Shown here: positions 1-64,000 of the stretch, piece after piece | Numbering within the stretch: position 1 is the first letter of the stretch | Layout: the number at the start of each line of letters is the position of its first letter | From: Pseudodonghicola flavimaris | Lineage (GTDB): Bacteria > Pseudomonadota > Alphaproteobacteria > Rhodobacterales > Rhodobacteraceae | Assembly: GCF_030164425.1 (NCBI RefSeq) | Contig: NZ_JASNJD010000003.1 | Span: forward strand, 248,001 to 312,000 | Length of the DNA: 64,000 nt | Direction: 5' to 3' | The notes under the pieces: model-generated | What the model was told of the DNA's origin: nothing | Databases searched by the model: none | What the model saw: only the letters and a program-made list of their open reading frames with translations | Position numbers and translations under genes: made by a program

Positions 1-753
1 CATCCCGACACCCCGCTGAGCGAGGAAGACCTGCTCGCCTATCACCACGACGCGCTGGACGCCCGTGACCGCGCCAGCATGGCGGCGCGGATCGCCACCG
101 ATCCGGCAGCGCAGGAGCTGCTGGCGCTCTGGACCCGGCAGGACGCCGCCCTTGCCACGCTCTACCCCCCGGAAGAGGCCACGGCCCTGCCCGACCGGCT
201 GAACGCGGCACTGGCGCCGCCCCGCCCCCCGGCCGCCGTCCCCCGGCGGACGCCCCGGCTGGCGCTGTTCGCGCTCGGCGCGCTGGGGGGCTGGGGGGCG
301 CATGGGCTGTTCGCGCCCCGACCGGCGGAGACCGATCTCGCGCTGGCGGCGCTCAAGGCCTATGACACCTATGTGGTCGAGGTCGTCCACCCGGTCGAAG
401 TGCCCGCCAGCCAGCGCGATCATCTGGAAAACTGGATCTCGAAGCGGGTCGGCAGCCGGCTGGTGCCCCCCGACCTCTCCGCCTCGGGCTTTGCCCTGAT
501 GGGCGGGCGGGTGCTGCCGGCGGCCGACGGCACCGCCGGGCTCTTCATGTATGAAAACGCCGAAGGGGCGCGGCTCACCCTCTATGTCGCGCCACAGCAG
601 GACACTGCCGACAGCGCCTTTCGCTACGCCGGCGAAGGCGCCACGCAGGGGCTCTACTGGCAGGAAGGCCGGCTCGGCTATGCGATGGTGGGGCAGATGT
701 CCCGCGACAGCCTGCGCGCGCTGGCCAAGGCGGCCTACGATCAGATGCTCTGA
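1..753 (+). CDS. Anti-sigma factor, membrane-anchored (5' end cut by window edge)
   Basis: The reading frame is open from the first base, so the gene starts outside the window; about 250 codons are visible. The N-terminal part (PLSEEDLLAYHHDALD and an acidic/arginine helix) resembles the zinc-less anti-sigma domain that binds an ECF sigma factor in the cytoplasm. A single membrane segment (LALFALGALGGWGAHGLF, around residues 87-105 of the visible part) follows a proline-rich linker, and the rest should be extracytoplasmic. By family habit the gene for its cognate ECF sigma factor would lie just upstream, outside the window. An internal ATG at 79 exists, but the conserved N-terminal residues lie before it, so it is probably not the start. 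The assignment is by family resemblance; the partner sigma factor is not visible. Confidence 0.78.
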   Translation, partial: HPDTPLSEEDLLAYHHDALDARDRASMAARIATDPAAQELLALWTRQDAALATLYPPEEATALPDRLNAALAPPRPPAAVPRRTPRLALFALGALGGWGAHGLFAPRPAETDLALAALKAYDTYVVEVVHPVEVPASQRDHLENWISKRVGSRLVPPDLSASGFALMGGRVLPAADGTAGLFMYENAEGARLTLYVAPQQDTADSAFRYAGEGATQGLYWQEGRLGYAMVGQMSRDSLRALAKAAYDQML

Positions 754-793
754 TCCCAGGTCTTTTGCTGGCTGAGAATATCCCTGCCGGAGG

Positions 794-2992
794 TCAGAGA
801 AAGCTCTGCGGGTCGATGTCGACGGCAAGACGCAGATCGCCCCGCAGCCGCAGCGGCGCCAGCCAGCGCGAGATCGCCTCCTGCAGAGGTGCGCCCTTGG
901 CTGCCTTGATCAGCAGCCGGATGCGGTGGCGGCCGCGCACCCGGGCGATCGGCGCCGGCGCCGGGCCGAAGACCTGGGCGCCGATCGCCCGCAACGGCGC
1001 ATCGTTGCGGGCCAGCACGTTGCCCAGATCGAAGACCGCCGCCATATCGGTGCCGGAGATCACGATGCCGGCCATCCGTCCGTAAGGCGGCACCCCCGCA
1101 GCCTGACGTTCGGCCGCCTCGGCGCGCCAGAAGCCTTCCTCATCGCCCGACAGGATGGCCCGGATCACCGGATGCTCCGGCTGGAAGGTCTGCAGCAGCG
1201 CCAGCCCCGGCAGTTCGGCGCGGCCAGCGCGCCCCGCCACCTGGCGCATCAGCTGAAAGGTATGTTCCGCGGCGCGCAGGTCCGATCCCTGCAGCCCGAG
1301 GTCGGCGTCGATCACCCCCACCAGGGTCAGCAGCGGAAAGTTGTGGCCCTTGGCGACCAGCTGGGTGCCGATCACGATATCGGCGGCGCCGGCTGCGATC
1401 TCCTCGATCTTCTGTTTCAGCGCCCGGGCCGAGCCGAAGAGATCGGAGCTGAGCACCGCGATGCGCGCCTCCGGGAAAAGCGCCGTCGCCTCTTCCGCCA
1501 GCCGTTCGATCCCCGGGCCCACCGGCGCCAGCTTGCCCTCCACCCCGCAGGAGGGACAGGCGGCGGGCATCGGCTTGGTCTCGCCGCACTGATGGCAAAC
1601 CAGGCGGTTCTGGAACCGGTGTTCGACCATCCGCGCATCGCAATGATCGCAGCCGATCTGATGGCCGCAGGCGCGGCAGACGGTCACCGGCGCATAGCCG
1701 CGCCGGTTGAGAAACAGCAGCGACTGTTCGCCCTTCTCCAGCCGCGTTTCCACCGCCTGGCGCAGCGTCGGCGAAATCCAGCGCCCGGATTGCAGCGTCT
1801 CCGCCCGCATGTCGATGGCGCGCATTTCCGGCAGCACCGCGGCGCCGAACCGGGCGGTCAGATCGAGCCGGTCGTATTTCCCCGCCTCGGCATTGACCCA
1901 GCTTTCCAAGGACGGCGTAGCGCTGGCCAGCACCACCCGGGCGCCGGCGCCGGCGGCGCGCAGCACCGCCATGTCACGGGCGTTGTAAAGGACCCCGTCC
2001 TCCTGCTTGTAGGAGCTGTCGTGTTCCTCATCGACGATGATCAGCCCCAGCTCGCGGAACGGCAGGAACAGGGCAGAGCGGGCGCCGACCACCACCTGGG
2101 CGCCGCCCTGGCCGACCATGCGCCAGATCCGGCGGCGTTCGGTCATCGTCACCCCGGAGTGCCATTCGGCGGGGCGGGCACCGAAGCGCGCCTCCACCCT
2201 GGTGAGGAAGCCGGCGGTCAGGGCGATCTCCGGCAGCAGCACCAGCGCCTGCCGGCCCATCGCCAGGCATTCGGCGATCGCCTCCATATAGACTTCGGTC
2301 TTGCCGGAGCCGGTCACCCCCTTCAGCAGGGTCGTGCCGTAGCGGCCCGAACGCAGGTGATCGCGCAGCACCGCCGCCGCCCGCGCCTGATCCTCGGTCA
2401 GGGTCTTGCCGGGCAGCTCCGGGTCCATTCGCGGGAACGGCAGATCGCGGGGGCTATCCTCCTCCCGCACGGCGCCGAGCTTGACCAGCCCCTTGACGAC
2501 CGAGGTGGTCACCCCGGCCATTTCCGACAACTCGTGCAGGGTGAAGGCCAGCCCGCCGTAATCGTCGAGCACCTCCAGCACCCGGCGGCGGGCATCGGTC
2601 ATCCGGTCGGGCGCGGCGCCGCCCCGACGATAGATCTTGCGCATCGAGGGCGGATCGCCCAGTCCCGGCGCCCGCATCGCCAGCCTGAGCATCGCCGGCA
2701 TCGGTGTCAGCGTGTAATCCGCGGCGCGGGACAGGAAATGGCGCAGCTCCTCGCGCATCGGCGCGACGTCCAGCACCCGGTTGACCGGGCGGATTTTCGA
2801 GCGATCGAAATCGCCCTGCCCCGGGCCCCAGACCACGCCCAGCACCTTGCGCGGACCCAGCGGCACCTCGACGAAATCACCGGTGACACAGCCACCCTCG
2901 GGGGCGCGGTAATCCAGCGTCCGGTCCAGCGGCTGGGTGGTCTGCACCGCCACCAGATCGCCGTGATCGAACATGTCCCGCTCTGCCGCCAT
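794..2992 (-). CDS. priA: Primosomal protein N', replication restart helicase PriA
   Basis: This 732-residue protein has the full PriA layout: an N-terminal 3'-DNA-binding domain ([19 protein letters not shown]), a winged-helix region, a superfamily 2 helicase with Walker A ([12 protein letters not shown]) and Walker B DEEH ([13 protein letters not shown]), and between the helicase lobes the cysteine clusters that bind two zinc ions ([13 protein letters not shown] and CHQCGE..CPSCG). PriA reloads the replicative helicase at stalled forks. The start at 2992 ([12 protein letters not shown]) gives normal family length; an in-frame extension upstream would run into the divergent transaldolase gene and is not protein-like. 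An alternative ATG lies at 2974. The gene is transcribed divergently from tal, with about 95 bp between them. Confidence 0.95.
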
Positions 2993-3086
2993 AACCCGTC
3001 TTCTGCCCGCTCTGGGGGCTTTCCGCAATCCGCCCCATGAGGTAAAGCCAAGGCGACGCAAGGCCAACCCATCAAAGGATGCGCGC

Positions 3087-3740
3087 ATGAAATTCTTCGT
3101 TGATACCGCAGAGATCGACGCCATTGCCGAACTGAACGATCTGGGCATGGTGGACGGGGTCACCACCAACCCCTCGCTGATCATGAAATCGGGGCGCGAC
3201 ATCCTCGAAGTCACCAAGGAGATCTGCGATCTGGTCGCGGGCCCCGTCTCGGCCGAGGTGGTCGCGACCGAGGCGGAGGCGATGATCGCCGAGGGCCGCA
3301 AGCTGGCCGAGATCGCCGGGAACATCGCCGTCAAGGTTCCGCTGACCTGGGACGGGCTGAAGGCCTGCAAGGTGCTGTCGGGCGAGGGCCGCATGGTCAA
3401 TGTCACCCTCTGCTTCTCGGCCAATCAGGCGATCCTGGCAGCCAAGGCCGGGGCGACCTTCATCTCCCCCTTCATCGGGCGGCTCGACGATATCAACCTC
3501 GACGGCATGCAGCTGATCGAGGATATCCGCACCATCTACGACAATTACGGCTATGAGACGCAGATCCTCGCCGCCTCGATCCGCACGGTGAACCATATCA
3601 CCGAAAGCGCCCGGATCGGCGCCGATGTGATCACCGCGCCGCCCGCCGTGATCAAGGCGATGGCCGCCCATCCGCTGACCGACAAGGGGCTGGCCGCCTT
3701 CATGGCCGACTGGGCCAAGACCGGCCAGAAGATCCTGTAA
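3087..3740 (+). CDS. tal: Transaldolase / fructose-6-phosphate aldolase family
   Basis: This 217-residue protein belongs to the short TalC/FSA branch of class I aldolases, the usual single-domain TIM barrel length. MKFFVDTA at the start, GVTTNPSL near residue 24-31 and the Schiff-base lysine K83 in [10 protein letters not shown] are characteristic. It interconverts sugar phosphates in the non-oxidative pentose phosphate pathway in the cytoplasm; family members differ in being transaldolases or fructose-6-phosphate aldolases, and sequence alone does not separate these here. The start is preceded by AAAGGA. Divergent from priA and followed by a strong GC hairpin, it is probably monocistronic. 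Confidence 0.93.
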
Positions 3741-3747
3741 TTTCGGC

Positions 3748-3787
3748 AGGGCCGCGCAGGGGCGGTTTCCCCCCTCTGCGCGGCCCT
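3748..3787 (+). terminator. GC-rich stem-loop after tal
   Basis: A perfect 12-bp inverted repeat (AGGGCCGCGCAG at 3748-3759 and its complement at 3776-3787) with a 16-base loop begins 7 bases after the tal stop. There is no T-run, so it may be an imperfect terminator or an mRNA 3'-end stabiliser. Confidence 0.55.
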
Positions 3788-3963
3788 CCGGCCAATGCGC
3801 GCCCCGCCGCCCCCCGGGTGGCCCGTCCCCGGATCCGGTGGCTCCGCCTGCCCCGGCCCCCGAGACCTGCGCATGGTTTGGCCGGGGTGCCGCGCGGCGG
3901 TGCAGTTTTCGCGCGCATTCCCCGAAACCCATGTTATAACCCGGCCAGCAACAAGAGGCCGAC

Positions 3964-4674
3964 ATGAGCAGCAGCCCGAAACTGGACGATACCCTGCGCG
4001 CCGCGATCATCGCGCGCCCCGATTCGATTCTCGAAGACCGCGATCTGATGCATGCGCTGATCGACGCGAACGAACGGTCGATGGGCGGCAATATCGTCGA
4101 TCTGCGCGGCATCGCCATGGACCGGCTGGAAGCACGGCTCGACCGGCTGGAAGACACCCACCGCAGCGTGATCGCCGCCGCCTATGACAACCTCGCCGGC
4201 ACCAATCAGGTGCATCGCGCCATCCTGCGGCTGCTCGATCCGCTGGAGTTCGAGGTTTTCCTGCGCGATCTGGGCGGCGAGGTCGCCGACATCCTGCGCA
4301 TCGATGCGATCCGGCTGGTGCTCGAATCCTCCCAAAGCGCCGAGGACGATCCCGCGATCAGCCGGCTGGACAACGTGCTGACGGTGGCCGAACCCGGATT
4401 TGTCGACCGCTATATCAGCCACGGACGGGCCAGCCAGCCGCGTCAGGTCACCCTGCGCCAGCTGCAGCGCGGTTCGGAGCGGATGTATGGCGCCGCCGCC
4501 GACTGGATGCGGTCGGAGGCCTGCCTCCGGCTCGATCTCGGCACTGGCCGGCTACCCGGCCTGCTGGTGATGGGCTCGGAAGACCCGCATCAGTTCACCC
4601 CGCAGCACGGCACTGACCTGCTGGCCTTCTTCTCTGGCGTATTCGAACGCAGGATGCGCCACTTCCTGTCATGA
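3964..4674 (+). CDS. DUF484 family protein
   Basis: A 236-residue protein matching the DUF484 family: an N-terminal helical part (PDSILEDRDLMHALIDANE, then NIVDLRGIAMDRLEARLDRLE, a likely coiled coil around residues 42-70) and a GAF-like C-terminal half (LLVMGSEDPHQFTPQHGTDLLAFF). No catalytic residues are recognised and the biochemical role is unknown. Its stop overlaps the xerC start by four bases (ATGA), and DUF484-xerC pairing is common in proteobacteria, which suggests translational coupling and perhaps a link to chromosome dimer resolution. GC composition is like the surroundings. Confidence 0.9.
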   Translation: MSSSPKLDDTLRAAIIARPDSILEDRDLMHALIDANERSMGGNIVDLRGIAMDRLEARLDRLEDTHRSVIAAAYDNLAGTNQVHRAILRLLDPLEFEVFLRDLGGEVADILRIDAIRLVLESSQSAEDDPAISRLDNVLTVAEPGFVDRYISHGRASQPRQVTLRQLQRGSERMYGAAADWMRSEACLRLDLGTGRLPGLLVMGSEDPHQFTPQHGTDLLAFFSGVFERRMRHFLS

Positions 4675-5594
4675 GCCTGGAGATCTCCGCCGCCTGCCGC
4701 GATGCGCTGCAGGACTGGCTGGATCGCCAGGGCGCGCTGGCGGATGCCTCCGACAACACGCTGATCGCCTATCGTACCGATGTGGCGGGGTTTCTCGCCT
4801 TCATGGCCGGCCATCGCGGCGGCCCGCAGGGGCTGAAGGCGCTGGAGCGGATCACCACCCCCGAAATCCGCGCCTGGATGGCCGAGGCACGCAGCCGCGG
4901 CATCTCCGCCCGCTCGCTGGCGCGCAAGCTGTCGGCGGTGAAAAGCTTCTATCGCTGGCTGGCCGAGCGCGAAGGCTTCGACCCCACCGCCGTGCTCAGC
5001 GCCCGGGCCCCGAAGTTCCAAGCGAAACTGCCGCGGCCGCTGGCGCCCGATGCCGCCCGCGCGGTCATCGATCAGATGGAGCAGCACAGCCAGACCCCCT
5101 GGATCGCGGCCCGCGACGCGGCGGTGATCACCCTGCTCTATGGCTGTGGGCTCCGGATCTCCGAGGCGCTCGGCCTCAAGGGGGCCGATGCGCCGCTGGC
5201 GACCGCGCTGCGCATCCTCGGCAAGGGCGGCAAGGAACGCGTCGTGCCGGTGCTGCCGGCAGCGCGTGAGGCGGTCGAGGCCTACCTGAGGCTCTGCCCC
5301 TATCCGAAAGAGGTGGAGGGGCCGCTGTTTCGCGGCGTGCGCGGCGGCGCGCTCAACCCGCGCGCGATCCAGGGCGCCATGGCCGATGTGCGCATGCAGC
5401 TGGGCCTGCCGGCGACTGCCACCCCGCATGCGCTCCGTCACAGTTTCGCCACCCACCTGCTGGAGGCCGGCGGCGATCTGCGCGCGATCCAGGAGCTTCT
5501 GGGCCATGCCTCGCTGTCGACCACCCAGGCCTATACCGCAGTCGACACCGCCCGGCTGATGGAGGTCTACGACCGCAGCCACCCCAAGGCCTGA
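4671..5594 (+). CDS. xerC: Tyrosine recombinase XerC
   Basis: This 307-residue protein has the two-domain structure of Xer recombinases: an N-terminal core-binding SAM-like domain (residues about 12-100) and a C-terminal catalytic domain. The catalytic set is complete: R162 (CGLRISEAL), K185 (LGKGGKER), H253 and R256 (HALRHSFATHLL), H279 (LLGHASLSTTQ) and the nucleophile Y288 (QAYTAVD). XerC acts with XerD at the dif site to resolve chromosome dimers. Context (DUF484 overlap, pcs downstream, no att-like repeats or phage genes) supports the housekeeping protein over a phage integrase. Confidence 0.93.
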   Translation: MSLEISAACRDALQDWLDRQGALADASDNTLIAYRTDVAGFLAFMAGHRGGPQGLKALERITTPEIRAWMAEARSRGISARSLARKLSAVKSFYRWLAEREGFDPTAVLSARAPKFQAKLPRPLAPDAARAVIDQMEQHSQTPWIAARDAAVITLLYGCGLRISEALGLKGADAPLATALRILGKGGKERVVPVLPAAREAVEAYLRLCPYPKEVEGPLFRGVRGGALNPRAIQGAMADVRMQLGLPATATPHALRHSFATHLLEAGGDLRAIQELLGHASLSTTQAYTAVDTARLMEVYDRSHPKA

Positions 5595-5625
5595 TGCCCG
5601 CACGGTCGCAGGGCCCGGCCGGCGG

Positions 5626-5652
5626 GTCGTGAGTATTTTGGCAGAGAAGAAA
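5626..5652 (+). repeat. Dispersed intergenic element, copy A
   Basis: About 30 bases beyond xerC lies GAGTATTTTGGCAGAGAAGA (5631-5650), preceded by GC-rich sequence with weak dyad symmetry. It closely matches copy B at 7535-7558 and shares the TATTT...CAGA core with copies at 48249-48274 and 55228-55255. Confidence 0.4.
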
Positions 5653-5773
5653 CCCCGGGACCGCGCCCGGCCGGGCGCCGGCACCCCGGGCCGCCACCGA
5701 GGCAGCGCGCGCCGCGCCGGTTTCCCCGCCGCTTCCATTTGCGATTTCGCCGCAGTTGGGGCATGACGGTTCC

Positions 5774-6478
5774 ATGACCCCAGAATTGCGTGCCCTCTCC
5801 GTTCATCTGTTGACTGCAACCGGCGCCGTCTTCGCCATGCTGGCGATGCTCGCCGCGGTTGAGGAAAAATGGAGCCTGATGTTCCTCTGGCTCGTCGTCG
5901 CCTTCTTCGTCGACGGCATCGACGGCCCGATGGCCCGGCGCTATCACGTCAAGCGCTTCGCCCCCGAATTCGACGGCGTGCTGCTGGACCTGATCATCGA
6001 TTACCTGACCTATGTCTTCATTCCGGCCTTCGCCCTGTTCAAATCCGGGCTGATGGATGGCTGGACCGGCTGGGTGGCGATCATCGTCATCACCTTCACC
6101 AGCGCGATGTATTTCGCCGATACCCGGATGAAGACCCAGGACAATTCCTTCAAGGGATTTCCCGGCTGCTGGAACATGGCGGTGCTGGTATTCTTCGCGC
6201 TGGAGCCGAATTTCTGGATCATCCTCGGCTTCGTCGCCGCCCTTGCGGTGGCGATGTTCCTGCCGCTGAAATTCGTCCACCCCGTGCGCACCGAACGCTG
6301 GCGGGCGCTGACCCTGCCGATGGCGCTGGCCTGGACCTTCTTCGCCGGCTGGGCCGCCTGGGTCGATTTCCACCCCGACAGCTGGGCCCACTGGGGGCTG
6401 GTGGTCACCTCGATCTACCTGCTGTCGGCCGGCATCGCCCAGCAGGTGATCCCGGCCCGCGGCGGGCAGGCCGGGTGA
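5774..6478 (+). CDS. pcs: Phosphatidylcholine synthase (CDP-diacylglycerol--choline O-phosphatidyltransferase)
   Basis: A 234-residue membrane protein with about eight hydrophobic segments. The CDP-alcohol phosphotransferase motif is present in the spaced form known from Pcs enzymes: DGIDGPMARR, twelve residues, then FDGVLLDLIID, whose aspartates bind the metal and CDP-diacylglycerol. Pcs condenses choline directly with CDP-diacylglycerol to make phosphatidylcholine in the inner membrane, a pathway typical of alphaproteobacteria living with plants, animals or in the sea. The ATG at 5774 is preferred over a TTG six codons upstream. The gene stands alone, 179 bp after xerC. Confidence 0.93.
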   Translation: MTPELRALSVHLLTATGAVFAMLAMLAAVEEKWSLMFLWLVVAFFVDGIDGPMARRYHVKRFAPEFDGVLLDLIIDYLTYVFIPAFALFKSGLMDGWTGWVAIIVITFTSAMYFADTRMKTQDNSFKGFPGCWNMAVLVFFALEPNFWIILGFVAALAVAMFLPLKFVHPVRTERWRALTLPMALAWTFFAGWAAWVDFHPDSWAHWGLVVTSIYLLSAGIAQQVIPARGGQAG

Positions 6479-6491
6479 TCCGCCCGCGGGA

Positions 6492-6959
6492 TCAGAGCAC
6501 CTCTTCGATCTCGATCTCGCGCCCGTTGAAGCTGAAGCTGTCGCCCGCCGCCAACCCCGCCATCGCCTTGTAGATCGGGCTGCTGGTGGAGATCCCCATA
6601 TAGGTCACCCCCGCGACGTCGAACCGCGCGGTCGAAACCGCGACGATGAAATGCTTGCCGCCGAAGCCGACCACGGCGCCCGGCCCCACCGTCTCGGTCA
6701 GGGCGAAATCCATATTCTCGATCACGTCGATCTTGGCATGATGCGTCATCACCGGGTGATCGAAGGCGGCGGCCAGATCGGCGTTCTCGCGCGCGGTGGC
6801 GATATCGTCCTTGTCGTGCTCCTCCCGATCGCCGAGCGCGCTCTCCTTCAGGAAGGCCTCGTAATGCGCCTCGGCGCTCTCCAGCTCGGCCGCTTCCAGC
6901 GCCATCAGCCCCGCGACCACCGCCTGTTTGCGCGCCGCCAGATCCCCAGTCTCGCTCAT
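6492..6959 (-). CDS. GreA/GreB-family transcript cleavage factor-like protein
   Basis: A 155-residue protein, close to the usual GreA length. The N-terminal half is charged and helical with an acidic stretch (GDREEHDKDD) that could form the coiled-coil tip; the C-terminal half (GPGAVVGFGGKHFIV, VTYMGISTSSPIYKAMAGLAAGDSF) fits the FKBP-like domain that docks on RNA polymerase (SSPIYKAMAGLAAGD resembles SPLGRALLGKKVGD). The arrangement of acidic residues differs from textbook GreA, so it may be a Gre-like paralogue rather than the main cleavage factor. The start at 6959 (MSETGDLAAR) is preceded by GGAGAAGGAC. It is convergent with pcs. Confidence 0.8.
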   Translation of the reverse strand: MSETGDLAARKQAVVAGLMALEAAELESAEAHYEAFLKESALGDREEHDKDDIATARENADLAAAFDHPVMTHHAKIDVIENMDFALTETVGPGAVVGFGGKHFIVAVSTARFDVAGVTYMGISTSSPIYKAMAGLAAGDSFSFNGREIEIEEVL

Positions 6960-7032
6960 TCCAATCGTCCTTCTCCTCGGAATTTCGCCCAACCTGCGGC
7001 GACGGCGCGGCAAATGCAATCGCCAAGGCGGC

Positions 7033-7491
7033 TCAGATCAGAAAGCCGCCGGCGCCCTCGTGCCGCAGCAGCGCCACCTTGGTCTCCACCCCGCCCTGGC
7101 CGGAAAACCCGGTCAGCCGCCCGCCCGCGCCCATCACCCGGTGACAGGGGATCAGCACCGGGATCGGATTGCTGCCGCAGGCGCCCCCCACCGCCCGGGC
7201 CGGCGCCCCCAGATCGGTCGCGATCTCGCCATAGGTGCGGGTCTCGCCAAAGGGGATCGCCGCCATCGCGGCACAGACGGCACGCTGGAAATCGCTGCCC
7301 CGGACCCTGAACGGCAGGTCGAAGCGCGCCAGCTGCCCGGCGTCATAGGCGGCGATCTGCGCCGCCGCCTCCTCCAGCAACGCGCCTGCCTCGCCCTCCG
7401 CCGGGGCATCCCAGCGCACGCGCACGATCGCCTCCGCCTCCGCCGTCACGGAAAGCACCCCGAACTGTGTTGGAACCCGGATCGTCGCCAT
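7033..7491 (-). CDS. ogt: Methylated-DNA--protein-cysteine methyltransferase
   Basis: This 152-residue protein carries the suicide-enzyme motif PVLIPCHRV with acceptor cysteine C116, the helix-turn-helix DNA-binding part (RTYGEIATDLGAPARAVG) including the arginine finger region, and the typical C-terminal GGRLTGFSGQGGVETKVALL. It transfers O6-alkyl groups from guanine to itself and is consumed in the reaction. The N-terminal domain is short and lacks the zinc ligands of Ada, so it is Ogt-like. It lies 74 bp upstream of the GreA-like gene on the same strand. Confidence 0.9.
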   Translation of the reverse strand: MATIRVPTQFGVLSVTAEAEAIVRVRWDAPAEGEAGALLEEAAAQIAAYDAGQLARFDLPFRVRGSDFQRAVCAAMAAIPFGETRTYGEIATDLGAPARAVGGACGSNPIPVLIPCHRVMGAGGRLTGFSGQGGVETKVALLRHEGAGGFLI

Positions 7492-7534
7492 GCCCCAGCC
7501 TCGCCCAGGACCGCGCCGGAGACAAGCGCGCCCG

Positions 7535-7584
7535 CTCTTCTTCTCTGCAAAATACTCCGGGGGGTCCGGGGGGCAGCGCCCCCC
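7535..7584 (-). repeat. Dispersed intergenic element, copy B, with stem-loop
   Basis: On the minus strand, just after the PhyH-gene stop, a perfect 7-bp stem (GGGGGGC/GCCCCCC, 7568-7584) is followed by GGAGTATTTTGCAGAGAAGA (within 7535-7558). The second part nearly duplicates copy A after xerC. The stem-loop probably acts as a terminator or 3'-end protector for the PhyH gene. Confidence 0.45.
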
Positions 7585-7588
7585 CCTG

Positions 7589-8389
7589 CTACGCCCGGGG
7601 CCAGATCAGCGGGAACCAATCCGCGCGCAGCCGCTGGCCCGGCACCATCCCGTGGCCCGGAAACGGCGGCGAGGTGCGGCCCGGCCGCTCGACATAGCGC
7701 GCATCGTCGCCCAGCAGCCTGAGCGAGAAGGCGCGCCGCCGTGCGGCGCTGGTATTGCCGCGGGCGCCGTGCAGGACGCGGAAGTTGAAGGCCACCGCAT
7801 CGCCCGGCTGCATCGGGAATTCGACGATCCGCATCCCCTCCGCCTCCGGATCGGGCACCGGCATGTAGCGGCCCTCATCGGGAAAGAACCCCTCTTCCGA
7901 GACCCAGCGCGTCGGCAGCACCTCTTTCGGCCACAGATGCGACCCGGCGACGCAGCGCAGCGTCGCCTCCTCCACCGGATCGAGCGGCGACCAGAAGCTG
8001 ACCGTCTGCCGCCCCTCGACGAAGTAATAGGGGCCGTCCTGGTGCCAGGGCGTCGCCATCGAGGTGCCGGGCTCCTTGACCAGCACGTGATCGTGGAACA
8101 TCTGCACGCTGTTCGAGCCCATCAGATCGGCCGCCACCTCGGCCACCGGCGACTGCGCCACTGCCTCGGCGAATTCGGGAATGCGCTGCCAGTTGCAGTA
8201 ATCGTCGAAGAACCGCCCGGTTTCCCCCGCCTTGCGGTTTTCCGAGGCATAGGGCCCCGGTGCCGCCATATTGGCGGCCACCCCCTGGCGCAGCATCTCG
8301 ACCTGACCGGCAAACAGCCCCGGCACCAGCACGACGCCGTCGTGCTGGAAGGTCCGGATCATCTCGGAGGTAACAAGCGGATGCGGCAT
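7589..8389 (-). CDS. Phytanoyl-CoA dioxygenase (PhyH) family protein
   Basis: A 266-residue Fe(II)/2-oxoglutarate-dependent oxygenase. The metal triad is visible as H116-x-D118 in [11 protein letters not shown] and H207 in [12 protein letters not shown], followed by an arginine cluster (RRRAFSLR) likely to hold 2-oxoglutarate. PhyH members hydroxylate aliphatic or polar substrates such as phytanoyl-CoA, ectoine or phosphonates; the substrate cannot be read from sequence. It is not next to ectoine or phosphonate genes. The gene ends at copy B of the dispersed element, and its promoter side faces the 3' end of irr, 66 bp away, so co-transcription with irr is possible. Confidence 0.87.
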
Positions 8390-8454
8390 GGCGGGCGTCT
8401 CCGGACCGGCAGAACATCAGACCCGCGCCCCCGACAGGGAGCCGGGCGGCGGGC

Positions 8455-8892
8455 TCAGCCCTTGCGGCGCAGGCGGATCACCACTTCGACCGCGGCGATC
8501 TCCGCCCCCTCGGGGGCATCCGGCAGGCAGGCGATCTGCAACTGCTCGGCCGGGGCGTCGGACAGACGGCCATCGTCTTCCCAGTAGAAATGCGGATGGT
8601 CGTGGGTGTTGGTGTCGAAATAGCTTTTCGATCCGTCCACGGTGATCTCATGCAGCACGCCCGCCTCGCAGAAGGCGCGCAGCGTGTTGTAGACCGTGGC
8701 GAGAGACACCGCAGCGCCCTTGCTCTTGGCGGCTTCGAACAGGCTTTCGGCGGTGACATGGCGGTGCTGCCCGTCGCCGATCAGCAGCTCGGCCAGCGCC
8801 ATGCGCTGGCGCGTCGGCCGCAGCCCTGCCTTGGCCAGCCATTGCGTGGCATATTGCGTTTCCGTGGCGTATGCCGTCGCGTCCGACGTCAT
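8455..8892 (-). CDS. irr: Fur-family iron response regulator Irr
   Basis: A 145-residue Fur-superfamily repressor. The winged helix contains [14 protein letters not shown] and [13 protein letters not shown], and the C-terminal part has the histidine-rich [12 protein letters not shown] (H97, H99, H101) that in Irr proteins takes part in heme or metal sensing. An N-terminal GCP-type heme regulatory motif is not present, as in many Irr orthologues outside Bradyrhizobium. Irr represses or activates iron and heme genes in alphaproteobacteria according to heme status. The start at 8892 has GGAG upstream. It is divergent from fabA with about 195 bp between. The Irr call is based on the HxH motif and context; PerR/Fur paralogues are less likely. 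Confidence 0.87.
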
Positions 8893-8922
8893 TTTCCGGC
8901 TCCGTTCGTCTTGATGACCGTA

Positions 8923-8952
8923 TATATAGGGCGTGGCCCAAGCCAAACACAA
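8923..8952 (-). promoter_or_regulatory. Candidate irr promoter
   Basis: Read on the minus strand, TTGTGT (8947-8952), an 18-base spacer and TATATA (8923-8928, within a TATATATA tract) precede the irr start by about 30 bases. No inverted repeat matching an Irr box (TTTAGAA-type) was recognised nearby. Confidence 0.35.
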
Positions 8953-9019
8953 ATGATTTTCAGTCGCAACAGCATCGCAACAATGCCTGCGCTGAAACAG
9001 CGCCCCTTGCGCAGCGCCC

Positions 9020-9048
9020 TTGCAGGACCCTTCCGCGCGGTGCTAGAG
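9020..9048 (+). promoter_or_regulatory. Candidate fabA promoter
   Basis: TTGCAG (9020-9025), a 17-base spacer and CTAGAG (9043-9048) lie 39 bases before the fabA start. The hexamers are weak matches; the spacing is ideal. Confidence 0.3.
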
Positions 9049-9087
9049 GGACCCAAATGTACCACGCGCCAAGGGAGACGCGGCAGG

Positions 9088-9600
9088 ATGTCCCAATTCG
9101 CCAGCAGCTTCGACAAAGACGACTTGCTGAAATGTGCCCGGGGGGAGCTTTTCGGCCCCGGCAATGCGCAGCTTCCCGAACCCCCGATGCTGATGATGGA
9201 TCGCATCACCGAGATCAGCGCCGACGGCGGTGAGCACGGCAAGGGCCATGTGGTAGCAGAATTCGACATCACCCCGGATCTGTGGTTCTTCAAATGCCAC
9301 TTCCCCGGCAACCCGATCATGCCCGGCTGCCTGGGTCTGGACGGGCTGTGGCAGCTGACCGGCTTCAACCTGGGCTGGCGCGGCATGAAGGGGCTGGGCA
9401 TGGCGCTCGGCGTCGGCGAGGTGAAGCTTTCGGGCATGGTGACGCCGGCCCGCAAGATGATCACCTATTACGTCGACTTCGTTCGCGTGATCGACCGCAA
9501 GTTGAAACTGGGCGTCGCCGACGGCCGGGTTGTGGCCGACGGAGAAGAGATTTATTCGGTTAAAGGGATGAAGGTCGGTCTGTCCGCCGCTGGCGCCTGA
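9088..9600 (+). CDS. fabA: 3-hydroxydecanoyl-ACP dehydratase/isomerase
   Basis: A 170-residue single hotdog-fold enzyme of normal FabA length. The catalytic pair is H71 in [13 protein letters not shown] and D85 in [10 protein letters not shown]. It dehydrates 3-hydroxydecanoyl-ACP and isomerises trans-2- to cis-3-decenoyl-ACP, the branch point of anaerobic unsaturated fatty acid synthesis. The ATG at 9088 follows AAGGGAG. It is the first gene of a fabA-fabB-fabI operon that supplies cis-vaccenic acid, the dominant fatty acid of this order. Confidence 0.96.
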
Positions 9601-9673
9601 TCAACCTGAGAGCGAGGGGCACTGTCGCCCCCTGAGTGCGCATTTTCGCGCCAAGCCTACGAGGAGACCGCCG

Positions 9674-10903
9674 ATGCGCCGCGTCGTCGTCACAGGGCTG
9701 GGTATCGTTTCCTCCATCGGGAACAATGCCGCAGAGGTTCTGGAATCGCTGAAAATCGGGCGCAGCGGCATTGCCGGCAGCCCGGAGATGGCCGAACATG
9801 GCTTCCGCAGCCAAGTGGCCGGCACCATCGACCTGGATGTCACCCAGCATGTCGACAAGCGCACGCTGCGGTTCATGGGACCGGGGGCGGCCTATGCCCA
9901 TATCGCCATGGCCGAGGCGATCGCCGATGCCGGCCTGGACGAAACCCAGGTGGTCAATCCGCGCACCGGCCTGGTGGCGGGCTCCGGCGGACCGTCGACC
10001 AGCGCCATGCTGGTGGCACATCAGACCGTGCTGAAGACCGGCGCCACCAAACGGATCGGGCCCTTCGCGGTGCCCAAGTGCATGTCCTCGACGATCTCCG
10101 CCAACCTGGCGACCGCCTATCAGATCAAGGGCATCAACTATTCCATCACCTCGGCCTGCTCGACCTCGCTGCATTGCATCGGCAACGCGGCGGAACAGAT
10201 CATGATGGGCAAGCAGGACGTGATGTTCGCCGGCGGCGGCGAAGAGCTGGACTGGACCCTGTCCTGCCTGTTCGACGCCATGGGCGCGATGTCCTCGAAA
10301 TACAACGATACGCCCGAACGCGCCTCGCGCGCCTTCGATGCGGGCCGCGACGGTTTCGTGATCTCCGGCGGCGGCGGCATCGTCGTGCTGGAGGAGCTGG
10401 AACACGCCAAGGCGCGCGGCGCCAAGATCTATGCCGAAGTGACCGGCTATGCCGCCACCTCCGACGGTCATGACATGGTCGCCCCTTCCGGCGAGGGCGG
10501 CGAACGGGCGATGCGGCTGGCGCTGCAGACCCTGCCGGAAGGCCGCAAGATCAGCTATATCAACGCGCATGGCACCTCTACCCCGGTCGGCGATGTCGGC
10601 GAGGTGGAGGCAGTGCGCCGCGTCTTCGGCCAGGGCAGCACCCCGCCGGTGAGCTCGACCAAATCGATGACCGGCCATGCCCAGGGCGCCGCCGGCGCGC
10701 TGGAGGCGATCTTCTGCCTGCTGATGCTGCAGAACGATTTCATCGCGCCCTCGATCAATGTCGAAACGCTTGACCCGGCGCTGGATGCCTCTGAAATCGC
10801 CCTGGCGCCGGTGTTCGATGCCGGGCTTGATAGCGTCATGACCAACAGCTTTGGCTTCGGCGGCACCAACGGATCCATGATCCTGTCGAAATATCACGGG
10901 TAA
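9674..10903 (+). CDS. fabB: Beta-ketoacyl-ACP synthase I
   Basis: This 409-residue condensing enzyme has the complete Cys-His-His triad: C162 in SACSTSLHCIG, H299 in NAHGTSTPVGD and H335 in MTGHAQGAAGA. FabB elongates the cis-3-decenoyl-ACP made by FabA and so commits it to unsaturated chains. Genomic pairing with fabA distinguishes it from FabF. The start follows GAGGAGACCGCCG. It lies 73 bp after fabA and 8 bp before fabI. Confidence 0.95.
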   Translation: MRRVVVTGLGIVSSIGNNAAEVLESLKIGRSGIAGSPEMAEHGFRSQVAGTIDLDVTQHVDKRTLRFMGPGAAYAHIAMAEAIADAGLDETQVVNPRTGLVAGSGGPSTSAMLVAHQTVLKTGATKRIGPFAVPKCMSSTISANLATAYQIKGINYSITSACSTSLHCIGNAAEQIMMGKQDVMFAGGGEELDWTLSCLFDAMGAMSSKYNDTPERASRAFDAGRDGFVISGGGGIVVLEELEHAKARGAKIYAEVTGYAATSDGHDMVAPSGEGGERAMRLALQTLPEGRKISYINAHGTSTPVGDVGEVEAVRRVFGQGSTPPVSSTKSMTGHAQGAAGALEAIFCLLMLQNDFIAPSINVETLDPALDASEIALAPVFDAGLDSVMTNSFGFGGTNGSMILSKYHG

Positions 10904-10911
10904 AACAGAAC

Positions 10912-11703
10912 ATGTCGGATCTTCTGAAAGGCAAACGCGGGCTGATCATGGGGGTGGCGAACGACCGCTCCATCGCCTGGGGGATTGCCAAGGCAATGCA
11001 TGACGCGGGGGCCGAACTGGCCTTCACCTATCAGGGCGAGGCCTTCGGCAAGCGGCTGGAGCCCCTGGCCGCGCAGGTGGGGTCGGATTTCATGGTCGAT
11101 GTCGATGTCACCGACGACGCCTCGCTCGATACCGCCTTCGCGGCGCTGTCATCGCGCTGGCCGACCATCGACTTTCTGGTCCATGCCATCGCCTTTTCCG
11201 ACAAGTCGGAGCTGACCGGCCGGATCCTCAACACCAGCCGCGCGAATTTCAAGAATTCGATGGATATCAGCGCCTATTCCTTCATCGAGGTCGCCCGCCG
11301 CGCCTATCCGATGATGAAGGATGCCGGTGGCACGCTGCTGACGCTGACCTATCAGGGCTCGACCCGCGTGGTGCCGAATTACAACGTGATGGGCGTCGCC
11401 AAGGCGGCGCTGGAATCGGTCACCCGCTATCTCGCCGCCGATCTGGGCCCCGAGGGGATTCGCGTCAACGCGATCTCTCCCGGCCCGATGAAGACCCTGG
11501 CCGGGGCCGCCATCGGTGGTGCGCGCAAGACCTACAAGTTCACCGACAACAACGCGCCCCTGGGCTCCAACGCGACGCTTGAGGCGGTCGGCGGCACCGC
11601 CGTCTATCTGGCCTCCGATGCCGGCGCCTATACCACCGGCGAAATCATCCGCGTCGATGGCGGCTATCACGTGCTGGGCATGCCCAAGGCGGAAAACCTC
11701 TAG
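10912..11703 (+). CDS. fabI: Enoyl-ACP reductase (NADH)
   Basis: A 263-residue short-chain dehydrogenase-like enzyme with the FabI nucleotide signature (MGVANDRSIAWGIA, replacing the normal GxxxGxG) and the active-site tyrosines Y147 and Y157 with K164 (YQGSTRVVPNYNVMGVAK). It carries out the last reduction of each fatty acid elongation cycle. It ends the fabA-fabB-fabI operon and is followed by a clear terminator. FabI is the target of triclosan-type inhibitors; no resistance substitution was assessed. Confidence 0.95.
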   Translation: MSDLLKGKRGLIMGVANDRSIAWGIAKAMHDAGAELAFTYQGEAFGKRLEPLAAQVGSDFMVDVDVTDDASLDTAFAALSSRWPTIDFLVHAIAFSDKSELTGRILNTSRANFKNSMDISAYSFIEVARRAYPMMKDAGGTLLTLTYQGSTRVVPNYNVMGVAKAALESVTRYLAADLGPEGIRVNAISPGPMKTLAGAAIGGARKTYKFTDNNAPLGSNATLEAVGGTAVYLASDAGAYTTGEIIRVDGGYHVLGMPKAENL

Positions 11704-11726
11704 GCGCGTCTCTCACGCAGGCATGC

Positions 11727-11761
11727 AAGGCGCGGGCGGGTCACTCCCCCCGCGCCTTTTT
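11727..11761 (+). terminator. Rho-independent terminator after fabI
   Basis: A perfect 10-bp stem (AAGGCGCGGG at 11727-11736 with its complement at 11749-11758) is followed by a T-run. It overlaps the 3' end of the convergent nitronate monooxygenase gene and has an A-pair on its other flank, so it could serve both directions. Confidence 0.8.
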
Positions 11762-12808
11762 CAATTCGGCGATCAGCGTCGCCATCAGTTCCGCCGCCGG
11801 CAGCGCCCGCGCCCGCGGTGCCCCCTGCCCGGCCCATTGCGCACCAAAGCCGGTTTCTCCCGCCGCCTTCGCCGCCGCGTTCAGCGCCTTTCCGGCGTCA
11901 TAGGCAATCGGATAGGCCGGCGGGGACAACTCCGCATGCGCCTCTGCCCAGTCGGTGAAGCGATTCGGCAGGGCCCGCGCCGGCCGCCCCGAGATCGCCG
12001 CGGTCATCCGCGTCTGCGCCGCCGCCGCCCCATGCAGTGCCGCGCGATAGGCTGCATCCGCCGCGGTTTCCGGACAGACGACAAAGGCGGTGCCGAGCTG
12101 CGCGGCCTCCGCCCCCGCGGCCAGCGCCGCTGCGATATCGGCCCCGTTCATCAGCCCGCCGGCGGCGATCACCGGACAGGAGAGCGCCGCCGTCAGCTGT
12201 CGGGTCAGCTCCAGGGCGCCCAATTGCTCATCCGGGCCGGTAGGATCGAAGATGCCGCGATGGCCGCCCGCCTCATAGCCCTGAGCCACCACCGCGTCGA
12301 GCCCGGCTGCCTCGGCCGCCCGCGCCTCGGCCACCGAGGTGGCGGAGGCAAAGAGCACGATCCCCGCCGCCTTCAGCGCCGCGATGCGCCGTCGGTCCGG
12401 CAGGCCGAAGTGGAAACTGACCACGGCGGGGCGTTCCTCCAGCAGCATGGTCAGCATGGCGTCGTCGTTCAGAAAGCTCTGGTAAATCTCCGCCAACCCT
12501 GCGGGAGGTTCCGCCCCGAAACCGTGAAACAGCGGCGCCATCGCCGCCAGCCAGGCGGCCTCGACCGCCGCATCCGACTGCGCCGGCGCATGGCAGAAGA
12601 GATTGACGTTGAAGGGGCCGCCGGTCAGCGCCCTGGTATCGCGGATCATCGCCCGGGCCCCGGCCACGGTCGATGCGCCCAGCCCCAGCCCGCCCAGGCC
12701 GCCGGCCTCGGTCGCCGCCGCCGCCAGCGCCGGGGTCGCCACCCCCGCCATCGGCGCCTGAAAAATCGGCCAGTCGATCCCCAGCCGTTCGATCAGCCAT
12801 CCGGTCAT
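11741..12808 (-). CDS. Nitronate monooxygenase (2-nitropropane dioxygenase family)
   Basis: A 355-residue FMN-dependent TIM-barrel protein. Family features are [17 protein letters not shown] at the N terminus, the glycine-rich first barrel turn (GGLGGLGLG), FNVNLFCH, and the phosphate-binding [10 protein letters not shown] and [20 protein letters not shown] segments. Such enzymes oxidise nitroalkane nitronates such as propionate-3-nitronate; homologues in fatty acid gene clusters are enoyl reductases (FabK), but fabI next door makes that less likely. It is convergent with fabI and stands alone. Confidence 0.87.
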
Positions 12809-12871
12809 CGCATCCTCCCTCCCGTTGTCGGCCCCAGAAGACCCCGCGCGCCCCGGAGAGGCAAGGGGGGG

Positions 12872-13462
12872 CTAGCGGTGATGCCGGCTCACCCGGGCGC
12901 GGGTACGGTCCCAGTCCTCACGGAACCGCTCGCCATCGCCGAAATCGGCAAAGCCGGTGTAATGATCATGGGTGCTGGCCAGGCGGCGGGCATGTTTGAT
13001 CGGGCACCAGTAACTTTCGGTGCGCCCGGCGATCTCGCGCACATAGGCGATCAACCCGTTGCAATAGCCGCAGTAGACGCAGTTCAGCTTCTGCAGCCCG
13101 TTGAGATAGGCCAGGTGGTGACGGTCGATGGCGATGTAGTCGGCGCGGCGCACCTTCTCCAGCCCGTAGACCGGGAAACAGATCGCCTGATAGACCGAGA
13201 CGAAGAGATCGAGCAGCGCGAAGGGGATGATCAGCGCATAGATCACCGGTGCGGTGACCAGCACCAGAAGCCGGGTGCGCGACAGGAAGCTCAGCCAACT
13301 TTCACGCAGCTCGCGGTGACGGCGGCGGATATCGGCGTCGAATTCGACGCGGCCGCGCCTGATCCGATAGCGGAAGGCAGCGCGGCGGTCTTCGATCTCC
13401 TGCTGCACCTCCTCCTGCACATCGCGCAGGCGGTCCAGCAAGTCGTCCAGTTGGTTCGGCAT
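12872..13462 (-). CDS. Conserved membrane protein with CxxCGYC and CPIKHA cysteine motifs (unknown function)
   Basis: A 196-residue protein I cannot assign to a characterised family. The first 60 residues are a charged coiled coil (LDDLLDRLRDVQEEVQQEIE). Two hydrophobic stretches (LLVLVTAPVIYALIIPFALL, LFVSVYQAICFPVYGL) form a likely membrane hairpin. Then come the cysteine motif NCVYCGYCNG and, about 20 residues on, YWCPIKHARR. The close cysteines plus histidine suggest bound metal or a redox pair on one face of the membrane; this is inference. The start at 13462 is a normal ATG. It lies between the nitronate monooxygenase and FKBP genes with gaps of 64 and about 160 bp. Confidence 0.85.
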   Translation of the reverse strand: MPNQLDDLLDRLRDVQEEVQQEIEDRRAAFRYRIRRGRVEFDADIRRRHRELRESWLSFLSRTRLLVLVTAPVIYALIIPFALLDLFVSVYQAICFPVYGLEKVRRADYIAIDRHHLAYLNGLQKLNCVYCGYCNGLIAYVREIAGRTESYWCPIKHARRLASTHDHYTGFADFGDGERFREDWDRTRARVSRHHR

Positions 13463-13623
13463 CGGCGGGGCCCTTCATGATCGTTCGCGCGCATATCACC
13501 ACAGTGCGGCGCGACGGGCCATGGCCGGATTGCCGGTCCGCGCGGGACGCCCCCGGCCAGGGCGCCCCCCTTGAGGGGCGGACGACCGGCCCCCCGCTCA
13601 GCAAGGGTCCGGCCTTACTCCCA

Positions 13624-14055
13624 TCAGGGATTGATCGCCACGATCTCGATCGCGAAGGTCAGATCCTGCCCGGCCAGCGGGTGATTGGCGTCAAGTGTCA
13701 CCGTCGCCTCATCCGCGGCGACGACGGTGACCGGCACCACCTGCCCCTGCGGCGTCTGCATCTGCAACTGGGTGCCCGGCTCCAGCGGGATATGGTCGGG
13801 GATACCTTCGCGCGGCACGCTCTGGCGCGCTTCGGGATTGGTCGGGCCATAAGCCTGGTCGCAGGGCACCTCGACCGTCTTGGCCTCGCCCACCGCCATG
13901 CCGGGCAGCGCGGCATCGAGCCCGGGGATGATCTGCCCCGACCCCACGGTGAATTCCAGAGGCTCCCGCCCCTCGGAACTGTCGAACTGACTGCCGTCCT
14001 TGAGGGTTCCGGTATAGTGGATGCGGACCGTGTCTCCGGTCTTGATCGTGGTCAT
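13624..14055 (-). CDS. FKBP-type peptidyl-prolyl cis-trans isomerase (SlyD-like)
   Basis: A 143-residue protein with the split FKBP fold of SlyD-like isomerases: DTVRIHYTGTLKDGSQFDSSEG at the start, the flap/insert domain in the middle (PCDQAYGPTNPEARQSVP...) and NHPLAGQDLTFAIEIV at the end. It catalyses proline isomerisation and may act as a chaperone. Unlike SlyD it has no histidine/cysteine-rich nickel tail. The ATG at 14055 is preceded by GGAGC. It is divergent from the hydrolase at 14229. Confidence 0.9.
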   Translation of the reverse strand: MTTIKTGDTVRIHYTGTLKDGSQFDSSEGREPLEFTVGSGQIIPGLDAALPGMAVGEAKTVEVPCDQAYGPTNPEARQSVPREGIPDHIPLEPGTQLQMQTPQGQVVPVTVVAADEATVTLDANHPLAGQDLTFAIEIVAINP

Positions 14056-14228
14056 AAAAGCTCCAATCATTGGCGTGAATTGAACGGCCCAGCCTAGGGA
14101 CTGGGACCAGGATGTAAACCCGATGGGAAAATCCACGCGAAACCGCCCCTTTCCCAGCCGGCGGCAACGTGCAACTGTGCCGCCGAACCCCACAGGCTGA
14201 TCCTTTCAAGACAGGTCCGCAGACCCCC

Positions 14229-15059
14229 ATGAGCTTTTTCACCACTTCCGACGGCAAGCGGCTCCACTACACCGACACCGGCAGCGGCCGCCCGCTGCTG
14301 TGCCTCGCCGGGCTGACCCGCAACGGGCTGGATTTCTCCTTCGTCGCGCCGCATCTGAGCGATCTGCGACTGATCACACTGGACAGCCGCGGTCGCGGCC
14401 AGTCCGACAACGATCCCGATTACATGAACTATAATGTGATCCGCGAAGGCCGCGACGCCATCGAACTGCTCGACCACCTCGGGATCGACAAGGTGACGAT
14501 CCTCGGCACCTCGCGCGGCGGCCTGTTGGCGATGGCGCTGGCCGCCAGCCATCCGGAACGCCTGACCGGAGTGATTCTGAACGATATCGGCCCGGTGGTG
14601 GGCGCCCAGGGCATCGCCCGGATCATGGATTACGTCGGTAAGCTGCCCCGCGCCAGGACACTGGATCAGGCGGCAACCGACATGCAGGCCGCGCTGGAGC
14701 CGGAGTTCCCCGGCGTCCCGATCGAGGTCTGGCGCCGGCAGGCCGGCTATCAATACGCCGAAACCGGCGACGGCCTGGCCCTGCGCTACGACGGCAACCT
14801 GCACAAGGCGCTGCTGGAACAGGCCGCCACCGGCGCCACCCCGGACATGTGGATGTTCTTCGAGGCGCTGGCGAAACTGCCGCTGGCGGTGATCCGGGGC
14901 GCCAATTCCGACATCCTCTGCCACGACACCCTGACCGAGATGCAGCGCCGCCACCCGGGGCTGATCGCCGCCGAGGTGCCGGATCGCGGCCACCCGCCGT
15001 TTCTGGACGAACCCGAAGCGCTCGACGCGATCCGCGCGCTGCTGGAGCAGACCGCATGA
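14229..15059 (+). CDS. Alpha/beta hydrolase
   Basis: A 276-residue alpha/beta-fold hydrolase. The nucleophile elbow is GTSRGG with S95; an oxyanion-hole strand (LLCLAGLTRNGLDF) and a C-terminal histidine in VPDRGHPPFLDEPEAL complete the expected machinery, with an aspartate in an intervening loop. The substrate is not predictable. The stop overlaps the next start (ATGA at 15056-15059), so the two are translated together and may share a pathway. The start at 14229 (MSFFTTSDGK) follows an unremarkable spacer. Confidence 0.88.
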   Translation: MSFFTTSDGKRLHYTDTGSGRPLLCLAGLTRNGLDFSFVAPHLSDLRLITLDSRGRGQSDNDPDYMNYNVIREGRDAIELLDHLGIDKVTILGTSRGGLLAMALAASHPERLTGVILNDIGPVVGAQGIARIMDYVGKLPRARTLDQAATDMQAALEPEFPGVPIEVWRRQAGYQYAETGDGLALRYDGNLHKALLEQAATGATPDMWMFFEALAKLPLAVIRGANSDILCHDTLTEMQRRHPGLIAAEVPDRGHPPFLDEPEALDAIRALLEQTA

Positions 15060-16027
15060 CCGATATCGCGATGATCGAAGCCGCCGCCGGCCGTCTCGCC
15101 GGGGAGGCGCGGCGCACCCCGCTGCTGTCCTCGCCCTTTCTGGACGAGATCGCCGGGCGCCGTCTGCTGATCAAACCCGAATGTCTGCAGCATACCGGCA
15201 GCTTCAAGTTCCGCGGCGCCTGGTCGGCGATCTCGGCGCTGGCGCCCGAGGTGCGGGCCAAGGGCGTCATCGCCTTTTCCAGCGGCAACCACGCCCAGGG
15301 CGTGGCGATGGCGGCCCGACGCCATGGCGTGGCGGCGGTGATCATCATGCCGGCGGATGCGCCGAAGATGAAGATCGACAACACCCGCGCCCTGGGGGCG
15401 GAGGTGGTGCTCTATGATCGTGCCAACGAGGACCGTGATGCGCTTGGCGCCAAGCTCAGTGCCGATCGCGGACTGACCCTGATCAAACCCTTCGACGACC
15501 CGCTGGTGATCGCCGGGCAGGGCACCGCCGGGCTGGAGATCGCCGAACAGGCGGCTGAGATCGGCGTGACCGGGGCAGAGGTTCTGGTGCCCTGCGGCGG
15601 CGGCGGGCTGACCTCCGGCATCGCGCTGGCACTGGCGGCCAAGGCGCCGGCGATGCGGGTTCACCCCTGCGAGCCCGAGGGCTTCGACGATGTCACCAGA
15701 TCGCTGCAAAGCGGCCGGATCGAACGCAACGCCCGGCTGTCGGGATCGCTCTGCGACGCGATCATCACCCCGCAACCCGGCGAGATCACCTTTCCGATCC
15801 TCAACCGGCTCTGCGCCCCGGGTCTGGCGGTAACCGAGGACGAAGCGCTCAGGGCGATGGCGCTGGCCTTCACCCGGCTGAAGATCGTCATCGAACCCGG
15901 CGGGGCCGTGGCCCTGGCCGCCGCGCTGTTTCATGGCGACCGGATCGAAGGCGACACCGCGATCGCCGTGGCCTCGGGCGGCAACGTCGATCCCGAGGTC
16001 TTCCGTCTGGCGCTGGACACGCTCTGA
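15056..16027 (+). CDS. Threonine dehydratase / serine racemase-like PLP enzyme
   Basis: A 323-residue fold-type II PLP enzyme without a regulatory ACT domain. The Schiff-base lysine is K51 in GSFKFRGA, the substrate loop is SSGNHAQGVA and the phosphate-binding loop is PCGGGGLTSG. Length and lack of ACT match catabolic threonine/serine dehydratases (tdcB-like) and serine racemases; I cannot choose between them. It overlaps the upstream alpha/beta hydrolase by four bases. A GC hairpin lies about 80 bp downstream. Confidence 0.87.
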   Translation: MTDIAMIEAAAGRLAGEARRTPLLSSPFLDEIAGRRLLIKPECLQHTGSFKFRGAWSAISALAPEVRAKGVIAFSSGNHAQGVAMAARRHGVAAVIIMPADAPKMKIDNTRALGAEVVLYDRANEDRDALGAKLSADRGLTLIKPFDDPLVIAGQGTAGLEIAEQAAEIGVTGAEVLVPCGGGGLTSGIALALAAKAPAMRVHPCEPEGFDDVTRSLQSGRIERNARLSGSLCDAIITPQPGEITFPILNRLCAPGLAVTEDEALRAMALAFTRLKIVIEPGGAVALAAALFHGDRIEGDTAIAVASGGNVDPEVFRLALDTL

Positions 16028-16041
16028 CAGAGCTCTGACAT

Positions 16042-16123
16042 GGCCCCCTCAGGGGCCTCCTCAGTGGCAGGGCCGGGCGCCCTGCCCGCACCCGATACTG
16101 CCGATCCCCCGCCCGAGCGGGGG
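16042..16123 (+). terminator. Stem-loops after the dehydratase gene
   Basis: Two GC-rich hairpins follow the stop: GGCCCC-CTCA-GGGGCC (16042-16057) and CCCCCGC-CCGA-GCGGGGG (16106-16123). No T-run follows either one. They separate the hydrolase/dehydratase pair from the RTX promoter. Confidence 0.4.
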
Positions 16124-16166
16124 ACGCGGCGGCATCCGGGCAAAAACATGCAATACATCGCAAAAG

Positions 16167-16180
16167 TTGATTTTGATCAA
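16167..16180 (+). promoter_or_regulatory. Fnr/Crp-type box (TTGAT-N4-ATCAA)
   Basis: TTGATTTTGATCAA is a perfect match to the Fnr-family consensus used by FnrL, Dnr and related regulators in Rhodobacterales. Its centre lies 84 bp before the RTX start codon, in an AT-rich patch. A -10-like TATGAA at 16207-16212 would put the box near -45, close to the class II activator position. Regulation by oxygen or nitric oxide is inferred. Confidence 0.6.
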
Positions 16181-16204
16181 AGCAACTGACCTCCCGGTGG
16201 TCCC

Positions 16205-16234
16205 CATATGAATTGGTTCATATGAGCTGAACCA
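16205..16234 (+). promoter_or_regulatory. Overlapping palindromes in RTX leader
   Basis: CATATGAA-TTGG-TTCATATG (16205-16224) is a perfect 8-bp inverted repeat. TGGTTCA (16214-16220) pairs alternatively with TGAACCA (16228-16234). The two are mutually exclusive as RNA hairpins and either could be an operator. They lie 23-52 bases before the RTX start. Confidence 0.5.
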
Positions 16235-16256
16235 TTTGTTGGGAGAGCAGAAACTC

Positions 16257-17465
16257 ATGGATTTCTTCGTAAAAGGCCCCCTGGACCGCGTCATCACCGG
16301 CACTGCTGAGGAGGACCGGCTGGTCTATACACTCGTCTCCGGCGCGGGCGGCGTCCTGCTGGAAACCCCGGTGCCCTCGGCAGGCGGCGGCTACAGCGGC
16401 GTGTTCCAGACGGCCGAAGGCGAAAACACCAGCTTCACCGGGATCGAGGTCTTCAAGTTTTCCGATCTGGTGGGCGGGGACGATATCATCACCACTGCGG
16501 CCGGTGACGACGTGCTGCTGGGCCGGGGTGGCAACGATGTGCTGAATGGCAACGCCGGCTATGACAACCTGATCGGCGGCACTGGCAACGACAAAATCTA
16601 CGGCGGGCTCGACGGCGACACGCTGGACGGCGGCAACGGGTTCGACAAGCTGTTCGGCGAAGACGGTCACGACAGCCTCTATGGTGGCAAGGGCAACGAC
16701 AGGATCTATGGCGGAGCCGATAACGATTTCATTGACGGCGGCGCCGGCGACGACAGGCTGTTCGGCGGCAGCGGGGACGACTTCATCATCGCAGACAGCG
16801 GCGACGATCTGGTCGATGCGGGTCTGGGCGACGATCAGGTGGAAATCAGTTTCGACGGGGTGAAAACCGTCGACGGCGGCAACGGCCACGATTTTCTGAT
16901 GCTGTTCCATTTCCCCGCTGTGCCGGTGGAAATGACCCTGACCTTCAACCTCGGCACAGGCGTCTTCACCGCCGCCGACGCGGTGATCTCCGCCAGCAGC
17001 GCGACAGGGTTCGAAGACTTCGCCTTCCAGGGCGAGATCGACATCAAGGTCATCGGCACCGCTGGCGCCAACCAGTTGTTCGGCAGCGCCGGCGACGATC
17101 TCCTGCGCGGCAACAACGGCAAGGATGCGCTGTTCGGCGAGGATGGCGACGACACCCTGCAGGGCGGCAACAAGGCCGATGCGCTGGACGGCGGCTATGG
17201 CGACGACACGCTGACTGGCGGCGGAGGTCAGGACAGCTTCACCTTTTACAGCGGTCACGACCTCATCACCGATTTCACCGACGACATCGACACCATCGTG
17301 CTCCACAGCAGCCTCTTTGCCGAGGGCACCACGGTTGAGGATGTTGTCGCCGCCGCCGATGTGATCGACGGCAACACGGTGATCGGCGTCGATGGCGACA
17401 CCAGCCTGACGATCTCCGGGCTGACCGATACCTCGCTGCTGCTGAACGACATGATCCTGGTCTGA
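16257..17465 (+). CDS. RTX calcium-binding repeat protein, probably type I secreted
   Basis: A 402-residue acidic protein with two blocks of nonapeptide GGxGxDxLx repeats: about twelve from residue 75 to 195 (for example GGTGNDKIY, GGAGDDRLF, GGSGDDFII) and about six from 275 to 330. Such repeats bind calcium in a beta-roll after export. There is no Sec signal; the C-terminal part (ISGLTDTSLLLNDMILV) has the hydrophobic, acidic tail expected of type I secretion signals. No enzymatic domain is recognised; the non-repeat segments (VYTLVSGAGGVLLETPVPS and TLTFNLGTGVFTAADAVIS) are unassigned. ATG 16257 follows GGGAGAG. No ABC/HlyD/TolC secretion genes are adjacent. Confidence 0.9.
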   Translation: MDFFVKGPLDRVITGTAEEDRLVYTLVSGAGGVLLETPVPSAGGGYSGVFQTAEGENTSFTGIEVFKFSDLVGGDDIITTAAGDDVLLGRGGNDVLNGNAGYDNLIGGTGNDKIYGGLDGDTLDGGNGFDKLFGEDGHDSLYGGKGNDRIYGGADNDFIDGGAGDDRLFGGSGDDFIIADSGDDLVDAGLGDDQVEISFDGVKTVDGGNGHDFLMLFHFPAVPVEMTLTFNLGTGVFTAADAVISASSATGFEDFAFQGEIDIKVIGTAGANQLFGSAGDDLLRGNNGKDALFGEDGDDTLQGGNKADALDGGYGDDTLTGGGGQDSFTFYSGHDLITDFTDDIDTIVLHSSLFAEGTTVEDVVAAADVIDGNTVIGVDGDTSLTISGLTDTSLLLNDMILV

Positions 17466-17505
17466 CCTCTCGTCTGACCGGGCCGGCACCCGCTGCCGAC
17501 CGCGA

Positions 17506-17537
17506 AGCCCCGGTGTCCCGCACATCGGGGCTTTGTT
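17506..17537 (+). terminator. Terminator after the RTX gene
   Basis: An 11-bp stem with one G-U pair (AGCCCCGGTGT at 17506-17516, ACATCGGGGCT at 17522-17532) is followed by TTTGTT. Confidence 0.72.
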
Positions 17538-17615
17538 CTGCCCGGCCTTTCCCCCGCGGCCTTTGCCCTGCCGGGCGGAGCGGGTAAAAGGCGGCGACGC
17601 AAACCGGGGGAACCG

Positions 17616-18404
17616 ATGCCGATTGCCGATCTGGGCGATGTCGCACTGAAATATGAAACCGTGGGTCCTGCCGATGGCGCCCCGGTGGTGTTTGCCGCCG
17701 CGCTCGGCACCGATCTGCGGATCTGGGCGCCGGTGTTGCCGCTGCTGCCCGCCGGCCTGCGGCTGATCCGCTACGACATGCGGGGGCATGGCGGCTCCTC
17801 GGTGCCGGAGGGGCCTTATTCGATGGGCGCTCTGGTCCGCGACACCGAGGCGCTGCTCGATCACCTCGGCGTCACGGATGCCGCCTTCGTCGGCCTCGGG
17901 CTGGGCGGCATGGTCGCGCAGGGACTGGCGGTCAAGCGGCTCGATCTGATCCGGGCGCTGGTGCTGGTCAATACCGCCGCCAAGCTCGGCACCAAGGATA
18001 TCTGGGCCCGGAGGATCGCACGGGTTCAAAGCCAGGGGCTGGAGGCCATCGCCGACGAGACGCTGGACCGCTGGTTCGCCAAAGGGGCCCGCGCCACCCC
18101 GGCGGCCGACGCCTGTCGCACCATGCTGACCGAACAGCCCTGCGCCGGCTATCTCGGCTGCGCCGCCGCCATTGCCGGCACCGATTTCTATACGCCCACC
18201 AGCGGCTTGCGGCTGCCGACCCTGGGCATTGCCGGCACCGCAGACGGGATCACCCCGCCCGATCTGACCCGCGAAACCGTCGATCTGATTCCCGGCTCGC
18301 AGATGCGGCTGATCCGGGGGGCCGGGCACCTGCCCCCGGTCGACCGACCAGAGGACTTCGCCACCGCGCTGACTGGATTTCTCGCCGCCACCGGCCACGG
18401 CTGA
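17616..18404 (+). CDS. PcaD-like alpha/beta hydrolase with serine nucleophile replaced by glycine
   Basis: A 262-residue protein that over its whole length resembles 3-oxoadipate enol-lactonase: RLIRYDMRGHGGSSVPEG, LLDHLGVTDAAFVGLGLGG, MVAQGLAVKRLDLIRALVL, and a C-terminal GAGHLPPVDRPEDFA with the expected histidine. The family's nucleophile elbow normally reads GLS(I/L)GG; here codon 95 is GGG, giving GLGLGG with no serine. The acid region (AGTADGITPPDL) and histidine are kept. The protein may be an inactive or repurposed member, or use a different mechanism. No other pca genes are next to it. The frame is intact, so it is not an obvious pseudogene. Confidence 0.85.
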   Translation: MPIADLGDVALKYETVGPADGAPVVFAAALGTDLRIWAPVLPLLPAGLRLIRYDMRGHGGSSVPEGPYSMGALVRDTEALLDHLGVTDAAFVGLGLGGMVAQGLAVKRLDLIRALVLVNTAAKLGTKDIWARRIARVQSQGLEAIADETLDRWFAKGARATPAADACRTMLTEQPCAGYLGCAAAIAGTDFYTPTSGLRLPTLGIAGTADGITPPDLTRETVDLIPGSQMRLIRGAGHLPPVDRPEDFATALTGFLAATGHG

Positions 18405-18485
18405 TTGCCGACGTCCAACGCTTTCCTCCGTCGCCTCCGGCCGTTAGCGTCGGGCTGTTCAACCCCGCTCTTCCCGGTTCCCGCC

Positions 18486-19688
18486 TTGCCCCAACTGCCG
18501 CGCCTGTTTCTGCTGATCACCATGATGCTCGAAGCGATGGGCGTCGGGCTGATCCTGCCCGTGATGCCCAGCCTGATTCAGGACCTGGAGGGCGGCAGCC
18601 TGGCCCAGGCCGCCGTCTGGGGCGGGGTGCTGACCACCGGCTTCGCGGTGATGCAATTCCTCTTCAGCCCGACGATGGGCAACCTGTCGGACGCGCGCGG
18701 CCGACGGCCGGTGCTGCTGATCTCGCTGGCGGTGCTGACGCTGGACTATCTGGTCATGGCCTGGGCCCAGAGCATCTGGCTGCTGCTGATCGGGCGGCTG
18801 GTCGGCGGGCTGACCTCGGCGACCCAGGCCACGGTGACCGCCTGCATGGCCGATCTATCGCGGCCGGAGGAGAAGTCCGCCAACTTCGGGTTGATCGGCG
18901 CCGCCTTCGGCGCGGGGTTCGTTCTGGGGCCGGTGATCGGCGGGGTACTGGGCGATTTCGGCCCGCGCGCACCGTTTCAGGCCGCCGCCCTGCTGGCCGG
19001 GGTGAACTTCCTGTTCGGCCTGCTGGTGCTGCGCGAGACCCTGCCGCCCGAACGCCGGCGGCGCTTTGACTGGCGCCGCGCCAATCCGCTGCGCGCCTTC
19101 CACAGCATCGCCCGGCTGCCTGGTGTCGGCCCGCTGCTGGCGGTCTACCTGCTCTATTCGGTCGCGATCTTCGTCTACCCCGCGATCTGGCCCTATTTCA
19201 CCGAGGCCCGCTTCGGCTGGACACCGAAAACCGTCGGCCTGTCGCTGGCCCTGTTCGGGATCACCGTCGCCCTGGTTCAGGGCGGACTGATTCGGCTGGT
19301 ACTGCGTTGGCTAGGCGACCGTGGCACGGTGATCGGCGGGTTGGTGCTGAACATGATCAGCATGCTGACCATCGCCCTTCTCAACGACGGCTGGCTGCTG
19401 CTCAGCCTGACGCCGGTGGCCGCCTTCGGCGCGGTGGTGATGCCGGCGCTGCAGGGGCTGATGTCGCGGATCGCCCCGGACGACGCCCAGGGCGAACTGC
19501 AGGGGGTGCTGACTGCCGGCAACGCGCTGGCCGCCATCATCTCTCCCCTGATGATGACCAGCGTCTTCGCTGCCTTCACCGGCGCGACCGCGCCGCTCCA
19601 TCTGCCCGGTGCGCCCTTTCTGGTGGCGCTGCTGCTGACCGGCGTTGCCCTGATCGTGGTCCTGCAGGCCCGCAGCGGCAGGGGCTGA
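18486..19688 (+). CDS. MFS transporter, TetA-like 12-TM drug exporter family
   Basis: A protein of about 400 residues with twelve hydrophobic segments. The N terminus (LFLLITMMLEAMGVGLILPVMP) and motif A between TM2 and TM3 (GNLSDARGRRPVLLIS) match the TetA/Bcr-type proton antiporters, and the second-half loop is degenerate as usual. The TTG at 18486 gives family length; the frame is open to a TTG at 18405, but those extra residues are unlike a protein start, and neither has a good Shine-Dalgarno. The substrate is unknown; tetracycline is not implied. It lies about 80 bp after the PcaD-like gene and may be co-transcribed with it. Confidence 0.84.
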   Translation: MPQLPRLFLLITMMLEAMGVGLILPVMPSLIQDLEGGSLAQAAVWGGVLTTGFAVMQFLFSPTMGNLSDARGRRPVLLISLAVLTLDYLVMAWAQSIWLLLIGRLVGGLTSATQATVTACMADLSRPEEKSANFGLIGAAFGAGFVLGPVIGGVLGDFGPRAPFQAAALLAGVNFLFGLLVLRETLPPERRRRFDWRRANPLRAFHSIARLPGVGPLLAVYLLYSVAIFVYPAIWPYFTEARFGWTPKTVGLSLALFGITVALVQGGLIRLVLRWLGDRGTVIGGLVLNMISMLTIALLNDGWLLLSLTPVAAFGAVVMPALQGLMSRIAPDDAQGELQGVLTAGNALAAIISPLMMTSVFAAFTGATAPLHLPGAPFLVALLLTGVALIVVLQARSGRG

Positions 19689-19776
19689 TCACGGCCTTCG
19701 CTGTCGTCTGACGAAAACGCCCTTGCCCAGAGCGGCGCGCCGGGCCACGCTGCCGGAAAATATGGGAGAAGACATC

Positions 19777-20865
19777 ATGCAAACCATCAAGGCCGCCGTC
19801 TGTCACGCTTTCGGCGAACCCCTGGTCATCGAGGACGTGCAACTGGCGCCGCCGGCAATGGGAGAGGTCGAGGTCGAGATCGACGCGGTGGCGATCTGCC
19901 ATTCCGATATCAGCTATGCCGACGGTGGCTTCGGCGGGCCGCTGCCGGCGGTTTACGGCCATGAGGCTGCCGGCCGTGTCACCGCGCTTGGCGAGGGGGT
20001 CCAGGGATTTGCCGTCGGCGACCCGGTCTGCGTCACTCTGATCCGCGCCTGCGGCCACTGCGATTCCTGCGGCTCCGGCCGGCCCACCACCTGCGAGGCG
20101 CCGAAGGGCGGCACCGAGCATCCGCTGCAAACCGCCGACGGCGGCAAGCTCTATCAGGCGCTGGCCTGCGGCGCCTTCGCGGAAAAGGTCGTCGTCGATC
20201 AGAGCCAGATCGTGAAGATCCCCGGCGACATGGGTATGGATGTCGCCTCGGTCATCTCCTGCGGTGTGATCACCGGCGTCGGCGCCGCCGCGCTGGCCGC
20301 CGAGATGCGGGTGGGTCAGGATGTGGTGGTGATCGGGGCCGGCGGCGTCGGGCTGAACGCGATCCAGGGCGCCCATATCGCCGGCGCCCGCCGGATCGTC
20401 GCAGTCGATATGCTGGAAGAGAAGCTGGAGGCGGCAAAGGAGTTCGGCGCCACCGACGTGGTCTCCGCGACCGAGGCGAAGCCGTGGAACGCGGTAAAGA
20501 AGATCCTCGGCCGCGGCGCCGATATCGTACTGGTCACCGTCGGCGTGGCCGAGGTCTACTCGATGGCGCCGCGCTATCTGGCCGCCGGCGGCAAGGTGGT
20601 GATGGTCGGCATGCCGCATGGCGACAAGGTCGCCACCTATTCGCCGCTGATCATGGCCGATGCCGGCCAGGGTCTTGTCGGCTCGAAGATGGGCAATGTG
20701 GTGATCAAGCGGGATATTCCCTGGATCATCGACCTGTACCGGCAGGGACGGCTGAAGCTGGACGAGCTGGTGTCGCGCCACTGGAGCCTGGATCAGATCA
20801 ACGAGGCGATCGCCGATACCAAGTCCGGCGCCGCCCGTCGCAATGTGATCGTCCTGAAACGCTGA
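19777..20865 (+). CDS. Zinc-dependent alcohol dehydrogenase (medium-chain MDR family)
   Basis: A 362-residue MDR enzyme. Catalytic zinc ligands are C41 (AICHSDIS) and H62/E63 (YGHEAAG), with a later cysteine in VISCGVITG; the structural zinc is held by C92, C95, C98 and C106 (ACGHCDSCGSGRPTTC). The NAD fold is VVVIGAGGVGLNAIQGA with an aspartate after the second strand (AVDM), favouring NAD. It resembles class III and aryl-alcohol dehydrogenases but lacks the long class III insert, so the substrate is open. The ATG at 19777 follows GGGAGA. A perfect hairpin lies between it and the enolase-superfamily gene. Confidence 0.9.
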   Translation: MQTIKAAVCHAFGEPLVIEDVQLAPPAMGEVEVEIDAVAICHSDISYADGGFGGPLPAVYGHEAAGRVTALGEGVQGFAVGDPVCVTLIRACGHCDSCGSGRPTTCEAPKGGTEHPLQTADGGKLYQALACGAFAEKVVVDQSQIVKIPGDMGMDVASVISCGVITGVGAAALAAEMRVGQDVVVIGAGGVGLNAIQGAHIAGARRIVAVDMLEEKLEAAKEFGATDVVSATEAKPWNAVKKILGRGADIVLVTVGVAEVYSMAPRYLAAGGKVVMVGMPHGDKVATYSPLIMADAGQGLVGSKMGNVVIKRDIPWIIDLYRQGRLKLDELVSRHWSLDQINEAIADTKSGAARRNVIVLKR

Positions 20866-20925
20866 GTCCGAGCAGCTGCCCCGCCGGCCGCCTCTGACTG
20901 GCCGGAGGACCGACCCGACCCACCA

Positions 20926-20950
20926 GCCCGGACCGCCCGCCGGTCCGGGC
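20926..20950 (+). terminator. Stem-loop between dehydrogenase and racemase-family genes
   Basis: A perfect 10-bp stem (GCCCGGACCG at 20926-20935 and its complement at 20941-20950) with a 5-base loop lies 60 bp after the dehydrogenase stop. There is no T-run; it may terminate, attenuate or stabilise the upstream message. Confidence 0.4.
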
Positions 20951-20975
20951 CCCTCGCCCGCCCGAGGAGCCCCCC

Positions 20976-22229
20976 ATGCGCCTGACCGATCTCGATATCA
21001 TCATCACCGCCCCGCCCGCGCCGGGCTGGGGCGGGCGCTATTGGATTCTGGTCAAGCTGACCACCGACAGTGGCATCACCGGCTGGGGCGAATGCTATGC
21101 CGCCAGTGTCGGACCCGAGGCGATGACCCATGTGATCCGCGACGTCTTTGGCCGCCACATGGAGGGGGAAAACCCCGAAAATATCGAGCTGATGTTCCGC
21201 CGCGCCTATTCCGCCGGCTTCACCCAACGCCCCGACCTGACGGTGATGGGCGCCTTTTCCGGGCTGGAGATCGCCTGCTGGGACATCCTGGGCAAGCACC
21301 GTGACCGCCCGATCCATGCGCTGATCGGCGGCCGGATGAACGACCGCATCCGCGCCTACACCTATCTCTACCCGCTGGCGCAGCATGACTTGACCGGGTT
21401 CTGGACCTCTCCCGATCAGGCGGCCGAGGCCGCGGCCGATTGCGTCGCGCGCGGCTATACGGCGGTGAAGTTCGATCCCGCCGGCCCCTATACCATCCGT
21501 GGCGGCCACATGCCGGCGATGACGGATATCGCCCAGTCGGTGGCCTTCTGCAAAGCGATCCGCGCGGCCGTCGGCGATCGGGCAGATCTGCTGTTCGGCA
21601 CCCACGGGCAATTCTCCACCGCTGGCGCCATCCGTCTGGGTCAGGCCCTGGAACCCTATGCCCCGCTCTGGTTCGAAGAACCGGTCCCACCCGACAATGC
21701 CGAGGAGATGGCCCGTGTGGCGCGGGCCGTGCGCATCCCCGTCGCCACCGGCGAGCGGCTGACCACCAAGGCCGAGTTCGCCGCGCTGCTGCGCGCCGGC
21801 GCCGCCGACATCCTGCAACCCGCTCTGGGCCGCGCCGGAGGTATCTGGGAGATGAAGAAGGTCGCCGCCCTCGCCGAGGCGTATAACGCCCAGATGGCGC
21901 CGCATCTCTATGCCGGGCCGGTCGAATGGGCCGCCAATGTCCAGCTGGCCACCGCGATCCCCAATCTGCTGATGTGCGAGACCATCGAAACCCCGTTCCA
22001 TGACGCGCTGATCAAGGGCAGCCTGCGGGTCGAGGGCGGATTCATCACGCCCCCCGACGGCCCCGGTCTGGGGATCGAGGTGGACGAGGACCTGGCCCGC
22101 GCCCATCCCTATCGCGGCGACGGGCTCCACCTGCAGATGCAGGAGGCCCCCTGCGACTATGTCAACGGAAACGCCTTTCAGGGCGGCGCCCCGGCCACAG
22201 TTCCCGAAGCAAGCGGGACGGGAGCATAA
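20976..22229 (+). CDS. Mandelate racemase/muconate lactonizing (enolase superfamily) enzyme
   Basis: A 417-residue enolase-superfamily member. The capping domain ends with the barrel entry, then AVKFDPAGP carries the catalytic lysine region, WFEEPVPPDN and VATGERLTTK supply two metal-binding glutamates, and PHLYAGPVEWAAN closes the barrel. The first metal position, usually DxN on strand three, reads FGTHGQFS, so the subgroup is one of the sugar-acid dehydratase/cycloisomerase types rather than mandelate racemase proper. The substrate is likely an aldonate or lactone, by inference. The ATG follows CGAGGAGCCCCCC. It is followed by the ArsR regulator on the same strand after 70 bp. Confidence 0.89.
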   Translation: MRLTDLDIIITAPPAPGWGGRYWILVKLTTDSGITGWGECYAASVGPEAMTHVIRDVFGRHMEGENPENIELMFRRAYSAGFTQRPDLTVMGAFSGLEIACWDILGKHRDRPIHALIGGRMNDRIRAYTYLYPLAQHDLTGFWTSPDQAAEAAADCVARGYTAVKFDPAGPYTIRGGHMPAMTDIAQSVAFCKAIRAAVGDRADLLFGTHGQFSTAGAIRLGQALEPYAPLWFEEPVPPDNAEEMARVARAVRIPVATGERLTTKAEFAALLRAGAADILQPALGRAGGIWEMKKVAALAEAYNAQMAPHLYAGPVEWAANVQLATAIPNLLMCETIETPFHDALIKGSLRVEGGFITPPDGPGLGIEVDEDLARAHPYRGDGLHLQMQEAPCDYVNGNAFQGGAPATVPEASGTGA

Positions 22230-22241
22230 CATGGGCGTGAC

Positions 22242-22276
22242 TTGACGTTAAGAATTGAGGCATTATGTCACTGACA
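22242..22276 (+). promoter_or_regulatory. Candidate promoter/operator of the ArsR gene
   Basis: TTGACG (22242-22247) is followed after 16 bases by TATGTC. The latter overlaps a perfect dyad TGTCA-C-TGACA (22266-22276), which would suit a repressor site for autoregulation. The -10 is weak, and the site does not fit the ATTC-N8-GAAT pattern reported for SqrR/BigR. Confidence 0.33.
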
Positions 22277-22299
22277 CACGATTTAGGGCACTCCTCCTC

Positions 22300-22653
22300 T
22301 TGACCACTCAGACCATCACCAAACTGCCTCCCGAAACGCCCAGCGACATGGCCGAACGCGCCAGCGATGCGGCTGCGTTCCTCAAGACGCTCGCGCACGA
22401 GGGGCGGCTGATGATCCTGTGTCATCTCGGCACCGGTGAGAAGTCGGTGGGGGAGCTGGAGGCGCTGCTGAACATCCGTCAGGCGGCCGTGAGCCAGATG
22501 CTGGCCCGGCTGCGGGACGAAGGGCTGGTCACCACCCGGCGCGACGGCAAGACGATCTATTATTCCCTCGCCGACGAGAACACCGAACAGATGATCGAGC
22601 TGCTCTACACCCTTTTCTGCGGCGATCCCAAGACCGGCCTGCCCAGCTGCTGA
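22300..22653 (+). CDS. ArsR/SmtB-family regulator with SqrR/BigR-like cysteine pair
   Basis: A winged-helix regulator (VGELEALLNIRQAAVSQMLARL as recognition region, cut here by the wing RRDGKTIYYSL). No CxC metal site is seen. Instead it has one cysteine in the first helix (LMILCHLG) and one in the last (LYTLFCGD), 66 residues apart. With the TTG start at 22300 these fall at positions 41 and 107, the same numbers I recall for the persulfide-sensing pair of SqrR from Rhodobacter capsulatus. An ATG at 22348 would give a 101-residue version. It likely responds to sulfide, persulfide or oxidants. No sqr gene is adjacent; targets are unknown. Confidence 0.84.
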   Translation: MTTQTITKLPPETPSDMAERASDAAAFLKTLAHEGRLMILCHLGTGEKSVGELEALLNIRQAAVSQMLARLRDEGLVTTRRDGKTIYYSLADENTEQMIELLYTLFCGDPKTGLPSC

Positions 22654-22695
22654 CCCCGGCAGGCTGAGCCCGCTTGGGCATCCCCGTCGCGTCCC

Positions 22696-25600
22696 TCAGC
22701 TCGACACGTATCCGGCCACCACCTGCAACAGCTTGAACGCTGTGGCGGCGTCGTTTTCGACCACGGCGAGGAATTCCTCCTCGCCGATCCGCAGGCAGGT
22801 TAGCTCTGTCTCCGCCACCATCGACAGCGCGCGGGGCACCTTGCGGATCAGGCCCAGCTCGCCCACCAGCGTGCCGGGACCGACGCGGCTGATCAGCCGG
22901 CTCTCGCCCCCCTCCCGCGGCAGATAGAGCCCGGCCTCCCCCTCGATCACCATATAGGCACCATCCTTGGGCTGGTCGCCCTTGAGGAAGATCACCTCGC
23001 CCGCGCCGGCATGATACCAGCGCGCACCGAAGGCCAGCAGCCGCAGCTGCTTGCGGTTCAGCCCGGAGAACAGCGGCGTCTGCTCCAGCGCCCTGAGCTT
23101 GCGGGCCAGGTCGGCGCTGGCGCCGCTGTCCTGATCGGCCCCCTCTCCGGCGCCCTCGCTGACGATACGGCCCTGCCGCAGTTCGAAGAAACTGTCGAAA
23201 ATCCCGTCGTCCTCGAACCGGTCGGCCAGGCAGATCATCGTCGTCTGCGGCAGCAGCGCGCGCAGGTTGCGCAGCATCGGTGCCAGCGTCGCCGCATCGG
23301 TCGAAGCGAAGATCTGATCCAGGATCAGGATATCGGGTTTCTTGATCGTTGCGCGGCTGAAGGCCAGCGGTTCGGCATAGATCCCCGGCAGGTTCTGGCC
23401 GCCGATGGCGATCGGCAGATCATAGATCAGCTCGATCACCAAATCCTGGGCGCCATTGTCGGCCAGCACCCGGGCGATGATCTTGCGCAGTTCGTCGCCG
23501 CGGCTGCCGGCGGCATCGGAAATCTTGCCGAAAAGAGCGTTTTCCAGCACCGTGAAACCGGGGGCGAAGGCATCCCGCGACAGCGGCACGAACAGATCCC
23601 CCAGGCTCTGCAACAGCTCCGGCGCATGGCTGGCGCGAAGCTCCAGGATGCGCGCCTTCAGCTCATCGGAGAAGGCCGGGCCGATCTGTTCCGCCGAAAT
23701 CCGGAACGGCACCATCAGGAACAGCGCCATTTCCTGCTCGCTCAGCGCGGCGGCGCCGGCGTCGCGGGTCTTTTCCACCAGATCCAGCGCGGTTTCATAG
23801 GTCTGGCTGTCGATCCCCAGCTTGCGGAACAGCGGATGGTCAGTGCCGTCGATGCCGAAGATCCGCCGCAGCATGTCGATCACGTCGCGGGTCAGTTCGA
23901 CCAGCGTCTCATCCAACCCGAGCTGGCGCAGCTGGCCCATGAACCCGCTTTGTGCCGGCAGCAGCTCTGCCGTCACCGGGCGGCGCGGGGTCGCGAACAG
24001 CAGGTTTTCCCCCACCGGCAGCGCCGCGTTATAGCGGTCGCGACGACAGAGGTAGACATGCGCGCCCAGTCCGGCCTCTTCCACCGCCGCCTGCACCTTG
24101 GAACGCAGCTCCACCAGCCGCGCCGCCAGCTGTGGATGCTCCGCCTCGTCAAACTTCTGATCCAGCCCGCGCTGGAACATCGCCTCGGCCGCGCCCATGC
24201 CGCGCAACAGCTCCAGCCACCAGGCCCGCAGCGCCTCGGGGCTGTCACAGCCCGCCAGTCCCGGATCCAGCCAGTTGGCATCGAAGGGATCGGGGCTGTT
24301 GCCGGCCCGCAGCGCCTCGGCCGCATGCGGTGCGTCCTGCCCTTCCCCATGCGGCCGCTGCCGCACCGGCATCAGGACGTTGTCGCCGAAGCTGCCCTGG
24401 AACATCACCGGCCGGGCGCTGGCCAGACCGATCCGGGTGGCGATCACCGCCTGATGCAGGCCGCTCAGATCCAGATCGCCGATCCGCAGATGGCCACCGC
24501 TGGGTAGGAGCTCCCGGGTCAGCAGCTCGGCCAATGCCCGGCGGTCCTCCTCGCTCGGCGCGGCGATACCGATGGTGGTGCCGGAGGCCAGCGTCGCGGT
24601 CAGATCCTCCAGCACCATGTTGCCGTCGGCATCGCGCACCGTCACCCCGTCCAGCCGGATATCGCCGTCCAGATGCGGCAGGCTCTCCGGCTCTCCATCG
24701 AACAGCCGTTCCTCGACCATGCCGGCGGGGGCGAACCGCTCGGTGATCACCTCCCAGCGCAGCGACATGTCCTGGGTCTGGTTGTAATAGGTCAGGAGTT
24801 CCTTCCACGGGCTCGACAAATCCTTGTAGGCCGCCAGCGCCGCCACCAGCGCCCCCAGCGACACCGCGCCCTGGATCACCAGAAGACCGCCCACCGAATA
24901 GAAGAAGAACGGCGTAAGCTGGCCGATGAAGTTGTTGAGAAACTTCATGAAGAACTTCTTCTGGTAGATCTCGAAGCGGATGTCGTACAGCCGGCCCAGC
25001 TGTTCGGTGATCGCCGACATCCGATAGCGCCAGCCGCCGTTGACCCGGAGCGTGCTGGCGCCGGCCGCACTTTCGCCGATCGCCGCGGCCAGGGTGCGGA
25101 CCTCCTTGATCCGGGTCTTGTTCAACTGGTTGATCTGCCGCTGCAGCTTGGGGATCAGCCAGGCCTGCAGCGGGATCATCGCCACCGCGGCCACCCCGAA
25201 CCAGAAGCTCTGCAGGAACAGAAAGCCCAGGATGGTGATCATCTGGCCGGCCTGCAGCACCGGCTGACTGATCGCATCGCCCATCAGCCCGCCCATCGGC
25301 TCGCTCTCGGCGGTGATCATCGACACCAGTTCGCCCTGGCTGACCCGTTCGAAATAGGGCTGGGGGAAGCGCAGCACCCGGGCGATCAGCTGATAGCGGA
25401 ACCGCCGCAGCATGCGTTCCGACAACACCCCCTTCATGGTGTTGATCCGCATCTTCAGCAGACCATGCGCCAGAACCGCCACCAGAAAGCCCAGGCAAAG
25501 CAGCCCGAGGAAAGGCACCTGATCGAAGGTCACGCCCCAATAGGTGATCGTCTTGCTCTGCGAGCCGATGGCGTCGTTGATGATCCGCTTGGGCAGTTCC

Positions 25601-25764
25601 AGCGTCAGATAGAGCATCGGGAACAGCGTCGCTGTCACCACCAGCAAGATCAGCTGATCGCGCTTCGAATACTTCCAGATGAAGCGGAAGAGAGACGGTT
25701 CTATGGTCGGGATCCCCTGGCGGCGGGCGGAACGGTCATGGCGTTCCGCTACGATAGGCGGCAC
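22696..25764 (-). CDS. ABC-exporter-like protein with degenerate ATPase and C-terminal cyclic-nucleotide-binding domain
   Basis: About 1,022 residues from a GTG at 25764; the frame stays open to an ATG at 25845, but those residues look non-coding. Residues 30-330 form an ABC exporter membrane domain with about six helices. An ABC-type domain follows, but Walker A reads APSEEDRRA instead of GxxGxGKST, the signature is NLPGIY instead of LSGGQ, the Walker B glutamate is glutamine (ILDQIFASTD), and the H-loop histidine is aspartate (CLADRF). It is also split by an insert of roughly 300 residues. The last 120 residues form a Crp-like domain whose phosphate-binding cassette is well kept (GELGLIRKVPRA). 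ATP hydrolysis is unlikely; cAMP or cGMP binding is plausible. The adenylate cyclase encoded nearby is a possible source. Confidence 0.86.
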   Translation of the reverse strand: MPPIVAERHDRSARRQGIPTIEPSLFRFIWKYSKRDQLILLVVTATLFPMLYLTLELPKRIINDAIGSQSKTITYWGVTFDQVPFLGLLCLGFLVAVLAHGLLKMRINTMKGVLSERMLRRFRYQLIARVLRFPQPYFERVSQGELVSMITAESEPMGGLMGDAISQPVLQAGQMITILGFLFLQSFWFGVAAVAMIPLQAWLIPKLQRQINQLNKTRIKEVRTLAAAIGESAAGASTLRVNGGWRYRMSAITEQLGRLYDIRFEIYQKKFFMKFLNNFIGQLTPFFFYSVGGLLVIQGAVSLGALVAALAAYKDLSSPWKELLTYYNQTQDMSLRWEVITERFAPAGMVEERLFDGEPESLPHLDGDIRLDGVTVRDADGNMVLEDLTATLASGTTIGIAAPSEEDRRALAELLTRELLPSGGHLRIGDLDLSGLHQAVIATRIGLASARPVMFQGSFGDNVLMPVRQRPHGEGQDAPHAAEALRAGNSPDPFDANWLDPGLAGCDSPEALRAWWLELLRGMGAAEAMFQRGLDQKFDEAEHPQLAARLVELRSKVQAAVEEAGLGAHVYLCRRDRYNAALPVGENLLFATPRRPVTAELLPAQSGFMGQLRQLGLDETLVELTRDVIDMLRRIFGIDGTDHPLFRKLGIDSQTYETALDLVEKTRDAGAAALSEQEMALFLMVPFRISAEQIGPAFSDELKARILELRASHAPELLQSLGDLFVPLSRDAFAPGFTVLENALFGKISDAAGSRGDELRKIIARVLADNGAQDLVIELIYDLPIAIGGQNLPGIYAEPLAFSRATIKKPDILILDQIFASTDAATLAPMLRNLRALLPQTTMICLADRFEDDGIFDSFFELRQGRIVSEGAGEGADQDSGASADLARKLRALEQTPLFSGLNRKQLRLLAFGARWYHAGAGEVIFLKGDQPKDGAYMVIEGEAGLYLPREGGESRLISRVGPGTLVGELGLIRKVPRALSMVAETELTCLRIGEEEFLAVVENDAATAFKLLQVVAGYVSS

Positions 25765-25887
25765 CTGCCCACGTGACAAGCCATGCCGCGGCCGGCATTC
25801 GCGCCGATCACAAGGCCGGGCATGCAAACAATTGCAGGGTGGCATCTAAATTCGTAAGCTTCCCCCGACTCTGACCGGAGATCCGCT

Positions 25888-26277
25888 TTGACCGCACCTA
25901 TCGGCACACTTCTGATCCTGCTCTGCCTGCTGCAGATCAAGCATATGTTTGCCGACTATTTCCTGCAGACGCCGCGAATGCTGTCGGGACGTGGCCAGTA
26001 TCTGCACCTGGGCCGGGCCGAACACGCCGGCGTGCACGCGCTCGGCTCGGTCATCGCGTTTCTGCTGGTCGGCGCGCCGCTGCCTTTCATCGTCGTCATC
26101 GTGATCCTCGAATGGATCCTGCATTTCCACATCGACTTCTGGAAAGCCCGGCAATGCGATCAGAAACAGCTCGACCCGTTCAAGCCCGCCTTCTGGCGCG
26201 CCTCTGGCGTCGATCAGGCACTGCATCAGTTCACCTATGTGGCAATGATCTGGGCCTGGGCCGAATTCGCGGTCTGA
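25888..26277 (+). CDS. DUF3307 family small membrane protein
   Basis: A 129-residue protein with three to four hydrophobic segments. DUF3307 features are the histidine/aspartate motif near the N terminus (IKHMFADYFLQTP), a paired histidine region (LGRAEHAGVHALGS), and LHFHIDFWKA; the regular H, D and H within membranes suggests metal binding or catalysis, but no function is established. A TTG start at 25888 has CCGGAG at ideal distance. It is divergent from the ABC-like gene and convergent with the cyclase gene, in the middle of the putative cyclic-nucleotide locus. Confidence 0.8.
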   Translation: MTAPIGTLLILLCLLQIKHMFADYFLQTPRMLSGRGQYLHLGRAEHAGVHALGSVIAFLLVGAPLPFIVVIVILEWILHFHIDFWKARQCDQKQLDPFKPAFWRASGVDQALHQFTYVAMIWAWAEFAV

Positions 26278-26384
26278 TCCCCCGCGCCCGGCGCCGCTCG
26301 CGTCCCCCCCCGGTCCTAGACCTACCGACAAGCCGCCTTGCAGGGAGGCGGAGGCCTTCGCCCGCCCTTCATATGACCGCCGGC

Positions 26385-28112
26385 TCAGGCTTCGGCAACG
26401 GCCTGCCGCCGCAGCGAATAGACCGGCACCGGCTGCGCATAGCCCTTCAGCGTCACCGGCTCCAGCGGCGCGAAATCGACGCCCAGCAGCCCCTCTGCCG
26501 CCTCCCGCGTCGCCTGATCGATCAGCGCCTGCCCCGGCGCCGCCTTGGAACAAAGCCGCGAGGACAGGTTGACGGTCGATCCCAGCACGGTGAAATCCAT
26601 CCGCGACCGGGCCCCGGTGGCGCCCATCACCACCTCGCCCGAGGCGACGCCGATCCCCACATGCAGATTGTATTCGGGGAATTTGTCCAGCATCCGCTCC
26701 ATCGCCTCGGTGATCTCCAGCGCGCAGGCGGTGGCGCGCAGCTCCATCTCCTCGCCGTCGAACACCGCCACCAGCGCGTCGCCGACGAATTTGTCGACAT
26801 CGCCGCCGTGGCGCTCGACGATATCGGTCTGCACGTCGAAATAGCTGTTCAGCGCCTCGATCACCACTTCCGGCGGCACCCGTTCGGAAAACTCGGTATA
26901 GCCGCGGATATCGGTGAAGATGACCGATACCCGCCGCCGCGTGCCGCCCCGGTGCATGCCCTGCTCATCGGCGCTCTGGATGGCGGAGACCGTCCCGCGT
27001 GAGACGAATTTCATCAACTCCAGCCGTTCCCCCAGCTCGCCGATCATCCGGTTGAAGCGCCGCGCCAGATCTCCGATCTCGTCGCGCGCCCGCACCCCTT
27101 CGACCCGTGCGGAGAAATCCCCCTCCCCGACCTGTTCGGCCACCGCGCCGATCTTGAGGATCGGCAGGGTCAGCTGGCGGGCGAAGATCACCGCCCCCAT
27201 GCCGGCAATGACGAAGCCGACCAGGCCGACGATCAGGATGCGGCGGGTGATCGCGTTGACCACGGCATAGGCGCTCTCCTCGCTCAGCTCGGTGATCACC
27301 GCCCAGGGGAACCAGTCCGGAAAGGCATAGGCACCCAGCATCGCGGTGCCATCGGGACGCACATAGGGCTCCAGCGCCTCGGCGCGGGCGCCGGCCATGA
27401 TCAGCGGCTGCGCGGTGGCAACGATGTCGCGGTCGGTCAGCAGCGCCGGCGCATCGCTCAGCACCCGCCGCCCGGCCTGATCGATGATCGAGATCTCGCC
27501 CCGCTGGGCGAAGGGATGACGCCGCACCATATCGCCCAGGATCGACAGGTCGATCTTCGCCGCCATCGTCACCTGCCGCCCGGCGATCTTGCTGGTCAGC
27601 GGCACCGCCAGGGTGGCGATCCAGTCGTCGGTCTCCGGGATCCGGCTCACCACCGGGCGGCCGTACTGGCCAGTGGCGGCGATCGCTCGGATCAGGTCGG
27701 GCCTGGTCGACAGCACCGCCACCGGGTCCAGCCCGGCCTCCGACAGATGCTGTGCAAATCCTTCGTTGGTGACCAGGATCGGCAGGTCCGACCCCTCGAC
27801 CGACAGCTGCAGCGCCACCACCTGCGGCACCTGCTCCAGCCCCAGCGTCAGCAGCGAGACCTTCTGCTGCACCCCGAGGTCAGCACTGTCGATGCCGTTG
27901 CGGATCACTCTGAGCGGCGTCAGCCAGCGGCCCTCGAAAGTGGTGTCGAAAGCCGCCCGCAGTTCCGAGGCCACAGTGGCCAGATCCTCGTTCGCGGCGC
28001 TCTTCAGCTCGTCCCGGGTCAGCCGGGTCAGGTTCTGCCCGACCAGGACAAGCGGCGCCACGGCCAGCAGCGCGGCGAAAACGAAGAACTTGAGACGCAG
28101 AGGGAATCGCAT
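26385..28112 (-). CDS. Membrane adenylate cyclase, class III, with extracytoplasmic sensor and HAMP
   Basis: A 575-residue protein: TM1 at 9-25, a Cache-like extracytoplasmic domain (30-290), TM2 at 292-310, HAMP at 312-365, and a class III cyclase domain at 393-570. Metal aspartates are D401 (IFTDIRGY) and D445 (KFVGDALVAVF). Base-selecting residues are K441 and T508 (DFTVLGSTVNL), the Lys/Thr pair typical of ATP-using class IIIb enzymes; N515 and R519 stabilise the transition state. All catalytic positions are present, so it should be active. It is the last gene of a three-gene operon, 6 bp after the PKD gene, suggesting that its sensor reads something those envelope proteins report. Confidence 0.92.
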   Translation of the reverse strand: MRFPLRLKFFVFAALLAVAPLVLVGQNLTRLTRDELKSAANEDLATVASELRAAFDTTFEGRWLTPLRVIRNGIDSADLGVQQKVSLLTLGLEQVPQVVALQLSVEGSDLPILVTNEGFAQHLSEAGLDPVAVLSTRPDLIRAIAATGQYGRPVVSRIPETDDWIATLAVPLTSKIAGRQVTMAAKIDLSILGDMVRRHPFAQRGEISIIDQAGRRVLSDAPALLTDRDIVATAQPLIMAGARAEALEPYVRPDGTAMLGAYAFPDWFPWAVITELSEESAYAVVNAITRRILIVGLVGFVIAGMGAVIFARQLTLPILKIGAVAEQVGEGDFSARVEGVRARDEIGDLARRFNRMIGELGERLELMKFVSRGTVSAIQSADEQGMHRGGTRRRVSVIFTDIRGYTEFSERVPPEVVIEALNSYFDVQTDIVERHGGDVDKFVGDALVAVFDGEEMELRATACALEITEAMERMLDKFPEYNLHVGIGVASGEVVMGATGARSRMDFTVLGSTVNLSSRLCSKAAPGQALIDQATREAAEGLLGVDFAPLEPVTLKGYAQPVPVYSLRRQAVAEA

Positions 28113-28118
28113 GCGCGA

Positions 28119-31100
28119 TTATTGGCCCCGCGCCACCGCCTCCACAAGCGCCGTGTCACGGGTCACGCCGCAGGCCAGCCCGGAGGTATCGAGCGCCTCC
28201 ACCGTCACGGTATAGCTGCCGGGCGCCGCATAGCCGTGGCGCACCAGCGCGCCGGTGGCGGTGGCGCCATCGCCAAAGCTCCAGCTCAGCCGCAGGCCCT
28301 GGCCATCGGGATCGCTGGCGCCGGTGGCATCGAACAGCAGATCGTCATGCGCGCCGCCCACCGGCACCTGCCGGTCCGGGCCGGCATCGACCCGCGGCGG
28401 CGCATTGACCAGAATAGCCGCGGTGTCGCTGCCGATGTTGCATCCCGCCGCGCCGCTGTCGTCGGTCACCGTCAGCTGCACCCGCACCGCCGCGGGGCTG
28501 TCGAAGACCCGCTCCACCCGGCGGCCCTGCAATGTCACCCCGTCGCTGAACTGCCAGTCGAATCCGGTCAACGTGCCGTCCGGGTCGGTGGAGGGGCCGG
28601 CATCGAAGACCACGGTATCGCCCGGGCAGACCACCCGGTCGGGCCCCGCCAGCGCCAGCGGCGCCGCATTGACCCGGGCATAGACCTCCTGACTGCTGCG
28701 GCTGGAGATCAGGCCAGCGCCATCGTCCAGCGTTACATGCACCGGGAACAGGCCCGGGCGGTCGAACTGGTGGCGCACCTCTGCCCCGCTCAGCTGCTGG
28801 CCGTCGCCGAACACCCAGCGCGCCGCGACATCCGCCCCGGCGGCGACAGTCCAGTCCACCGGCTGCCCCGGACAGACCGCCGGCGGCGCTGCCAGATCGG
28901 CCACCGGCACCGGACGCACCGTCACCCGGCGGCTGAGGCTCACAGCGCTGTTCGACACCCCGGCCTCGTCGCGCACAGTCAGGCGCACGTCATAGGTCCC
29001 GGCAGTCTCGAACCGGTGCTCCGCCACCACGCCGCTGGCGCTGGCGCCATCGCCGAAGTCCCAGTCATAGCCGACGATGGCGCCATCGCTGTCGCGCGAC
29101 CCGCCGGCATCGAAGCGCACCGCCTGACCCGGCGCCAGCACCTCGGGGCCGGTGAAGGCCGGCACCGGCGGCGCATTCACCACCACCCGGTGGACCGTCT
29201 GCTGGCTGCCGCAGGCGCTGTCACCGCCCTCCAGCTCGGCCCGCAGCGTCACCAGATAGGCGCCGGGCTCGGTCCAGCTGTGGCGCACCTCGGCGCTCTC
29301 CGCCGTGGTGCCATCGCCAAAGTCCCAGATCAGCGCGCCGGCGACACCGCTGTCGATGCCGCTCAGCGTGGCGGTCAGGGCGGTCTCAACCCCGGCCGCG
29401 GCACGGGCCGGGGCAGAGATTTCCAGCGCTGGCGCCGGCAGCACCACCACCTCGGCGGTATCGGAATCGAGCGGGCTGCAGCTGCCCCGGGCGTCTCCGG
29501 TGATCGTCAGGGTCACGGTATAGGTGCCCGGCCGGGTGAAAACATGGGTCGGCGTCTCACCGCTGCCGGTGCCGCCATCGCCATAGGTCCAGCTAAAGGC
29601 GTTCACCGCCCCGTCCGCATCGGTCGAGCCAGAACCGTCGAACCGCAGCTGGCTGTTGGCGCAGACCCTGAGATCGGGGCCGGCATCGGCCAGCGGCCCT
29701 TCGCGCACCAGAACCGCGATCCGGTCCATATCGGTGCCATAGTCGGTACCGCTTTCGTTGCGCACCCTGAGAGTGACCGGAAAGACGCCGGGTCGCTCAT
29801 AGGTCTTGTTCGGATTGATCAGGTCGGAGCTGCTTCCATCGCCGAAGTCCCAGTCGTAGCGCAGCAACCCGCCATCGGGATCGCTGCTGGCGGAGGCATC
29901 GAACAGGATCGGCTGGCCGGAACAGATATCGCGGTTGCCGCCGGCATCTGCCACCGGCCGCGCCTTGATCCGCACGGTGGTGGAGTCGATTGCCCGCGCA
30001 TTGGACAGCCCGGTTCCGTCATCGACCTGCAGCGTCACCGGATAGAGCCCGGGTTTCTCATAGACATGCGTTGCCGTCTCGCCGAAGACCGGGGCGCTGC
30101 CATCGCCGAAATCCCAGCGATGGATCAACGCGTCGCCATCGGCGTCCGCCGATTGGCTGCCATCGAAGGCGACATAGAGCGATTCCGTCACGATCGGCGC
30201 CCCGGCCTCGGCGGTGGGGGCGTGGTTCACCCGGATCGTCACATCATCGCTGGCGGTGGCGTTCAGCACGCCGCTATCGTCGGTGACCACCAGCTGCGCC
30301 GACCACACGCCAGGCACCACATAGGCGCGTTCGACCTGCGGCGCATCCAGCGGCGCGCCGAGATCGTCGAACTGCCAGCGCCAGCCGGTCAGCGTTCCAT
30401 CCGGGTCATACGACTGGCTGGCGTCGAACCGCACGCTGTCGCCCGGCGCGATCAGCAGGTCCGGTCCGGCCACCGCCACCGGCGGCGCGTTGACGGTGAT
30501 CAGCACCTCGGCATCGTCCTGCGCCGCGCCGCCGCGGAAATCATCCGCCACGGTCAGCCCGATCCGATAGAGCCCGGGCTCCTGCAGCCGGTGCGACACT
30601 CGGACGCCCTCGGCGGTGCTGCCATCGGGAAACTGCCAGACATAGCGGCCGATCTGCCCGTCCGGATCGACCGAGGCGCCGCCCGACAGCACGAAGTCGG
30701 TGCCCGGCGCCACCACCTGGGCCGGGCCGGCATCGGCGATCGGGCTGGCGTTGATCACCACCCGCAGGGTGTCGCGGTCGACGTTCAGCGGCGCGCCGCT
30801 GTCGTCATGCACCCTCAGCGCCACCTCATAGCTGCCGGGCTTGGCATAGGCATGCGACACCTGCTGGCCGCTCGCCGTGGTGCCATCTCCGAAATCCCAG
30901 GACCAGCCGGTGACCTTGCCATCCGGATCGCTGGAGCCGCCGCCGTCGAACTGCACCACACTGGCGGTGACATATTGATCCGGGCCGGCATCCGCCGTCG
31001 GCGCCGCATCGACCCGCACCACCTGAGAGCTGCTCTGCAGTGCCGAGGCGGTGCCGCTGTCGTCGATCACCGTCAGTGTGACGTTGAAATTCCCCGGCCG

Positions 31101-32984
31101 GGTCCAGGCATAGGTGACCTTCTGGCCCTCACCGGTGGCGCCATCGCCGAAATCCCAGATATAGGACAGGATATGACCATCGGCGTCGCTGGACGCCGTC
31201 GCATCCAGCGTCACCGCCTCGGAAACCGACAGCGGCCGCTCCGGCGGGGCAAACACCGGCTGGGGCGGGGCATTGACCGCCACCCGCAACCGGTCCTGCG
31301 CCTGATTATTAGCGACCCCGCTGTCGTCGATGACGGTCAGCACCACGTCGAACCGGCCCGGGGTCTGATAGGCGTGGGTGACGGTCTGCCCTTGCAGCAC
31401 GGTGCCGTCGCCCATGTCCCAGACATAGGCATCGATCAACCCGTCGACATCATAGCTGGCCCCGGCGCTGACGCTGACCGGGCCGCCGATAACCGCCTGC
31501 TGATCGGCGCCGGCCTCGGCCACCGGGGGGAAGTTGACGACGACCCGGCGGGTCTCCACCCCGAAGTTGCAGGGATGGTTACTGTCATCCTCGACCCGCA
31601 GAACGGCGCGGAACTGGCCCGGCGTCTCATAGCTGTGCTGCGCCCGCGCACCTTCGGCCTGGGCCCCATCGCCGAAGCTCCAGCGATAGCGCACGATCGG
31701 ACTGTCGGAGGGCTGCGAGCCGCTGCCGTCGAAATCGAGCGGCTGCCCCGGCGCCACCACCACATCGCCGCCCGCCACCGCGATCGGCGCGTCGCGCACA
31801 TGCACCGGCAGGTCCACCGCCGCGCCACGGCCCGGACGGCTGCCGGGTTCCACCACTTCCAGCCGGGCGGTATAGCGGCCCGGCCCGTCATAGCGATGCG
31901 CGATCACCGGATCGGTCGAGCGGCTGCCATCGCCGAACTGCCACAGGTAGGACAGTGGCGTCAGCCCGGTGGTGCCGCTGGCATCGAAGGCCACGGAACG
32001 GCAGTCGGCCAGCGGCCGCGCCGTGGCGGCAATCACCGGGCGGCCCGGCTGCGGCGCCCGCACCGGCGGCATCTGCAGCGGCAGCGCCCGGCCCTCGGCG
32101 TCGAAAACCGCCATGGTCACATCGTTCGGCGTCTCGAACCCGCCCTGCAGGTTCAGCGCCAGATTGGTCTCATCGGTCTCGACACTGTCGGAGGTCCAGT
32201 AATCCTGGCCCGAATTGCGCATTGGCAGATCGGCGAAATCAGTGACCAGAGCCAGATCGCCATTGGCGCCGTCAAAGCTCTGCACCGTCAGGGTGCCCTT
32301 GCCCGGGCCGGTGAACTTCACCTGCGTCGGCGGATTGCCGGCGGCCCAGCGTACCGTCGGGCGATAGGCGAACATCTCCAGCCCCTCGGGGGCACGGTCG
32401 CGGTCGCGCAGCAGGCTGACCGACAGCGAATAGCCGTTGCCGTCGTTGCCTGCGGTGCCTTGCACGTCCAGCCGGAAATAGGCCCGGTCGCCGATCACCT
32501 CGCCCTGGCGGGCGCGCAGCGCGGTCAGCGTCACCCAGCGGCCATCGGTGGCCTTGTCGTTGCCCCAGGTCTTCTCACGGATCAGCTGGCCGGGTCCGGT
32601 GACCGGCTCGAACGGATACCGCTCGGCGCGGGCGCCATCGGTGACGGGCTGCGGCCGCTCCGCCGCGGAAAAGGCACCATCGCCCCCGAACAGCCGGAAG
32701 GTGGTTTCCGAATCGCCGCTGCCGCCATAGGTGAAATCCCCCGCGCCGCCGACCTCGGGATCGTAGATCCGAAGATAGACGCGGTCGGCCAGATCCGCCG
32801 GCAGGCTGAAGAAAATCTGCTCGCGATGGTCGACATCCCCCTCGCGGGTAGCAGCGCGATGGCCATAGACCACCAGCAACCCGTCTTCGGCGCGGGACGC
32901 CCCGGTCTGGGCGGAGAGGGCGGCCGGATCGGTCAGCAGAGCCAGCCCCAGCAGTGCCACCGTCCAGTTCCGTGCCTTACGCAT
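28119..32984 (-). CDS. Secreted protein with about 15 PKD domains
   Basis: A 1,621-residue protein with a Sec signal (MRKARNWTVALLGLALLTDP, likely cut after LSA). Residues 30-330 form a beta-rich non-repeat region (VYLRIYDPEVGGAGDFTYGG) of unknown type. From about residue 350 to the end run tandem PKD domains: I count 15 cores of the form WDFGDG or its variants (WQFGDG, WSFGDG, WDMGDG, WQFPDG, WQFDDL, WTYGDG, WVFGDG, WQFSDG), each about 80-95 residues and mostly preceded by ADAGPD-type linkers. PKD domains are Ig-like modules for protein or glycan contact. There is no membrane anchor, catalytic domain or sorting signal, so it is periplasmic or secreted. It lies between the LysM/FecR gene and the cyclase. 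Confidence 0.9.
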   Translation of the reverse strand: MRKARNWTVALLGLALLTDPAALSAQTGASRAEDGLLVVYGHRAATREGDVDHREQIFFSLPADLADRVYLRIYDPEVGGAGDFTYGGSGDSETTFRLFGGDGAFSAAERPQPVTDGARAERYPFEPVTGPGQLIREKTWGNDKATDGRWVTLTALRARQGEVIGDRAYFRLDVQGTAGNDGNGYSLSVSLLRDRDRAPEGLEMFAYRPTVRWAAGNPPTQVKFTGPGKGTLTVQSFDGANGDLALVTDFADLPMRNSGQDYWTSDSVETDETNLALNLQGGFETPNDVTMAVFDAEGRALPLQMPPVRAPQPGRPVIAATARPLADCRSVAFDASGTTGLTPLSYLWQFGDGSRSTDPVIAHRYDGPGRYTARLEVVEPGSRPGRGAAVDLPVHVRDAPIAVAGGDVVVAPGQPLDFDGSGSQPSDSPIVRYRWSFGDGAQAEGARAQHSYETPGQFRAVLRVEDDSNHPCNFGVETRRVVVNFPPVAEAGADQQAVIGGPVSVSAGASYDVDGLIDAYVWDMGDGTVLQGQTVTHAYQTPGRFDVVLTVIDDSGVANNQAQDRLRVAVNAPPQPVFAPPERPLSVSEAVTLDATASSDADGHILSYIWDFGDGATGEGQKVTYAWTRPGNFNVTLTVIDDSGTASALQSSSQVVRVDAAPTADAGPDQYVTASVVQFDGGGSSDPDGKVTGWSWDFGDGTTASGQQVSHAYAKPGSYEVALRVHDDSGAPLNVDRDTLRVVINASPIADAGPAQVVAPGTDFVLSGGASVDPDGQIGRYVWQFPDGSTAEGVRVSHRLQEPGLYRIGLTVADDFRGGAAQDDAEVLITVNAPPVAVAGPDLLIAPGDSVRFDASQSYDPDGTLTGWRWQFDDLGAPLDAPQVERAYVVPGVWSAQLVVTDDSGVLNATASDDVTIRVNHAPTAEAGAPIVTESLYVAFDGSQSADADGDALIHRWDFGDGSAPVFGETATHVYEKPGLYPVTLQVDDGTGLSNARAIDSTTVRIKARPVADAGGNRDICSGQPILFDASASSDPDGGLLRYDWDFGDGSSSDLINPNKTYERPGVFPVTLRVRNESGTDYGTDMDRIAVLVREGPLADAGPDLRVCANSQLRFDGSGSTDADGAVNAFSWTYGDGGTGSGETPTHVFTRPGTYTVTLTITGDARGSCSPLDSDTAEVVVLPAPALEISAPARAAAGVETALTATLSGIDSGVAGALIWDFGDGTTAESAEVRHSWTEPGAYLVTLRAELEGGDSACGSQQTVHRVVVNAPPVPAFTGPEVLAPGQAVRFDAGGSRDSDGAIVGYDWDFGDGASASGVVAEHRFETAGTYDVRLTVRDEAGVSNSAVSLSRRVTVRPVPVADLAAPPAVCPGQPVDWTVAAGADVAARWVFGDGQQLSGAEVRHQFDRPGLFPVHVTLDDGAGLISSRSSQEVYARVNAAPLALAGPDRVVCPGDTVVFDAGPSTDPDGTLTGFDWQFSDGVTLQGRRVERVFDSPAAVRVQLTVTDDSGAAGCNIGSDTAAILVNAPPRVDAGPDRQVPVGGAHDDLLFDATGASDPDGQGLRLSWSFGDGATATGALVRHGYAAPGSYTVTVEALDTSGLACGVTRDTALVEAVARGQ

Positions 32985-33038
32985 ATGTCATCCTCCGTTG
33001 ACCGCCGCCGCCAGGGCGCCCGGCCTGGTCCATCTGTC

Positions 33039-35381
33039 CTATTCGTATGCCGCGTTGCCGGCGTAGTCTTCGATCACCACTTCGATCAGCTCCAGCGCGC
33101 CGGGCTGCGGCGGCAGGCTGGCGCGACACAGGCCGGTGTCGCTGTCGCAGCGCAAAAAGCCCTGCACCTCCTCGCCGTCGATGGCGAGGATGAAGGGCGC
33201 CGCCTGCCGCAAGCCGCTGGCATCGCGCGCCTCCACCGTCAGCTCGATGGGGCCATTGGCCCCCTGACGGCCCAGATCGACCCGCACGACCTCCGGCGGA
33301 TCGAGATCGAGAAAACTGCTGAGCCGGGTGACCCCGACATTGCCCACCGCGTCCTGGGCCACCAGTTCCAGCCCGTTTTCGCCCGGCACCAGTTCGGTGG
33401 TGACGGTGAAACGCCCGTCAGCCAGGGGTAGCTCGGCCCCGTTCAGATCCAGCCGCACCGCATCGCCGGCGCTGCCGCTCAGCTGCAGCACCTCATCCGA
33501 AGTCACCCGCGGCGGCGGCATGTCCAGGCGAATCTCCGGCGCGGTGCCGTCGCGGATCACCGAGAATTCCTGTTGCCCCTCGACCGTGCCGCCGGGGGCC
33601 AGAACCTCGATCACATAGCCGCGCAGCGCCTCTTCCGCCGGCACCGAGAAGGTCAGCGCCCCGGCGGGCCCGACCTGACTGCGCAGAACCTCCGTGCCGC
33701 TGTCGTCACGCACCACGATGGCCGCGCCCTCCTCCGCCGTAGCGGTGCCGGTCACCGTCAGCATATCGGTGCGCGTCGCCAGCGCCGTGCCGACCCGGGG
33801 CAGGCTGCCCGCGAGCACGATCCGCACCTCCGCCGCCGGCCGGTAGGTCACTGTCAGGCTGCGCTGGCTGCGGTTGCCGGCCGGGTCAACCGCAGCCACC
33901 TCGATCCGGTTCGGGCCCGGTGCCAGCGACAGGCTGGACAGGAACGACCCGTCTGCCCCCAGTTCCAGCGGTGCGCCGTTCAGCGCCACCGTCGCCTCCA
34001 TCTCGGAGGCCCCCAGCACCTCCACCGTCGGGGTGGTAACCAGACTGTCCGCCGCCGGCGACATCAGCGCCAGGAACGGCGGCGTGGTATCGACCCGCAG
34101 AGTGAAATCGCGCGGCAGGCTCCAGGCTCCGGGCAGCCCCAGCGCATCCAGCGCCGCGATCCGCCAGTGATACCGGCCAGGCTCCAGCCCGATGGCGGTG
34201 AAGGACGGTTCACCGATGCCCCATTCCGAGAGCTGCATTTCGTTGAACCCCGGATCGGCCGCGATCTCCAGCCAGTAGCCACGGGCCGCGTCCAGCGGCG
34301 CCCAGCTCAGCGGCGCCTCCGCGGTATAGAGGATCGCCCCCGGCGCCGGCGCGTTCAGCACCGGACCGGGCAGCACCTCGGCCCGCTGCGCCCCGGCGGT
34401 GGTCAGCACCACGCCCTCGTTCTGGCCCACGGTCAGATTTTCGCCATTGCGGGCGATCTGCAGCCCCGGCGCATCGTAATTGACGAAACGCGCCCCGCTC
34501 TTGTCGTTCTTGATCCAGAAGTCGGCCGAGCTGGTGGTGGTCTCGATCCCTGGCACCTCGATCTCGAATTCGGTCTTGCCCGACAGCTGGTTCAGCAGCG
34601 CATAGAAATCCCCCTCCGCCAGCGACACTTTGGTCACCTCGGTGCCGGTCAGCGGGTCCGAGCGCATGCGCTGAATGGTGGCGTTGGAATTCGGGTTCAG
34701 CCGCAGCCGGCTGAGGTCACGGAAGGTGACCTGAGTGGTCGAATTCGACAGCGTCCGCAGCTTTTCGAACTCCACCAGAATGTCGTTCAGCAACCGGCCC
34801 GACCAGCTCTGCTCCGACGGCGTCCGCCCCTCGACCTGCCCCTGCACGTCCGAGACCACCGCCTCGGCCGACCGGTCGCGCTGCGCCACCGAGATCGCCA
34901 GCGCCTCCCGCGCGAAATCCGAGGCGACGCCGGCCAGGTTCACCACCTGCCGCCATTCGCCCTGCTCCCGGCGCGAGATTGCATCGTCGCGGTTGTCGAT
35001 GGCCTGCCCGATCTCGGTCGGGGCGAAGATGCGGGCGCCTTCGGCATTGGCCTTCTGGATTTCCTGCAGCGCCGCAAGCAGCGCGTGATCCGCCGCCATC
35101 ACCTGCCGCACCGGCAGCGACAGCTCGGTCCCCGGCAACAGATCGGCGGGCGAGGCGATGTTATTCAGCGCCAGAACCACCGGCCACAGATCAGGATCAT
35201 GCAGGTATTTCGCCACCAGCCCGCGCAACGTGTCGGAGCCAGAGAATTGCACCCGCTCCAGCGGCGCATCCATCGGATCGAGTTCCGCCCCGCCCGAGCC
35301 GGGACCGGCCAGCATCGTGATACAGGCCGCCAGAACCGCCAGAAGCGGGCCCGCCGATATCCTGAATCTGGCCAATCGCAC
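33039..35381 (-). CDS. LysM/FecR-domain envelope protein with Ig-like repeats
   Basis: About 780 residues from a GTG at 35381 with GGAG seven bases upstream (TTG starts at 35387 and 35435 are alternatives). A signal sequence (LLAVLAACITMLAG) includes LAAC, so it could be a lipoprotein or an ordinary Sec substrate. A LysM-like peptidoglycan-binding domain follows (GSDTLRGLVAKYLHDPDLW to LLPGTELSLP, residues 44-92), then a helical part, a FecR-like domain (FVNYDAPGLQIARNGENLTVG and VVLTTAGAQ), a fibronectin-like segment (YWLEIAADPGFNEMQ) and several bacterial Ig-like modules (GPNRIEVAAVDPAGNRS, GENGLELVAQDAVGNVG). First gene of the operon; it probably sits on the cell wall. Confidence 0.87.
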   Translation of the reverse strand: MRLARFRISAGPLLAVLAACITMLAGPGSGGAELDPMDAPLERVQFSGSDTLRGLVAKYLHDPDLWPVVLALNNIASPADLLPGTELSLPVRQVMAADHALLAALQEIQKANAEGARIFAPTEIGQAIDNRDDAISRREQGEWRQVVNLAGVASDFAREALAISVAQRDRSAEAVVSDVQGQVEGRTPSEQSWSGRLLNDILVEFEKLRTLSNSTTQVTFRDLSRLRLNPNSNATIQRMRSDPLTGTEVTKVSLAEGDFYALLNQLSGKTEFEIEVPGIETTTSSADFWIKNDKSGARFVNYDAPGLQIARNGENLTVGQNEGVVLTTAGAQRAEVLPGPVLNAPAPGAILYTAEAPLSWAPLDAARGYWLEIAADPGFNEMQLSEWGIGEPSFTAIGLEPGRYHWRIAALDALGLPGAWSLPRDFTLRVDTTPPFLALMSPAADSLVTTPTVEVLGASEMEATVALNGAPLELGADGSFLSSLSLAPGPNRIEVAAVDPAGNRSQRSLTVTYRPAAEVRIVLAGSLPRVGTALATRTDMLTVTGTATAEEGAAIVVRDDSGTEVLRSQVGPAGALTFSVPAEEALRGYVIEVLAPGGTVEGQQEFSVIRDGTAPEIRLDMPPPRVTSDEVLQLSGSAGDAVRLDLNGAELPLADGRFTVTTELVPGENGLELVAQDAVGNVGVTRLSSFLDLDPPEVVRVDLGRQGANGPIELTVEARDASGLRQAAPFILAIDGEEVQGFLRCDSDTGLCRASLPPQPGALELIEVVIEDYAGNAAYE

Positions 35382-35911
35382 TTGCAAACTCCGCTCCCTC
35401 GAACCGATTGAGGTGGCTCGCCCCTTGTTTTCCAAATCTTCCGTAAGGTCAAATCATCACGCAAGGAAATTCGCACGCGCCGCTGCGACCGCCGGGAAAC
35501 GACAATACTGCCCCGACAAAACCGGCGCGCCCGTGCGATTGTCCTTTCCTCCCGAACAATCGACGGGGTCTTTGTCAGCCCGGCGCCTCCCTCCCCCGTG
35601 GCGTTCATCGACCGGAACCGGACGCCTCCACGCGGGTGTTCAGAAAGAGTTTACCCCGAAAATCAGAGACTTGAAAAGTTTTCCGAAAAAACTTCGAAAT
35701 CGAGCGACGGAACCCCGTCCCGCCTGCGTATGACCAAGTGGCGTTTATCGCCACCGTCACCCATCCCCGGTTCACCCCCACTCACGGAACCGCACGACCT
35801 CCTGGTCACGGGGGTGGGTGACATCCGCGGCCAGGGAGGGGCATTCCCCGATGACCGCCAGAAGGCAGGCATCGCCCCTCCCGGCCGCATCTTGCCAACC
35901 CGCGATCCCGG
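35382..35911. other. Intergenic region upstream of the LysM/PKD/cyclase operon
   Basis: These 530 bases hold no gene that I can support. The part near 35640-35710 is less GC-rich than the surroundings and contains a 7-bp inverted repeat AAGTTTT-CCGAA-AAAACTT (35676-35694). The promoter of the minus-strand operon must lie here; TTGCGT and TTGACC hexamers occur near 35445-35465 on the minus strand but without convincing -10 partners. Confidence 0.5.
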
Positions 35912-36541
35912 TCACAGCGCCGCGCTGGGGCGGGCTGCGATGGCGTCGAACCAGGCCCGGGTGGCGGTATTCTCCTCCGGGATACGGGTCTTGATGACGC
36001 GGGCGAAGTCGATGAAGACGAAGCCGGTGATATCGGCCAGGGTAAAACGGTCGCCGGCGAGATAGGCGCTGTGACTGAGCCGCTCCTCGATCATGTCGAA
36101 GAAGATCGCAACCCGGGTGCGGCCGCGTTCCGCCAGTTCCGGGATCTGGTCGAAATCCTCCGGCCCCGGGATCGCACGGCCCTGCATGTGACGGTTGGAA
36201 TTGCGGAATGTCTCGGCGATCGGCATGCCGCCCTGCTGTTCCACCAGCGCGTTCCACATCATCACCAGCCCCTTTTCAACAGGCGTCTCTCCCATCAGCG
36301 GCGGTTCGGGGAAGCGGGCCTCGAGATAGGCGGCGATGCCGAGATTCTCGGCCAGCACCGTGCCCTCGTCGGTGACCAGCACCGGCAGGGTGGCGCGCGG
36401 GTTCACCTTCAGAAAGGCCGGCGACAGCTGCTCTCCCTTCGCGATGGAAATATCGCGGGTATCGATGGTCAGGCCCTTTTCGGCGATGAACATCCGCGCC
36501 CGGCGCGGATTGGGGGCGGTCGAACAGTCGTAAAAGATCAT
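35912..36541 (-). CDS. Glutathione S-transferase
   Basis: A 209-residue GST. The thioredoxin-like N-terminal domain has YDCSTAPNPRRARMFIAEKG, the cis-proline segment ATLPVLV and the glutathione-gripping VLAENLGIAAYLE; the all-helical C-terminal domain has FTLADITGFVFIDFA. It conjugates or reduces substrates with glutathione; class and substrate are undetermined. A start at 36541 is preceded by GGAGACCCGCCAG. The next upstream gene (YcjF-like) ends 58 bp away on the same strand. Confidence 0.9.
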   Translation of the reverse strand: MIFYDCSTAPNPRRARMFIAEKGLTIDTRDISIAKGEQLSPAFLKVNPRATLPVLVTDEGTVLAENLGIAAYLEARFPEPPLMGETPVEKGLVMMWNALVEQQGGMPIAETFRNSNRHMQGRAIPGPEDFDQIPELAERGRTRVAIFFDMIEERLSHSAYLAGDRFTLADITGFVFIDFARVIKTRIPEENTATRAWFDAIAARPSAAL

Positions 36542-36598
36542 CTGGCGGGTCTCCTCTGGCCGCCACGATAGCGACGGCGACAGACCCGGCAAGCCCCC

Positions 36599-37594
36599 TT
36601 AGCGACCGATCAGCCCGGTCAGTGCGCGCTTCACCATGCCGCGAACCGACGGCCTGTGGCGCGGGGTGAAGGCCAGCGGCCGGCAGACCTCCATCGCCGC
36701 GACACCGACCCGGGCCGAGAGCGCACCGTTGACCAGCCCCTCGCCGAAGCGGCGCGACAGCTTGCTGAGGATCGAGCCCCCCAGCAGCGGTTCCAGCAGA
36801 TCGTCACCGACCGCCACCGCGCCGGTGGCCACCAGATGGCCGAAGACCGCCCGCATCAGCCGCCAACTGCCTAAGAACCCGCCGCGGCCGCCATAGACCT
36901 CCGCCACCCGGCGGATCATCCGCAGATTGGCGGTGAGCGCGGCGGCGACATCGGCCAACGCCAGCGGCACCAGCGCGGTCACCGTCGCCACCTGCCGCGC
37001 CGCCGCCTCGACCTCGCGCGCGGCGCGGGCGTCGAGCGGGGCCAGCACCTCTGCCTCCACCAGTTCCAGCACGGCGGCGGCATCGAACTGCTCGCCCACC
37101 TGCTCCTCCAGCCGGGCGCGGCCCCAGCGGGTGTCCTCGCGCCCGGCATAGAGCGCGATCAGCCGGGCGGCGACGGCGCGGGCGCCGTCCAGATCGGCAT
37201 CGGCCAGGGCGGCATCGGCCTGCCGCCGCACTCCGTCGAGCCGGGACAGACGGCCGAGTGCGGCCAGTTCGCGCAGCACCAGCAGTGCCACCACCAGCAA
37301 GAGCGCCAGGATCAGCGCCGCCACCGCCCAGCCGAGGATCGGCAGCCGGTCGATCAGCCGATAGACGAAATCCCAGGCCGCGACCGAGATCACCGCGCCC
37401 AGAACCCCGCTCAGCAATCCCCAGAACCAGCGTGCCAGCCGCGATGGCCGGGCCCCGGCGATCCGGGCCGCGCGCTGCATCGCCGCGCCGTCCAGGCCCG
37501 GCGCATCGGGATCGGGCACCGGCGCGGCCCCGGCCACATCGGGCAGCGCCTCGCCGCTCTCTTCCAGATCGAACAGCACCGGTCCCTTGCTCAT
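36599..37594 (-). CDS. YcjF/TIGR01620-family membrane protein (DUF697)
   Basis: A 331-residue inner-membrane protein. An acidic, proline-rich N terminus is followed by two close membrane helices (LLSGVLGAVISVAAW and LGWAVAALILALLLVVALLVL) and a DUF697-type C-terminal domain (VPLALADVAAALTANLRMIRRVAEVYG). YcjF proteins are nearly always paired with the YcjX ATPase; the pair is associated with envelope stress (phage-shock and sigma-E-type responses) in enterobacteria, with unknown mechanism. Its start overlaps the stop of the GNAT gene by four bases. Confidence 0.88.
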   Translation of the reverse strand: MSKGPVLFDLEESGEALPDVAGAAPVPDPDAPGLDGAAMQRAARIAGARPSRLARWFWGLLSGVLGAVISVAAWDFVYRLIDRLPILGWAVAALILALLLVVALLVLRELAALGRLSRLDGVRRQADAALADADLDGARAVAARLIALYAGREDTRWGRARLEEQVGEQFDAAAVLELVEAEVLAPLDARAAREVEAAARQVATVTALVPLALADVAAALTANLRMIRRVAEVYGGRGGFLGSWRLMRAVFGHLVATGAVAVGDDLLEPLLGGSILSKLSRRFGEGLVNGALSARVGVAAMEVCRPLAFTPRHRPSVRGMVKRALTGLIGR

Positions 37595-38040
37595 CGCCCG
37601 CTCTCCTGTTGCCAGATCATGGTGATATCCGGCAGGTTTTCATCGTTCTCGGCGCCATCGCCGCGCGCCACCTCGGCGAACCCCGCCCGCAGGTAGAACC
37701 GATGCGCCCGGTTGTTGGCGGCGATCACCCTCAGCCACAGCCGGGGGGATCGCGCCTTGGCCTCCGCCATCAGCAGATCGGCCACCCCGCTGCCTTGAGC
37801 CCCGGGCGCCAGGTAGAGCGCGCAGATCTCCTCTCCGTGCCGGGCGAGAAACCCCACCACGGCGCCGGAATACTCCGCCACCGTCACCCAGCCCATGCGG
37901 ATCATCGCATCGCAATGGGCGATCGCCTCCGCCCCGGTGTGGTGATCGGGCATCCAGTCGGTCTCCCGCTGGAAGCGATGCAGGATCTCTCCCATCCTGC
38001 CGGCGTCCAGCGGCCGGGCGGCGCGCAGGAACAGGCTCAC
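37591..38040 (-). CDS. GNAT-family N-acetyltransferase
   Basis: A 149-residue single GNAT domain: FLARHGEEICALYLAPGAQG is the beta4 strand and the acetyl-CoA pyrophosphate loop (APGAQGSGVADLL), and ANNRAHRFYLRAGF is the C-terminal signature. It acetylates an unknown amine. It overlaps the genes on both sides by four bases (GTGA with YcjX, ATGA with YcjF), so it is made together with them and may modify one of them. The GTG at 38040 is the start. Confidence 0.86.
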   Translation of the reverse strand: MSLFLRAARPLDAGRMGEILHRFQRETDWMPDHHTGAEAIAHCDAMIRMGWVTVAEYSGAVVGFLARHGEEICALYLAPGAQGSGVADLLMAEAKARSPRLWLRVIAANNRAHRFYLRAGFAEVARGDGAENDENLPDITMIWQQESGR

Positions 38041-39452
38041 AACCGGTCCCCGATCAGGAATTGCGCGGCGCGGTCCAGACGGATGTGCGGCGGCCCGTCG
38101 CCCGGGTGCAGCACCAGCGGCGCCGGTGCAAAGCGCATCAGCCCGTAATCGGCGCCCAGCCAGGCGCGCGCACCCTGCCGCGCCGGGGCGAGCAGCCGCG
38201 CCGGATCCTCCGGCAGCTCTCCCGGATAGAACGCGGCCTGCCGTCCGTCCTCCAGCAACCGGCCGCGCACGCAGGGCAGTTCCCGCCCGTCATGATCGCG
38301 CATCTCCTCGGTGGTGGCGCGCAGCGCGGCGATCGCCATCGCCGCCGTCTCCGCCCCGGCGAATTGCGCGCGATCCCGGGCACTGCGGGTCAGCGCCTCC
38401 ATGATCGCGGTCAGACGGCCGTGCTGGCTATGATGCAGGTGATCGGCCTTGGTGGCGGCAAACAGGATGCGGTCGACCCGCTTGCCGCGCCAGAGCCGGG
38501 ACAGGAAAGCGTTGCGACCGGGGCGGAAGGCGCCAAGGATGCCCTCCATCGCGCGGCGCAGATCCTCCACCCCCTGCGGGCCGGCATGGATCGCCCCCAG
38601 CGCATCGACCAGCACAACCTGCCGGTCGAGCCGGGCGAAATGATCGTGAAAGAACGGTTTGACCACCTTTGCCTTGTAAGCCTCGAACCGCCGTTCCATC
38701 TCGCGCAGCAGACTGCCGCGCCGGCCGGCGCCTTCCGGGATCGGCGCGAAGGTCAGGACCGGAGAGCCCGCCAAATCGCCCGGCAGCAGGAACCGCCCCG
38801 GCGGGATGCAGTCATAGGAGCCACTGCCCCGCGCGGTATCGAGATAGGCGGTGAAGCTGCGGGCCAGCGCCTGCGCCACCGGTTCGTCCAGCGCCGCGTC
38901 CGGGTCGGCGGCACGGGCCTGATCCAGATAGGGCTGCGCCTCCGGACGTCGGGCCAGGCGGCTCAACGCATCCTCCGCCCAGTCGCGATAGGACATCTCC
39001 AGAAGCGCCAGATCGAGCAGCCATTCCCCTGGGTAATCGACGATGTCGAGATGCACGGTGCGCGGCCCCTGCAGCCCCGCCAGCAGCCCCGAGGGCCGCA
39101 CCCTCAGCGACAGGCGAAGCTCGGAAATCGTGCGGGTGCCGTCGGGCCAGTGCGGCCCCGGCCCGGTCAGCGCCGCCAGATGGGTCTCATAATCGAAGCG
39201 CGGCAGGGTGACATGCGGCTGCGGCTGCAGAAACGCGGCCTCGATCCGCCCCTCCTGCGCCGCCACCAGCCCCGGCATCCGGCCCCGGTCCAGCAGATTG
39301 GCCACCAGCGAGGTGATGAAGACGGTCTTGCCGGCGCGGGCAAGGCCGGTCACCCCCAGCCGGATCACCGGTTCGAAGAAGGTTTCCGAGATCCGCCCGC
39401 CCAGGGTATCCACCCCGCGGGCGACCTCATCCGCCAGATCGGTAATGATCAA
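38037..39452 (-). CDS. YcjX-like P-loop ATPase (DUF463)
   Basis: A 471-residue YcjX-family protein. Walker A is GLARAGKT (residues 36-43); the family core segments [15 protein letters not shown] (Walker B-like DYPGEW), [18 protein letters not shown] and [17 protein letters not shown] are all present, and the last is the base-recognition TKAD. Members are stress-linked NTPases of uncertain function that partner with YcjF. A TTG start at 39452 is preceded by AGGAGA at five bases. First gene of the YcjX-GNAT-YcjF operon, divergent from truA. Confidence 0.9.
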
Positions 39453-39553
39453 ACCTGTCTCCTGCCGATTGCCTGTCCTGCAAGATAGGCACGGCGGCGG
39501 CCGGGGCCAAGCGGCTCTTGCCCGCGGGCCTGCGCCGCGCTACTGCCCGGGCC

Positions 39554-40324
39554 ATGCCACGCTATGCTTTGAAAGTCGAATATCAGGGGGCGCCCTTTGC
39601 CGGCTGGCAAAGGCAGAAGCAGCAGCCCTCGGTTCAGGGCGCCATCGAAGAGGCGCTGGCCCGGCTGGAACCGGGGCCCCATACCATCGCCGCCGCCGGC
39701 CGCACCGATGCCGGCGTGCACGGGCTGGGACAGGTGGCCCATTGCGATCTGGTCAAGGACTGGGATCCCTTCCGGCTGTCGGAAGCGCTGAATTACCACC
39801 TCAAGCCGCAGCCGGTGGCCATCGTCGCCGCCGCCCGGGTCGATGACGACTGGCACGCGCGGTTTTCAGCGGTGGAGCGGCAGTATCTGTTCCGCATCCT
39901 GGTCCGCCGGGCGCCGGCGACGCATGACGCGGGCCAGGTCTGGCAGGTGTCGCATCCGCTCGACGTGGCGGCGATGCAGGCCGGCGCCGACATGTTGCTG
40001 GGGCGGCATGATTTCACCACCTTCCGCAGCTCGATCTGCCAGGCGGCGAGCCCGGTGAAGACGCTGGACGAACTGCGGGTGGAGGCGGTGGACGGCTTCT
40101 CCGGCCCGGAAATCCATTTCCACGTCCGCGCCCGGTCGTTTCTGCACAATCAGGTGCGCAGCTTCGTCGGCACACTGGAGCGGGTCGGCGCCGGCGCCTG
40201 GGCGCCCGCGGATGTGCGCAGCGCGCTCGAGGCCTGCGACCGCGCCGCCTGCGGCCCGGTCTGTCCGCCGCAGGGGCTCTATCTGGCGCGGGTCGGCTAT
40301 CCCGCCGATCCCTTCGCCGTGTGA
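39554..40324 (+). CDS. truA: tRNA pseudouridine(38-40) synthase
   Basis: A 256-residue TruA. The catalytic aspartate is D52 in [15 protein letters not shown], with the tyrosine motif in [15 protein letters not shown], and the C-terminal [19 protein letters not shown]. It makes pseudouridine at positions 38-40 of the anticodon arm. The ATG at 39554 ([12 protein letters not shown]) gives the standard length. Monocistronic, divergent from ycjX. Confidence 0.95.
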
Positions 40325-40366
40325 CGCCGCACGCGCCCCGCGACCGGAGGCGCGGGGCCCACAGGA

Positions 40367-40684
40367 TCACTCTGCCGCGCGTGGCGATTCCAGAAGCTCG
40401 ATTTCGACGAAGGCGCATTCGAACTCATTGGGGTTGATCACGTCATGCTCCGCCCCGAGCGGTTTGAAATAGGGCACCCCGTTCTGCACCGGCGACTGGA
40501 TCACCTCGCCCCCCGGCAGGTGGATTTCGAGAAACCCGTCGAACAGCGGCACCACGACATAGTCGTATTCATGCCGATGCCAGCCGGTGTTGGCACCGCG
40601 CGCCTTGAACCGCCATTCGGTGACCTTGACCCGTTCGTTTTCGATCATGACCGTGGCCAGGGCCGATCCGCCTTCAGAACACAT
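40367..40684 (-). CDS. Small cupin-domain protein
   Basis: A 105-residue single cupin. Cupin motif 1 is GWHRHEYDYVVVPLFDG and motif 2 is FKPLGAEHDVIN, giving a likely metal site of three histidines and a glutamate. Function cannot be inferred beyond a small metal-binding barrel; some are isomerases or dioxygenases. The start at 40684 has AGAGG upstream. It is convergent with truA. A longer in-frame start at 40738 is not preferred. Confidence 0.85.
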   Translation of the reverse strand: MCSEGGSALATVMIENERVKVTEWRFKARGANTGWHRHEYDYVVVPLFDGFLEIHLPGGEVIQSPVQNGVPYFKPLGAEHDVINPNEFECAFVEIELLESPRAAE

Positions 40685-40780
40685 GGGAAACCTCTCTGTT
40701 GTTTCCGCGGACCCTAGGGGCGGGCCAAGTCCTTCCATAGCGCCAGTTTTCCGGGCTCACACAGGCCAGTTGCCCAGCCG

Positions 40781-42361
40781 TCAGACCGACACGCCCAGGC
40801 AGGCGGCATGCGCCCGGGCGATACAGCGGCCGCGATCGGCCGCAGCCCGCGCCACCCGCATCAGCCGTTCCGGATCGGCATGGTGGCCGGCGCTGGAGAG
40901 AATCCGCGCCCAGATGCAGTCCAGCAGCACCAGCGCGGTCAGTTGCATGAAATCATGCGCCTGCGGCGTCGGGTCCGCCAGCCCGAGCAGATGCGCCCGC
41001 GCCCGCCGCCAGAGCGCCGGCAGCCCGTCCTGCGCCACCGCCTCTCCGGTCAGGAACCGGTCGAAGGCCTCGGCCTCCGCCCCGCCCAGCAGCCGGGTCG
41101 CCAGCATCCGCGCATGGATGCCGTTGGCCCCCTCGTAGATGGCGGTGATACGGGCATCGCGATAGGTCTGCTCCAGCCGGTATTCGCGCAGGTAGCCATA
41201 GCCGCCCAGCACCTGGGTGCCCAGTTCTGCCGCCCGCATGCCGCCCTCGGTGCACAGCACCTTGGCCACCGGCGTCAGGAATTCCACCAGCGCCGGATCC
41301 TCGCCCGCTTCCATCACCGCATAGGCCAGATGCACCACGCCGCGCCCGCCCAGCGCCAGCGCGTCGATCTCATCCAGCATCCGGCGCACATCGGCATGCT
41401 GGTCGAGCCGCGCCGACGCCCCGTCCGGCAGCCGGCCCTGGCTGCGCTCGGCGGCATAGCTGGCGGCGACGTCATGAGCCCGCGCCGCATGGGCCACTCC
41501 CTGCAGCGCCACATCGGCGCGGGCATGGTTCATCATCGTGAACATGGCGCGCAGCCCCTGCCCCTCCCTCCCGATCAGCTCGGCCTCCGCCCCGTCGAAG
41601 GCCAGCTGGCAGGTCGGCGAGGCATGCAGCCCCATCTTCTCCTCGATCCGGGTGACGGCGACGGCATTACGACTGCCGTCGGCACACTCCGACGAGCAGA
41701 GGAACAGCGACAACCCCCGAATGCCGTCGTCGGAGGTGCGGGCGAGGACCAGATGCAGGATGCGCGGGCTCATGTCCTGATCGCCGCCGGAGATGAAGAT
41801 CTTCTCGCCGGTGATGCGCCAGACCGCGCCGTCCGGCTCTGCCCGGCAACGCACCCGCGCCAGATCCGAACCGGCCCCGGGTTCGGTCAGGCACATGGTC
41901 GCCAACGTCGCACCGGAGGCCAGGCCGGGCAGATGTCGGGCCTTCTGGTCTTCGGTGCCGAAGCGCTGGAGGGTGCGAATCGCGCCGGGCACCAGACCCG
42001 TCACCATCTGCAGCGCATGATTGGCGCCAGAAAAGATTTCCGAGGTGATCGCCAGCATCAGCGCCCCCATGCCCTGGCCGCCGGCCTCCTCCGGCGCGGT
42101 CAGCCCCGGCCAGCCCTGGTCGGCATAGGCGCGATAGGCCGCGGCGAAACCGTCGGGCATGCGCACCCGGCCGTTTTCCAGCCGGCAGCCCTGCAGATCG
42201 CCCGAGGCGTCGAGCGGCGCGATCTCACCCTCCGCGAAGGCGGCGAAATGCGCCCCGATCCCGGCCGCCATCTCTGCGTCCCAGCCGGGCAGCGCATCGA
42301 CCCCGGCGACATGGGTCAGGCTGAAGAGGATATCGTCAAGCGGTGCGGCAAAGGGTTTCAT
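40781..42361 (-). CDS. Acyl-CoA dehydrogenase (long form)
   Basis: A 526-residue acyl-CoA dehydrogenase with the N-terminal helical extension and C-terminal extra domain of FadE-like members. FAD and substrate motifs: MCLTEPGAGSDLARVR, WRITGEKIFISGGDQD, ARADVALQGVAHAARA, LGGYGYLREYRLEQTYRDARI and the catalytic base region IYEGANGIHA. It oxidises an acyl-CoA to the 2-enoyl form, passing electrons to ETF. It precedes no overlap; the amidohydrolase gene lies about 107 bp upstream on the same strand, so it may belong to the aromatic-acid cluster there. Confidence 0.91.
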   Translation of the reverse strand: MKPFAAPLDDILFSLTHVAGVDALPGWDAEMAAGIGAHFAAFAEGEIAPLDASGDLQGCRLENGRVRMPDGFAAAYRAYADQGWPGLTAPEEAGGQGMGALMLAITSEIFSGANHALQMVTGLVPGAIRTLQRFGTEDQKARHLPGLASGATLATMCLTEPGAGSDLARVRCRAEPDGAVWRITGEKIFISGGDQDMSPRILHLVLARTSDDGIRGLSLFLCSSECADGSRNAVAVTRIEEKMGLHASPTCQLAFDGAEAELIGREGQGLRAMFTMMNHARADVALQGVAHAARAHDVAASYAAERSQGRLPDGASARLDQHADVRRMLDEIDALALGGRGVVHLAYAVMEAGEDPALVEFLTPVAKVLCTEGGMRAAELGTQVLGGYGYLREYRLEQTYRDARITAIYEGANGIHARMLATRLLGGAEAEAFDRFLTGEAVAQDGLPALWRRARAHLLGLADPTPQAHDFMQLTALVLLDCIWARILSSAGHHADPERLMRVARAAADRGRCIARAHAACLGVSV

Positions 42362-42467
42362 CGGTCATCTCCTCCCAGGATGACCGGCCCAGACCCGCCC
42401 GCCGCCGGCGCGGCGGCGAGACAGTGCGGCAGGGGCCGGTCAGTATCGCGCAGGTCTCAGCCCGCGA

Positions 42468-43340
42468 TCACATCAGCCCCAGAAGCCGGGCCGCGTTGTT
42501 CTTGATGATGTCTTCGCGCAGTTCGTCCTTGATGGCGATCTTCTCGAAATCCGCCAGCCAGCGTTCCGGCGTGATCATCGGCCAGTCCGAGCCGAACAGC
42601 ACCTTCTTGCGCAGAATAGAGTTGCAGTAGCGCACCAGGATCGGCGGGAAGTACTTCGGCGACCAGCCGGAGAGGTCGATATAGACGTTCGGCTTGTGCT
42701 GGGCGACGCTGAGCGCCTCTTCCTGCCAGGGAAAGGACGGGTGGGCGAGGATGATCTTGAGATCGGGAAAATCCACCGCGACGTCGTCCATATACATCGG
42801 GTTGGAGTATTTCAGGCGCATGCCGTTGCCGCCAGGCATGCCGGAACCAACGCCGGTCTGGCCGGTGTGGAACAGCGCGATGCAGCCGTGTTCGGCCAGC
42901 ACCTCGTAAAACGGGTAGGCCATGCGGTCATTGGGAAAGAACCCCTGCATGGTCGGGTGAAACTTGAACCCCTTGATGCCGTAATCCTCGATCAGCCGGC
43001 GCGCCTCGCGCACCGCCATCTTGCCCTTCCACGGGTCGATCGAGGCGAAGGGGATCAGCACGTCGCTGTTCGCTTTCACCAGCTCGATCACCTCGTCGTT
43101 GGAATAGCGGCGATAGCCGGTCTCGCGCTCCGCATCGACGGGAAAGATCACCGCGGCGATGTTCTGTTCGCGGAAATGCGCCGCGGTTTCGGGGATCGTC
43201 GGCGGGTGCTTCCAGGGCGCGCCGAAATAGCCGGCCATGGTAGACTGCAGGTCGTCATAGCCGTCGTCGGAATGACAGCCGCAGGGTTCCTCGGCATGGG
43301 TATGGATGTCGATGGCGCGGATTTTTGACAGGTCGATCAT
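42468..43340 (-). CDS. Amidohydrolase family 2 protein (hydrolase or decarboxylase)
   Basis: A 290-residue metal-dependent TIM-barrel protein. Metal residues: H13 and H15 (DIHTHAEE), histidines in LFHTGQTG and ILAHPSFPW, and the strand-eight aspartate in LFGSDWPMITPERW. Family 2 includes ACMSD and resorcylate decarboxylases; in hydroxycinnamate clusters close relatives are annotated as 4-hydroxyphenyl-beta-ketoacyl-CoA hydrolases. Its position just after the feruloyl-CoA synthetase gene favours that role, by inference. About 134 bp separate it from that gene, on the same strand. Confidence 0.88.
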   Translation of the reverse strand: MIDLSKIRAIDIHTHAEEPCGCHSDDGYDDLQSTMAGYFGAPWKHPPTIPETAAHFREQNIAAVIFPVDAERETGYRRYSNDEVIELVKANSDVLIPFASIDPWKGKMAVREARRLIEDYGIKGFKFHPTMQGFFPNDRMAYPFYEVLAEHGCIALFHTGQTGVGSGMPGGNGMRLKYSNPMYMDDVAVDFPDLKIILAHPSFPWQEEALSVAQHKPNVYIDLSGWSPKYFPPILVRYCNSILRKKVLFGSDWPMITPERWLADFEKIAIKDELREDIIKNNAARLLGLM

Positions 43341-43474
43341 TTATGTCCTCGAAACATGGGAAAACATCGCGTGGCTCAGGTCGGTGCGGTCAGCGGAGCG
43401 CGCCCGGCCCAAGGACGGCGCCCGATCCGGGGCCGCTGGCCCCGGGGCAAGAGTGGCGCTTCGGCGGCTCACCC

Positions 43475-45289
43475 TCAGATCCGCGTCACACATGGATCCT
43501 CCGGCGCATAGAGCCGCTCCAGCAGATCCGCGCGGCGGCTCAGCACCTTGCGGAAGTTCAGGTTGCCCTTGGCGGTCATCTCGCCCTCGGGCATCGAAGG
43601 CGGCTCGGACAGCACCATCGCCCGTGCGATCCGGGACGAACTGCCGGAAACCGACAACGCCCGTTCCGCCAGGCAGCGGTGAATCTCCGACAGGAGCCTG
43701 GGATCGGTCACCGCGCCGTCGCGGTCGGCGGGATCGAAGCCCTCGCCCTCCAGCACCGCCATGTTGGGAAAGATCATCACCCCGATCTCGTCGCGGTCGG
43801 CACCGGTGATCACCACGTCCTGCGCCAAGGGCGCCAGACAGGCCAGCACGTCCAGCCGCAGCTGGCCGGCCCGCACCCAGGTGCCCGAGGTCAGTTTGAA
43901 ATCCTCGGAAATCCGCCCCTCGAACTTCATGCCCTTGTTGGGATCCTCCGGCACCAGAAAGCTCATCGCGTCGCCGGTGATGAAGTACCCCTCGTCGTCG
44001 AAGGCCTCCGCCGTCTTCTCCGGCGCCCGGAAATAGCCCGGCATGATGTTCGGGCCCTTCACCCGCACCTCGTAGCGGCCGTCGTCCTCGGGCACCAGCT
44101 TTGCGGTCACCCCGGTCATCGGCACCCCGACCACGCCGGAGCGGTCGGTGGGCTCCTGCTGCAGCATGGTGGCCGGCGCGGTTTCCGTCAGCCCCCAGGA
44201 AGAGGTCATCAGCGGCACCGCGCCGCAGGTCTCCAGCGTCAGCTGCTCATAGCCCGCCCAGACTTCCTGCGGCAGCGAGGCGCCGGCATAGAACAGCATG
44301 TCGAGATCGCCCAGCACCGTCCTGCGCAGATCGCCATCGCACTTCAGCGCGTCGAGCAGCATGGAGAAGCCCACCGGCACGTTGAACAGCATGGTGCCGG
44401 AAATCATCCCGAGGTTTTCGACCGTGCGGTCGAACAGCCCCTTCACCGGCTTGCCGTCGTCGATATAGAGCGAGCCGCCATTGGCCAGCATCATGTTGAA
44501 GTTATGCGAGCCACCAAACACATGGTTCCATGGCAACCAGTCGACGATGCGCGGCGGCCGCTGGCGCAGGAACGGCAGGGAATCGGCGATCATCGCCTGA
44601 TTGGCGCACATCATCCGGTGGGTGGTCATCACCCCCTTGGGGCTGGAGGTGGAACCGGAGGTCATCAGGATCTTGACGACGCTCTCAGGGGTAAGCGCGG
44701 CGAAGGCGGCATCGACATCGGCGCTGCCATCGCCCTTCAGCAGATCGGAGAACGGCGTCGCGCCAGAGCTGCCCGGCCGGCTCGCCACCACCTCGACCCC
44801 GTCGAAGACGTCCAGTGCCAGCGCCTCGGCATAGTGGTCGGCATCGACGGTATAGGCCATCGCCGGGCCGATCAGTTCCATCGCGTGGCGCAGCCGGCCG
44901 TGGGCACCGTGGATCAGCGAATACTGCTCGGCCAGCGGCACCACCGGGATGCCGGCATACTGCCCCGCCAGCGCCAGTAGACCGTGATCGACGCCATTGC
45001 CCGACAACACCATGATCGGCGTCTCCGGCCCCATGCCGCGGCCCAGCAGCGCAGCGGCGAGGGCGCGCACCTGCTGCAGTGTTTCCAGATAGGTCAGTTC
45101 CCGCCAGCCGGCGCCGTGACGCTCGGCCAGAAACACGCGGTCGGGGGCCTCCTCAGCCCAGCGATGCAGCCAGTCGCCCGTCCGCTCGGCCACCGGCCCC
45201 AGATCGTACCCCGAGCGCAGCAGCACCGTGCCGTCCGCCCGTTCCTCCCGCAGCACATGATGCGGGCGATACCGCGACATGCAGTTCAT
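43475..45289 (-). CDS. fcs: Feruloyl-CoA synthetase-like AMP-dependent CoA ligase
   Basis: A 604-residue adenylate-forming enzyme. The P-loop motif is MTSGSTSSPKGVMTTH; further core motifs are DWLPWNHVFGG, SSWGLTETAPA and the hinge GRISEDFKLTSGTWV, with the C-terminal GNLNFRKVL lysine. The extra N-terminal part and the FKLTSGTWV hinge are typical of feruloyl-CoA synthetases rather than generic fatty acyl ligases. It activates ferulate or p-coumarate to CoA thioesters. Context (MarR, enoyl-CoA hydratase, amidohydrolase) fits. It starts 3 bp after the MarR gene; an ATG three codons later is possible. Confidence 0.87.
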   Translation of the reverse strand: MNCMSRYRPHHVLREERADGTVLLRSGYDLGPVAERTGDWLHRWAEEAPDRVFLAERHGAGWRELTYLETLQQVRALAAALLGRGMGPETPIMVLSGNGVDHGLLALAGQYAGIPVVPLAEQYSLIHGAHGRLRHAMELIGPAMAYTVDADHYAEALALDVFDGVEVVASRPGSSGATPFSDLLKGDGSADVDAAFAALTPESVVKILMTSGSTSSPKGVMTTHRMMCANQAMIADSLPFLRQRPPRIVDWLPWNHVFGGSHNFNMMLANGGSLYIDDGKPVKGLFDRTVENLGMISGTMLFNVPVGFSMLLDALKCDGDLRRTVLGDLDMLFYAGASLPQEVWAGYEQLTLETCGAVPLMTSSWGLTETAPATMLQQEPTDRSGVVGVPMTGVTAKLVPEDDGRYEVRVKGPNIMPGYFRAPEKTAEAFDDEGYFITGDAMSFLVPEDPNKGMKFEGRISEDFKLTSGTWVRAGQLRLDVLACLAPLAQDVVITGADRDEIGVMIFPNMAVLEGEGFDPADRDGAVTDPRLLSEIHRCLAERALSVSGSSSRIARAMVLSEPPSMPEGEMTAKGNLNFRKVLSRRADLLERLYAPEDPCVTRI

Positions 45290-45292
45290 GGT

Positions 45293-45802
45293 TCATCCTC
45301 CCTTCGAACCTCCCCCAGAGCTTTGCCGGATCAGGGACATCGCCCCGATCACCGCCAGCTTGGTCTCCTCCGTCATCCCGTTCAGGATACGTCTTTCGTG
45401 GCCGCGCACGGCCTCAAGCGCGCGGTCATACAGCCGCCGGCCCGCCAGTGTCGGGTTCAGCGCATAGGCGCGCCGGTCGGTCGGCACCCGGTCGCGGGTG
45501 ATCAGATCGCGGCCCTCCAGCTCGTCGATGATCACCACCAGATTGGCCCGTTCGACATCCAGCGCCTCGGCCAGCTGCGACTGGCGCAGGCCCGGGTTAT
45601 CGACGATCAGCACCAGCGCCGAATAGGTCACCATGCGCAGTCCCAGGGGCTTAAGTGCCTGGTTCAGATCGGCCTGCACCACGTTGAAGGCGCGCTTGAT
45701 GTGATAGCCGATGAATTCGCGCAGCGTATCGTCGGACACCTGCTGGCCGGCCTCCGGAGCCGAAGTGGCGGCGTCGCGCCTGGCTGCGGCCGGCCGTTTC
45801 AC
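45293..45802 (-). CDS. MarR-family regulator of the hydroxycinnamate cluster
   Basis: A 169-residue MarR protein with dimerisation helices and a winged helix-turn-helix (LRQSQLAEALDVERANLVVIID is the helix region, here within one domain; the wing follows as DRVPTDRRAYALNPT). MarR regulators of such clusters (CouR, HcaR, FerR types) sense hydroxycinnamoyl-CoA, and by analogy this one should release DNA when feruloyl- or coumaroyl-CoA accumulates. Its GTG start overlaps the enoyl-CoA hydratase stop (GTGA), so regulator and enzymes are co-expressed. Confidence 0.88.
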   Translation of the reverse strand: MKRPAAARRDAATSAPEAGQQVSDDTLREFIGYHIKRAFNVVQADLNQALKPLGLRMVTYSALVLIVDNPGLRQSQLAEALDVERANLVVIIDELEGRDLITRDRVPTDRRAYALNPTLAGRRLYDRALEAVRGHERRILNGMTEETKLAVIGAMSLIRQSSGGGSKGG

Positions 45803-46575
45803 CGCCCCTGCCCGAAGCTGGGCGCGCGTTTTTCAAGAAACGCCGCCAGGCCTTCGACCGCGTCCGGGCTGGTCTGGGTCAGCGCGGCGCAGAGGCTTTC
45901 GGTAAACAGGCCACCGGCCTTGTCCATATCCTCGATCCGGCTGAGCGCATGGATCATCACGTAATTCGACAAGGGCGCGTTGCTGGCGATCTTGCGGGCC
46001 AGGTCCATCGCCATCGGCAGCGCCTCGCCCTCGCCCACCGAATAATGCGCGAGCCCCAGCGCAGTGCCGTCCTCAGCGTTGTACTTGCGGCCCGTCAGCA
46101 TCATCTCGACCATCCGGTCGGCGCCGAGGATACGGCCCACCCGCACGCTGGCGCCGCCACCGACATAGATGCCGCGCCGCCCCTCGGGCAGTTGGAAGAT
46201 GGTCGACGGCTCGGCGATCCGCACATGGGTCGAGGTCGCCAGCTCCAGTCCGCCGCCGATCACCGCGCCCATCATGGCGGAGACCACCGGCAGCCCACCG
46301 TATTGGATCTTGTCCATCACCCCGTGCCAGTTGCGCGAATGGCGCATGGTGCCCTCGGCGTCGCGCGCCACATGTTCGCTGAGATCGAGGCCCGAGCAGT
46401 AATGCCCGGCGGTGCCGGTCAGTACCGCCACCTTCACCTCCGCCGGCGGCTTGGAGAAGAAGGCGTCGATCTCCTCGAGAAGCTGATCGCACATGGCGTT
46501 GCGCTTCTCCGGACGGTCCATGGTCAGAACCGCGATATCGCCCTGAATGTCGATGCGAAGCATGGGGTTGGTCAT
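45799..46575 (-). CDS. Enoyl-CoA hydratase/isomerase (possible hydroxycinnamoyl-CoA hydratase)
   Basis: A 258-residue crotonase-fold enzyme: oxyanion-hole motifs HYCSGLDLSEH and MMGAVIGGGLELA, and the active-site region QLPEGRRGIYVGGG. First gene of the minus-strand cluster of hydratase, MarR and CoA ligase, so it likely hydrates feruloyl- or coumaroyl-CoA; the lyase step giving an aromatic aldehyde is possible but not evident, and a vanillin dehydrogenase gene is not seen in the window. The ATG at 46575 (MTNPMLRIDIQGD) is chosen; upstream sequence is AT-rich promoter, not coding. Confidence 0.88.
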   Translation of the reverse strand: MTNPMLRIDIQGDIAVLTMDRPEKRNAMCDQLLEEIDAFFSKPPAEVKVAVLTGTAGHYCSGLDLSEHVARDAEGTMRHSRNWHGVMDKIQYGGLPVVSAMMGAVIGGGLELATSTHVRIAEPSTIFQLPEGRRGIYVGGGASVRVGRILGADRMVEMMLTGRKYNAEDGTALGLAHYSVGEGEALPMAMDLARKIASNAPLSNYVMIHALSRIEDMDKAGGLFTESLCAALTQTSPDAVEGLAAFLEKRAPSFGQGR

Positions 46576-46617
46576 GATGCGTCTTCCGGTCCTTCTGCGC
46601 CGCAATCGGCTGTATCT

Positions 46618-46639
46618 GATAATTGTTGTAATCAATAAC
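46618..46639 (-). promoter_or_regulatory. AT-rich imperfect palindrome upstream of the hydroxycinnamate operon
   Basis: GATAATTG-TTGTAAT-CAATAAC (46618-46639) has near dyad symmetry, with a 4-bp perfect core ATTG/CAAT, in a conspicuously AT-rich patch 43-64 bases before the hydratase start. It is a plausible MarR operator; the promoter hexamers were not firmly placed. Confidence 0.35.
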
Positions 46640-46716
46640 TAATTTGCCACAGATTCGCAACGCTTCTGTGCGTCCCCCCGCACATGGCTGTGGCAGGGGC
46701 CCGGGACCGGCGCAGC

Positions 46717-46746
46717 AAAAGAAAACGGCCGGGACATCCCGGCCGT
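46717..46746 (-). terminator. Rho-independent terminator of the fumarylacetoacetate-hydrolase-family gene
   Basis: On the minus strand a perfect 10-bp stem (ACGGCCGGGA/TCCCGGCCGT, 46725-46746) is followed by TTTTCTTTT (46717-46724). It lies 38 bp beyond the upstream gene's stop and insulates it from the hydroxycinnamate promoter. Confidence 0.77.
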
Positions 46747-46784
46747 CGTAACGGTCCATGAGGTAAAGGCCGAAGCCCGCCGGG

Positions 46785-47480
46785 TTATTCGGCCGGCCCG
46801 ATGCGCAGCGCGATAGGGGCGAGCCCGTCGATGCCGCCGGTGATCTCATCGCCCGCGACCACCGGGCCGACCCCTGCCGGCGTGCCGGTCATGATCAGAT
46901 CGCCCGGCACCAGGTGATAAAATTTCGACAGATGCGCGACGATTTCGGCCACGTTCCAGACCATTTCCTCCAGCGTCGCGTCCTGCTTGACCTCGCCGTT
47001 GACCTCCAGATGAATCCGCTGGCCTGCGGGCTGCCAGTCGGTGGCCCGGGTCAGTGGTGCAATCACCGCGCCATTCTCAATGTCCTTGCCCAGATCCCAG
47101 GGCCGGCGATGGTCCTTGCCATCCTGCTGACGGTCGCGCCGGGTCATGTCGAGGCCGCAGCCATAGGCGTAGATCGCCGCCTGCGCCGCGCTCTCATCGG
47201 CCTGGAACACCGGCGCGCCCAGCACCAGCGCCAGCTCCATCTCGTAATGGAAATTCTCGGTTCCCGGCGGATAGGGAATGGTCGTCCCGCTGGCCACATA
47301 GGCGCTCGACGATTTCATGAAATACCAGGGCGCCTCTCGGTCCACCTCGCCGCCCATCTCGGCGGCATGGGCGGCATAGTTGCGCCCGACGCAGAAGATA
47401 CGGCCCACCGGATACTGCGCCGTCTCGCCCTGAACGGGAATGGTCTGGAGCTTCGGCGGTTCGAAGAGATAGTCGGTCAT
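46785..47480 (-). CDS. Fumarylacetoacetate hydrolase (FAH) family protein
   Basis: A 231-residue FAH-fold enzyme: RIFCVGRNYAAHAAEMGGE, the metal-binding pair in FHYEMELALVLG, an aspartate in GCGLDMTRRDRQ, and the C-terminal GDLIMTGTPAGVGPV loop. Members cleave or hydrate fumarylpyruvate, acylpyruvates or oxaloacetate; bacterial short forms of this length are often fumarylpyruvate or acylpyruvate hydrolases. It is on the same strand as aroQ, 176 bp downstream of it. The ATG at 47480 (MTDYLFEPPK) is preferred over an upstream in-frame extension that is arginine-rich. Confidence 0.89.
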   Translation of the reverse strand: MTDYLFEPPKLQTIPVQGETAQYPVGRIFCVGRNYAAHAAEMGGEVDREAPWYFMKSSSAYVASGTTIPYPPGTENFHYEMELALVLGAPVFQADESAAQAAIYAYGCGLDMTRRDRQQDGKDHRRPWDLGKDIENGAVIAPLTRATDWQPAGQRIHLEVNGEVKQDATLEEMVWNVAEIVAHLSKFYHLVPGDLIMTGTPAGVGPVVAGDEITGGIDGLAPIALRIGPAE

Positions 47481-47656
47481 GTGGCGCGGTCCTCTTGATG
47501 TCCCGGTTGTCTGGCGCGGCCGGCGGCCGGCGTGGCCGCCCCCCCTCCAAGCCGCATATCGGCAAACGACGGGACGGGAAAGTGCCGCCCGCAGCAGCGA
47601 CACCACCGGGCGCCGCCCCATCGCCCGGGCTGCCGGAAAGACAGGCAGGCGGGGCC

Positions 47657-48097
47657 TCAGCCCAGAAGCACCGCCATGCGCTGCACCGCCAGATCATAGC
47701 CCTGAATGCCGAAGCCCGCGATCACCCCCTCGGCCCGGGCAGAGACATAGGAGTGATGACGAAAGCTCTCGCGCTTGTGGACATTGGAGATGTGCACCTC
47801 CAGCACCGGGCCGTCGAAGGCGTTGAGCGCATCGAGAATTGCCACGGAGGTATGGGTATAGGCGGCCGGGTTGATGATGATACCCGCCGCCTCTGAGCGG
47901 GCGCGATGGATCATCTCGACGATCTCGCCCTCATGGTTCGACTGAAACAGCGCCGTGGCGAGCCCGAGGCCGGCGGCGCGCTCGGCACAAAGCCGTTCGA
48001 CATCGGCCAGCGTTTCCGCCCCGTAGATCTCCGGCTCGCGCTGCCCCAGGAGATTGAGGTTGGGACCATTGAGAATATGGATCATCGGGGCGGTCAT
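47657..48097 (-). CDS. aroQ: 3-dehydroquinate dehydratase, type II
   Basis: A 146-residue type II dehydroquinase of standard length. Key residues: N10-GPNLNLLG, the catalytic tyrosine Y25 in REPEIYG, N76 and H82 in [13 protein letters not shown]100 and H102 in LEVHISNVH. It dehydrates 3-dehydroquinate in the shikimate pathway or, run catabolically, in quinate use. The location within an aromatic catabolic area allows either. The ATG at 48097 is clear; no biotin carboxyl carrier gene, a common partner, is adjacent. Confidence 0.95.
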
Positions 48098-48219
48098 CGG
48101 GCGGTCCTGCGGTGGGTGATTTGCTGCCACCCTAAGCCGCAACGGCGCCGACGGGAACCGGTTTTCCACCACTACCCGGCACCACCGGCCCGGCGCCGGG
48201 CAGCGATTGAGGCCCAAGG

Positions 48220-48274
48220 GATTGAGGGGCCAGCCCCTCAAACTCCCCGGGATATTTGGACCAGATCGAAGGGG
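48220..48274 (+). repeat. Dispersed intergenic element, copy C, with stem-loop
   Basis: A perfect 9-bp inverted repeat (TTGAGGGGC at 48220-48228, GCCCCTCAA at 48231-48239) is followed after nine bases by GGGATATTTGGACCAGATCG (48249-48268). The TATTT-GG-CCAGA part matches copy D. It lies between an acyl-CoA dehydrogenase 3' end and aroQ, opposite to their transcription. Confidence 0.45.
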
Positions 48275-48310
48275 CCCCGATTCGCATCGGATGCCCGTAG
48301 AGGCGCTGCG

Positions 48311-49468
48311 TCAGATATCGAGCGACCGCGCGATCAGTTCCTTCATGATCTCGTTGGTGCCGCCGTAGATCATCTGCACCCGGCTGTCGCCGTAGAGCCG
48401 GGCGATGGGATATTCCATCATGAAGCCATAGCCCCCGAACAGCTGCAGGCATTCGTGCACCACCTCGTTCTGGGTCTGACTGCCCCAGTATTTCGCCATC
48501 GAGGCGGTGGCGGCGTCGAGTTCCCCGGCCTCGAGCCGGGTGATGCAATCGTTGACGAAGCTGCGCAGCAGTTCCGCCTTGGTCTTGGCCTCGGCCAGCT
48601 TGAAGCGGGTGTTCTGGAAATCCATCACCCGGCTGCCGAAGGCCTTGCGCTCCTGCACGTATTTCACCGTCTCGGCGATGGCGAAATCGATGGTGCCGAG
48701 CGCGGTCAGCGCGATCAGCAGCCGTTCCCAGGGCAGTTGCCGCATCAGCTGATAGAACCCCTGGCCCTCTTCGCCGCCCAGCAGGTTGGTCATCGGCACC
48801 TTGACGTCCTCGAAGAACAGCTCGGCGGTGTCGTTGGCCTTCATGCCCAGCTTCTTGAGGTTGCGGCCGCGGCGGAAGCCCTCGGCTCCCTCGGTCTCCA
48901 GCGCGATCAGCGACACGCCCTTGGCGCCCGCGGTCTTGTCGGTCTTGGCGACGACGATGATCAGATCGGCGGTATGGCCATTGGTGATGAAGGTCTTCGA
49001 CCCGTTCAGCCGATAGGAATTGCCATCCTTCTCGGCGGTGGTGCGCACCGCCTGCAGATCCGATCCGGTGCCGGGTTCGGTCATGGCGATGGCGCCGACC
49101 ATCTCGCCGGTGACGAGCTTGGGCAGCCAGCGCTGTTTCTGCTCCTCGGTGGCGAAGGCGACGAGATAGTGCATCACGATCGACTGGATCGAGAAGCCCC
49201 AGCCGCAATCGCCGCGCGCGCCCTGTTCATAGACGGTGATCGCGTCGAAGCCGATGCCGCCGCCGGCGCCGCCGAAGTCCTCGGAGATCGCGCCCGACAT
49301 GATGCCGGCCTCGCCGGCCCTGGTCCAGAAATCGCGGTCGACCATGCCCTGATCGACCCAGCGATCCATGTTCGGCACCAGTTCCGCGTCGTAGAATCTG
49401 CCGACCGCGTCGGCGAACATCCGGTGTTCTTCCTCGGCCCAGGCCGATGTCTTGGTGATCAGGCTCAC
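48311..49468 (-). CDS. Acyl-CoA dehydrogenase (short-chain form)
   Basis: A 385-residue acyl-CoA dehydrogenase of standard length: AMTEPGTGSDLQAVRT, YRLNGSKTFITNGHTAD, the MPWERLLIALTALG-like region before the last domain (QLPWERLLIALTALGT), and LQLFGGYGFMMEYPIARLYGD with MIYGGTNEIMKELIAR. The residue in the position of the usual catalytic glutamate reads IYGGTNEIM, with glycine where many members have E, as in isovaleryl-like subgroups whose base lies elsewhere. A GTG at 49468 with GGGAGGAG upstream is chosen. It is convergent with no neighbour; TetR lies 100 bp upstream on the same strand. Confidence 0.91.
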   Translation of the reverse strand: MSLITKTSAWAEEEHRMFADAVGRFYDAELVPNMDRWVDQGMVDRDFWTRAGEAGIMSGAISEDFGGAGGGIGFDAITVYEQGARGDCGWGFSIQSIVMHYLVAFATEEQKQRWLPKLVTGEMVGAIAMTEPGTGSDLQAVRTTAEKDGNSYRLNGSKTFITNGHTADLIIVVAKTDKTAGAKGVSLIALETEGAEGFRRGRNLKKLGMKANDTAELFFEDVKVPMTNLLGGEEGQGFYQLMRQLPWERLLIALTALGTIDFAIAETVKYVQERKAFGSRVMDFQNTRFKLAEAKTKAELLRSFVNDCITRLEAGELDAATASMAKYWGSQTQNEVVHECLQLFGGYGFMMEYPIARLYGDSRVQMIYGGTNEIMKELIARSLDI

Positions 49469-49568
49469 GTCGCCTCCTCCCTCTGAAATCCTCCGTCGGC
49501 GGGATGCTAAGCGGCAGGCGGGCAAAGGCAATCGGCCACCTGACGTCCACCGCGCTCGTGCCGCTGCG

Positions 49569-50216
49569 TCACATCGCTGCGGGGGCGAGCGTGGCCTCGA
49601 TCCCGGCGACGCAGAAATCCAGCAGATCGCCGGCCTCCGCTCCGCCTTCGGCCAGCCCCAGCGCCCCCACCCGCCAGCCGGAGGTCAGATGCGCCAGCAT
49701 CGCCGCCACCGCGTAGACGAAGCCCGCCGCCACCCGGCGCGGATCCGCCCCGGGGCTGAGCGCGGCGAGCTCGGCGATGAACCGGCGCGCGGTGGGATCG
49801 AACCAGTCCGCCGCCAGATCGCGCCAGCGCGGATCGGCCGAGACATGTGCGACCAGCCGGGCATAGGCCAGCCATTGCGGCCCGCCGGAACCCGCCATGT
49901 GGATATAGGGGCCCATGAAGCAGTCCAGCAGATCGCGCGCCGTCAGCGGCCCGGCGGCGCGGCGGTTTTCAAGCGCATCGAGCCTGAGCTGCGACAGCGT
50001 CTCCGCCCTTCGCGCGACGGTTCTGGCAAAAAGCGCCTCCTTGCTGCCGCCGTGATGATGCACCAGCCCGGCCTGGACCCCGGCGGCGGCGGCGATGTCG
50101 CGGATGCTGGCGCCATCGAATCCCCGTTCGGCGAACACCCGCTCCGCCGCGTCCAGAATCTTCTCCCGGGTCTGCAGGGAGCGCTGCGAGGGGGCTCTTT
50201 TACGTTGTTTTTCCAA
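49569..50216 (-). CDS. TetR-family regulator
   Basis: A 215-residue TetR protein. The N-terminal helix-turn-helix is recognisable (TREKILDAAERVFAERGFDG, SIRDIAAAAGVQAGLVHHHG, SKEALFARTV); the ligand domain has a C-terminal family segment of the CerR/YbiH type (DPTARRFIAELAALSPGADP, FVYAVAAMLAHL). It starts with TTG at 50216, divergent from the flavin monooxygenase operon with 76 bp between, and a strong dyad lies in that gap, so it probably controls itself and that operon. Confidence 0.88.
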   Translation of the reverse strand: MEKQRKRAPSQRSLQTREKILDAAERVFAERGFDGASIRDIAAAAGVQAGLVHHHGGSKEALFARTVARRAETLSQLRLDALENRRAAGPLTARDLLDCFMGPYIHMAGSGGPQWLAYARLVAHVSADPRWRDLAADWFDPTARRFIAELAALSPGADPRRVAAGFVYAVAAMLAHLTSGWRVGALGLAEGGAEAGDLLDFCVAGIEATLAPAAM

Positions 50217-50246
50217 GTCAATTCCCGGGGCTGCGAAAGCGTATTG

Positions 50247-50274
50247 CTTATTTTGGTCGATCGTTCAAAATAAG
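50247..50274. promoter_or_regulatory. 28-bp palindromic operator between TetR and monooxygenase genes
   Basis: CTTATTTTG (50247-50255) and CAAAATAAG (50266-50274) form a perfect 9-bp inverted repeat, and the CGATCG in between (50258-50263) shares the same centre, giving symmetry at 24 of 28 positions. It ends 18 bases before the monooxygenase start and 30 bases from the TetR start, ideal for repressing both. Confidence 0.68.
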
Positions 50275-50292
50275 TCTAACATGGGAGGAGAC

Positions 50293-51612
50293 ATGACGGA
50301 AATGCGTAACAGGTTTGCCCTGATCGGGGCAGGACCGATGGGGCTTGCCATGGCCAAGGTTCTGGCAGAGCAGGGCATCGGGTTTCAGGGGTTCGAACTG
50401 CACAGGGATGTCGGCGGGCTGTGGGATATCAACGGGCCGAAGTCGACGATGTACGCATCGGCGCATCTGATCTCGTCGAAACGGATGACCGAGTTCACCG
50501 ATTTCCCGATGCGGGACGAGGTGGCCGATTACCCCTCGCATCGTGAGCTGAAGGGGTATTTCCGGGACTTCGCCAGGGAATTCGACCTCTACCGCCATTA
50601 CCGGTTCGGCACCGAGGTGATCCGCGTCGAACCGGTGGGCGGGTCGGGCGACGGCTGGCGCGTGGTCTGGCGCGATGCGGAGGGCGAGCAGGAGGAGATC
50701 TTCGCCGGCGTTCTGATCGCCAACGGCACCCTGTCGGAACCCAACATGCCGCAATTCAAGGGCGATTTCGCGGGGGAACTGATCCATTCCTCCGCCTATC
50801 GCACGGCCTCGCAATTCGACGGCAAGCGGGTGCTGATCGTCGGCGCCGGGAATTCCGGCTGCGACATCGCGGTGGATGCGATCCATCACGGGGCAAGCTG
50901 CGACCTGTCGATGCGGCGGGGATATTACTTCGTGCCGAAATACGTCTTCGGCAAGCCGGCGGACACCATGGGCGGCGCGATCAGGCTGCCGATGTGGCTG
51001 AAGCGGCGGATCGACGGGGTGATCCTGAAATGGTTCGTCGGCGACCCGCAACGCTACGGTTTTCCCAAGCCCGACTATCAGCTCTACGAAAGCCACCCGG
51101 TGGTGAATTCGCTGGTGCTGCATCATGCCGGCCACGGCGATATCCGCATTCGCCCCGATATCGACCGGTTCGAGGGCAACACGGTGCATTTCACCGATGG
51201 CAGCCGCGCGGACTATGACATGATCGTCGCCGCCACCGGGTACAAGCTGCATTACCCCTTCATCGACAAGGCGCTGCTGAACTGGCAGGGCGACGCGCCG
51301 CATCTCTACCTCAACTGCATGCACCCGACGCGTGACGATCTGTTCGTGCTGGGCATGGTCGAGGCCTCGGGGCTCGGCTGGCAGGGGCGGCACGAACAGG
51401 CCGAGATGGTGGCGCGCTATATCGCCGGGCTGCGCGCCGGTGGGGCCGCGGCCCAGGCGCTGCGGGCGGAAAAGGCCGGCGGGTTCGACCGCGCCACCGG
51501 CGGCATGGCCTATCTCAAGCTGCCGCGCATGGCATATTACGTCGACAAGGCGACCTACCGAAAGGCCGTGACCGGCTGGATCGCCCGGCTGGCCAAGGGA
51601 CAGGCGGCATGA
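50293..51612 (+). CDS. Flavin-containing monooxygenase (class B)
   Basis: A 439-residue FAD/NADPH monooxygenase. The FAD Rossmann motif is LIGAGPMGLAMA, the NADPH motif is LIVGAGNSGCDIA, and between them FAGELIHSSAY matches the FMO fingerprint FxGxxxHxxx(Y/F); the Baeyer-Villiger form (ending in W) is not met. Such enzymes oxygenate soft nucleophiles or ketones. The ATG at 50293 follows a strong GGGAGGAG. First gene of a four-gene operon whose members overlap by four bases; repression by the divergent TetR is likely. Confidence 0.91.
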   Translation: MTEMRNRFALIGAGPMGLAMAKVLAEQGIGFQGFELHRDVGGLWDINGPKSTMYASAHLISSKRMTEFTDFPMRDEVADYPSHRELKGYFRDFAREFDLYRHYRFGTEVIRVEPVGGSGDGWRVVWRDAEGEQEEIFAGVLIANGTLSEPNMPQFKGDFAGELIHSSAYRTASQFDGKRVLIVGAGNSGCDIAVDAIHHGASCDLSMRRGYYFVPKYVFGKPADTMGGAIRLPMWLKRRIDGVILKWFVGDPQRYGFPKPDYQLYESHPVVNSLVLHHAGHGDIRIRPDIDRFEGNTVHFTDGSRADYDMIVAATGYKLHYPFIDKALLNWQGDAPHLYLNCMHPTRDDLFVLGMVEASGLGWQGRHEQAEMVARYIAGLRAGGAAAQALRAEKAGGFDRATGGMAYLKLPRMAYYVDKATYRKAVTGWIARLAKGQAA

Positions 51613-52511
51613 GCGGGATCGACGATATCACGCTGAATTTCAGTCCCGCCTCGCTGACCTTACTGAACGCCATTCTGGCGGTGGTGATGTTCTCCATCGC
51701 CATCGACCTCAAGCCCAGCGACTTCGACCGGCTGCGGCGGGCGCCGAAGCCGCTGATCGTCGGGCTGATGTCACAATTCCTGGTGCTGCCGGTGCTGACC
51801 TACGGGCTGGTGCTGGCGATGCAGCCCCGCCCGTCGATCGCGCTGGGGCTGATCCTGGTGGCGGCCTGCCCGGGCGGCAACATTTCCAACTTCATCACCC
51901 ATCGGGCCGGCGGCAATACCGCGCTGTCGGTGTCGATGACCGCCTGCGCCACCGTGCTGGCGATCGTGCTCACGCCGCTGAACATCGCGCTTTGGGGCGG
52001 GCTTTACGCTCCGACCCGGGCAATCCTGCAGCAGACCCAGATCGACCCGCTGCAGGTGGCGGTGACGGTGGGGCTGATGCTGGTGCTGCCGCTGGTCCTC
52101 GGCATGCAGCTGAACCTCCGCCGGCCCGATCTGACCGCACGGCTGCACCGGCCGCTGCAGGGGCTGTCGATGGCGATCTTCTGCGGCTTCATCCTGATCG
52201 CGCTGATGTCGAACTGGAGCTTCTTTCTCGGCTATGCCGGGGCGGTGGCGGGTCTGGTGATCCTGCACAACGCCCTGGCATTGGGCGGCGGCTGGGTCAT
52301 GGCCACTCTGACCCGGCTGTCGCCCTTCGATCGCCGTGCCATCACCATCGAGACCGGGATCCAGAACTCCGGCCTGGGCCTGGTGCTGATCTTCGCCTTC
52401 TTCGGCGGGCTCGGCGGCATGGCGGTGGTGGCGGCCTTCTGGGGCATCTGGCACGCGGTCTCCGGCCTCGGGCTGGCGGCCATCCTGTCCCAGAGGGAGG
52501 CGGCACGATGA
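51609..52511 (+). CDS. Bile acid:sodium symporter (BASS/SBF) family transporter
   Basis: A 300-residue protein with nine to ten hydrophobic segments. Family signatures are VAACPGGNISNFITH (first unwound crossover helix, sodium-site residues) and ITIETGIQNSGLGLVLIF (second crossover). BASS transporters import organic anions such as pyruvate, pantoate, sterol or terpenoid acids with sodium. It overlaps the monooxygenase stop (ATGA) and the epimerase start, so it probably imports the substrate of this pathway. Confidence 0.91.
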   Translation: MSGIDDITLNFSPASLTLLNAILAVVMFSIAIDLKPSDFDRLRRAPKPLIVGLMSQFLVLPVLTYGLVLAMQPRPSIALGLILVAACPGGNISNFITHRAGGNTALSVSMTACATVLAIVLTPLNIALWGGLYAPTRAILQQTQIDPLQVAVTVGLMLVLPLVLGMQLNLRRPDLTARLHRPLQGLSMAIFCGFILIALMSNWSFFLGYAGAVAGLVILHNALALGGGWVMATLTRLSPFDRRAITIETGIQNSGLGLVLIFAFFGGLGGMAVVAAFWGIWHAVSGLGLAAILSQREAAR

Positions 52512-53446
52512 CCCGTATCCTGATCACCGGCGCCGGCGGCATGGTCGGCCGCACGCTGCTGGAGGAATTGGCGGCCACCGATCACGAGGTGATCGCCACC
52601 GATCTGGCCGCGCCGCCCGATCTGCCGGCCAATGCCCGCTTCGCCCGGATGGATGTGACCGGCGGCGATCCCGCCCGCGTCATCACGACCGAACGGCCCG
52701 AGGTGGTGGTGCATCTGGCCTCCATCGTCACGCCGCCGCCGGGGCTGGGGCGCGACTTTGCCTATCGCGTCGATGTCGACGGCAGCCGCCACGTGCTCGA
52801 CGCCGCGCTTGCCGCCGGCACGCGGCGGCTTGTCGTCACCTCCTCCGGCGCCGCCTATGGCTATCACGCCGACAATCCAGCCTGGCTCAGCGAAAGCGAT
52901 CCGCTGCGCGGCAACCGGGAATTCGCCTATGCCGATCACAAGCGGCAGGTGGAGGAGATGCTGGCAGAGGCGCGGCAGAGCCATCCCCAGCTAGAGCAGG
53001 TGGTGCTGCGCGTCGGCACCGTGCTGGGCGAAGGCACCGACAATCAGATCACCGCGCTCTTCCGCAGGCCGCGCCTGCTGGCGATCCGCGGCAGCGCCAG
53101 CCCCTTCGTCTTCATCTGGACCCGCGATCTGGCCCGCATCCTGCTGCGCGCGGCGACCGGGGGACCGGCGGGCATCTACAATGTCGCGGGCGACGGCGCA
53201 CTGGACATGGCGGAGCTGGCGCGGCGGCTGGGCAAACCGCTGCTCACCCTGCCCGCCTGCGCGGTGAAGGCGGCCCTGGGCATCGCCCATCCGCTCGGGC
53301 TCAGCCGCTACGGGCCGGAGCAGGTGCGGTTCCTGCAATATCGCCCGGTGCTGGACAACAGCGCGTTGAAACGCGACTTCGGTTATATCCCCGCAAAGAC
53401 CAGCGCCGAGACCTTCGCGGGCTGGCAGCGATGGGCCGGGCTATGA
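52508..53446 (+). CDS. NAD-dependent epimerase/dehydratase (extended SDR)
   Basis: A 312-residue extended SDR: NAD motif ITGAGGMVGRTLLEEL, an aspartate after strand two (VIATDLAAP), and a serine/tyrosine catalytic area (VTSSGAAYGYHAD ... EFAYADHKRQVEEML, the YxxxK pair). The sugar nucleotide epimerase fold is also used for 3-beta-hydroxysteroid and dihydroflavonol-type reductions, which may suit a catabolic operon better than sugar work; this is inference. It overlaps both neighbours by four bases. Confidence 0.88.
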   Translation: MTRILITGAGGMVGRTLLEELAATDHEVIATDLAAPPDLPANARFARMDVTGGDPARVITTERPEVVVHLASIVTPPPGLGRDFAYRVDVDGSRHVLDAALAAGTRRLVVTSSGAAYGYHADNPAWLSESDPLRGNREFAYADHKRQVEEMLAEARQSHPQLEQVVLRVGTVLGEGTDNQITALFRRPRLLAIRGSASPFVFIWTRDLARILLRAATGGPAGIYNVAGDGALDMAELARRLGKPLLTLPACAVKAALGIAHPLGLSRYGPEQVRFLQYRPVLDNSALKRDFGYIPAKTSAETFAGWQRWAGL

Positions 53447-54204
53447 GGACGGCGGTGATTTCCGGGGGCGCCGGCGGGCTGGGCCGGGCGCTCTCCGCCG
53501 GGCTCCGGGCCGGGGGCTGGCGCGTCGCGCTTCTCGATCTGGAGGTCGCGGGGCTGGAGGAGACCGGCAACCAACTGCCGCTGGCCTGCGATCTGACCGA
53601 TGCCGCCAGCCTCGCCGCCGCGATGGCGCGGCTGGCGGAGTGGTCCGGTAACTGCGTCGATCTGGCGGTCTATAACGCCGGGATCACCCAGATCGGCGCC
53701 TTCGCCGAGAGCGATGCCGCCAGCCACCGCCGGGTGTTCGAGATCAACTATTTCGCCGCAGTCGAGATGGCCCGCGCCCTGCTGGCCCCGGTGCGGGCGG
53801 CGGGCGGCACCCATCTGGCGATTTCCTCGGTGGCCGGCTTCTCGCCGCTCTATCACCGCACCGCCTATGCTGCCTCGAAACACGCGCTGGAGGGGTTCTT
53901 CGGTTCGCTCCGGTCGGAGGAGCGGACGCATGGCGTTCACGTGGCGATTGCCGCGCCGTCCTTTGTCGCCACCAATATCGGCAACGACCAGCGTCAGGCC
54001 GACGGGATCGCACGGCCTGGCTCCGCCGGCGACGGGATGGACTACATGACCCCCGATCAGGCGGCGGCGGAGATCCTGCGCGGTCTGGCCCGGCGCCGGC
54101 CCTTCATCCCGGTCGGCCGCGTCGCCCGGCTCAGCTGGCGGCTGAACCGGCTGTCGCCGCGCCTGTTTCAACGGCTGATGGAGCGCTCCATCTCCGGCCA
54201 CTGA
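53443..54204 (+). CDS. Short-chain dehydrogenase/reductase
   Basis: A 253-residue classical SDR. The cofactor loop is SGGAGGLGRALSAG, NAG appears as YNAGITQIG, and the catalytic triad region reads ISSVAGFSPLYHRTAYAAS followed by K (YxxxK). It oxidises or reduces an alcohol/ketone. An ATG at 53443 overlaps the epimerase stop, the last overlap of the operon. After it, 113 bp with a new Shine-Dalgarno lead to the next gene. Confidence 0.9.
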   Translation: MRTAVISGGAGGLGRALSAGLRAGGWRVALLDLEVAGLEETGNQLPLACDLTDAASLAAAMARLAEWSGNCVDLAVYNAGITQIGAFAESDAASHRRVFEINYFAAVEMARALLAPVRAAGGTHLAISSVAGFSPLYHRTAYAASKHALEGFFGSLRSEERTHGVHVAIAAPSFVATNIGNDQRQADGIARPGSAGDGMDYMTPDQAAAEILRGLARRRPFIPVGRVARLSWRLNRLSPRLFQRLMERSISGH

Positions 54205-54317
54205 GGCCGGCACCACCCGGGGCTTTGCCCCGGCCCCGTGTTGCCGCTAGGGTCGCGACGGAACGAATGCGCGCCGGACCACGATGGCACCGGGCGACAG
54301 ACCGAAAGGACGAAGAG

Positions 54318-55181
54318 ATGGCGAAAGTTGCGTTTCTGGGGCTGGGGGTGATGGGCTACCCGATGGCCGGGCATCTGGCGAAGGCGGGGCATGAGGTGAC
54401 GGTCTACAACCGGACCGCCGCCAAGGCCGAGGCCTGGGTCAAGGAGTATGGCGGGGCCGCCGCCGCCACCCCGGCAGAGGCCGCCGCCGGCGCCGATTTC
54501 GTGATGGCCTGCGTCGGTAACGACGACGATCTGCGGCAGGTCTGCATGGGCGAGACCGGCGCCTTCGCCGGCATGACGCCCGGCGCGCTTTTCGTCGATC
54601 ACACCACGGTGTCGGCCAAGGTCACCGCCGAGATGTACGCCGCAGCAAAGGCCGCTGGCCTGGACTTTGTCGACGCGCCGGTCTCCGGCGGGCAGGCCGG
54701 CGCCCAGAACGGGGTGCTTTCGATCATGTGCGGCGGCGATCAGCCCGCCTATGAAGCGGCGGAGCCGGTGATGCAGGCCTATGGCAAGTCGATCAAGCGG
54801 CTGGGCGACAGCGGTGCCGGACAGCTGACCAAGATGGTCAACCAGATCTGCATCGCCGGGCTGGTGCAGGCGCTGAGCGAGGGGCTGGCCTTTGCCGAGA
54901 AGGCCGGGCTCGACGGGCGCGCGGTGGTCGAGGTGATCGCCGGTGGGGCCGCCGGATCATGGCAGATGGTCAATCGCCATGGCACCATGATCGACGGTGC
55001 GTTCGACCACGGCTTCGCCATCGACTGGATGCGCAAGGATCTGGGGATTTGCCTTGCCACCGGCAACGAGATCGGCGCCAGCCTGCCGGTGACCGCGCTG
55101 GTCGATCAGTTCTACAAGGACGTGCAGAACATGGGCGGCGCGCGCTGGGATACCTCGGCGCTGATCAAGCGGCTGCGCTGA
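54318..55181 (+). CDS. 3-hydroxyisobutyrate dehydrogenase-family oxidoreductase
   Basis: A 287-residue beta-hydroxyacid dehydrogenase. The NAD motif is FLGLGVMGYPMAGHLAKAGH, the substrate-loop signature is FVDAPVSGGQAGAQNG and the catalytic lysine region is GAGQLTKMVNQICIAG. The group includes 3-hydroxyisobutyrate, tartronate semialdehyde and glyoxylate reductases. The arginine after strand two (YNRT) is compatible with NADP or NAD. It may be the last step of the pathway encoded upstream or independent. A strong terminator follows 150 bp on. Confidence 0.91.
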   Translation: MAKVAFLGLGVMGYPMAGHLAKAGHEVTVYNRTAAKAEAWVKEYGGAAAATPAEAAAGADFVMACVGNDDDLRQVCMGETGAFAGMTPGALFVDHTTVSAKVTAEMYAAAKAAGLDFVDAPVSGGQAGAQNGVLSIMCGGDQPAYEAAEPVMQAYGKSIKRLGDSGAGQLTKMVNQICIAGLVQALSEGLAFAEKAGLDGRAVVEVIAGGAAGSWQMVNRHGTMIDGAFDHGFAIDWMRKDLGICLATGNEIGASLPVTALVDQFYKDVQNMGGARWDTSALIKRLR

Positions 55182-55227
55182 GCGTCATCTTCCTGTCCCG
55201 ACTGCGCCTGCGGCGCTGGCCGCCGGC

Positions 55228-55255
55228 GGGGATATTTGGGGCCAGAAAAGGACGG
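55228..55255 (+). repeat. Dispersed intergenic element, copy D
   Basis: GGGGATATTTGGGGCCAGAA (55228-55247) then AAGGACGG follows GC-rich sequence with dyad symmetry, about 47 bases beyond the dehydrogenase stop. It is closest to copy C. Confidence 0.42.
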
Positions 55256-55331
55256 GCAAGAATGGTACGGCGGACCGTTTCAGCCCGCTCCGGACGGAAC
55301 CCCGGGGCCACGAAAAGCTGCGATAAAACGA

Positions 55332-55359
55332 AAACGCCCGGGGAAATCCCCGGGCGTTT
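55332..55359. terminator. Bidirectional terminator between convergent genes
   Basis: A perfect 12-bp stem (AAACGCCCGGGG at 55332-55343 and its complement at 55348-55359) with an AAAT loop lies between the dehydrogenase and the convergent RND pump gene. Its A/T ends allow function in both directions. Confidence 0.8.
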
Positions 55360-55381
55360 CGCGTTCCTGTCGCGCGCGACC

Positions 55382-58300
55382 TCAGGTCTTGAAGACTCGG
55401 TAGATCGCCGGGATCACCAGCACCGTCAGCAGGGTCGATGTCAGCAGACCGAACAGGAGCGAAATCGCCAGCCCCTGAAAGATCGGATCGGCCAGGATCA
55501 CCACCGCGCCGATCATCGCCGCCACCGCCGTCAGCAGGATCGGCTTGAAGCGAATCGAGCCGGCCAGCAGCAGGGTTTCCACCAGCGGCGTCTCGGGTCG
55601 GCCTTCGTGGCGGATGAAGTCCACCAGCAGGATGGAGTTTCGCACGATGATCCCGGCCAGCGCGATGAAGCCGATCATCGAGGGCGCCGAGAACGGCGCG
55701 TTGAACAGCCAGTGGCCGCCGATGATTCCGAGGAAAGTCAGGGGAATCGGCGTCAGGATCACCAGCGGCAGCCGGAACGAGCCGAATTGCGCCACCACCA
55801 GGATGTAAATCCCCACCAGCGCGACGCCGAAGGCTGCCCCCATGTCGCGGAAGGTCACCCAGGTCACCTCCCACTCGCCGTCCCAGAGCAGCGTCACATG
55901 GCTTTCGTCCTCGGGCTGGCCATGCAACGAGATCACCGGCTTGGTGCCCTCGGGCCAGTCCATCTTCTCGATCCGGTCGGCGACGGCGATCATGCCGTAA
56001 AGCGGCGCCTCGAACTGGCCCGCCAGCTCGCCCTGCACCATCTCTGCCGTCCGGCCATTGTGGCGGAAGATCGGATAGGACACTTTCTCCTCGCGGAGGT
56101 CGATCACATCGCCCAGCTCGACGACGCCGCGCGCCTCATCCTCCAGCGCGGCGGGGATCGGCGTGGTCAGGAAGCTCTCGTCGATCCGCTTCTGCGATTT
56201 GTCCCGCTCCACCACGATGGGGATCGGCCGGCGCCCCTCGCCGCGATGGGAATAACCCACCGTGGTGCCGCCGTTGAGGATCTGGATGGTCGAGAAGACA
56301 TCGCCCTCCTCCACCCCGAAGAACTCCAGCTGGTCGGTTGAAACGGTGGCGCGCAGCCGCCGGCTCTGGGTGCCGAAGCTGTCGTCGACATCGACCACAT
56401 AGGGCACGTCCTCGAACGCCTTGCGGATCAGCCGCGCCGCCTCGCGCCGGACCTCCGGATCGGGGCCGTAGACCTCGGCCAGCAGGGTGGCGATCACCGG
56501 CGGGCCGGGGGGCGGCTCCACCGTCTTCAGCACCGTGCCCTCCGGCACCGCGACCCTGGCGATCCGCTCGCGGATATCCAGCGCGATCTCGTGGCTGGTA
56601 CGGTCCCGCTCGCCCTTGGGCGTCAGGTTGACCTGCAGATCGCCCTGCTCGGCACTGGCGCGCTGATAATAATGCCGCACCAGCCCGTTGAAGTTGAAGG
56701 GTGCCGCCGCCGCCGCATGGGTCTGGATCGACACCACCTCGGGCAGCTGCATGATCACCTGCGCCACGTCCTGGGCCACCGCATCGGTCGCCTCGACCGA
56801 AGACCCCTCGGGCAGGTCGATCATCACCGCCAGTTCCGACTTGTTGTCGAAGGGCAGCAGCTTCACCGTCACATGTTTGGTGTAGAACGCCGCCATCGAG
56901 CCGAAGCTGAGCCCGGCCGCGACCAGCAGGAACAGCCCGGACCGCCCCTTGGACTTCAGGATCGGCCGCGCGACCGCGGCATAGACCCGGCCCAGACGGC
57001 CGCCATGGCCGCCGCCCTCATGCGCGTGCAGGGGCGCCCGGCCGGCGATCTTCAGCATCAGCCAGGGCGTGATGATCACCGCCACGAAGAAGGAGAAGAT
57101 CATCGCGGCGGAGGCATTCGCCGGGATCGGCGACATATAGGGCCCCATCATGCCGGAAACGAAGAGCATCGGCAGCAGCGCCGCCACCACCGTCAGGGTG
57201 GCGACGATGGTCGGGTTGCCGACCTCGGCCACCGCGCGGATCGCCTTTTCGGCACGGTCGCCCTTCTCCGGCAGGCCCCAGTGACGGGCGATATTCTCGA
57301 TCACCACGATGGCGTCGTCGACCAGGATGCCAATGGAGAAGATCAGCGCGAAGAGCGAAACCCGGTTCAGCGTATAGCCCATGATCCAGGCGGCGAAGAG
57401 CGTCAGCAGGATGGTCACCGGGATGACGATGGCGACCACGATGCTTTCGCGCCAGCCGATGGCGAAGAACACCAGCGCCACGATCGACACCGTGGCGAGC
57501 CCGAGGTGAAACAGCAGCTCATTCGCCTTCTCGTTGGCGGTCTCGCCGTAATCGCGGGTCACCTCCACCGCGATATCCTCGGGGATCAGCGTTTCCTTCA
57601 GCAGGTCGACGCGATGCAGGATCTGTTCGGCCACCACCACCGCATTGGCACCGGCGCGCTTGGCCACCGCCAGCGTCACTGCCGGGGTGCGGCGCAGGCC
57701 GCCGTCGCCGTCGCGCGCGATGTTCGAGACGATCTTGTCCGACGTGTCGGGAACGAAGCTGATATCGGCCACGTCGCGCACATAGACCGGCCGGCCGTCG
57801 GTGGTGGTCAGCAGCAGATTGCCGATCTCGGCCGGGGCCTGCAGGGTCTCCCCCGCCACCAGCGGGATCTGCTGGCCCCGGTCGCGCACCGTGCCGGTGG
57901 AAAAGGCGTTGTTCGCCGCCTCGACCTTGTCGGCCAGCCCCTGCAGCGTCACCCCGAACAGTGCCAGCTTGTTCGGATCGGGGGCGATCCGGATCGCATC
58001 GGGGCTTTCGCCGACGATATAGGTCAGACCCACATCCTGGATCTTGGCCATTTCGACCTGAAGTTCGCGGGCCACCCGGGTCAGGTCATTCGCCGTGATC
58101 TCCTCCGCCCCCGGTTTCGGGGCCAGCGTCAGGGTCACGATGGCCACGTCGTCGATGCCACGCCCGACGATCAGCGGCTCGGCGATCCCCACCGGGATCT
58201 GATCCATGTTGGCGCGCACCTTGTCATGCACCCGTAGGATGGCGGAATCGGCATTGGTGCCGACCAGGAACCGCGCGGTGACCATGGCGTAATCGTCGGT

Positions 58301-58591
58301 CGAGGTGGAATAGACATGCTCCACCTCGCCGATGCCGCGTACGATGGTCTCCATCGGCTCGGTCACCAGTTTCGCCGCATCCTCGGCCCGGAGCCCGGGC
58401 GCCGCGATGTGGATATCCACCATCGGGACGGAGATCTGCGGCTCTTCCTCGCGCGGCAGGCTGATCAGGGCCACCAGCCCGACCATCAGCGCCGCCAGGA
58501 TCATCAGCGGCGTCAGCGGCGAGCGGATGAACGTTCTGGTCAGGCCGCCGGCGATGCCCAGGCCCTTCTTGCCCTCGGAGGTCTCACTCAT
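55382..58591 (-). CDS. RND-family efflux pump inner-membrane subunit
   Basis: A 1,069-residue RND transporter. Twelve membrane helices with two large periplasmic loops are evident; the N terminus (FIRSPLTPLMILAALMVGLV, LPREEEPQISVPMVDI) and the proton-relay aspartates in TM4 (GILVDDAIVVIENIARH) are typical of the HAE1/AcrB-like and CzcA-like class. The REEEPQ motif and lack of metal-site methionines favour an organic-solute pump; the substrate is not known. The adaptor gene precedes it and overlaps its start by eight bases. No outer-membrane channel gene is in the window. Confidence 0.93.
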   Translation of the reverse strand: MSETSEGKKGLGIAGGLTRTFIRSPLTPLMILAALMVGLVALISLPREEEPQISVPMVDIHIAAPGLRAEDAAKLVTEPMETIVRGIGEVEHVYSTSTDDYAMVTARFLVGTNADSAILRVHDKVRANMDQIPVGIAEPLIVGRGIDDVAIVTLTLAPKPGAEEITANDLTRVARELQVEMAKIQDVGLTYIVGESPDAIRIAPDPNKLALFGVTLQGLADKVEAANNAFSTGTVRDRGQQIPLVAGETLQAPAEIGNLLLTTTDGRPVYVRDVADISFVPDTSDKIVSNIARDGDGGLRRTPAVTLAVAKRAGANAVVVAEQILHRVDLLKETLIPEDIAVEVTRDYGETANEKANELLFHLGLATVSIVALVFFAIGWRESIVVAIVIPVTILLTLFAAWIMGYTLNRVSLFALIFSIGILVDDAIVVIENIARHWGLPEKGDRAEKAIRAVAEVGNPTIVATLTVVAALLPMLFVSGMMGPYMSPIPANASAAMIFSFFVAVIITPWLMLKIAGRAPLHAHEGGGHGGRLGRVYAAVARPILKSKGRSGLFLLVAAGLSFGSMAAFYTKHVTVKLLPFDNKSELAVMIDLPEGSSVEATDAVAQDVAQVIMQLPEVVSIQTHAAAAAPFNFNGLVRHYYQRASAEQGDLQVNLTPKGERDRTSHEIALDIRERIARVAVPEGTVLKTVEPPPGPPVIATLLAEVYGPDPEVRREAARLIRKAFEDVPYVVDVDDSFGTQSRRLRATVSTDQLEFFGVEEGDVFSTIQILNGGTTVGYSHRGEGRRPIPIVVERDKSQKRIDESFLTTPIPAALEDEARGVVELGDVIDLREEKVSYPIFRHNGRTAEMVQGELAGQFEAPLYGMIAVADRIEKMDWPEGTKPVISLHGQPEDESHVTLLWDGEWEVTWVTFRDMGAAFGVALVGIYILVVAQFGSFRLPLVILTPIPLTFLGIIGGHWLFNAPFSAPSMIGFIALAGIIVRNSILLVDFIRHEGRPETPLVETLLLAGSIRFKPILLTAVAAMIGAVVILADPIFQGLAISLLFGLLTSTLLTVLVIPAIYRVFKT

Positions 58592-59570
58592 CGCCGGTCA
58601 CCACCGTGTCGCCGACACTGATACCCGAGAGGATCTCGATCATCTCGGAACCATCGACCGTCACATGCTGGCCCGGCACCACGGCGCGGCGGATCACCGC
58701 CCCAGAGGCCGCGCGCACCGGCACGAAATCCAGCCCCATGCGTGTCTCCACCGCCACCGCCGGCACCAGCAACGCCTTGCGCGCACCGATCGGCAGGCTG
58801 ACCAGTACCCGCGCGTTGACGAAATCGCTGTTCAGCCCCTCGACCTCGACATCGGCGATCACCCGGCCGGTCTGGATCTCGGGATAGACCTTGGCCAGTC
58901 GGCCCAGCCGTTCCTCGCCGGAGGTGCCGATGCGGATATCCATCCCCTCATGCAGGAAGGGGGCATGCCGTTCCGGCACCCCCAGCCGCAGGAAGAAGCC
59001 GCCGCCGCCGATCGAGGCGATGGTCTCGCCCGGCAACACCACGGTGCCGCGGGTCACCGGCACGTCCAGGACCTTGCCGGCGATCGGCGCCAGCACCGCG
59101 CCCTCGGCCGCCTGTTCCTCGATCACCCGTTTGTCGCCCACCGCAGCGGCGATCTGGTTTTCCAGAACGCTCACGTTGGTGCGCAGCGAATCGAGCTGCT
59201 GGCTGGTGATCACCCCGCGCTCTTGCAGGTTCTCACCGCGCGTCAGCTCGGTCCGGGCATTGTCCAGCTGCGAGCGCAGCGCGTCGATATTGCCCTGTGC
59301 CGCCTCCAGTTGCAGCGCCAGCTTGGGATCGTGAATGGTGGCGATCACCTGACCTTCGGTGACATCGCTGCCCTCGGTCACATCGATCGACACCAGCGTA
59401 CCGCCCAACCGGGAACGCGCGTCGATCTGATCGCGCGCCTCGATCCGGCCGAAGACCGCCTTCCATTCGGTGATATCGCGCTGCTCAACGGTCAGCTCTG
59501 CCGCGTAACCTGCCGACGCGGTTGCCAGAACCGCCAGCGCAGACGCCAAGATAAACTTTCGCATCGCCAC
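58584..59570 (-). CDS. RND periplasmic adaptor (membrane fusion protein)
   Basis: A 328-residue adaptor: Sec signal (MAMRKFILASALAVLATASA), lipoyl-like halves (TLVSIDVTEGSDVTEGQVIA and GTVVLPGETIASIG), a coiled-coil hairpin in between (QLDNARTELTRGENLQERG) and a beta-barrel/proximal domain. It bridges the RND pump and an outer-membrane channel. First gene of the two-gene pump operon. Its promoter is not evident in the 125 bp up to hemP, so hemP transcription may run into it. Confidence 0.9.
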   Translation of the reverse strand: MAMRKFILASALAVLATASAGYAAELTVEQRDITEWKAVFGRIEARDQIDARSRLGGTLVSIDVTEGSDVTEGQVIATIHDPKLALQLEAAQGNIDALRSQLDNARTELTRGENLQERGVITSQQLDSLRTNVSVLENQIAAAVGDKRVIEEQAAEGAVLAPIAGKVLDVPVTRGTVVLPGETIASIGGGGFFLRLGVPERHAPFLHEGMDIRIGTSGEERLGRLAKVYPEIQTGRVIADVEVEGLNSDFVNARVLVSLPIGARKALLVPAVAVETRMGLDFVPVRAASGAVIRRAVVPGQHVTVDGSEMIEILSGISVGDTVVTGDE

Positions 59571-59694
59571 TCCTCACTGCCGTCGTGTCAGAAGACACAG
59601 ATGCACAATGTGGAATGCTTTGCAATCCCGCCGCACCGGGACCGTGCCCTGCGTCTGGCGGGACGCAGATTGACCAAGTCCCGGCAAACGGGGG

Positions 59695-59862
59695 TTATTT
59701 CGTCAGGATCAGCTTGCCCGCGCGGGTGATCCGCAGGGTATAGATCTGATCGCCCAACGCGATATGGGCCAGGTTGCCGCCGCTGGTCAGGTCCTCGGCC
59801 CGGTGGGCGGGAATGGCTTGGCTCGGGGTACTGCGGAGGGGCTCGGTGCTGTGAATGGTCAT
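59695..59862 (-). CDS. hemP: Hemin uptake protein HemP
   Basis: A 55-residue protein, read directly from the sequence: start MTIHSTEPLR, then the HemP core NLAHIALGDQIYTLRITRAG and the tail KLILTK. HemP/HmuP proteins are small factors linked to heme uptake operons and, in Bradyrhizobium, activate them together with Irr. No heme receptor or ABC genes are beside it here. Its ATG overlaps the stop of an upstream mini-ORF (ATGA), so the two are translationally coupled. An iron-box-like dyad lies in the promoter. The RND pump operon follows on the same strand. Confidence 0.86.
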   Translation of the reverse strand: MTIHSTEPLRSTPSQAIPAHRAEDLTSGGNLAHIALGDQIYTLRITRAGKLILTK

Positions 59863-60017
59863 CGCCAGATCCTCGTTTCGGACTCGATACGGTCGATCAC
59901 GGCGTCCACGGACAGCCCGAGCCGGACACCGGCATCGGCGAGAATGGTCCAGAGGCTGTCCCCGGCAGGGGCAGCCGACCGGTCGCAGGGCCGCCGGGCA
60001 TCGGTCGGACAGGACAT
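59859..60017 (-). CDS. Small ORF coupled to hemP (unknown)
   Basis: A 52-codon frame starting at ATG 60017, eight bases after TTAGGA, and ending in the TGA that overlaps the hemP start. The product (start MSCPTDARRPCDR; then SLWTILADAGVRLGLSVDAV, an amphipathic helix) resembles nothing I recognise. The coupling and Shine-Dalgarno argue for a real gene; short length and lack of homologues I can name argue for caution. It could also be a leader whose translation sets hemP levels. Confidence 0.5.
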   Translation of the reverse strand: MSCPTDARRPCDRSAAPAGDSLWTILADAGVRLGLSVDAVIDRIESETRIWR

Positions 60018-60083
60018 GGGCGCGTTCCTAAGTGATTTTTGCGGCTGGCTGACCCGGGCGCCGGGTTGGCTGAGTGAACCCAA

Positions 60084-60112
60084 TAACTGACTAAATCCGT
60101 CACCTATGTCAA
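60084..60112 (-). promoter_or_regulatory. hemP promoter with iron-box-like dyad
   Basis: On the minus strand TTGACA (60107-60112) is a perfect -35, and a weak CAGTTA lies at -10 spacing (60084-60089). Between them TGAC-N7-GTCA (60088-60102, TGACTAAATCCGTCA on the plus strand) sits where a repressor would block polymerase. From memory it resembles the Rhodobacterales 'iron-Rhodo box'; the exact consensus was not checked. Confidence 0.5.
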
Positions 60113-60297
60113 CCCAAGCGATTTTGTCAGGCAAAGATTCGCCTGAGTTTCACCCGCCCCGCCCGAACCGATGCCGGCAGCGCCACAAAACACCGCCAAT
60201 CGCCGCCCCGTCCCGCTAATCGGCTTTTCGGCGGCGGCAAATCCCGCTAGGTCAAAGCCGCGCGTTTCAGCCATTCCCGAGAACGGAGGACCAGATC

Positions 60298-61260
60298 TTG
60301 ACCGCCATGCCCAGCCTTATCGCCCCCGAAGGCACCGTTCCCGCCACGCTCGCCGCTCCGATGCAGGCCCTGGCCCGCGTCGCCGCCGATCTGGCCCTGA
60401 CCATCGCCCGAGGCCCGCTGGGCGGCGGGTCGCTCGCGGCCGAGGTCGGCAACAACTCCGATGGCGACAACCAGAAGGCGCTGGACGTGATCGCCGACGA
60501 GGCCTTCGCCGCCGCGCTGCCCGGCACCGGCGTGCGCTGGTATGCCTCCGAAGAACAGGAAGAGGTGGTCGAGATCGACGCCGACGGCACCCTGGGCCTG
60601 GCCATCGACCCGCTCGACGGCTCCTCGAACATCGATGTGAACGTGTCGATCGGCACCATCTTCTCGATCCGCCCGGCCCAGCCCGATGCAGAGGACACCT
60701 TCCTGCGCCCGGGCCGCGAGCAGATCGCCGGCGGCTATATCGTCTACGGGCCGATGACCGCCATGGTCGTCACCTTCGGCGATGGCGTGCTGACCTTCGT
60801 TCTGGACCCCGAGGACCGGGTGTTCAAACCGGTCGACAGCCCCAAGCCGATCCCGGCGGCAACCAAGGAATTCGCCATCAACGCCTCCAACGCGCTGCGC
60901 TGGGAGGCCCCGGTTCAGGCCTATGTCACCGATTGCCAGAAGGGCGAGGCCGGACCGCTGGGCAAGACCTTCAACATGCGCTGGGTCGCCTCTCTGGTGG
61001 CCGAAACCCATCGCATCCTGTCGCGCGGCGGCATCTTCCTCTACCCCGGCGACAGCCGCAAAGGCTATGAGATGGGGCGCCTGCGCATGGTCTATGAATG
61101 CGCCCCGATCGCGATGCTGATCGAACAGGCCGGCGGCCGGGCCACCACCGGCCGGGCGCCGCTGCTGGACCAGGTGCCGGACAAGCTGCACGCCCGCACG
61201 CCGCTGGTGTTCGGCTCGACCGAAGAGGTCGACCGCGTCACCGCCTATCACCAGACCTGA
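60298..61260 (+). CDS. fbp: Fructose-1,6-bisphosphatase, class I
   Basis: A 320-residue class I FBPase. The metal and active-site motif is [14 protein letters not shown] (D104, D107), preceded by an acidic [10 protein letters not shown] loop; substrate-binding RRMVYE-type residues appear as [11 protein letters not shown], and the lysine site as [12 protein letters not shown]. It makes fructose 6-phosphate in gluconeogenesis (or in a Calvin cycle if one exists elsewhere). A TTG at 60298 follows ACGGAGGA; an ATG three codons on is a possible alternative. It stands alone before a strong terminator. Confidence 0.94.
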
Positions 61261-61282
61261 GCCCGATCACGAGATCGGCGGC

Positions 61283-61310
61283 AAAGGGGGCCCGGGCGGC
61301 CCCCTTTTTT
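61283..61310 (+). terminator. Rho-independent terminator of fbp
   Basis: A 10-bp stem (AAAGGGGGCC at 61283-61292, GGCCCCCTTT at 61298-61307) is followed by more T residues to 61310, 23 bp after the fbp stop. Confidence 0.9.
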
Positions 61311-61431
61311 CGTGCCGGCCGATCGCGTCGCGGATCTTCGCCCCCCACCTGCCCCACACCGGTTTCGCGATTGCCATTCACACATGCGAATGCGACGATA
61401 CCTTTCGGAGGACATGGAGAGGAGGAAGACC

Positions 61432-62358
61432 ATGCAGATCACGCGACGGCGATTGCTGCAAACCGGTGGCGCCGGGCTGGCCCTGGCCGGCACCGGCGCC
61501 GGCCGGCTCTGGGCGGCGACCGAACTGAGCTTTGGCGGGGTGACGGTTCAGACCCTGTCGGACGGGCATCTGGTGCTGCCGGCAGATTTCATCTTCGGCC
61601 CGATGCCGGAGGCCGAGCTGGCACCGCTGCTGTCGGATTTCGGTCTGTCGGCGGATGCGCCGCTCAACGCGCCCTGCAACGTCACCCTGCTGCGGGACGG
61701 CGACCGCGTGGTGCTGTTCGATGCCGGCGCCGGCAATGCCTTTCAGCCCTCTGCCGGGGAACTTCTCGGCGCGCTCGACGCCGCCGGGCTGGCGCCCGAG
61801 GATATCACCCATGTCGTCTTCACCCATGGCCACCCCGATCACCTCTGGGGGGTGCTGGACGATTTCGACGATCCGCTGTTCGCCAATGCCACCCATCTGA
61901 TGGGTCGGGCCGAATGGGCGTATTGGTACGACCCCGCCACCGTCGACAGCATCGGCAGCGCCCGCACCAGTTTCGCGGTCGGTGCCCGGCGCCGGCTGGA
62001 GGTTCTCGAGGATGCCATCACCTTCTTCGACGATGGCGCCGAAATCCTGCCCGGGGTCGCCGCCCGCGCCAGCTTCGGCCACACGCCCGGACATATGTCC
62101 TTTGAAATCCGCCGCGGCACCGAGGCGGTGATGGTCGTGGGCGATGCCATCGGCAACGGCCACCTCGCCTTTGCCCGCCCCGGCTGGCCCTCCGGCTCGG
62201 ACCAGGACCAGACGCTTGCCGCGGCGACCCGTCTGGCGCTGCTCGATCAGCTGGCCTATGAACAGATGCGGCTGATCGGCTTCCACCTGCCCGCAGGGGG
62301 ACTGGGCCGGGCGGAGAAAACCAGCGACGGCTATCGCTTCGTACCGGAGGCGGGCTGA
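61432..62358 (+). CDS. Metallo-beta-lactamase-fold hydrolase with Tat signal
   Basis: A 308-residue MBL-fold protein. The N terminus (ITRRRLLQTGGAGLALAGTG, ending GRLWA-AT) is a twin-arginine signal, so the protein is exported folded, with metals already bound. The core motif THGHPDHLWG (H132, H134, D136, H137) and later histidines/aspartate in FGHTPGHMSFEI and VVGDAIGN complete a two-metal site. AHL-lactonase-like, sulfatase-like and other subclasses share this pattern, so the substrate is open. The ATG at 61432 with GGAGGA upstream gives a proper Tat signal; earlier in-frame starts do not. Confidence 0.9.
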   Translation: MQITRRRLLQTGGAGLALAGTGAGRLWAATELSFGGVTVQTLSDGHLVLPADFIFGPMPEAELAPLLSDFGLSADAPLNAPCNVTLLRDGDRVVLFDAGAGNAFQPSAGELLGALDAAGLAPEDITHVVFTHGHPDHLWGVLDDFDDPLFANATHLMGRAEWAYWYDPATVDSIGSARTSFAVGARRRLEVLEDAITFFDDGAEILPGVAARASFGHTPGHMSFEIRRGTEAVMVVGDAIGNGHLAFARPGWPSGSDQDQTLAAATRLALLDQLAYEQMRLIGFHLPAGGLGRAEKTSDGYRFVPEAG

Positions 62359-62379
62359 CGCGTCAGGAAAGGGGGCGGC

Positions 62380-63027
62380 ATGGCCGCGATTGTCTTCGAT
62401 CTCGACGGGACCCTGATCGACAGCGCCCCCGATATCCACGCCGCGCTCAATCAGGTGATGACCGAGGCCGGCGGCAGCCCCTTCGATCTGGCCACGGTGA
62501 TCAGCTTCATCGGCGGCGGCGTGCCGCTGCTGGTGGAACGCGCGCTGCAGGCGCAGGGCCGGCCGATGGCGGAACACGCGACGCTGACCGCCCGGATGCT
62601 GCAGGTCTATGGCGCCGCCAGCGCCGTGCGTACCCGCCTCTATCCCGGCCTGCCCGAGACGCTGGAGACGCTGCGGGCCGCCGGCCACGCCCTCGGCATC
62701 TGCACCAACAAGCCCGAGGCACCGGCGCGCGACATCCTCGACGCCTTCGACCTGACCCGCTTTTTCCCGGTGATCATCGGCGGCGACACGCTGGCGGTGA
62801 AGAAACCCGATCCGGCGCCGCTTGAGGCCGCCTATGCCGCGCTGCCCGCCGGGCCGCGGATCTATGTCGGCGACAGCGAGACCGACGCCGAAACCGCCCG
62901 GCGCGCCGGGGTTCCCTTCCTGCTCTTCACCGAAGGCTATCGCAAATCGCCGGTGGAGGCGCTGCCGCACCGGGCGCGGTTCGACGATTACGCCGGGTTC
63001 CCAGCGCTGCTGGCCGGCGCGGCCTGA
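62380..63027 (+). CDS. gph: Phosphoglycolate phosphatase (HAD family)
   Basis: A 215-residue HAD-superfamily phosphatase. Motif I is VFDLDGTLIDSAPD (nucleophile D7, acid D9), motif II is LGICTNKPE, and motifs III/IV are KKPDPAPLEAA and YVGDSETDAETA. It removes phosphate from 2-phosphoglycolate formed in DNA repair or by Rubisco oxygenation. The start lies 21 bp after the preceding MBL gene, so the two are probably co-transcribed. Confidence 0.9.
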   Translation: MAAIVFDLDGTLIDSAPDIHAALNQVMTEAGGSPFDLATVISFIGGGVPLLVERALQAQGRPMAEHATLTARMLQVYGAASAVRTRLYPGLPETLETLRAAGHALGICTNKPEAPARDILDAFDLTRFFPVIIGGDTLAVKKPDPAPLEAAYAALPAGPRIYVGDSETDAETARRAGVPFLLFTEGYRKSPVEALPHRARFDDYAGFPALLAGAA

Positions 63028-63097
63028 CCTGCGGCGATCGCCCGGCTGACCCCACCGGCGCGCCCCGCGCCGTTGCGTCACCACCGCCGCCGCCCCG

Positions 63098-63126
63098 TTG
63101 ACAGGTTTTCGGCTCGCCTGTTCAAA
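63098..63126 (+). promoter_or_regulatory. Candidate promoter before the thiolase gene
   Basis: TTGACA (63098-63103) is a perfect -35 with a 17-base spacer to TTCAAA (63121-63126), a weak -10. The 294-base gap between gph and the thiolase holds no other feature that I can support. Confidence 0.4.
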
Positions 63127-63321
63127 TCCCGCCCAGCGAAGCGAGGGCCAGGCGCCCCCGGCGGAAGGGAGGCCGCCGCGATCCGCAGAGGTGCCGTGCG
63201 ACCCGGTGCCCCTGCCCCGGCGCAGCCACATGCGCCCGTTCACGATATCCGTACATCACATCAGCGCCGCGCCCGCCCTGCCCAGAAGGCGCGCGGCCAC
63301 GCCCGGAGGAGGGACCCCCGA

Positions 63322-64000
63322 ATGACAGAAGCCGCCTATATCTACGACGCCATCCGCACCCCGCGGTCCAAGGGCAAGCCCGATGGCTCCCTGCATGAGG
63401 TCAAACCCATCGACCTCGTCACCACGCTGCTGTCCGAGATGCAGGACCGCCACGATCTCGACACCGCGCGGGTCGACGATGTGATGATGGGCTGCGTCAC
63501 CCCGGTGATGGAACAGGGCGCGGTGCTGCCCAAGATCGCGCTGCAAAAGGCCGGCTGGGACGAATCGGTCCCCGGCGCCCAGGTGAACCGCTTCTGTGCC
63601 TCCGGTCTCGACACCTTCAACACCGCCGCCGCCAAGATCGCCTCCGGCTGGGAGGACATGGTCTGCGCCGGGGGTTATGAAAGCATGAGCCGCGTGCCGA
63701 TGGGCGCCGATGGCGGCCCCTTTGCCGAGGATCCCGGCACCTCGTTCCAGACCGGGTTCGTGCCGCAGGGGATCGGCGCCGACCTGATCGCCACCCTCGG
63801 CGGCTGGAGCCGCGACGATGTCGACGCCTTCGCATTGGAAAGCCAGCGACGTGCCGCACAGGCCCGCGACGCCGGCTGGTTCGACCGCTCGGTCGTGCCG
63901 GTGCGCGACGAAAACGGCATCGCCATCCTGGAACGGGACGATTTCATCAAGCCCGATACCAACATGCAGAAGCTGGGCGGGCTGAAACCCTCCTTCGCGG
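63322..64000 (+). CDS. Acetyl-CoA acyltransferase (thiolase), 3' end cut by window edge
   Basis: The first 226 codons of a thiolase-superfamily enzyme. The N terminus (YIYDAIRTPRSKGKPDGSL) and the acyl-accepting cysteine C92 in QVNRFCASGLDTFN are typical of FadA-like biosynthetic/degradative thiolases, followed by CAGGYESMSRVPMGADGGP. It cleaves 3-ketoacyl-CoA with CoA. A trifunctional partner (3-hydroxyacyl-CoA dehydrogenase/hydratase) is usually encoded next; that would be outside the window. The ATG follows GGAGGAGGGACCCCCGA. Confidence 0.92.
   Translation, partial: MTEAAYIYDAIRTPRSKGKPDGSLHEVKPIDLVTTLLSEMQDRHDLDTARVDDVMMGCVTPVMEQGAVLPKIALQKAGWDESVPGAQVNRFCASGLDTFNTAAAKIASGWEDMVCAGGYESMSRVPMGADGGPFAEDPGTSFQTGFVPQGIGADLIATLGGWSRDDVDAFALESQRRAAQARDAGWFDRSVVPVRDENGIAILERDDFIKPDTNMQKLGGLKPSFA

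Follow-up and report, generated by a model that had tools for sequence, protein, structure and literature searches.

FecR-domain proteins have been described in the vicinity of membrane sensors before. In B. contaminans and relatives, the BiofilmReg operon encodes a response regulator, a LysM-FecR protein (COG4254), a CHASE2 histidine kinase and a DUF4136 protein (PMC5192318). In S. meliloti, the FecR protein SMc02177 is encoded near the CHASE2 adenylate cyclase CyaD1; there, the CyaD/Clr cAMP pathway has SMc02177 among its targets, and signal perception does not require the protein (PMC5498481). Which way signalling runs can therefore not be presumed for the locus described here either. In view of both reports, the statement in an earlier note on this DNA that no pathway of its composition had been described is too strong. 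A search of open-access papers for the exact composition (PKD and FecR together with adenylate cyclase or LysM) found none.

The locus lies in a stretch of 64,000 nucleotides of Pseudodonghicola flavimaris DNA, which is called the window here. Three minus-strand genes, referred to below as the trio (Table 1), lie where the earlier note had placed them, separated by 54 bp (FecR-PKD) and 6 bp (PKD-cyclase). The trio is flanked in the window by DUF3307, ABC/cNMP and GST genes, and no response regulator gene is found among the called genes around it. The promoter-like element upstream of the FecR gene aligns in most of 16 near relatives, and a TTNCTTG core is present within 300 bp in 22/51 loci.

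Table 1. Coordinates of the trio and of associated features in the window
Feature	Coordinates	Strand	Remarks
Promoter-like element CTTGCG-N18-GAAGAT	35436..35465	-	Upstream of FecR gene; consensus match only
LysM-FecR-FN3/Ig gene	33039..~35381	-	First of trio; GTG start; frame open to 35435
15-PKD protein gene	28119..32984	-	Middle of trio; 1,621 aa
N-terminal non-PKD region of PKD protein	32010..32906	-	Residues ~27-325; conserved, all-beta
Membrane class III cyclase gene	26385..28112	-	Last of trio; 575 aa
DUF3307 small membrane protein gene	25888..26277	+	Antisense, between cyclase and ABC/cNMP genes; Pfam DUF3307 6e-10
ABC-exporter-like protein gene (ABC/cNMP)	22696..25764	-	Outside trio; Pfam ABC_membrane 9.7e-19, cNMP_binding 1.7e-16

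Three independent queries against 298 genomes of Rhodobacteraceae, roughly one for each genus, found all three genes in the identical 17 genomes, a distribution that places the arrangement far beyond chance; the remaining genomes of the set hold no orthologue of any of them. Among the GTDB-scan loci with enough contig around the trio, 46 of 48 carry it complete and in order, and the other two have internal deletions. Junctions range from -4 to 156 bp, with many overlaps of 1 or 4 bp, and FecR orthologues always adjoin the PKD gene. The pairwise distances of the FecR, PKD and cyclase proteins correlate at 0.91-0.96. Divergence is deep (down to ~50% identity) and the flanking genes vary; despite this divergence, the genes keep their order, orientation and short gaps, and the proteins their catalytic residues, PKD domain number and cysteine pairs. 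The trio is one conserved, all-or-none, single-copy, operon-like module, and the linkage is very strong. What the earlier note had named as speaking against a joint unit, homologues of each gene occurring mostly without the others, was looked for and is not the case within Rhodobacteraceae.

The protein encoded first, numbered here from the 798-aa open frame beginning at 35435, has a LysM region at about 56-110, a FecR domain at 225-315, an FN3-like part at 360-445 and Glucodextran_B and Big Ig domains at 453-790. The FecR half of its earlier identification as LysM/FecR is confirmed by a Pfam match above cut-off (2.8e-8, along with Glucodextran_B/Big_6 Ig domains), and the domain is present in 26/26 orthologues. 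Pfam alone calls no LysM in the window protein and only one among the 26 orthologues (E 0.0049), but a profile-profile alignment (hhalign) with bona fide outside LysM-FecR proteins (99.3%, E 7e-21) spans the LysM region. The protein can be assigned as COG4254-like, with LysM followed by FecR in one predicted exported protein. Weak FecR-like matches in three other Rhodobacteraceae genomes (G464, G389, G472) were rejected: they are ~773-aa proteins from unrelated neighbourhoods, aligned only in the FN3-like part and not COG4254.

The second protein consists of a signal peptide, an all-beta N-terminal region (~30-325) and 15 PKD domains. Pfam marks 15 stretches as PKD_4 (PF18911; E=0) and 15 as PKD (PF00801); the domains are repeated PKD beta-sandwiches with a WxFGDG-type motif, their cores spaced 82-91 residues apart, mostly 87. 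The earlier description "almost wholly PKD" holds for these 15 domains but not for the ~300 residues at 27-325, a separate conserved all-beta region with a predicted structure of pLDDT 87. This region is known from the PKD-protein gene only and from Rhodobacteraceae only: a survey of 249 genomes from the phylum found it in two, which both belong to Rhodobacteraceae, and in the family set of 298 it occurs in 17. A PDB search with it, by sequence and by fold, gave no confident match. Across orthologues the protein measures 1,586-1,631 aa, and 178 of 180 PKD domains are orthologous by position. Ten cysteines are arranged as five pairs at regular spacing, and the two members of a pair are lost together; this points to disulfides joining neighbouring PKD domains and to a stapled rod of fixed length with five predicted inter-domain disulfides. 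To our knowledge, an invariant domain number and stapled joints are unusual for tandem-repeat exported proteins; they suggest that the physical length of the rod matters. On the plus strand opposite the PKD gene, an ORF of 1,971 aa was dismissed as a high-GC open-frame artefact, because its open length tends to drop with GC among orthologues.

The cyclase comprises TM1, a dCache-like sensor (~30-280), TM2, HAMP (310-360) and the catalytic domain (394-565). Pfam recognises HAMP (7.6e-14) and Guanylate_cyc (1.5e-19), while dCache_1 is sub-threshold both here (3.5e-4) and in 14/26 orthologues. The order of predicted secondary structure in the sensor region fits dCache, with weak matches to chemoreceptor models; no CHASE2 match was obtained with Pfam, orthologues included. 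The catalytic set that the earlier note had read as complete is indeed present in the window protein (metal-binding D401/D445, substrate-binding K441/T508, transition-state N515/R519), and its residues are kept in 46-48 of 48 orthologues. K441/T508 is the adenylate-type pair, which predicts ATP as the substrate. By Foldseek, the catalytic domain matches CyaB/CyaC with probability 1.00 and TM scores of 0.75-0.85 normalised by target. The genome holds at least 12 cyclase matches, so that a distinct cAMP output from the trio would need insulation.

The earlier note had proposed that the two envelope proteins pass their state through the cyclase as cAMP. One conserved module with short or overlapping junctions stands behind this proposal, whereas it is by composition alone, two predicted exported proteins and a transmembrane cyclase, that a sensor from envelope to cAMP is suggested. 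We lean, by a little, towards regarding the trio as a co-inherited operon-like unit for envelope sensor signalling through cyclic AMP. We infer export, peptidoglycan binding, three-way contact, the direction of signalling, the cAMP product and the thing sensed as follows. The LysM-FecR-Ig protein would be bound to peptidoglycan in the periplasm. The 15-PKD protein would be exported as a stiff rod of fixed length, anchored in or on the envelope via its N-terminal region or the FecR/Ig protein. The dCache-HAMP-cyclase may then use its extracytoplasmic domain to sense the assembly's state, or a ligand that the assembly controls, and alter cAMP synthesis inside. We favour the envelope sensor because the trio is all-or-none, adjacent and kept in order with conserved catalytic residues and correlated protein distances; because a dCache-like sensor lies between two TM helices and is followed by HAMP; because homologues of the LysM-FecR protein in other Pseudomonadota adjoin membrane sensors whose outputs are interchangeable; and because the Lys441/Thr508 pair is of the adenylate type and the fold matches CyaB and CyaC. 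As a more specific and rather improbable version, the rod, partly disulfide-stapled and seated on peptidoglycan-bound FecR, could act as a molecular ruler that gauges envelope distance or tension, for example from wall to outer membrane or from cell to surface, with the cyclase converting the reading into cAMP.

The two predicted exported proteins may instead be the output of the pathway. Small molecules are the usual ligands of dCache domains, and the cyclase might accordingly respond to one without the FecR and PKD proteins; these would form a surface structure under cAMP control, such as an adhesin or matrix rod, and co-transcription would reflect co-regulation. PKD arrays are frequent in surface and matrix proteins, and a 15-domain rod, longer than the periplasm is wide, need not contact the cyclase. 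The position of SMc02177 as a cAMP-pathway target dispensable for perception (PMC5498481) is consistent with such an arrangement. The upstream region argues the other way, as Clr- and CRP-type boxes do not exceed the chance rate: in 51 loci, the 500 bp preceding the trio contain no perfect Clr box (TGTTN8AACA), one-mismatch Clr boxes occur at about the rate of shuffled sequence, and no perfect CRP-type site lies upstream of the operon. Moreover, the cyclase is tied to both proteins over 17 genera in a strict, stoichiometric and all-or-none manner, which exceeds what co-regulation needs. The outside LysM-FecR genes examined have CHASE2-HK and CHASE2-GGDEF-EAL neighbours; the sensors paired with FecR relatives have outputs of three types, which is easier to reconcile with a role as sensor partner than as regulated product. 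We consider the output reading possible but doubtful.

The neighbouring ABC/cNMP protein, with a degenerate-looking nucleotide-binding domain and a C-terminal cyclic-nucleotide-binding domain, is a candidate effector of the trio, and the trio might control this protein in a local circuit, where it would respond directly to cAMP and move an envelope component by export or flipping. Its gene lies downstream at 26/50 trio loci, with the DUF3307 gene in the same place in most of these, a homologue exists in 18/18 trio genomes tested, and in G099, an unrelated genome, an ABC/cNMP gene is preceded at 91 bp by a cyclase gene of the same strand. Such a circuit nevertheless seems unlikely to us: the family occurs without the trio in G044, G028, G056 and G009, G012 has the trio without it, the DUF3307 gene intervenes in antisense, and Walker A and B look degenerate. 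Acquisition of the trio as one block without common function would fit the patchy 17/298 distribution through block gain or loss. It was rejected as very improbable on the grounds of deep conservation: no trio gene is found alone in the sampled genomes, and at identities down to ~50% and among changing flanks the trio retains its order, orientation and gaps as well as its catalytic residues, PKD domain number and paired cysteines.

Whichever way the signal runs, the trio is a clean case of obligate co-inheritance of two predicted exported proteins and a transmembrane cyclase in some marine Rhodobacteraceae. Carriers such as Shimia, Sulfitobacter mediterraneus, Falsiruegeria and Antarcticimicrobium allow a direct genetic test of envelope-protein input to a cyclic-nucleotide signal. 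The design of a LysM-FecR periplasmic partner with a membrane sensor is tied neither to CHASE2 nor to kinases.

Compared with the BiofilmReg operon, the trio shares a homologous LysM-FecR-FN3 predicted exported protein immediately next to a sensor that spans the membrane and has an extracytoplasmic domain, a type in which the output domain is exchangeable among taxa. Its sensor is a dCache-HAMP-cyclase rather than a CHASE2-kinase; it lacks the response regulator and DUF4136, and the 15-PKD gene lies between the FecR and sensor genes. CyaD1 resembles the trio by domains and neighbourhood: in both cases, in an alphaproteobacterium, the gene for a FecR-domain protein lies close to that of a receptor-like membrane cyclase of adenylate type, predicted as such in the trio. 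In contrast, CyaD1 carries CHASE2, and its system has no PKD protein and includes Clr and SMc02178. The class IIIb cyclases CyaC of Spirulina platensis and CyaB of Pseudomonas aeruginosa have the catalytic fold and the Lys/Thr pair in common with the trio cyclase, which differs in its N-terminal dCache-HAMP transmembrane receptor and its two operon partners. PKD-array surface and matrix proteins (S-layer, adhesin, hydrolase linkers) use tandem PKD domains as an extended exported stalk, whereas the trio protein has an invariant domain number and order, five predicted inter-domain disulfides and an N-terminal region peculiar to it; it contains neither a catalytic nor a sorting domain and is obligately linked to a cyclase. 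A LysM-FecR protein beside a membrane sensor is therefore already known; what is new in the trio is the dCache cyclase as its partner and the obligate PKD rod.

The three genes of the predicted operon, encoding a LysM-FecR-Ig protein (FecR), a 1,621-aa protein with 15 PKD domains (PKD) and a 575-aa cyclase, lie where the earlier note had placed them, with gaps of 6 and 54 bp, and the same three are selected by a gene caller based on codon usage, whose training set of local genes included the trio. Within the trio the minus strand yielded no terminator-like site, and a promoter-like element, CTTG-N18-GAAGAT, is present immediately upstream of the predicted operon; its TTNCTTG core recurs in 22 of 51 loci. 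Pfam matches were obtained for the FecR, 15 PKD and class III cyclase domains that had been read from the sequence, and also for Glucodextran_B/Big Ig domains and HAMP. LysM received no Pfam call in the FecR protein of the window and a weak match in one of 26 orthologues. The LysM label is supported, since a profile built from these 26 orthologues can be aligned to that of seven LysM-FecR proteins from elsewhere (99.3%, E 7e-21) over LysM, FecR and FN3.

Positions of the trio and of associated features in the window
Feature	Positions	Strand	Remarks
Cyclase	26385-28112	minus	open frame
PKD	28119-32984	minus	open frame
FecR	33039-35435	minus	open frame; GTG start probably at 35381
ABC-exporter-like protein with C-terminal cyclic-nucleotide-binding domain (ABC/cNMP)	22696-25764	minus	
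Antisense frame	27516-33431	plus	1,971 aa; antisense to entire PKD gene

Independent queries with the sensor region of the cyclase, with the N-terminal region of PKD and with the full FecR profile were run on the same 298 Rhodobacteraceae genomes, about one per genus and one genome per species. All three match the identical 17 genomes, in single copy and with the genes adjacent; thus the genes do not occur mostly apart, the pattern which the earlier note had named as refuting its proposal. In one genome (G522) the trio is divided among contigs, and nine further genomes gave weaker, short and partial matches to the FecR profile. Of 249 genomes sampled from the phylum, one per species, two have the PKD N-terminal region, both of them Rhodobacteraceae. 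GTDB was scanned with the FecR profile through DNA patterns specific to the trio's subfamily, which makes the scan informative on co-occurrence rather than on distant relatives. The 50 loci returned all carry the titles of Rhodobacteraceae genera or of unclassified alphaproteobacterial bins. The order FecR-PKD-cyclase and the orientation are kept in 46 of them, a count inflated by close relatives, which affect the 17/298 result less. Two of the other four run into contig ends and two are internally deleted, which could reflect gene decay or misassembly: L106 (10001-12070) has no PKD and fused remnants of FecR and cyclase, and L107 (10001-13104) has an intact cyclase with truncated FecR and PKD. 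Junctions range from -4 to 156 bp, many being -1 or -4, and protein lengths are near-constant (PKD, 1,586-1,631 aa); in L094, from a metagenome assembly, the frame is broken. The evolutionary distances measured for each of the three proteins correlate at 0.91-0.96, partly through shared species history.

The fifteen predicted PKD domains do not behave as a fluid array of repeats. Core-to-core spacing is 82-91 residues, mostly 87, and in the twelve most diverged orthologues the same-numbered domain of the window's PKD protein is the best match for 178 of 180 domains. Mean identity in this comparison is 56%, versus 35% among different domains within one protein, and 11 of the 15 positions, cut at the window-protein boundaries, have a single exact length throughout 47 orthologues. 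Just ten cysteines are present in the mature protein (328, 472, 1021, 1108, 1169, 1258, 1371, 1453, 1515 and 1605), each at a position that 42-47 of 47 orthologues conserve. When an early cysteine of one domain is matched with a late cysteine of the next, five pairs result, with spacings of 144-152 residues. Joint losses support this pairing: four orthologues lack both 1108 and 1258, and these four plus L098 lack both 1453 and 1605, with the domain-mates 1169 and 1515 retained. We infer disulfide staples linking domains 1-2, 9-10, 10-11, 13-14 and 14-15, which would stiffen the joints and imply an oxidising, exported location. An Ig-like domain is roughly 4 nm long. The rod would then measure some 50-60 nm and, being longer than the periplasm is wide, probably runs along the envelope or extends out of it. 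The N-terminal 300 residues are confidently predicted as all-beta domains (pLDDT 87, from 26 related sequences), with no confident match in the PDB. The antisense frame looks like a composition artefact, a drop in GC tending to shorten it in orthologues.

The cyclase consists of TM1, a dCache-like domain, TM2, HAMP and the catalytic domain. The dCache-like call is below the Pfam threshold and is consistent with the order of the strands in the structure prediction, which likewise used 26 related sequences, and with weak Foldseek matches to models of chemoreceptors. All six catalytic residues listed in the earlier note are present and conserved in 46-48 of 48 orthologues, including Lys441 and Thr508, the adenylate-type, class IIIb-like substrate pair known from CyaC-type enzymes, some of which respond to bicarbonate. 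At least 12 class III cyclase matches occur in the home genome, so this is a single dedicated cyclase among many.

On sequence grounds, the best-supported reading is that the trio would act as an envelope-state sensor with cAMP as its output. Its strongest rival reverses the direction, the cyclase regulating the exported FecR and PKD proteins. A Sinorhizobium meliloti protein with a FecR domain, SMc02177, shares a chromosomal neighbourhood with CyaD1, an adenylate cyclase carrying CHASE2, and with Clr, a cAMP regulator; it is a target of the CyaD1/Clr cAMP pathway and is dispensable for perception (PMC5498481).

A local circuit of the trio with the nearby ABC/cNMP protein is a possibility. Of 50 loci, 26 have the ABC/cNMP gene downstream of the trio, although an antisense DUF3307 gene separates them; each of the 18 trio genomes tested has a homologue (with just 31% identity in two of them), but the family is more widespread than the trio. 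In genome G099, from an unrelated family, an ABC/cNMP gene has a cyclase gene directly upstream, at a distance of 91 bp. In the window's ABC/cNMP protein the nucleotide-binding domain is apparently degenerate, with GIAAPSEEDRRAL in place of Walker A and a Walker B ending in LILDQ. The home genome carries a 52% identical paralogue elsewhere (G000:C55), and the family is found throughout the class, as two separate genes in some families. DUF3307 lies upstream of FecR in G012 (L044, G012:C14, 11183-14026), with ABC/cNMP absent nearby, and adjoins the ABC/cNMP gene in G028 (L046, G028:C91, 8311-11875), where the trio is absent; DUF3307 therefore borders both.

The trio fits a recognisable design, a LysM-FecR protein plus a membrane sensor with exchangeable output, because LysM-FecR proteins elsewhere also adjoin membrane sensors, as in BiofilmReg, and a FecR-domain protein is encoded in the CyaD1 neighbourhood. 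The LysM-FecR-FN3 layout is also found in several genomes outside Rhodobacteraceae, and a CHASE2 membrane sensor is its neighbour in all seven in which the neighbour was successfully scanned, with a histidine kinase output in six and PAS-GGDEF-EAL in one. LysM-FecR beside a CHASE2 sensor is a described arrangement in the Burkholderia contaminans BiofilmReg operon, whose response-regulator mutant forms no biofilm (PMC5192318). The trio does not belong to the BiofilmReg type, having neither CHASE2 nor a response regulator, and it adds an obligate PKD rod.

Follow-up and report, generated by a model that had tools for sequence, protein, structure and literature searches.

The window is a 64,000-nucleotide stretch of contig NZ_JASNJD010000003.1 of Pseudodonghicola flavimaris (Rhodobacteraceae). 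On its minus strand it carries, in order, a promoter with an operator (60084-60112), a 52-codon open reading frame (the mini-ORF), hemP, and the genes for an RND adaptor and permease (Table 1). A class 1 fructose-bisphosphatase gene (fbp) lies in the opposite orientation to hemP and the RND genes. The initial annotation, read from the letters of this DNA alone, had claimed a 55-residue HemP here, and the product indeed matches PF10636 at E=1.3e-15, with 57.4 bits against a cut-off of 25, which places it in the HemP family. The genome holds no further copy. It had also been remarked that no heme receptor gene is adjacent; this is correct for the immediate neighbourhood, but elsewhere the genome has a HemS/FecCD heme operon, which carries a weaker version of the hemP operator. 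The claimed overlap between the hemP start codon and the stop of the 52-codon frame is present as ATGA. The mini-ORF starts with the ATG at 60017, preceded by AGGA, and ends with the TGA at 59861-59859.

Table 1 Features of the hemP locus and the neighbouring RND genes (window positions).
Feature	Position	Strand	Remarks
-35 hexamer TTGACA	60107..60112	-	forms the 5' end of the 29-bp conserved block; columns 1-5 show no or almost no variation across 81 aligned sites
Dyad TGAC-N7-GTCA, Iron-Rhodo-box-like operator	60088..60102		sequence TGACGGATTTAGTCA (minus strand)
-10-like hexamer CAGTTA	60084..60089	-	17 nt spacer from -35; overlaps dyad
mini-ORF	59859..60017	-	52 aa; presumed first gene of the hemP transcript; C-terminal motif DAVIDRIE
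ATGA stop/start overlap of mini-ORF and hemP	59859..59862	-	identical 4-nt overlap in 63 of 84 relatives
hemP	59695..59862	-	55 aa; PF10636
Promoter-like block of the RND operon	59600..59629	-	GGGATTGCAAAGCATTCCACATTGTGCATC; conserved in 5 aligned loci; related block in L065
RND periplasmic adaptor	58584..59564	-	likely ATG start 59564; neighbour, outside the hemP unit
RND permease (ACR_tran)	55382..58591	-	neighbour of the hemP unit

Position and distribution of the mini-ORF

ORFs at the same position in a first batch of relatives share a C-terminal pattern. We used a profile of 21 mini-ORF sequences in a held-out search of six-frame segments of at least 20 aa from 105 newly fetched hemP loci. 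The profile matches 52 loci at E<1 (33 at E<=0.01), all at the upstream edge of hemP and on the hemP strand, and the first off-site match appears at E=2.1; two loci (L118 and L066) have an odd offset in this list, where a second HemP profile match probably set the reference point. After iteration, the profile finds the mini-ORF on position in 70 of 155 loci at E<0.01, with 0.093 as the best off-position match. Among named genomes, 16/80 match at E<0.01, and the named carriers include P. xiamenensis, Antarcticimicrobium luteum, Maritimibacter, Thalassovita, and Phaeovulum. A whole-genome search of Rhodobacteraceae shows matches in 94 of 295 genomes at E<=0.01 (67 of these at E<=1e-4), the weak tail of which includes long, chance-like frames. 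We picked a subset of 20 further places from this list: hemP follows directly after the mini-ORF in 16, one of them fused, and the remaining four are from genomes in which hemP was not detected.

The mini-ORF is not universal. It is present in 84 of the 222 non-redundant hemP loci (234 loci minus twelve duplicates), a number that is a lower bound because several of the 38 long-leader loci among the 121 with an operator but no profile match hold related-looking ORFs (e.g. L103, L212, L214, L224). Overlap with hemP is by 4 nt in 63 of the 84 members, by 1 nt in 9, and otherwise arranged in 12. Many genera lack the mini-ORF. The Ruegeria and Paracoccus loci that were fetched gave zero profile matches; where the operator was located in these loci, the leader is short, borderline cases apart. 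Since the median distance from the operator to the start of the HemP profile match is 350 nt with the mini-ORF versus 217 nt without it, its presence or absence behaves like that of a one-small-gene cassette. In the Antarcticimicrobium sediminis locus (L200), which keeps the fbp-hemP-RND order, a portion of the conserved region seems to be missing from the upstream ORF, which is possibly a decaying copy.

In a search of 289 genomes of the class, made to look beyond Rhodobacteraceae, three matched at E<=0.001; two of these belong to Rhodobacteraceae after all and the third is a chance-like 555-aa frame. A tblastn search of plasmids returned one non-credible match for the window copy and none for the L101 copy, and two plasmid records annotate 'hypothetical proteins' at the mini-ORF position. 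These sequence comparisons identify the mini-ORF as a genuine and conserved gene. The initial annotation had proposed an overlooked small ORF coupled to hemP and had staked this proposal on conservation in relatives, which is what we find.

The hemP operator and its candidate regulator

The initial annotation described an iron-box-like dyad between TTGACA and the -10 hexamer. The site is there, and the dyad extends into the -10. Taken alone, it is within chance: the bare pattern occurs twice in the window versus 0.5 expected, with at least two copies in 7 of 100 shuffles, and the suggested genome scan with it gave 110 sites and was uninformative. The second exact TGAC-N7-GTCA in the window (TGACCAAGATGGTCA, 54826-54840) is downstream of the RND permease and differs in its spacer from the hemP site. 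A generic sigma-70 scan did not find a promoter in the hemP upstream region. A stricter pattern, TGASTNNNNNASTCA, gave one genome site versus four for its control, and pattern searches were therefore abandoned in favor of a profile.

The block is significant because it is conserved at the same place in relatives. The 29-bp block TTGACATAyCtGACTAAtTTAgTCAGaTT scores above 9 bits in 216 of 234 hemP loci, compared with a shuffled 99th percentile of 4.6, using a profile iterated on the same 234 loci and mononucleotide shuffles; the window copy scores 30.6 bits. The -10 is made up by the last columns of the block, and its second place is an A in 96% of 196 relatives. We then searched the window's own genome, scoring 150 of 362 candidates, with a profile (R1) built from 81 operator sites that include the window site. 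Six matches at E<=10 were obtained, at irpA (E=3.5e-4), hemP (0.017), contig C22 (1.2), bfd/bfr (4.0), HemS plus FecCD (4.4), and an iron ABC/exbB-tonB locus (6.2). Five of the six are at iron or heme loci, and the C22 match has no recognised iron gene; the four besides irpA and hemP have E>1 and mean little alone, and three of these four are at iron or heme genes. The idea of an iron-type operator is therefore borne out by both conservation across loci and the R1 matches. As a palindromic site overlapping the promoters of hemP and other iron genes in Rhodobacteraceae, the hemP operator is, on sequence grounds, a conserved iron-type promoter/dyad block resembling the Iron-Rhodo-box.

The genome encodes an IscR-like Rrf2 protein (L304) with a single cysteine, Cys140, followed by proline (CP motif). 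Its gene is beside that of a cysteine desulfurase, which matches NifS/IscS models below their cut-offs, an arrangement of the type of the Rhodobacteraceae IscR. We scanned four of the five over-cut-off Rrf2 proteins, leaving out L307, for RirA; the best score is 130.5 bits, below the NCBIfam cut-off of 193. In R. sphaeroides, a single-cysteine IscR is reported to bind the hemP promoter, where a 19-bp palindromic box overlaps the -35 and -10 and is placed as in the window, as well as the iscR promoter (PMC4618611). We infer that IscR binds at the hemP site of the window.

Proposed role of the mini-ORF

In relatives, the usual order is operator, mini-ORF (when present), hemP, a gene for a 155-aa protein, and irpA. 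The 155-aa gene is downstream of hemP in 93 of 222 loci, overlapping it by 4 nt in 88 of those, and irpA is often next or nearby. The 155-aa protein, seen in L065, L264, and L261, is conserved and is missing from the window. The window is without the later part of this operon; irpA-bfd-bfr are found on contig C6 with their own box. This cluster (L299, G000:C6:39000-56000), split from hemP in this genome, consists of irpA, an outer-membrane-like protein, bfd, bfr, a di-heme oxidoreductase-like protein, and a second imelysin-like protein, and has two operator-profile matches. In one relative (L266), the mini-ORF and hemP are joined in-frame as a single 93-codon frame, a natural fusion that is a single case and could have arisen from sequencing or a frameshift. 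The mini-ORF persists behind the hemP-type operator block in four genomes in which hemP was not detected. In two of them (L261 and L264) it has a 4-nt overlap with the 155-aa gene, in L262 it is followed by a Bfd-like ORF (assigned by eye) and bfr, and in L263 (G210:C114) no recognised iron gene is downstream on the same strand.

We think it likely that the mini-ORF and hemP form an iron-controlled two-gene unit behind an Iron-Rhodo-box-type promoter, and that the small protein is a partner or accessory of HemP. The dyad overlaps the -35/-10 of the promoter; when iron is sufficient, single-cysteine IscR most likely occupies it and represses, and iron shortage would relieve this repression. The transcript would be translated first into the small protein (52 aa here), and termination-reinitiation at the ATGA would then allow translation of HemP, so the two proteins would be made together. 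The small protein would most likely serve as partner or accessory in the action of HemP or in the iron-starvation response rather than as a mere leader. More tentatively, and with less confidence than in the two-gene unit, we suggest that the mini-ORF represents an undescribed two-helix family of roughly 40-60 residues specific to Rhodobacteraceae, and an old first member of an iron-starvation operon (mini-ORF, hemP, 155-aa protein, irpA, bfd, bfr). In this proposal, it would act with HemP, as suggested by the one natural fusion, and have a role of its own, because it survives behind the hemP-type operator where hemP is gone.

Alternatively, the mini-ORF might be a regulatory uORF whose translation, through the nascent chain or ribosome traffic, sets expression of the next gene in a CruR-like logic, with a functionless peptide. 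This would fit a mini-ORF that is always the first gene after the promoter and overlaps the next gene by 4 nt, be it hemP or the 155-aa gene (L261, L264). The protein begins with a Pro/Arg-rich N-terminus followed by two predicted helices that end in the motif L-E-x-L-L-D-R-I-E. Its N-terminal half is poorly conserved, also in keeping with a uORF, and Met1 and Asp42 are the sole invariant or nearly invariant residues. AF2 places the helices at residues 18-33 and 37-51 with modest confidence (pLDDT 70.8, pTM 0.33), and a Foldseek search of this model against the PDB returned no match. However, the conserved motif is internal, with roughly 2 to 15 variable residues after it, and we found no conserved Cys/His or arrest motif in the family. 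Searches of Pfam, NCBIfam, PHROGs, and PDB sequences revealed no named family for the mini-ORF, only scattered single-member matches at E=0.03 or weaker; none of 64 members matches DUF2946, and they lack the CXXC and RAPP motifs, which argues against membership in CruR/DUF2946. Short-leader genomes carry the same operator without the mini-ORF, and one copy is fused to HemP. We therefore regard a regulatory uORF as unlikely and favor a co-translated HemP partner.

A still less probable reading is that the mini-ORF is translated but functionally minor, a spacer whose sole role is to bring ribosomes to hemP. High divergence (identity to the window copy is mostly 10-27%) and the many genera without it would agree with a spacer. 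The pN/pS of 0.44 is biased low because its pairs were selected on amino-acid identity, and the nearest pair, the window and L050, is weakly constrained at 0.76. In 25 pairs chosen by hemP identity and compared at the nucleotide level, the effect is small (0.30/0.24/0.34 at codon positions 1/2/3) and 70 of 267 indels are multiples of three, most of these pairs being unalignable. Against a spacer, the residue motif suffices for detection across the family by a held-out profile, and Thalassovita shows third-position excess. The mini-ORF is present in 9/9 Thalassovita genomes, and in nucleotide alignments of the 7 pairs more than 65% identical, divergence is 0.18/0.11/0.39 at codon positions 1/2/3; this genus gave usable pairs, and a genus search for G140 returned one genome. 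Retention in the four genomes without a detected hemP also speaks against a spacer.

The initial annotation further hinted at shared iron regulation of hemP and the RND pump, which our results do not support. The two are on the same strand across a 124-nt gap, and six loci keep the fbp-hemP-RND order; of these, L065 has an additional gene and L200 has no scored mini-ORF. However, among the 222 non-redundant loci, just these six place pump genes after hemP. The stretch separating hemP from the pump contains a block GGGATTGCAAA-rYATTC...TGTGCATCTGT whose conservation in five loci far exceeds that of the flanking sequence. A related block stays with the pump in L065, where the additional gene intervenes between hemP and the pump. 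The L065 block contains an inverted repeat (TGAAAATATTCATTTTCA). No further R1 match is present in front of the pump. Because a separate conserved block precedes the pump, a separate promoter is more likely than a shared iron response, and a separate regulator may act at this block; a single iron-regulated operon of hemP and the pump is improbable. Least probable is that the dyad arose by chance or has nothing to do with iron: the bare pattern is common and the sigma-70 scan negative, but relatives conserve the whole block, and the search of the window's own genome finds it again at iron and heme genes.

Significance and comparison with known systems

HemP, the Iron-Rhodo-box, and control by IscR are already known. 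The literature within our scope, which did not extend to most subscription papers or the 2006 regulon paper, yielded no description of an ORF before hemP in Rhodobacteraceae. The conserved small gene points to a family left nameless in a well-sequenced bacterial group. Iron limitation is reported to raise hemP 34.65-fold (PMC3413700). The mechanism of HemP/HmuP is disputed, the descriptions differing between DNA-binding activation and post-transcriptional action depending on the species (PMC9131926), and a conserved, probably co-translated small protein that is once fused to HemP is a concrete candidate partner. Our analysis further dissociates the adjoining efflux pump from the iron signal at hemP.

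The window hemP shares with the small regulators HemP, HmuP, and ChuP its family and short length (PMC9131926). ChuP is encoded at the head of an operon that includes a heme receptor gene (PMC9131926), whereas the window hemP has no adjacent receptor. CruR of Bordetella (DUF2946) is likewise a small ORF leading a metal-related operon; however, it is described as a 145-aa protein with CXXC and RAPP motifs whose nascent chain senses metal (PMC9426467), features that the mini-ORF lacks. In the hemP-irpA-bfd-bfr operon of R. sphaeroides, hemP is preceded by an Iron-Rhodo-box, a dyad overlapping the -35 and -10, as it is here (PMC4618611). R. sphaeroides has an iron/IscR regulon with irpA, bfd-bfr, exbB-tonB, and siderophore ABC genes (PMC4618611), which this genome probably shares. 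Unlike in R. sphaeroides (PMC4618611), the window hemP is split from irpA-bfd-bfr and is located beside fbp and the RND pump. Finally, the accessible part of the R. sphaeroides report (PMC4618611) mentions no ORF between the promoter and hemP, whereas the window has the mini-ORF at that place.
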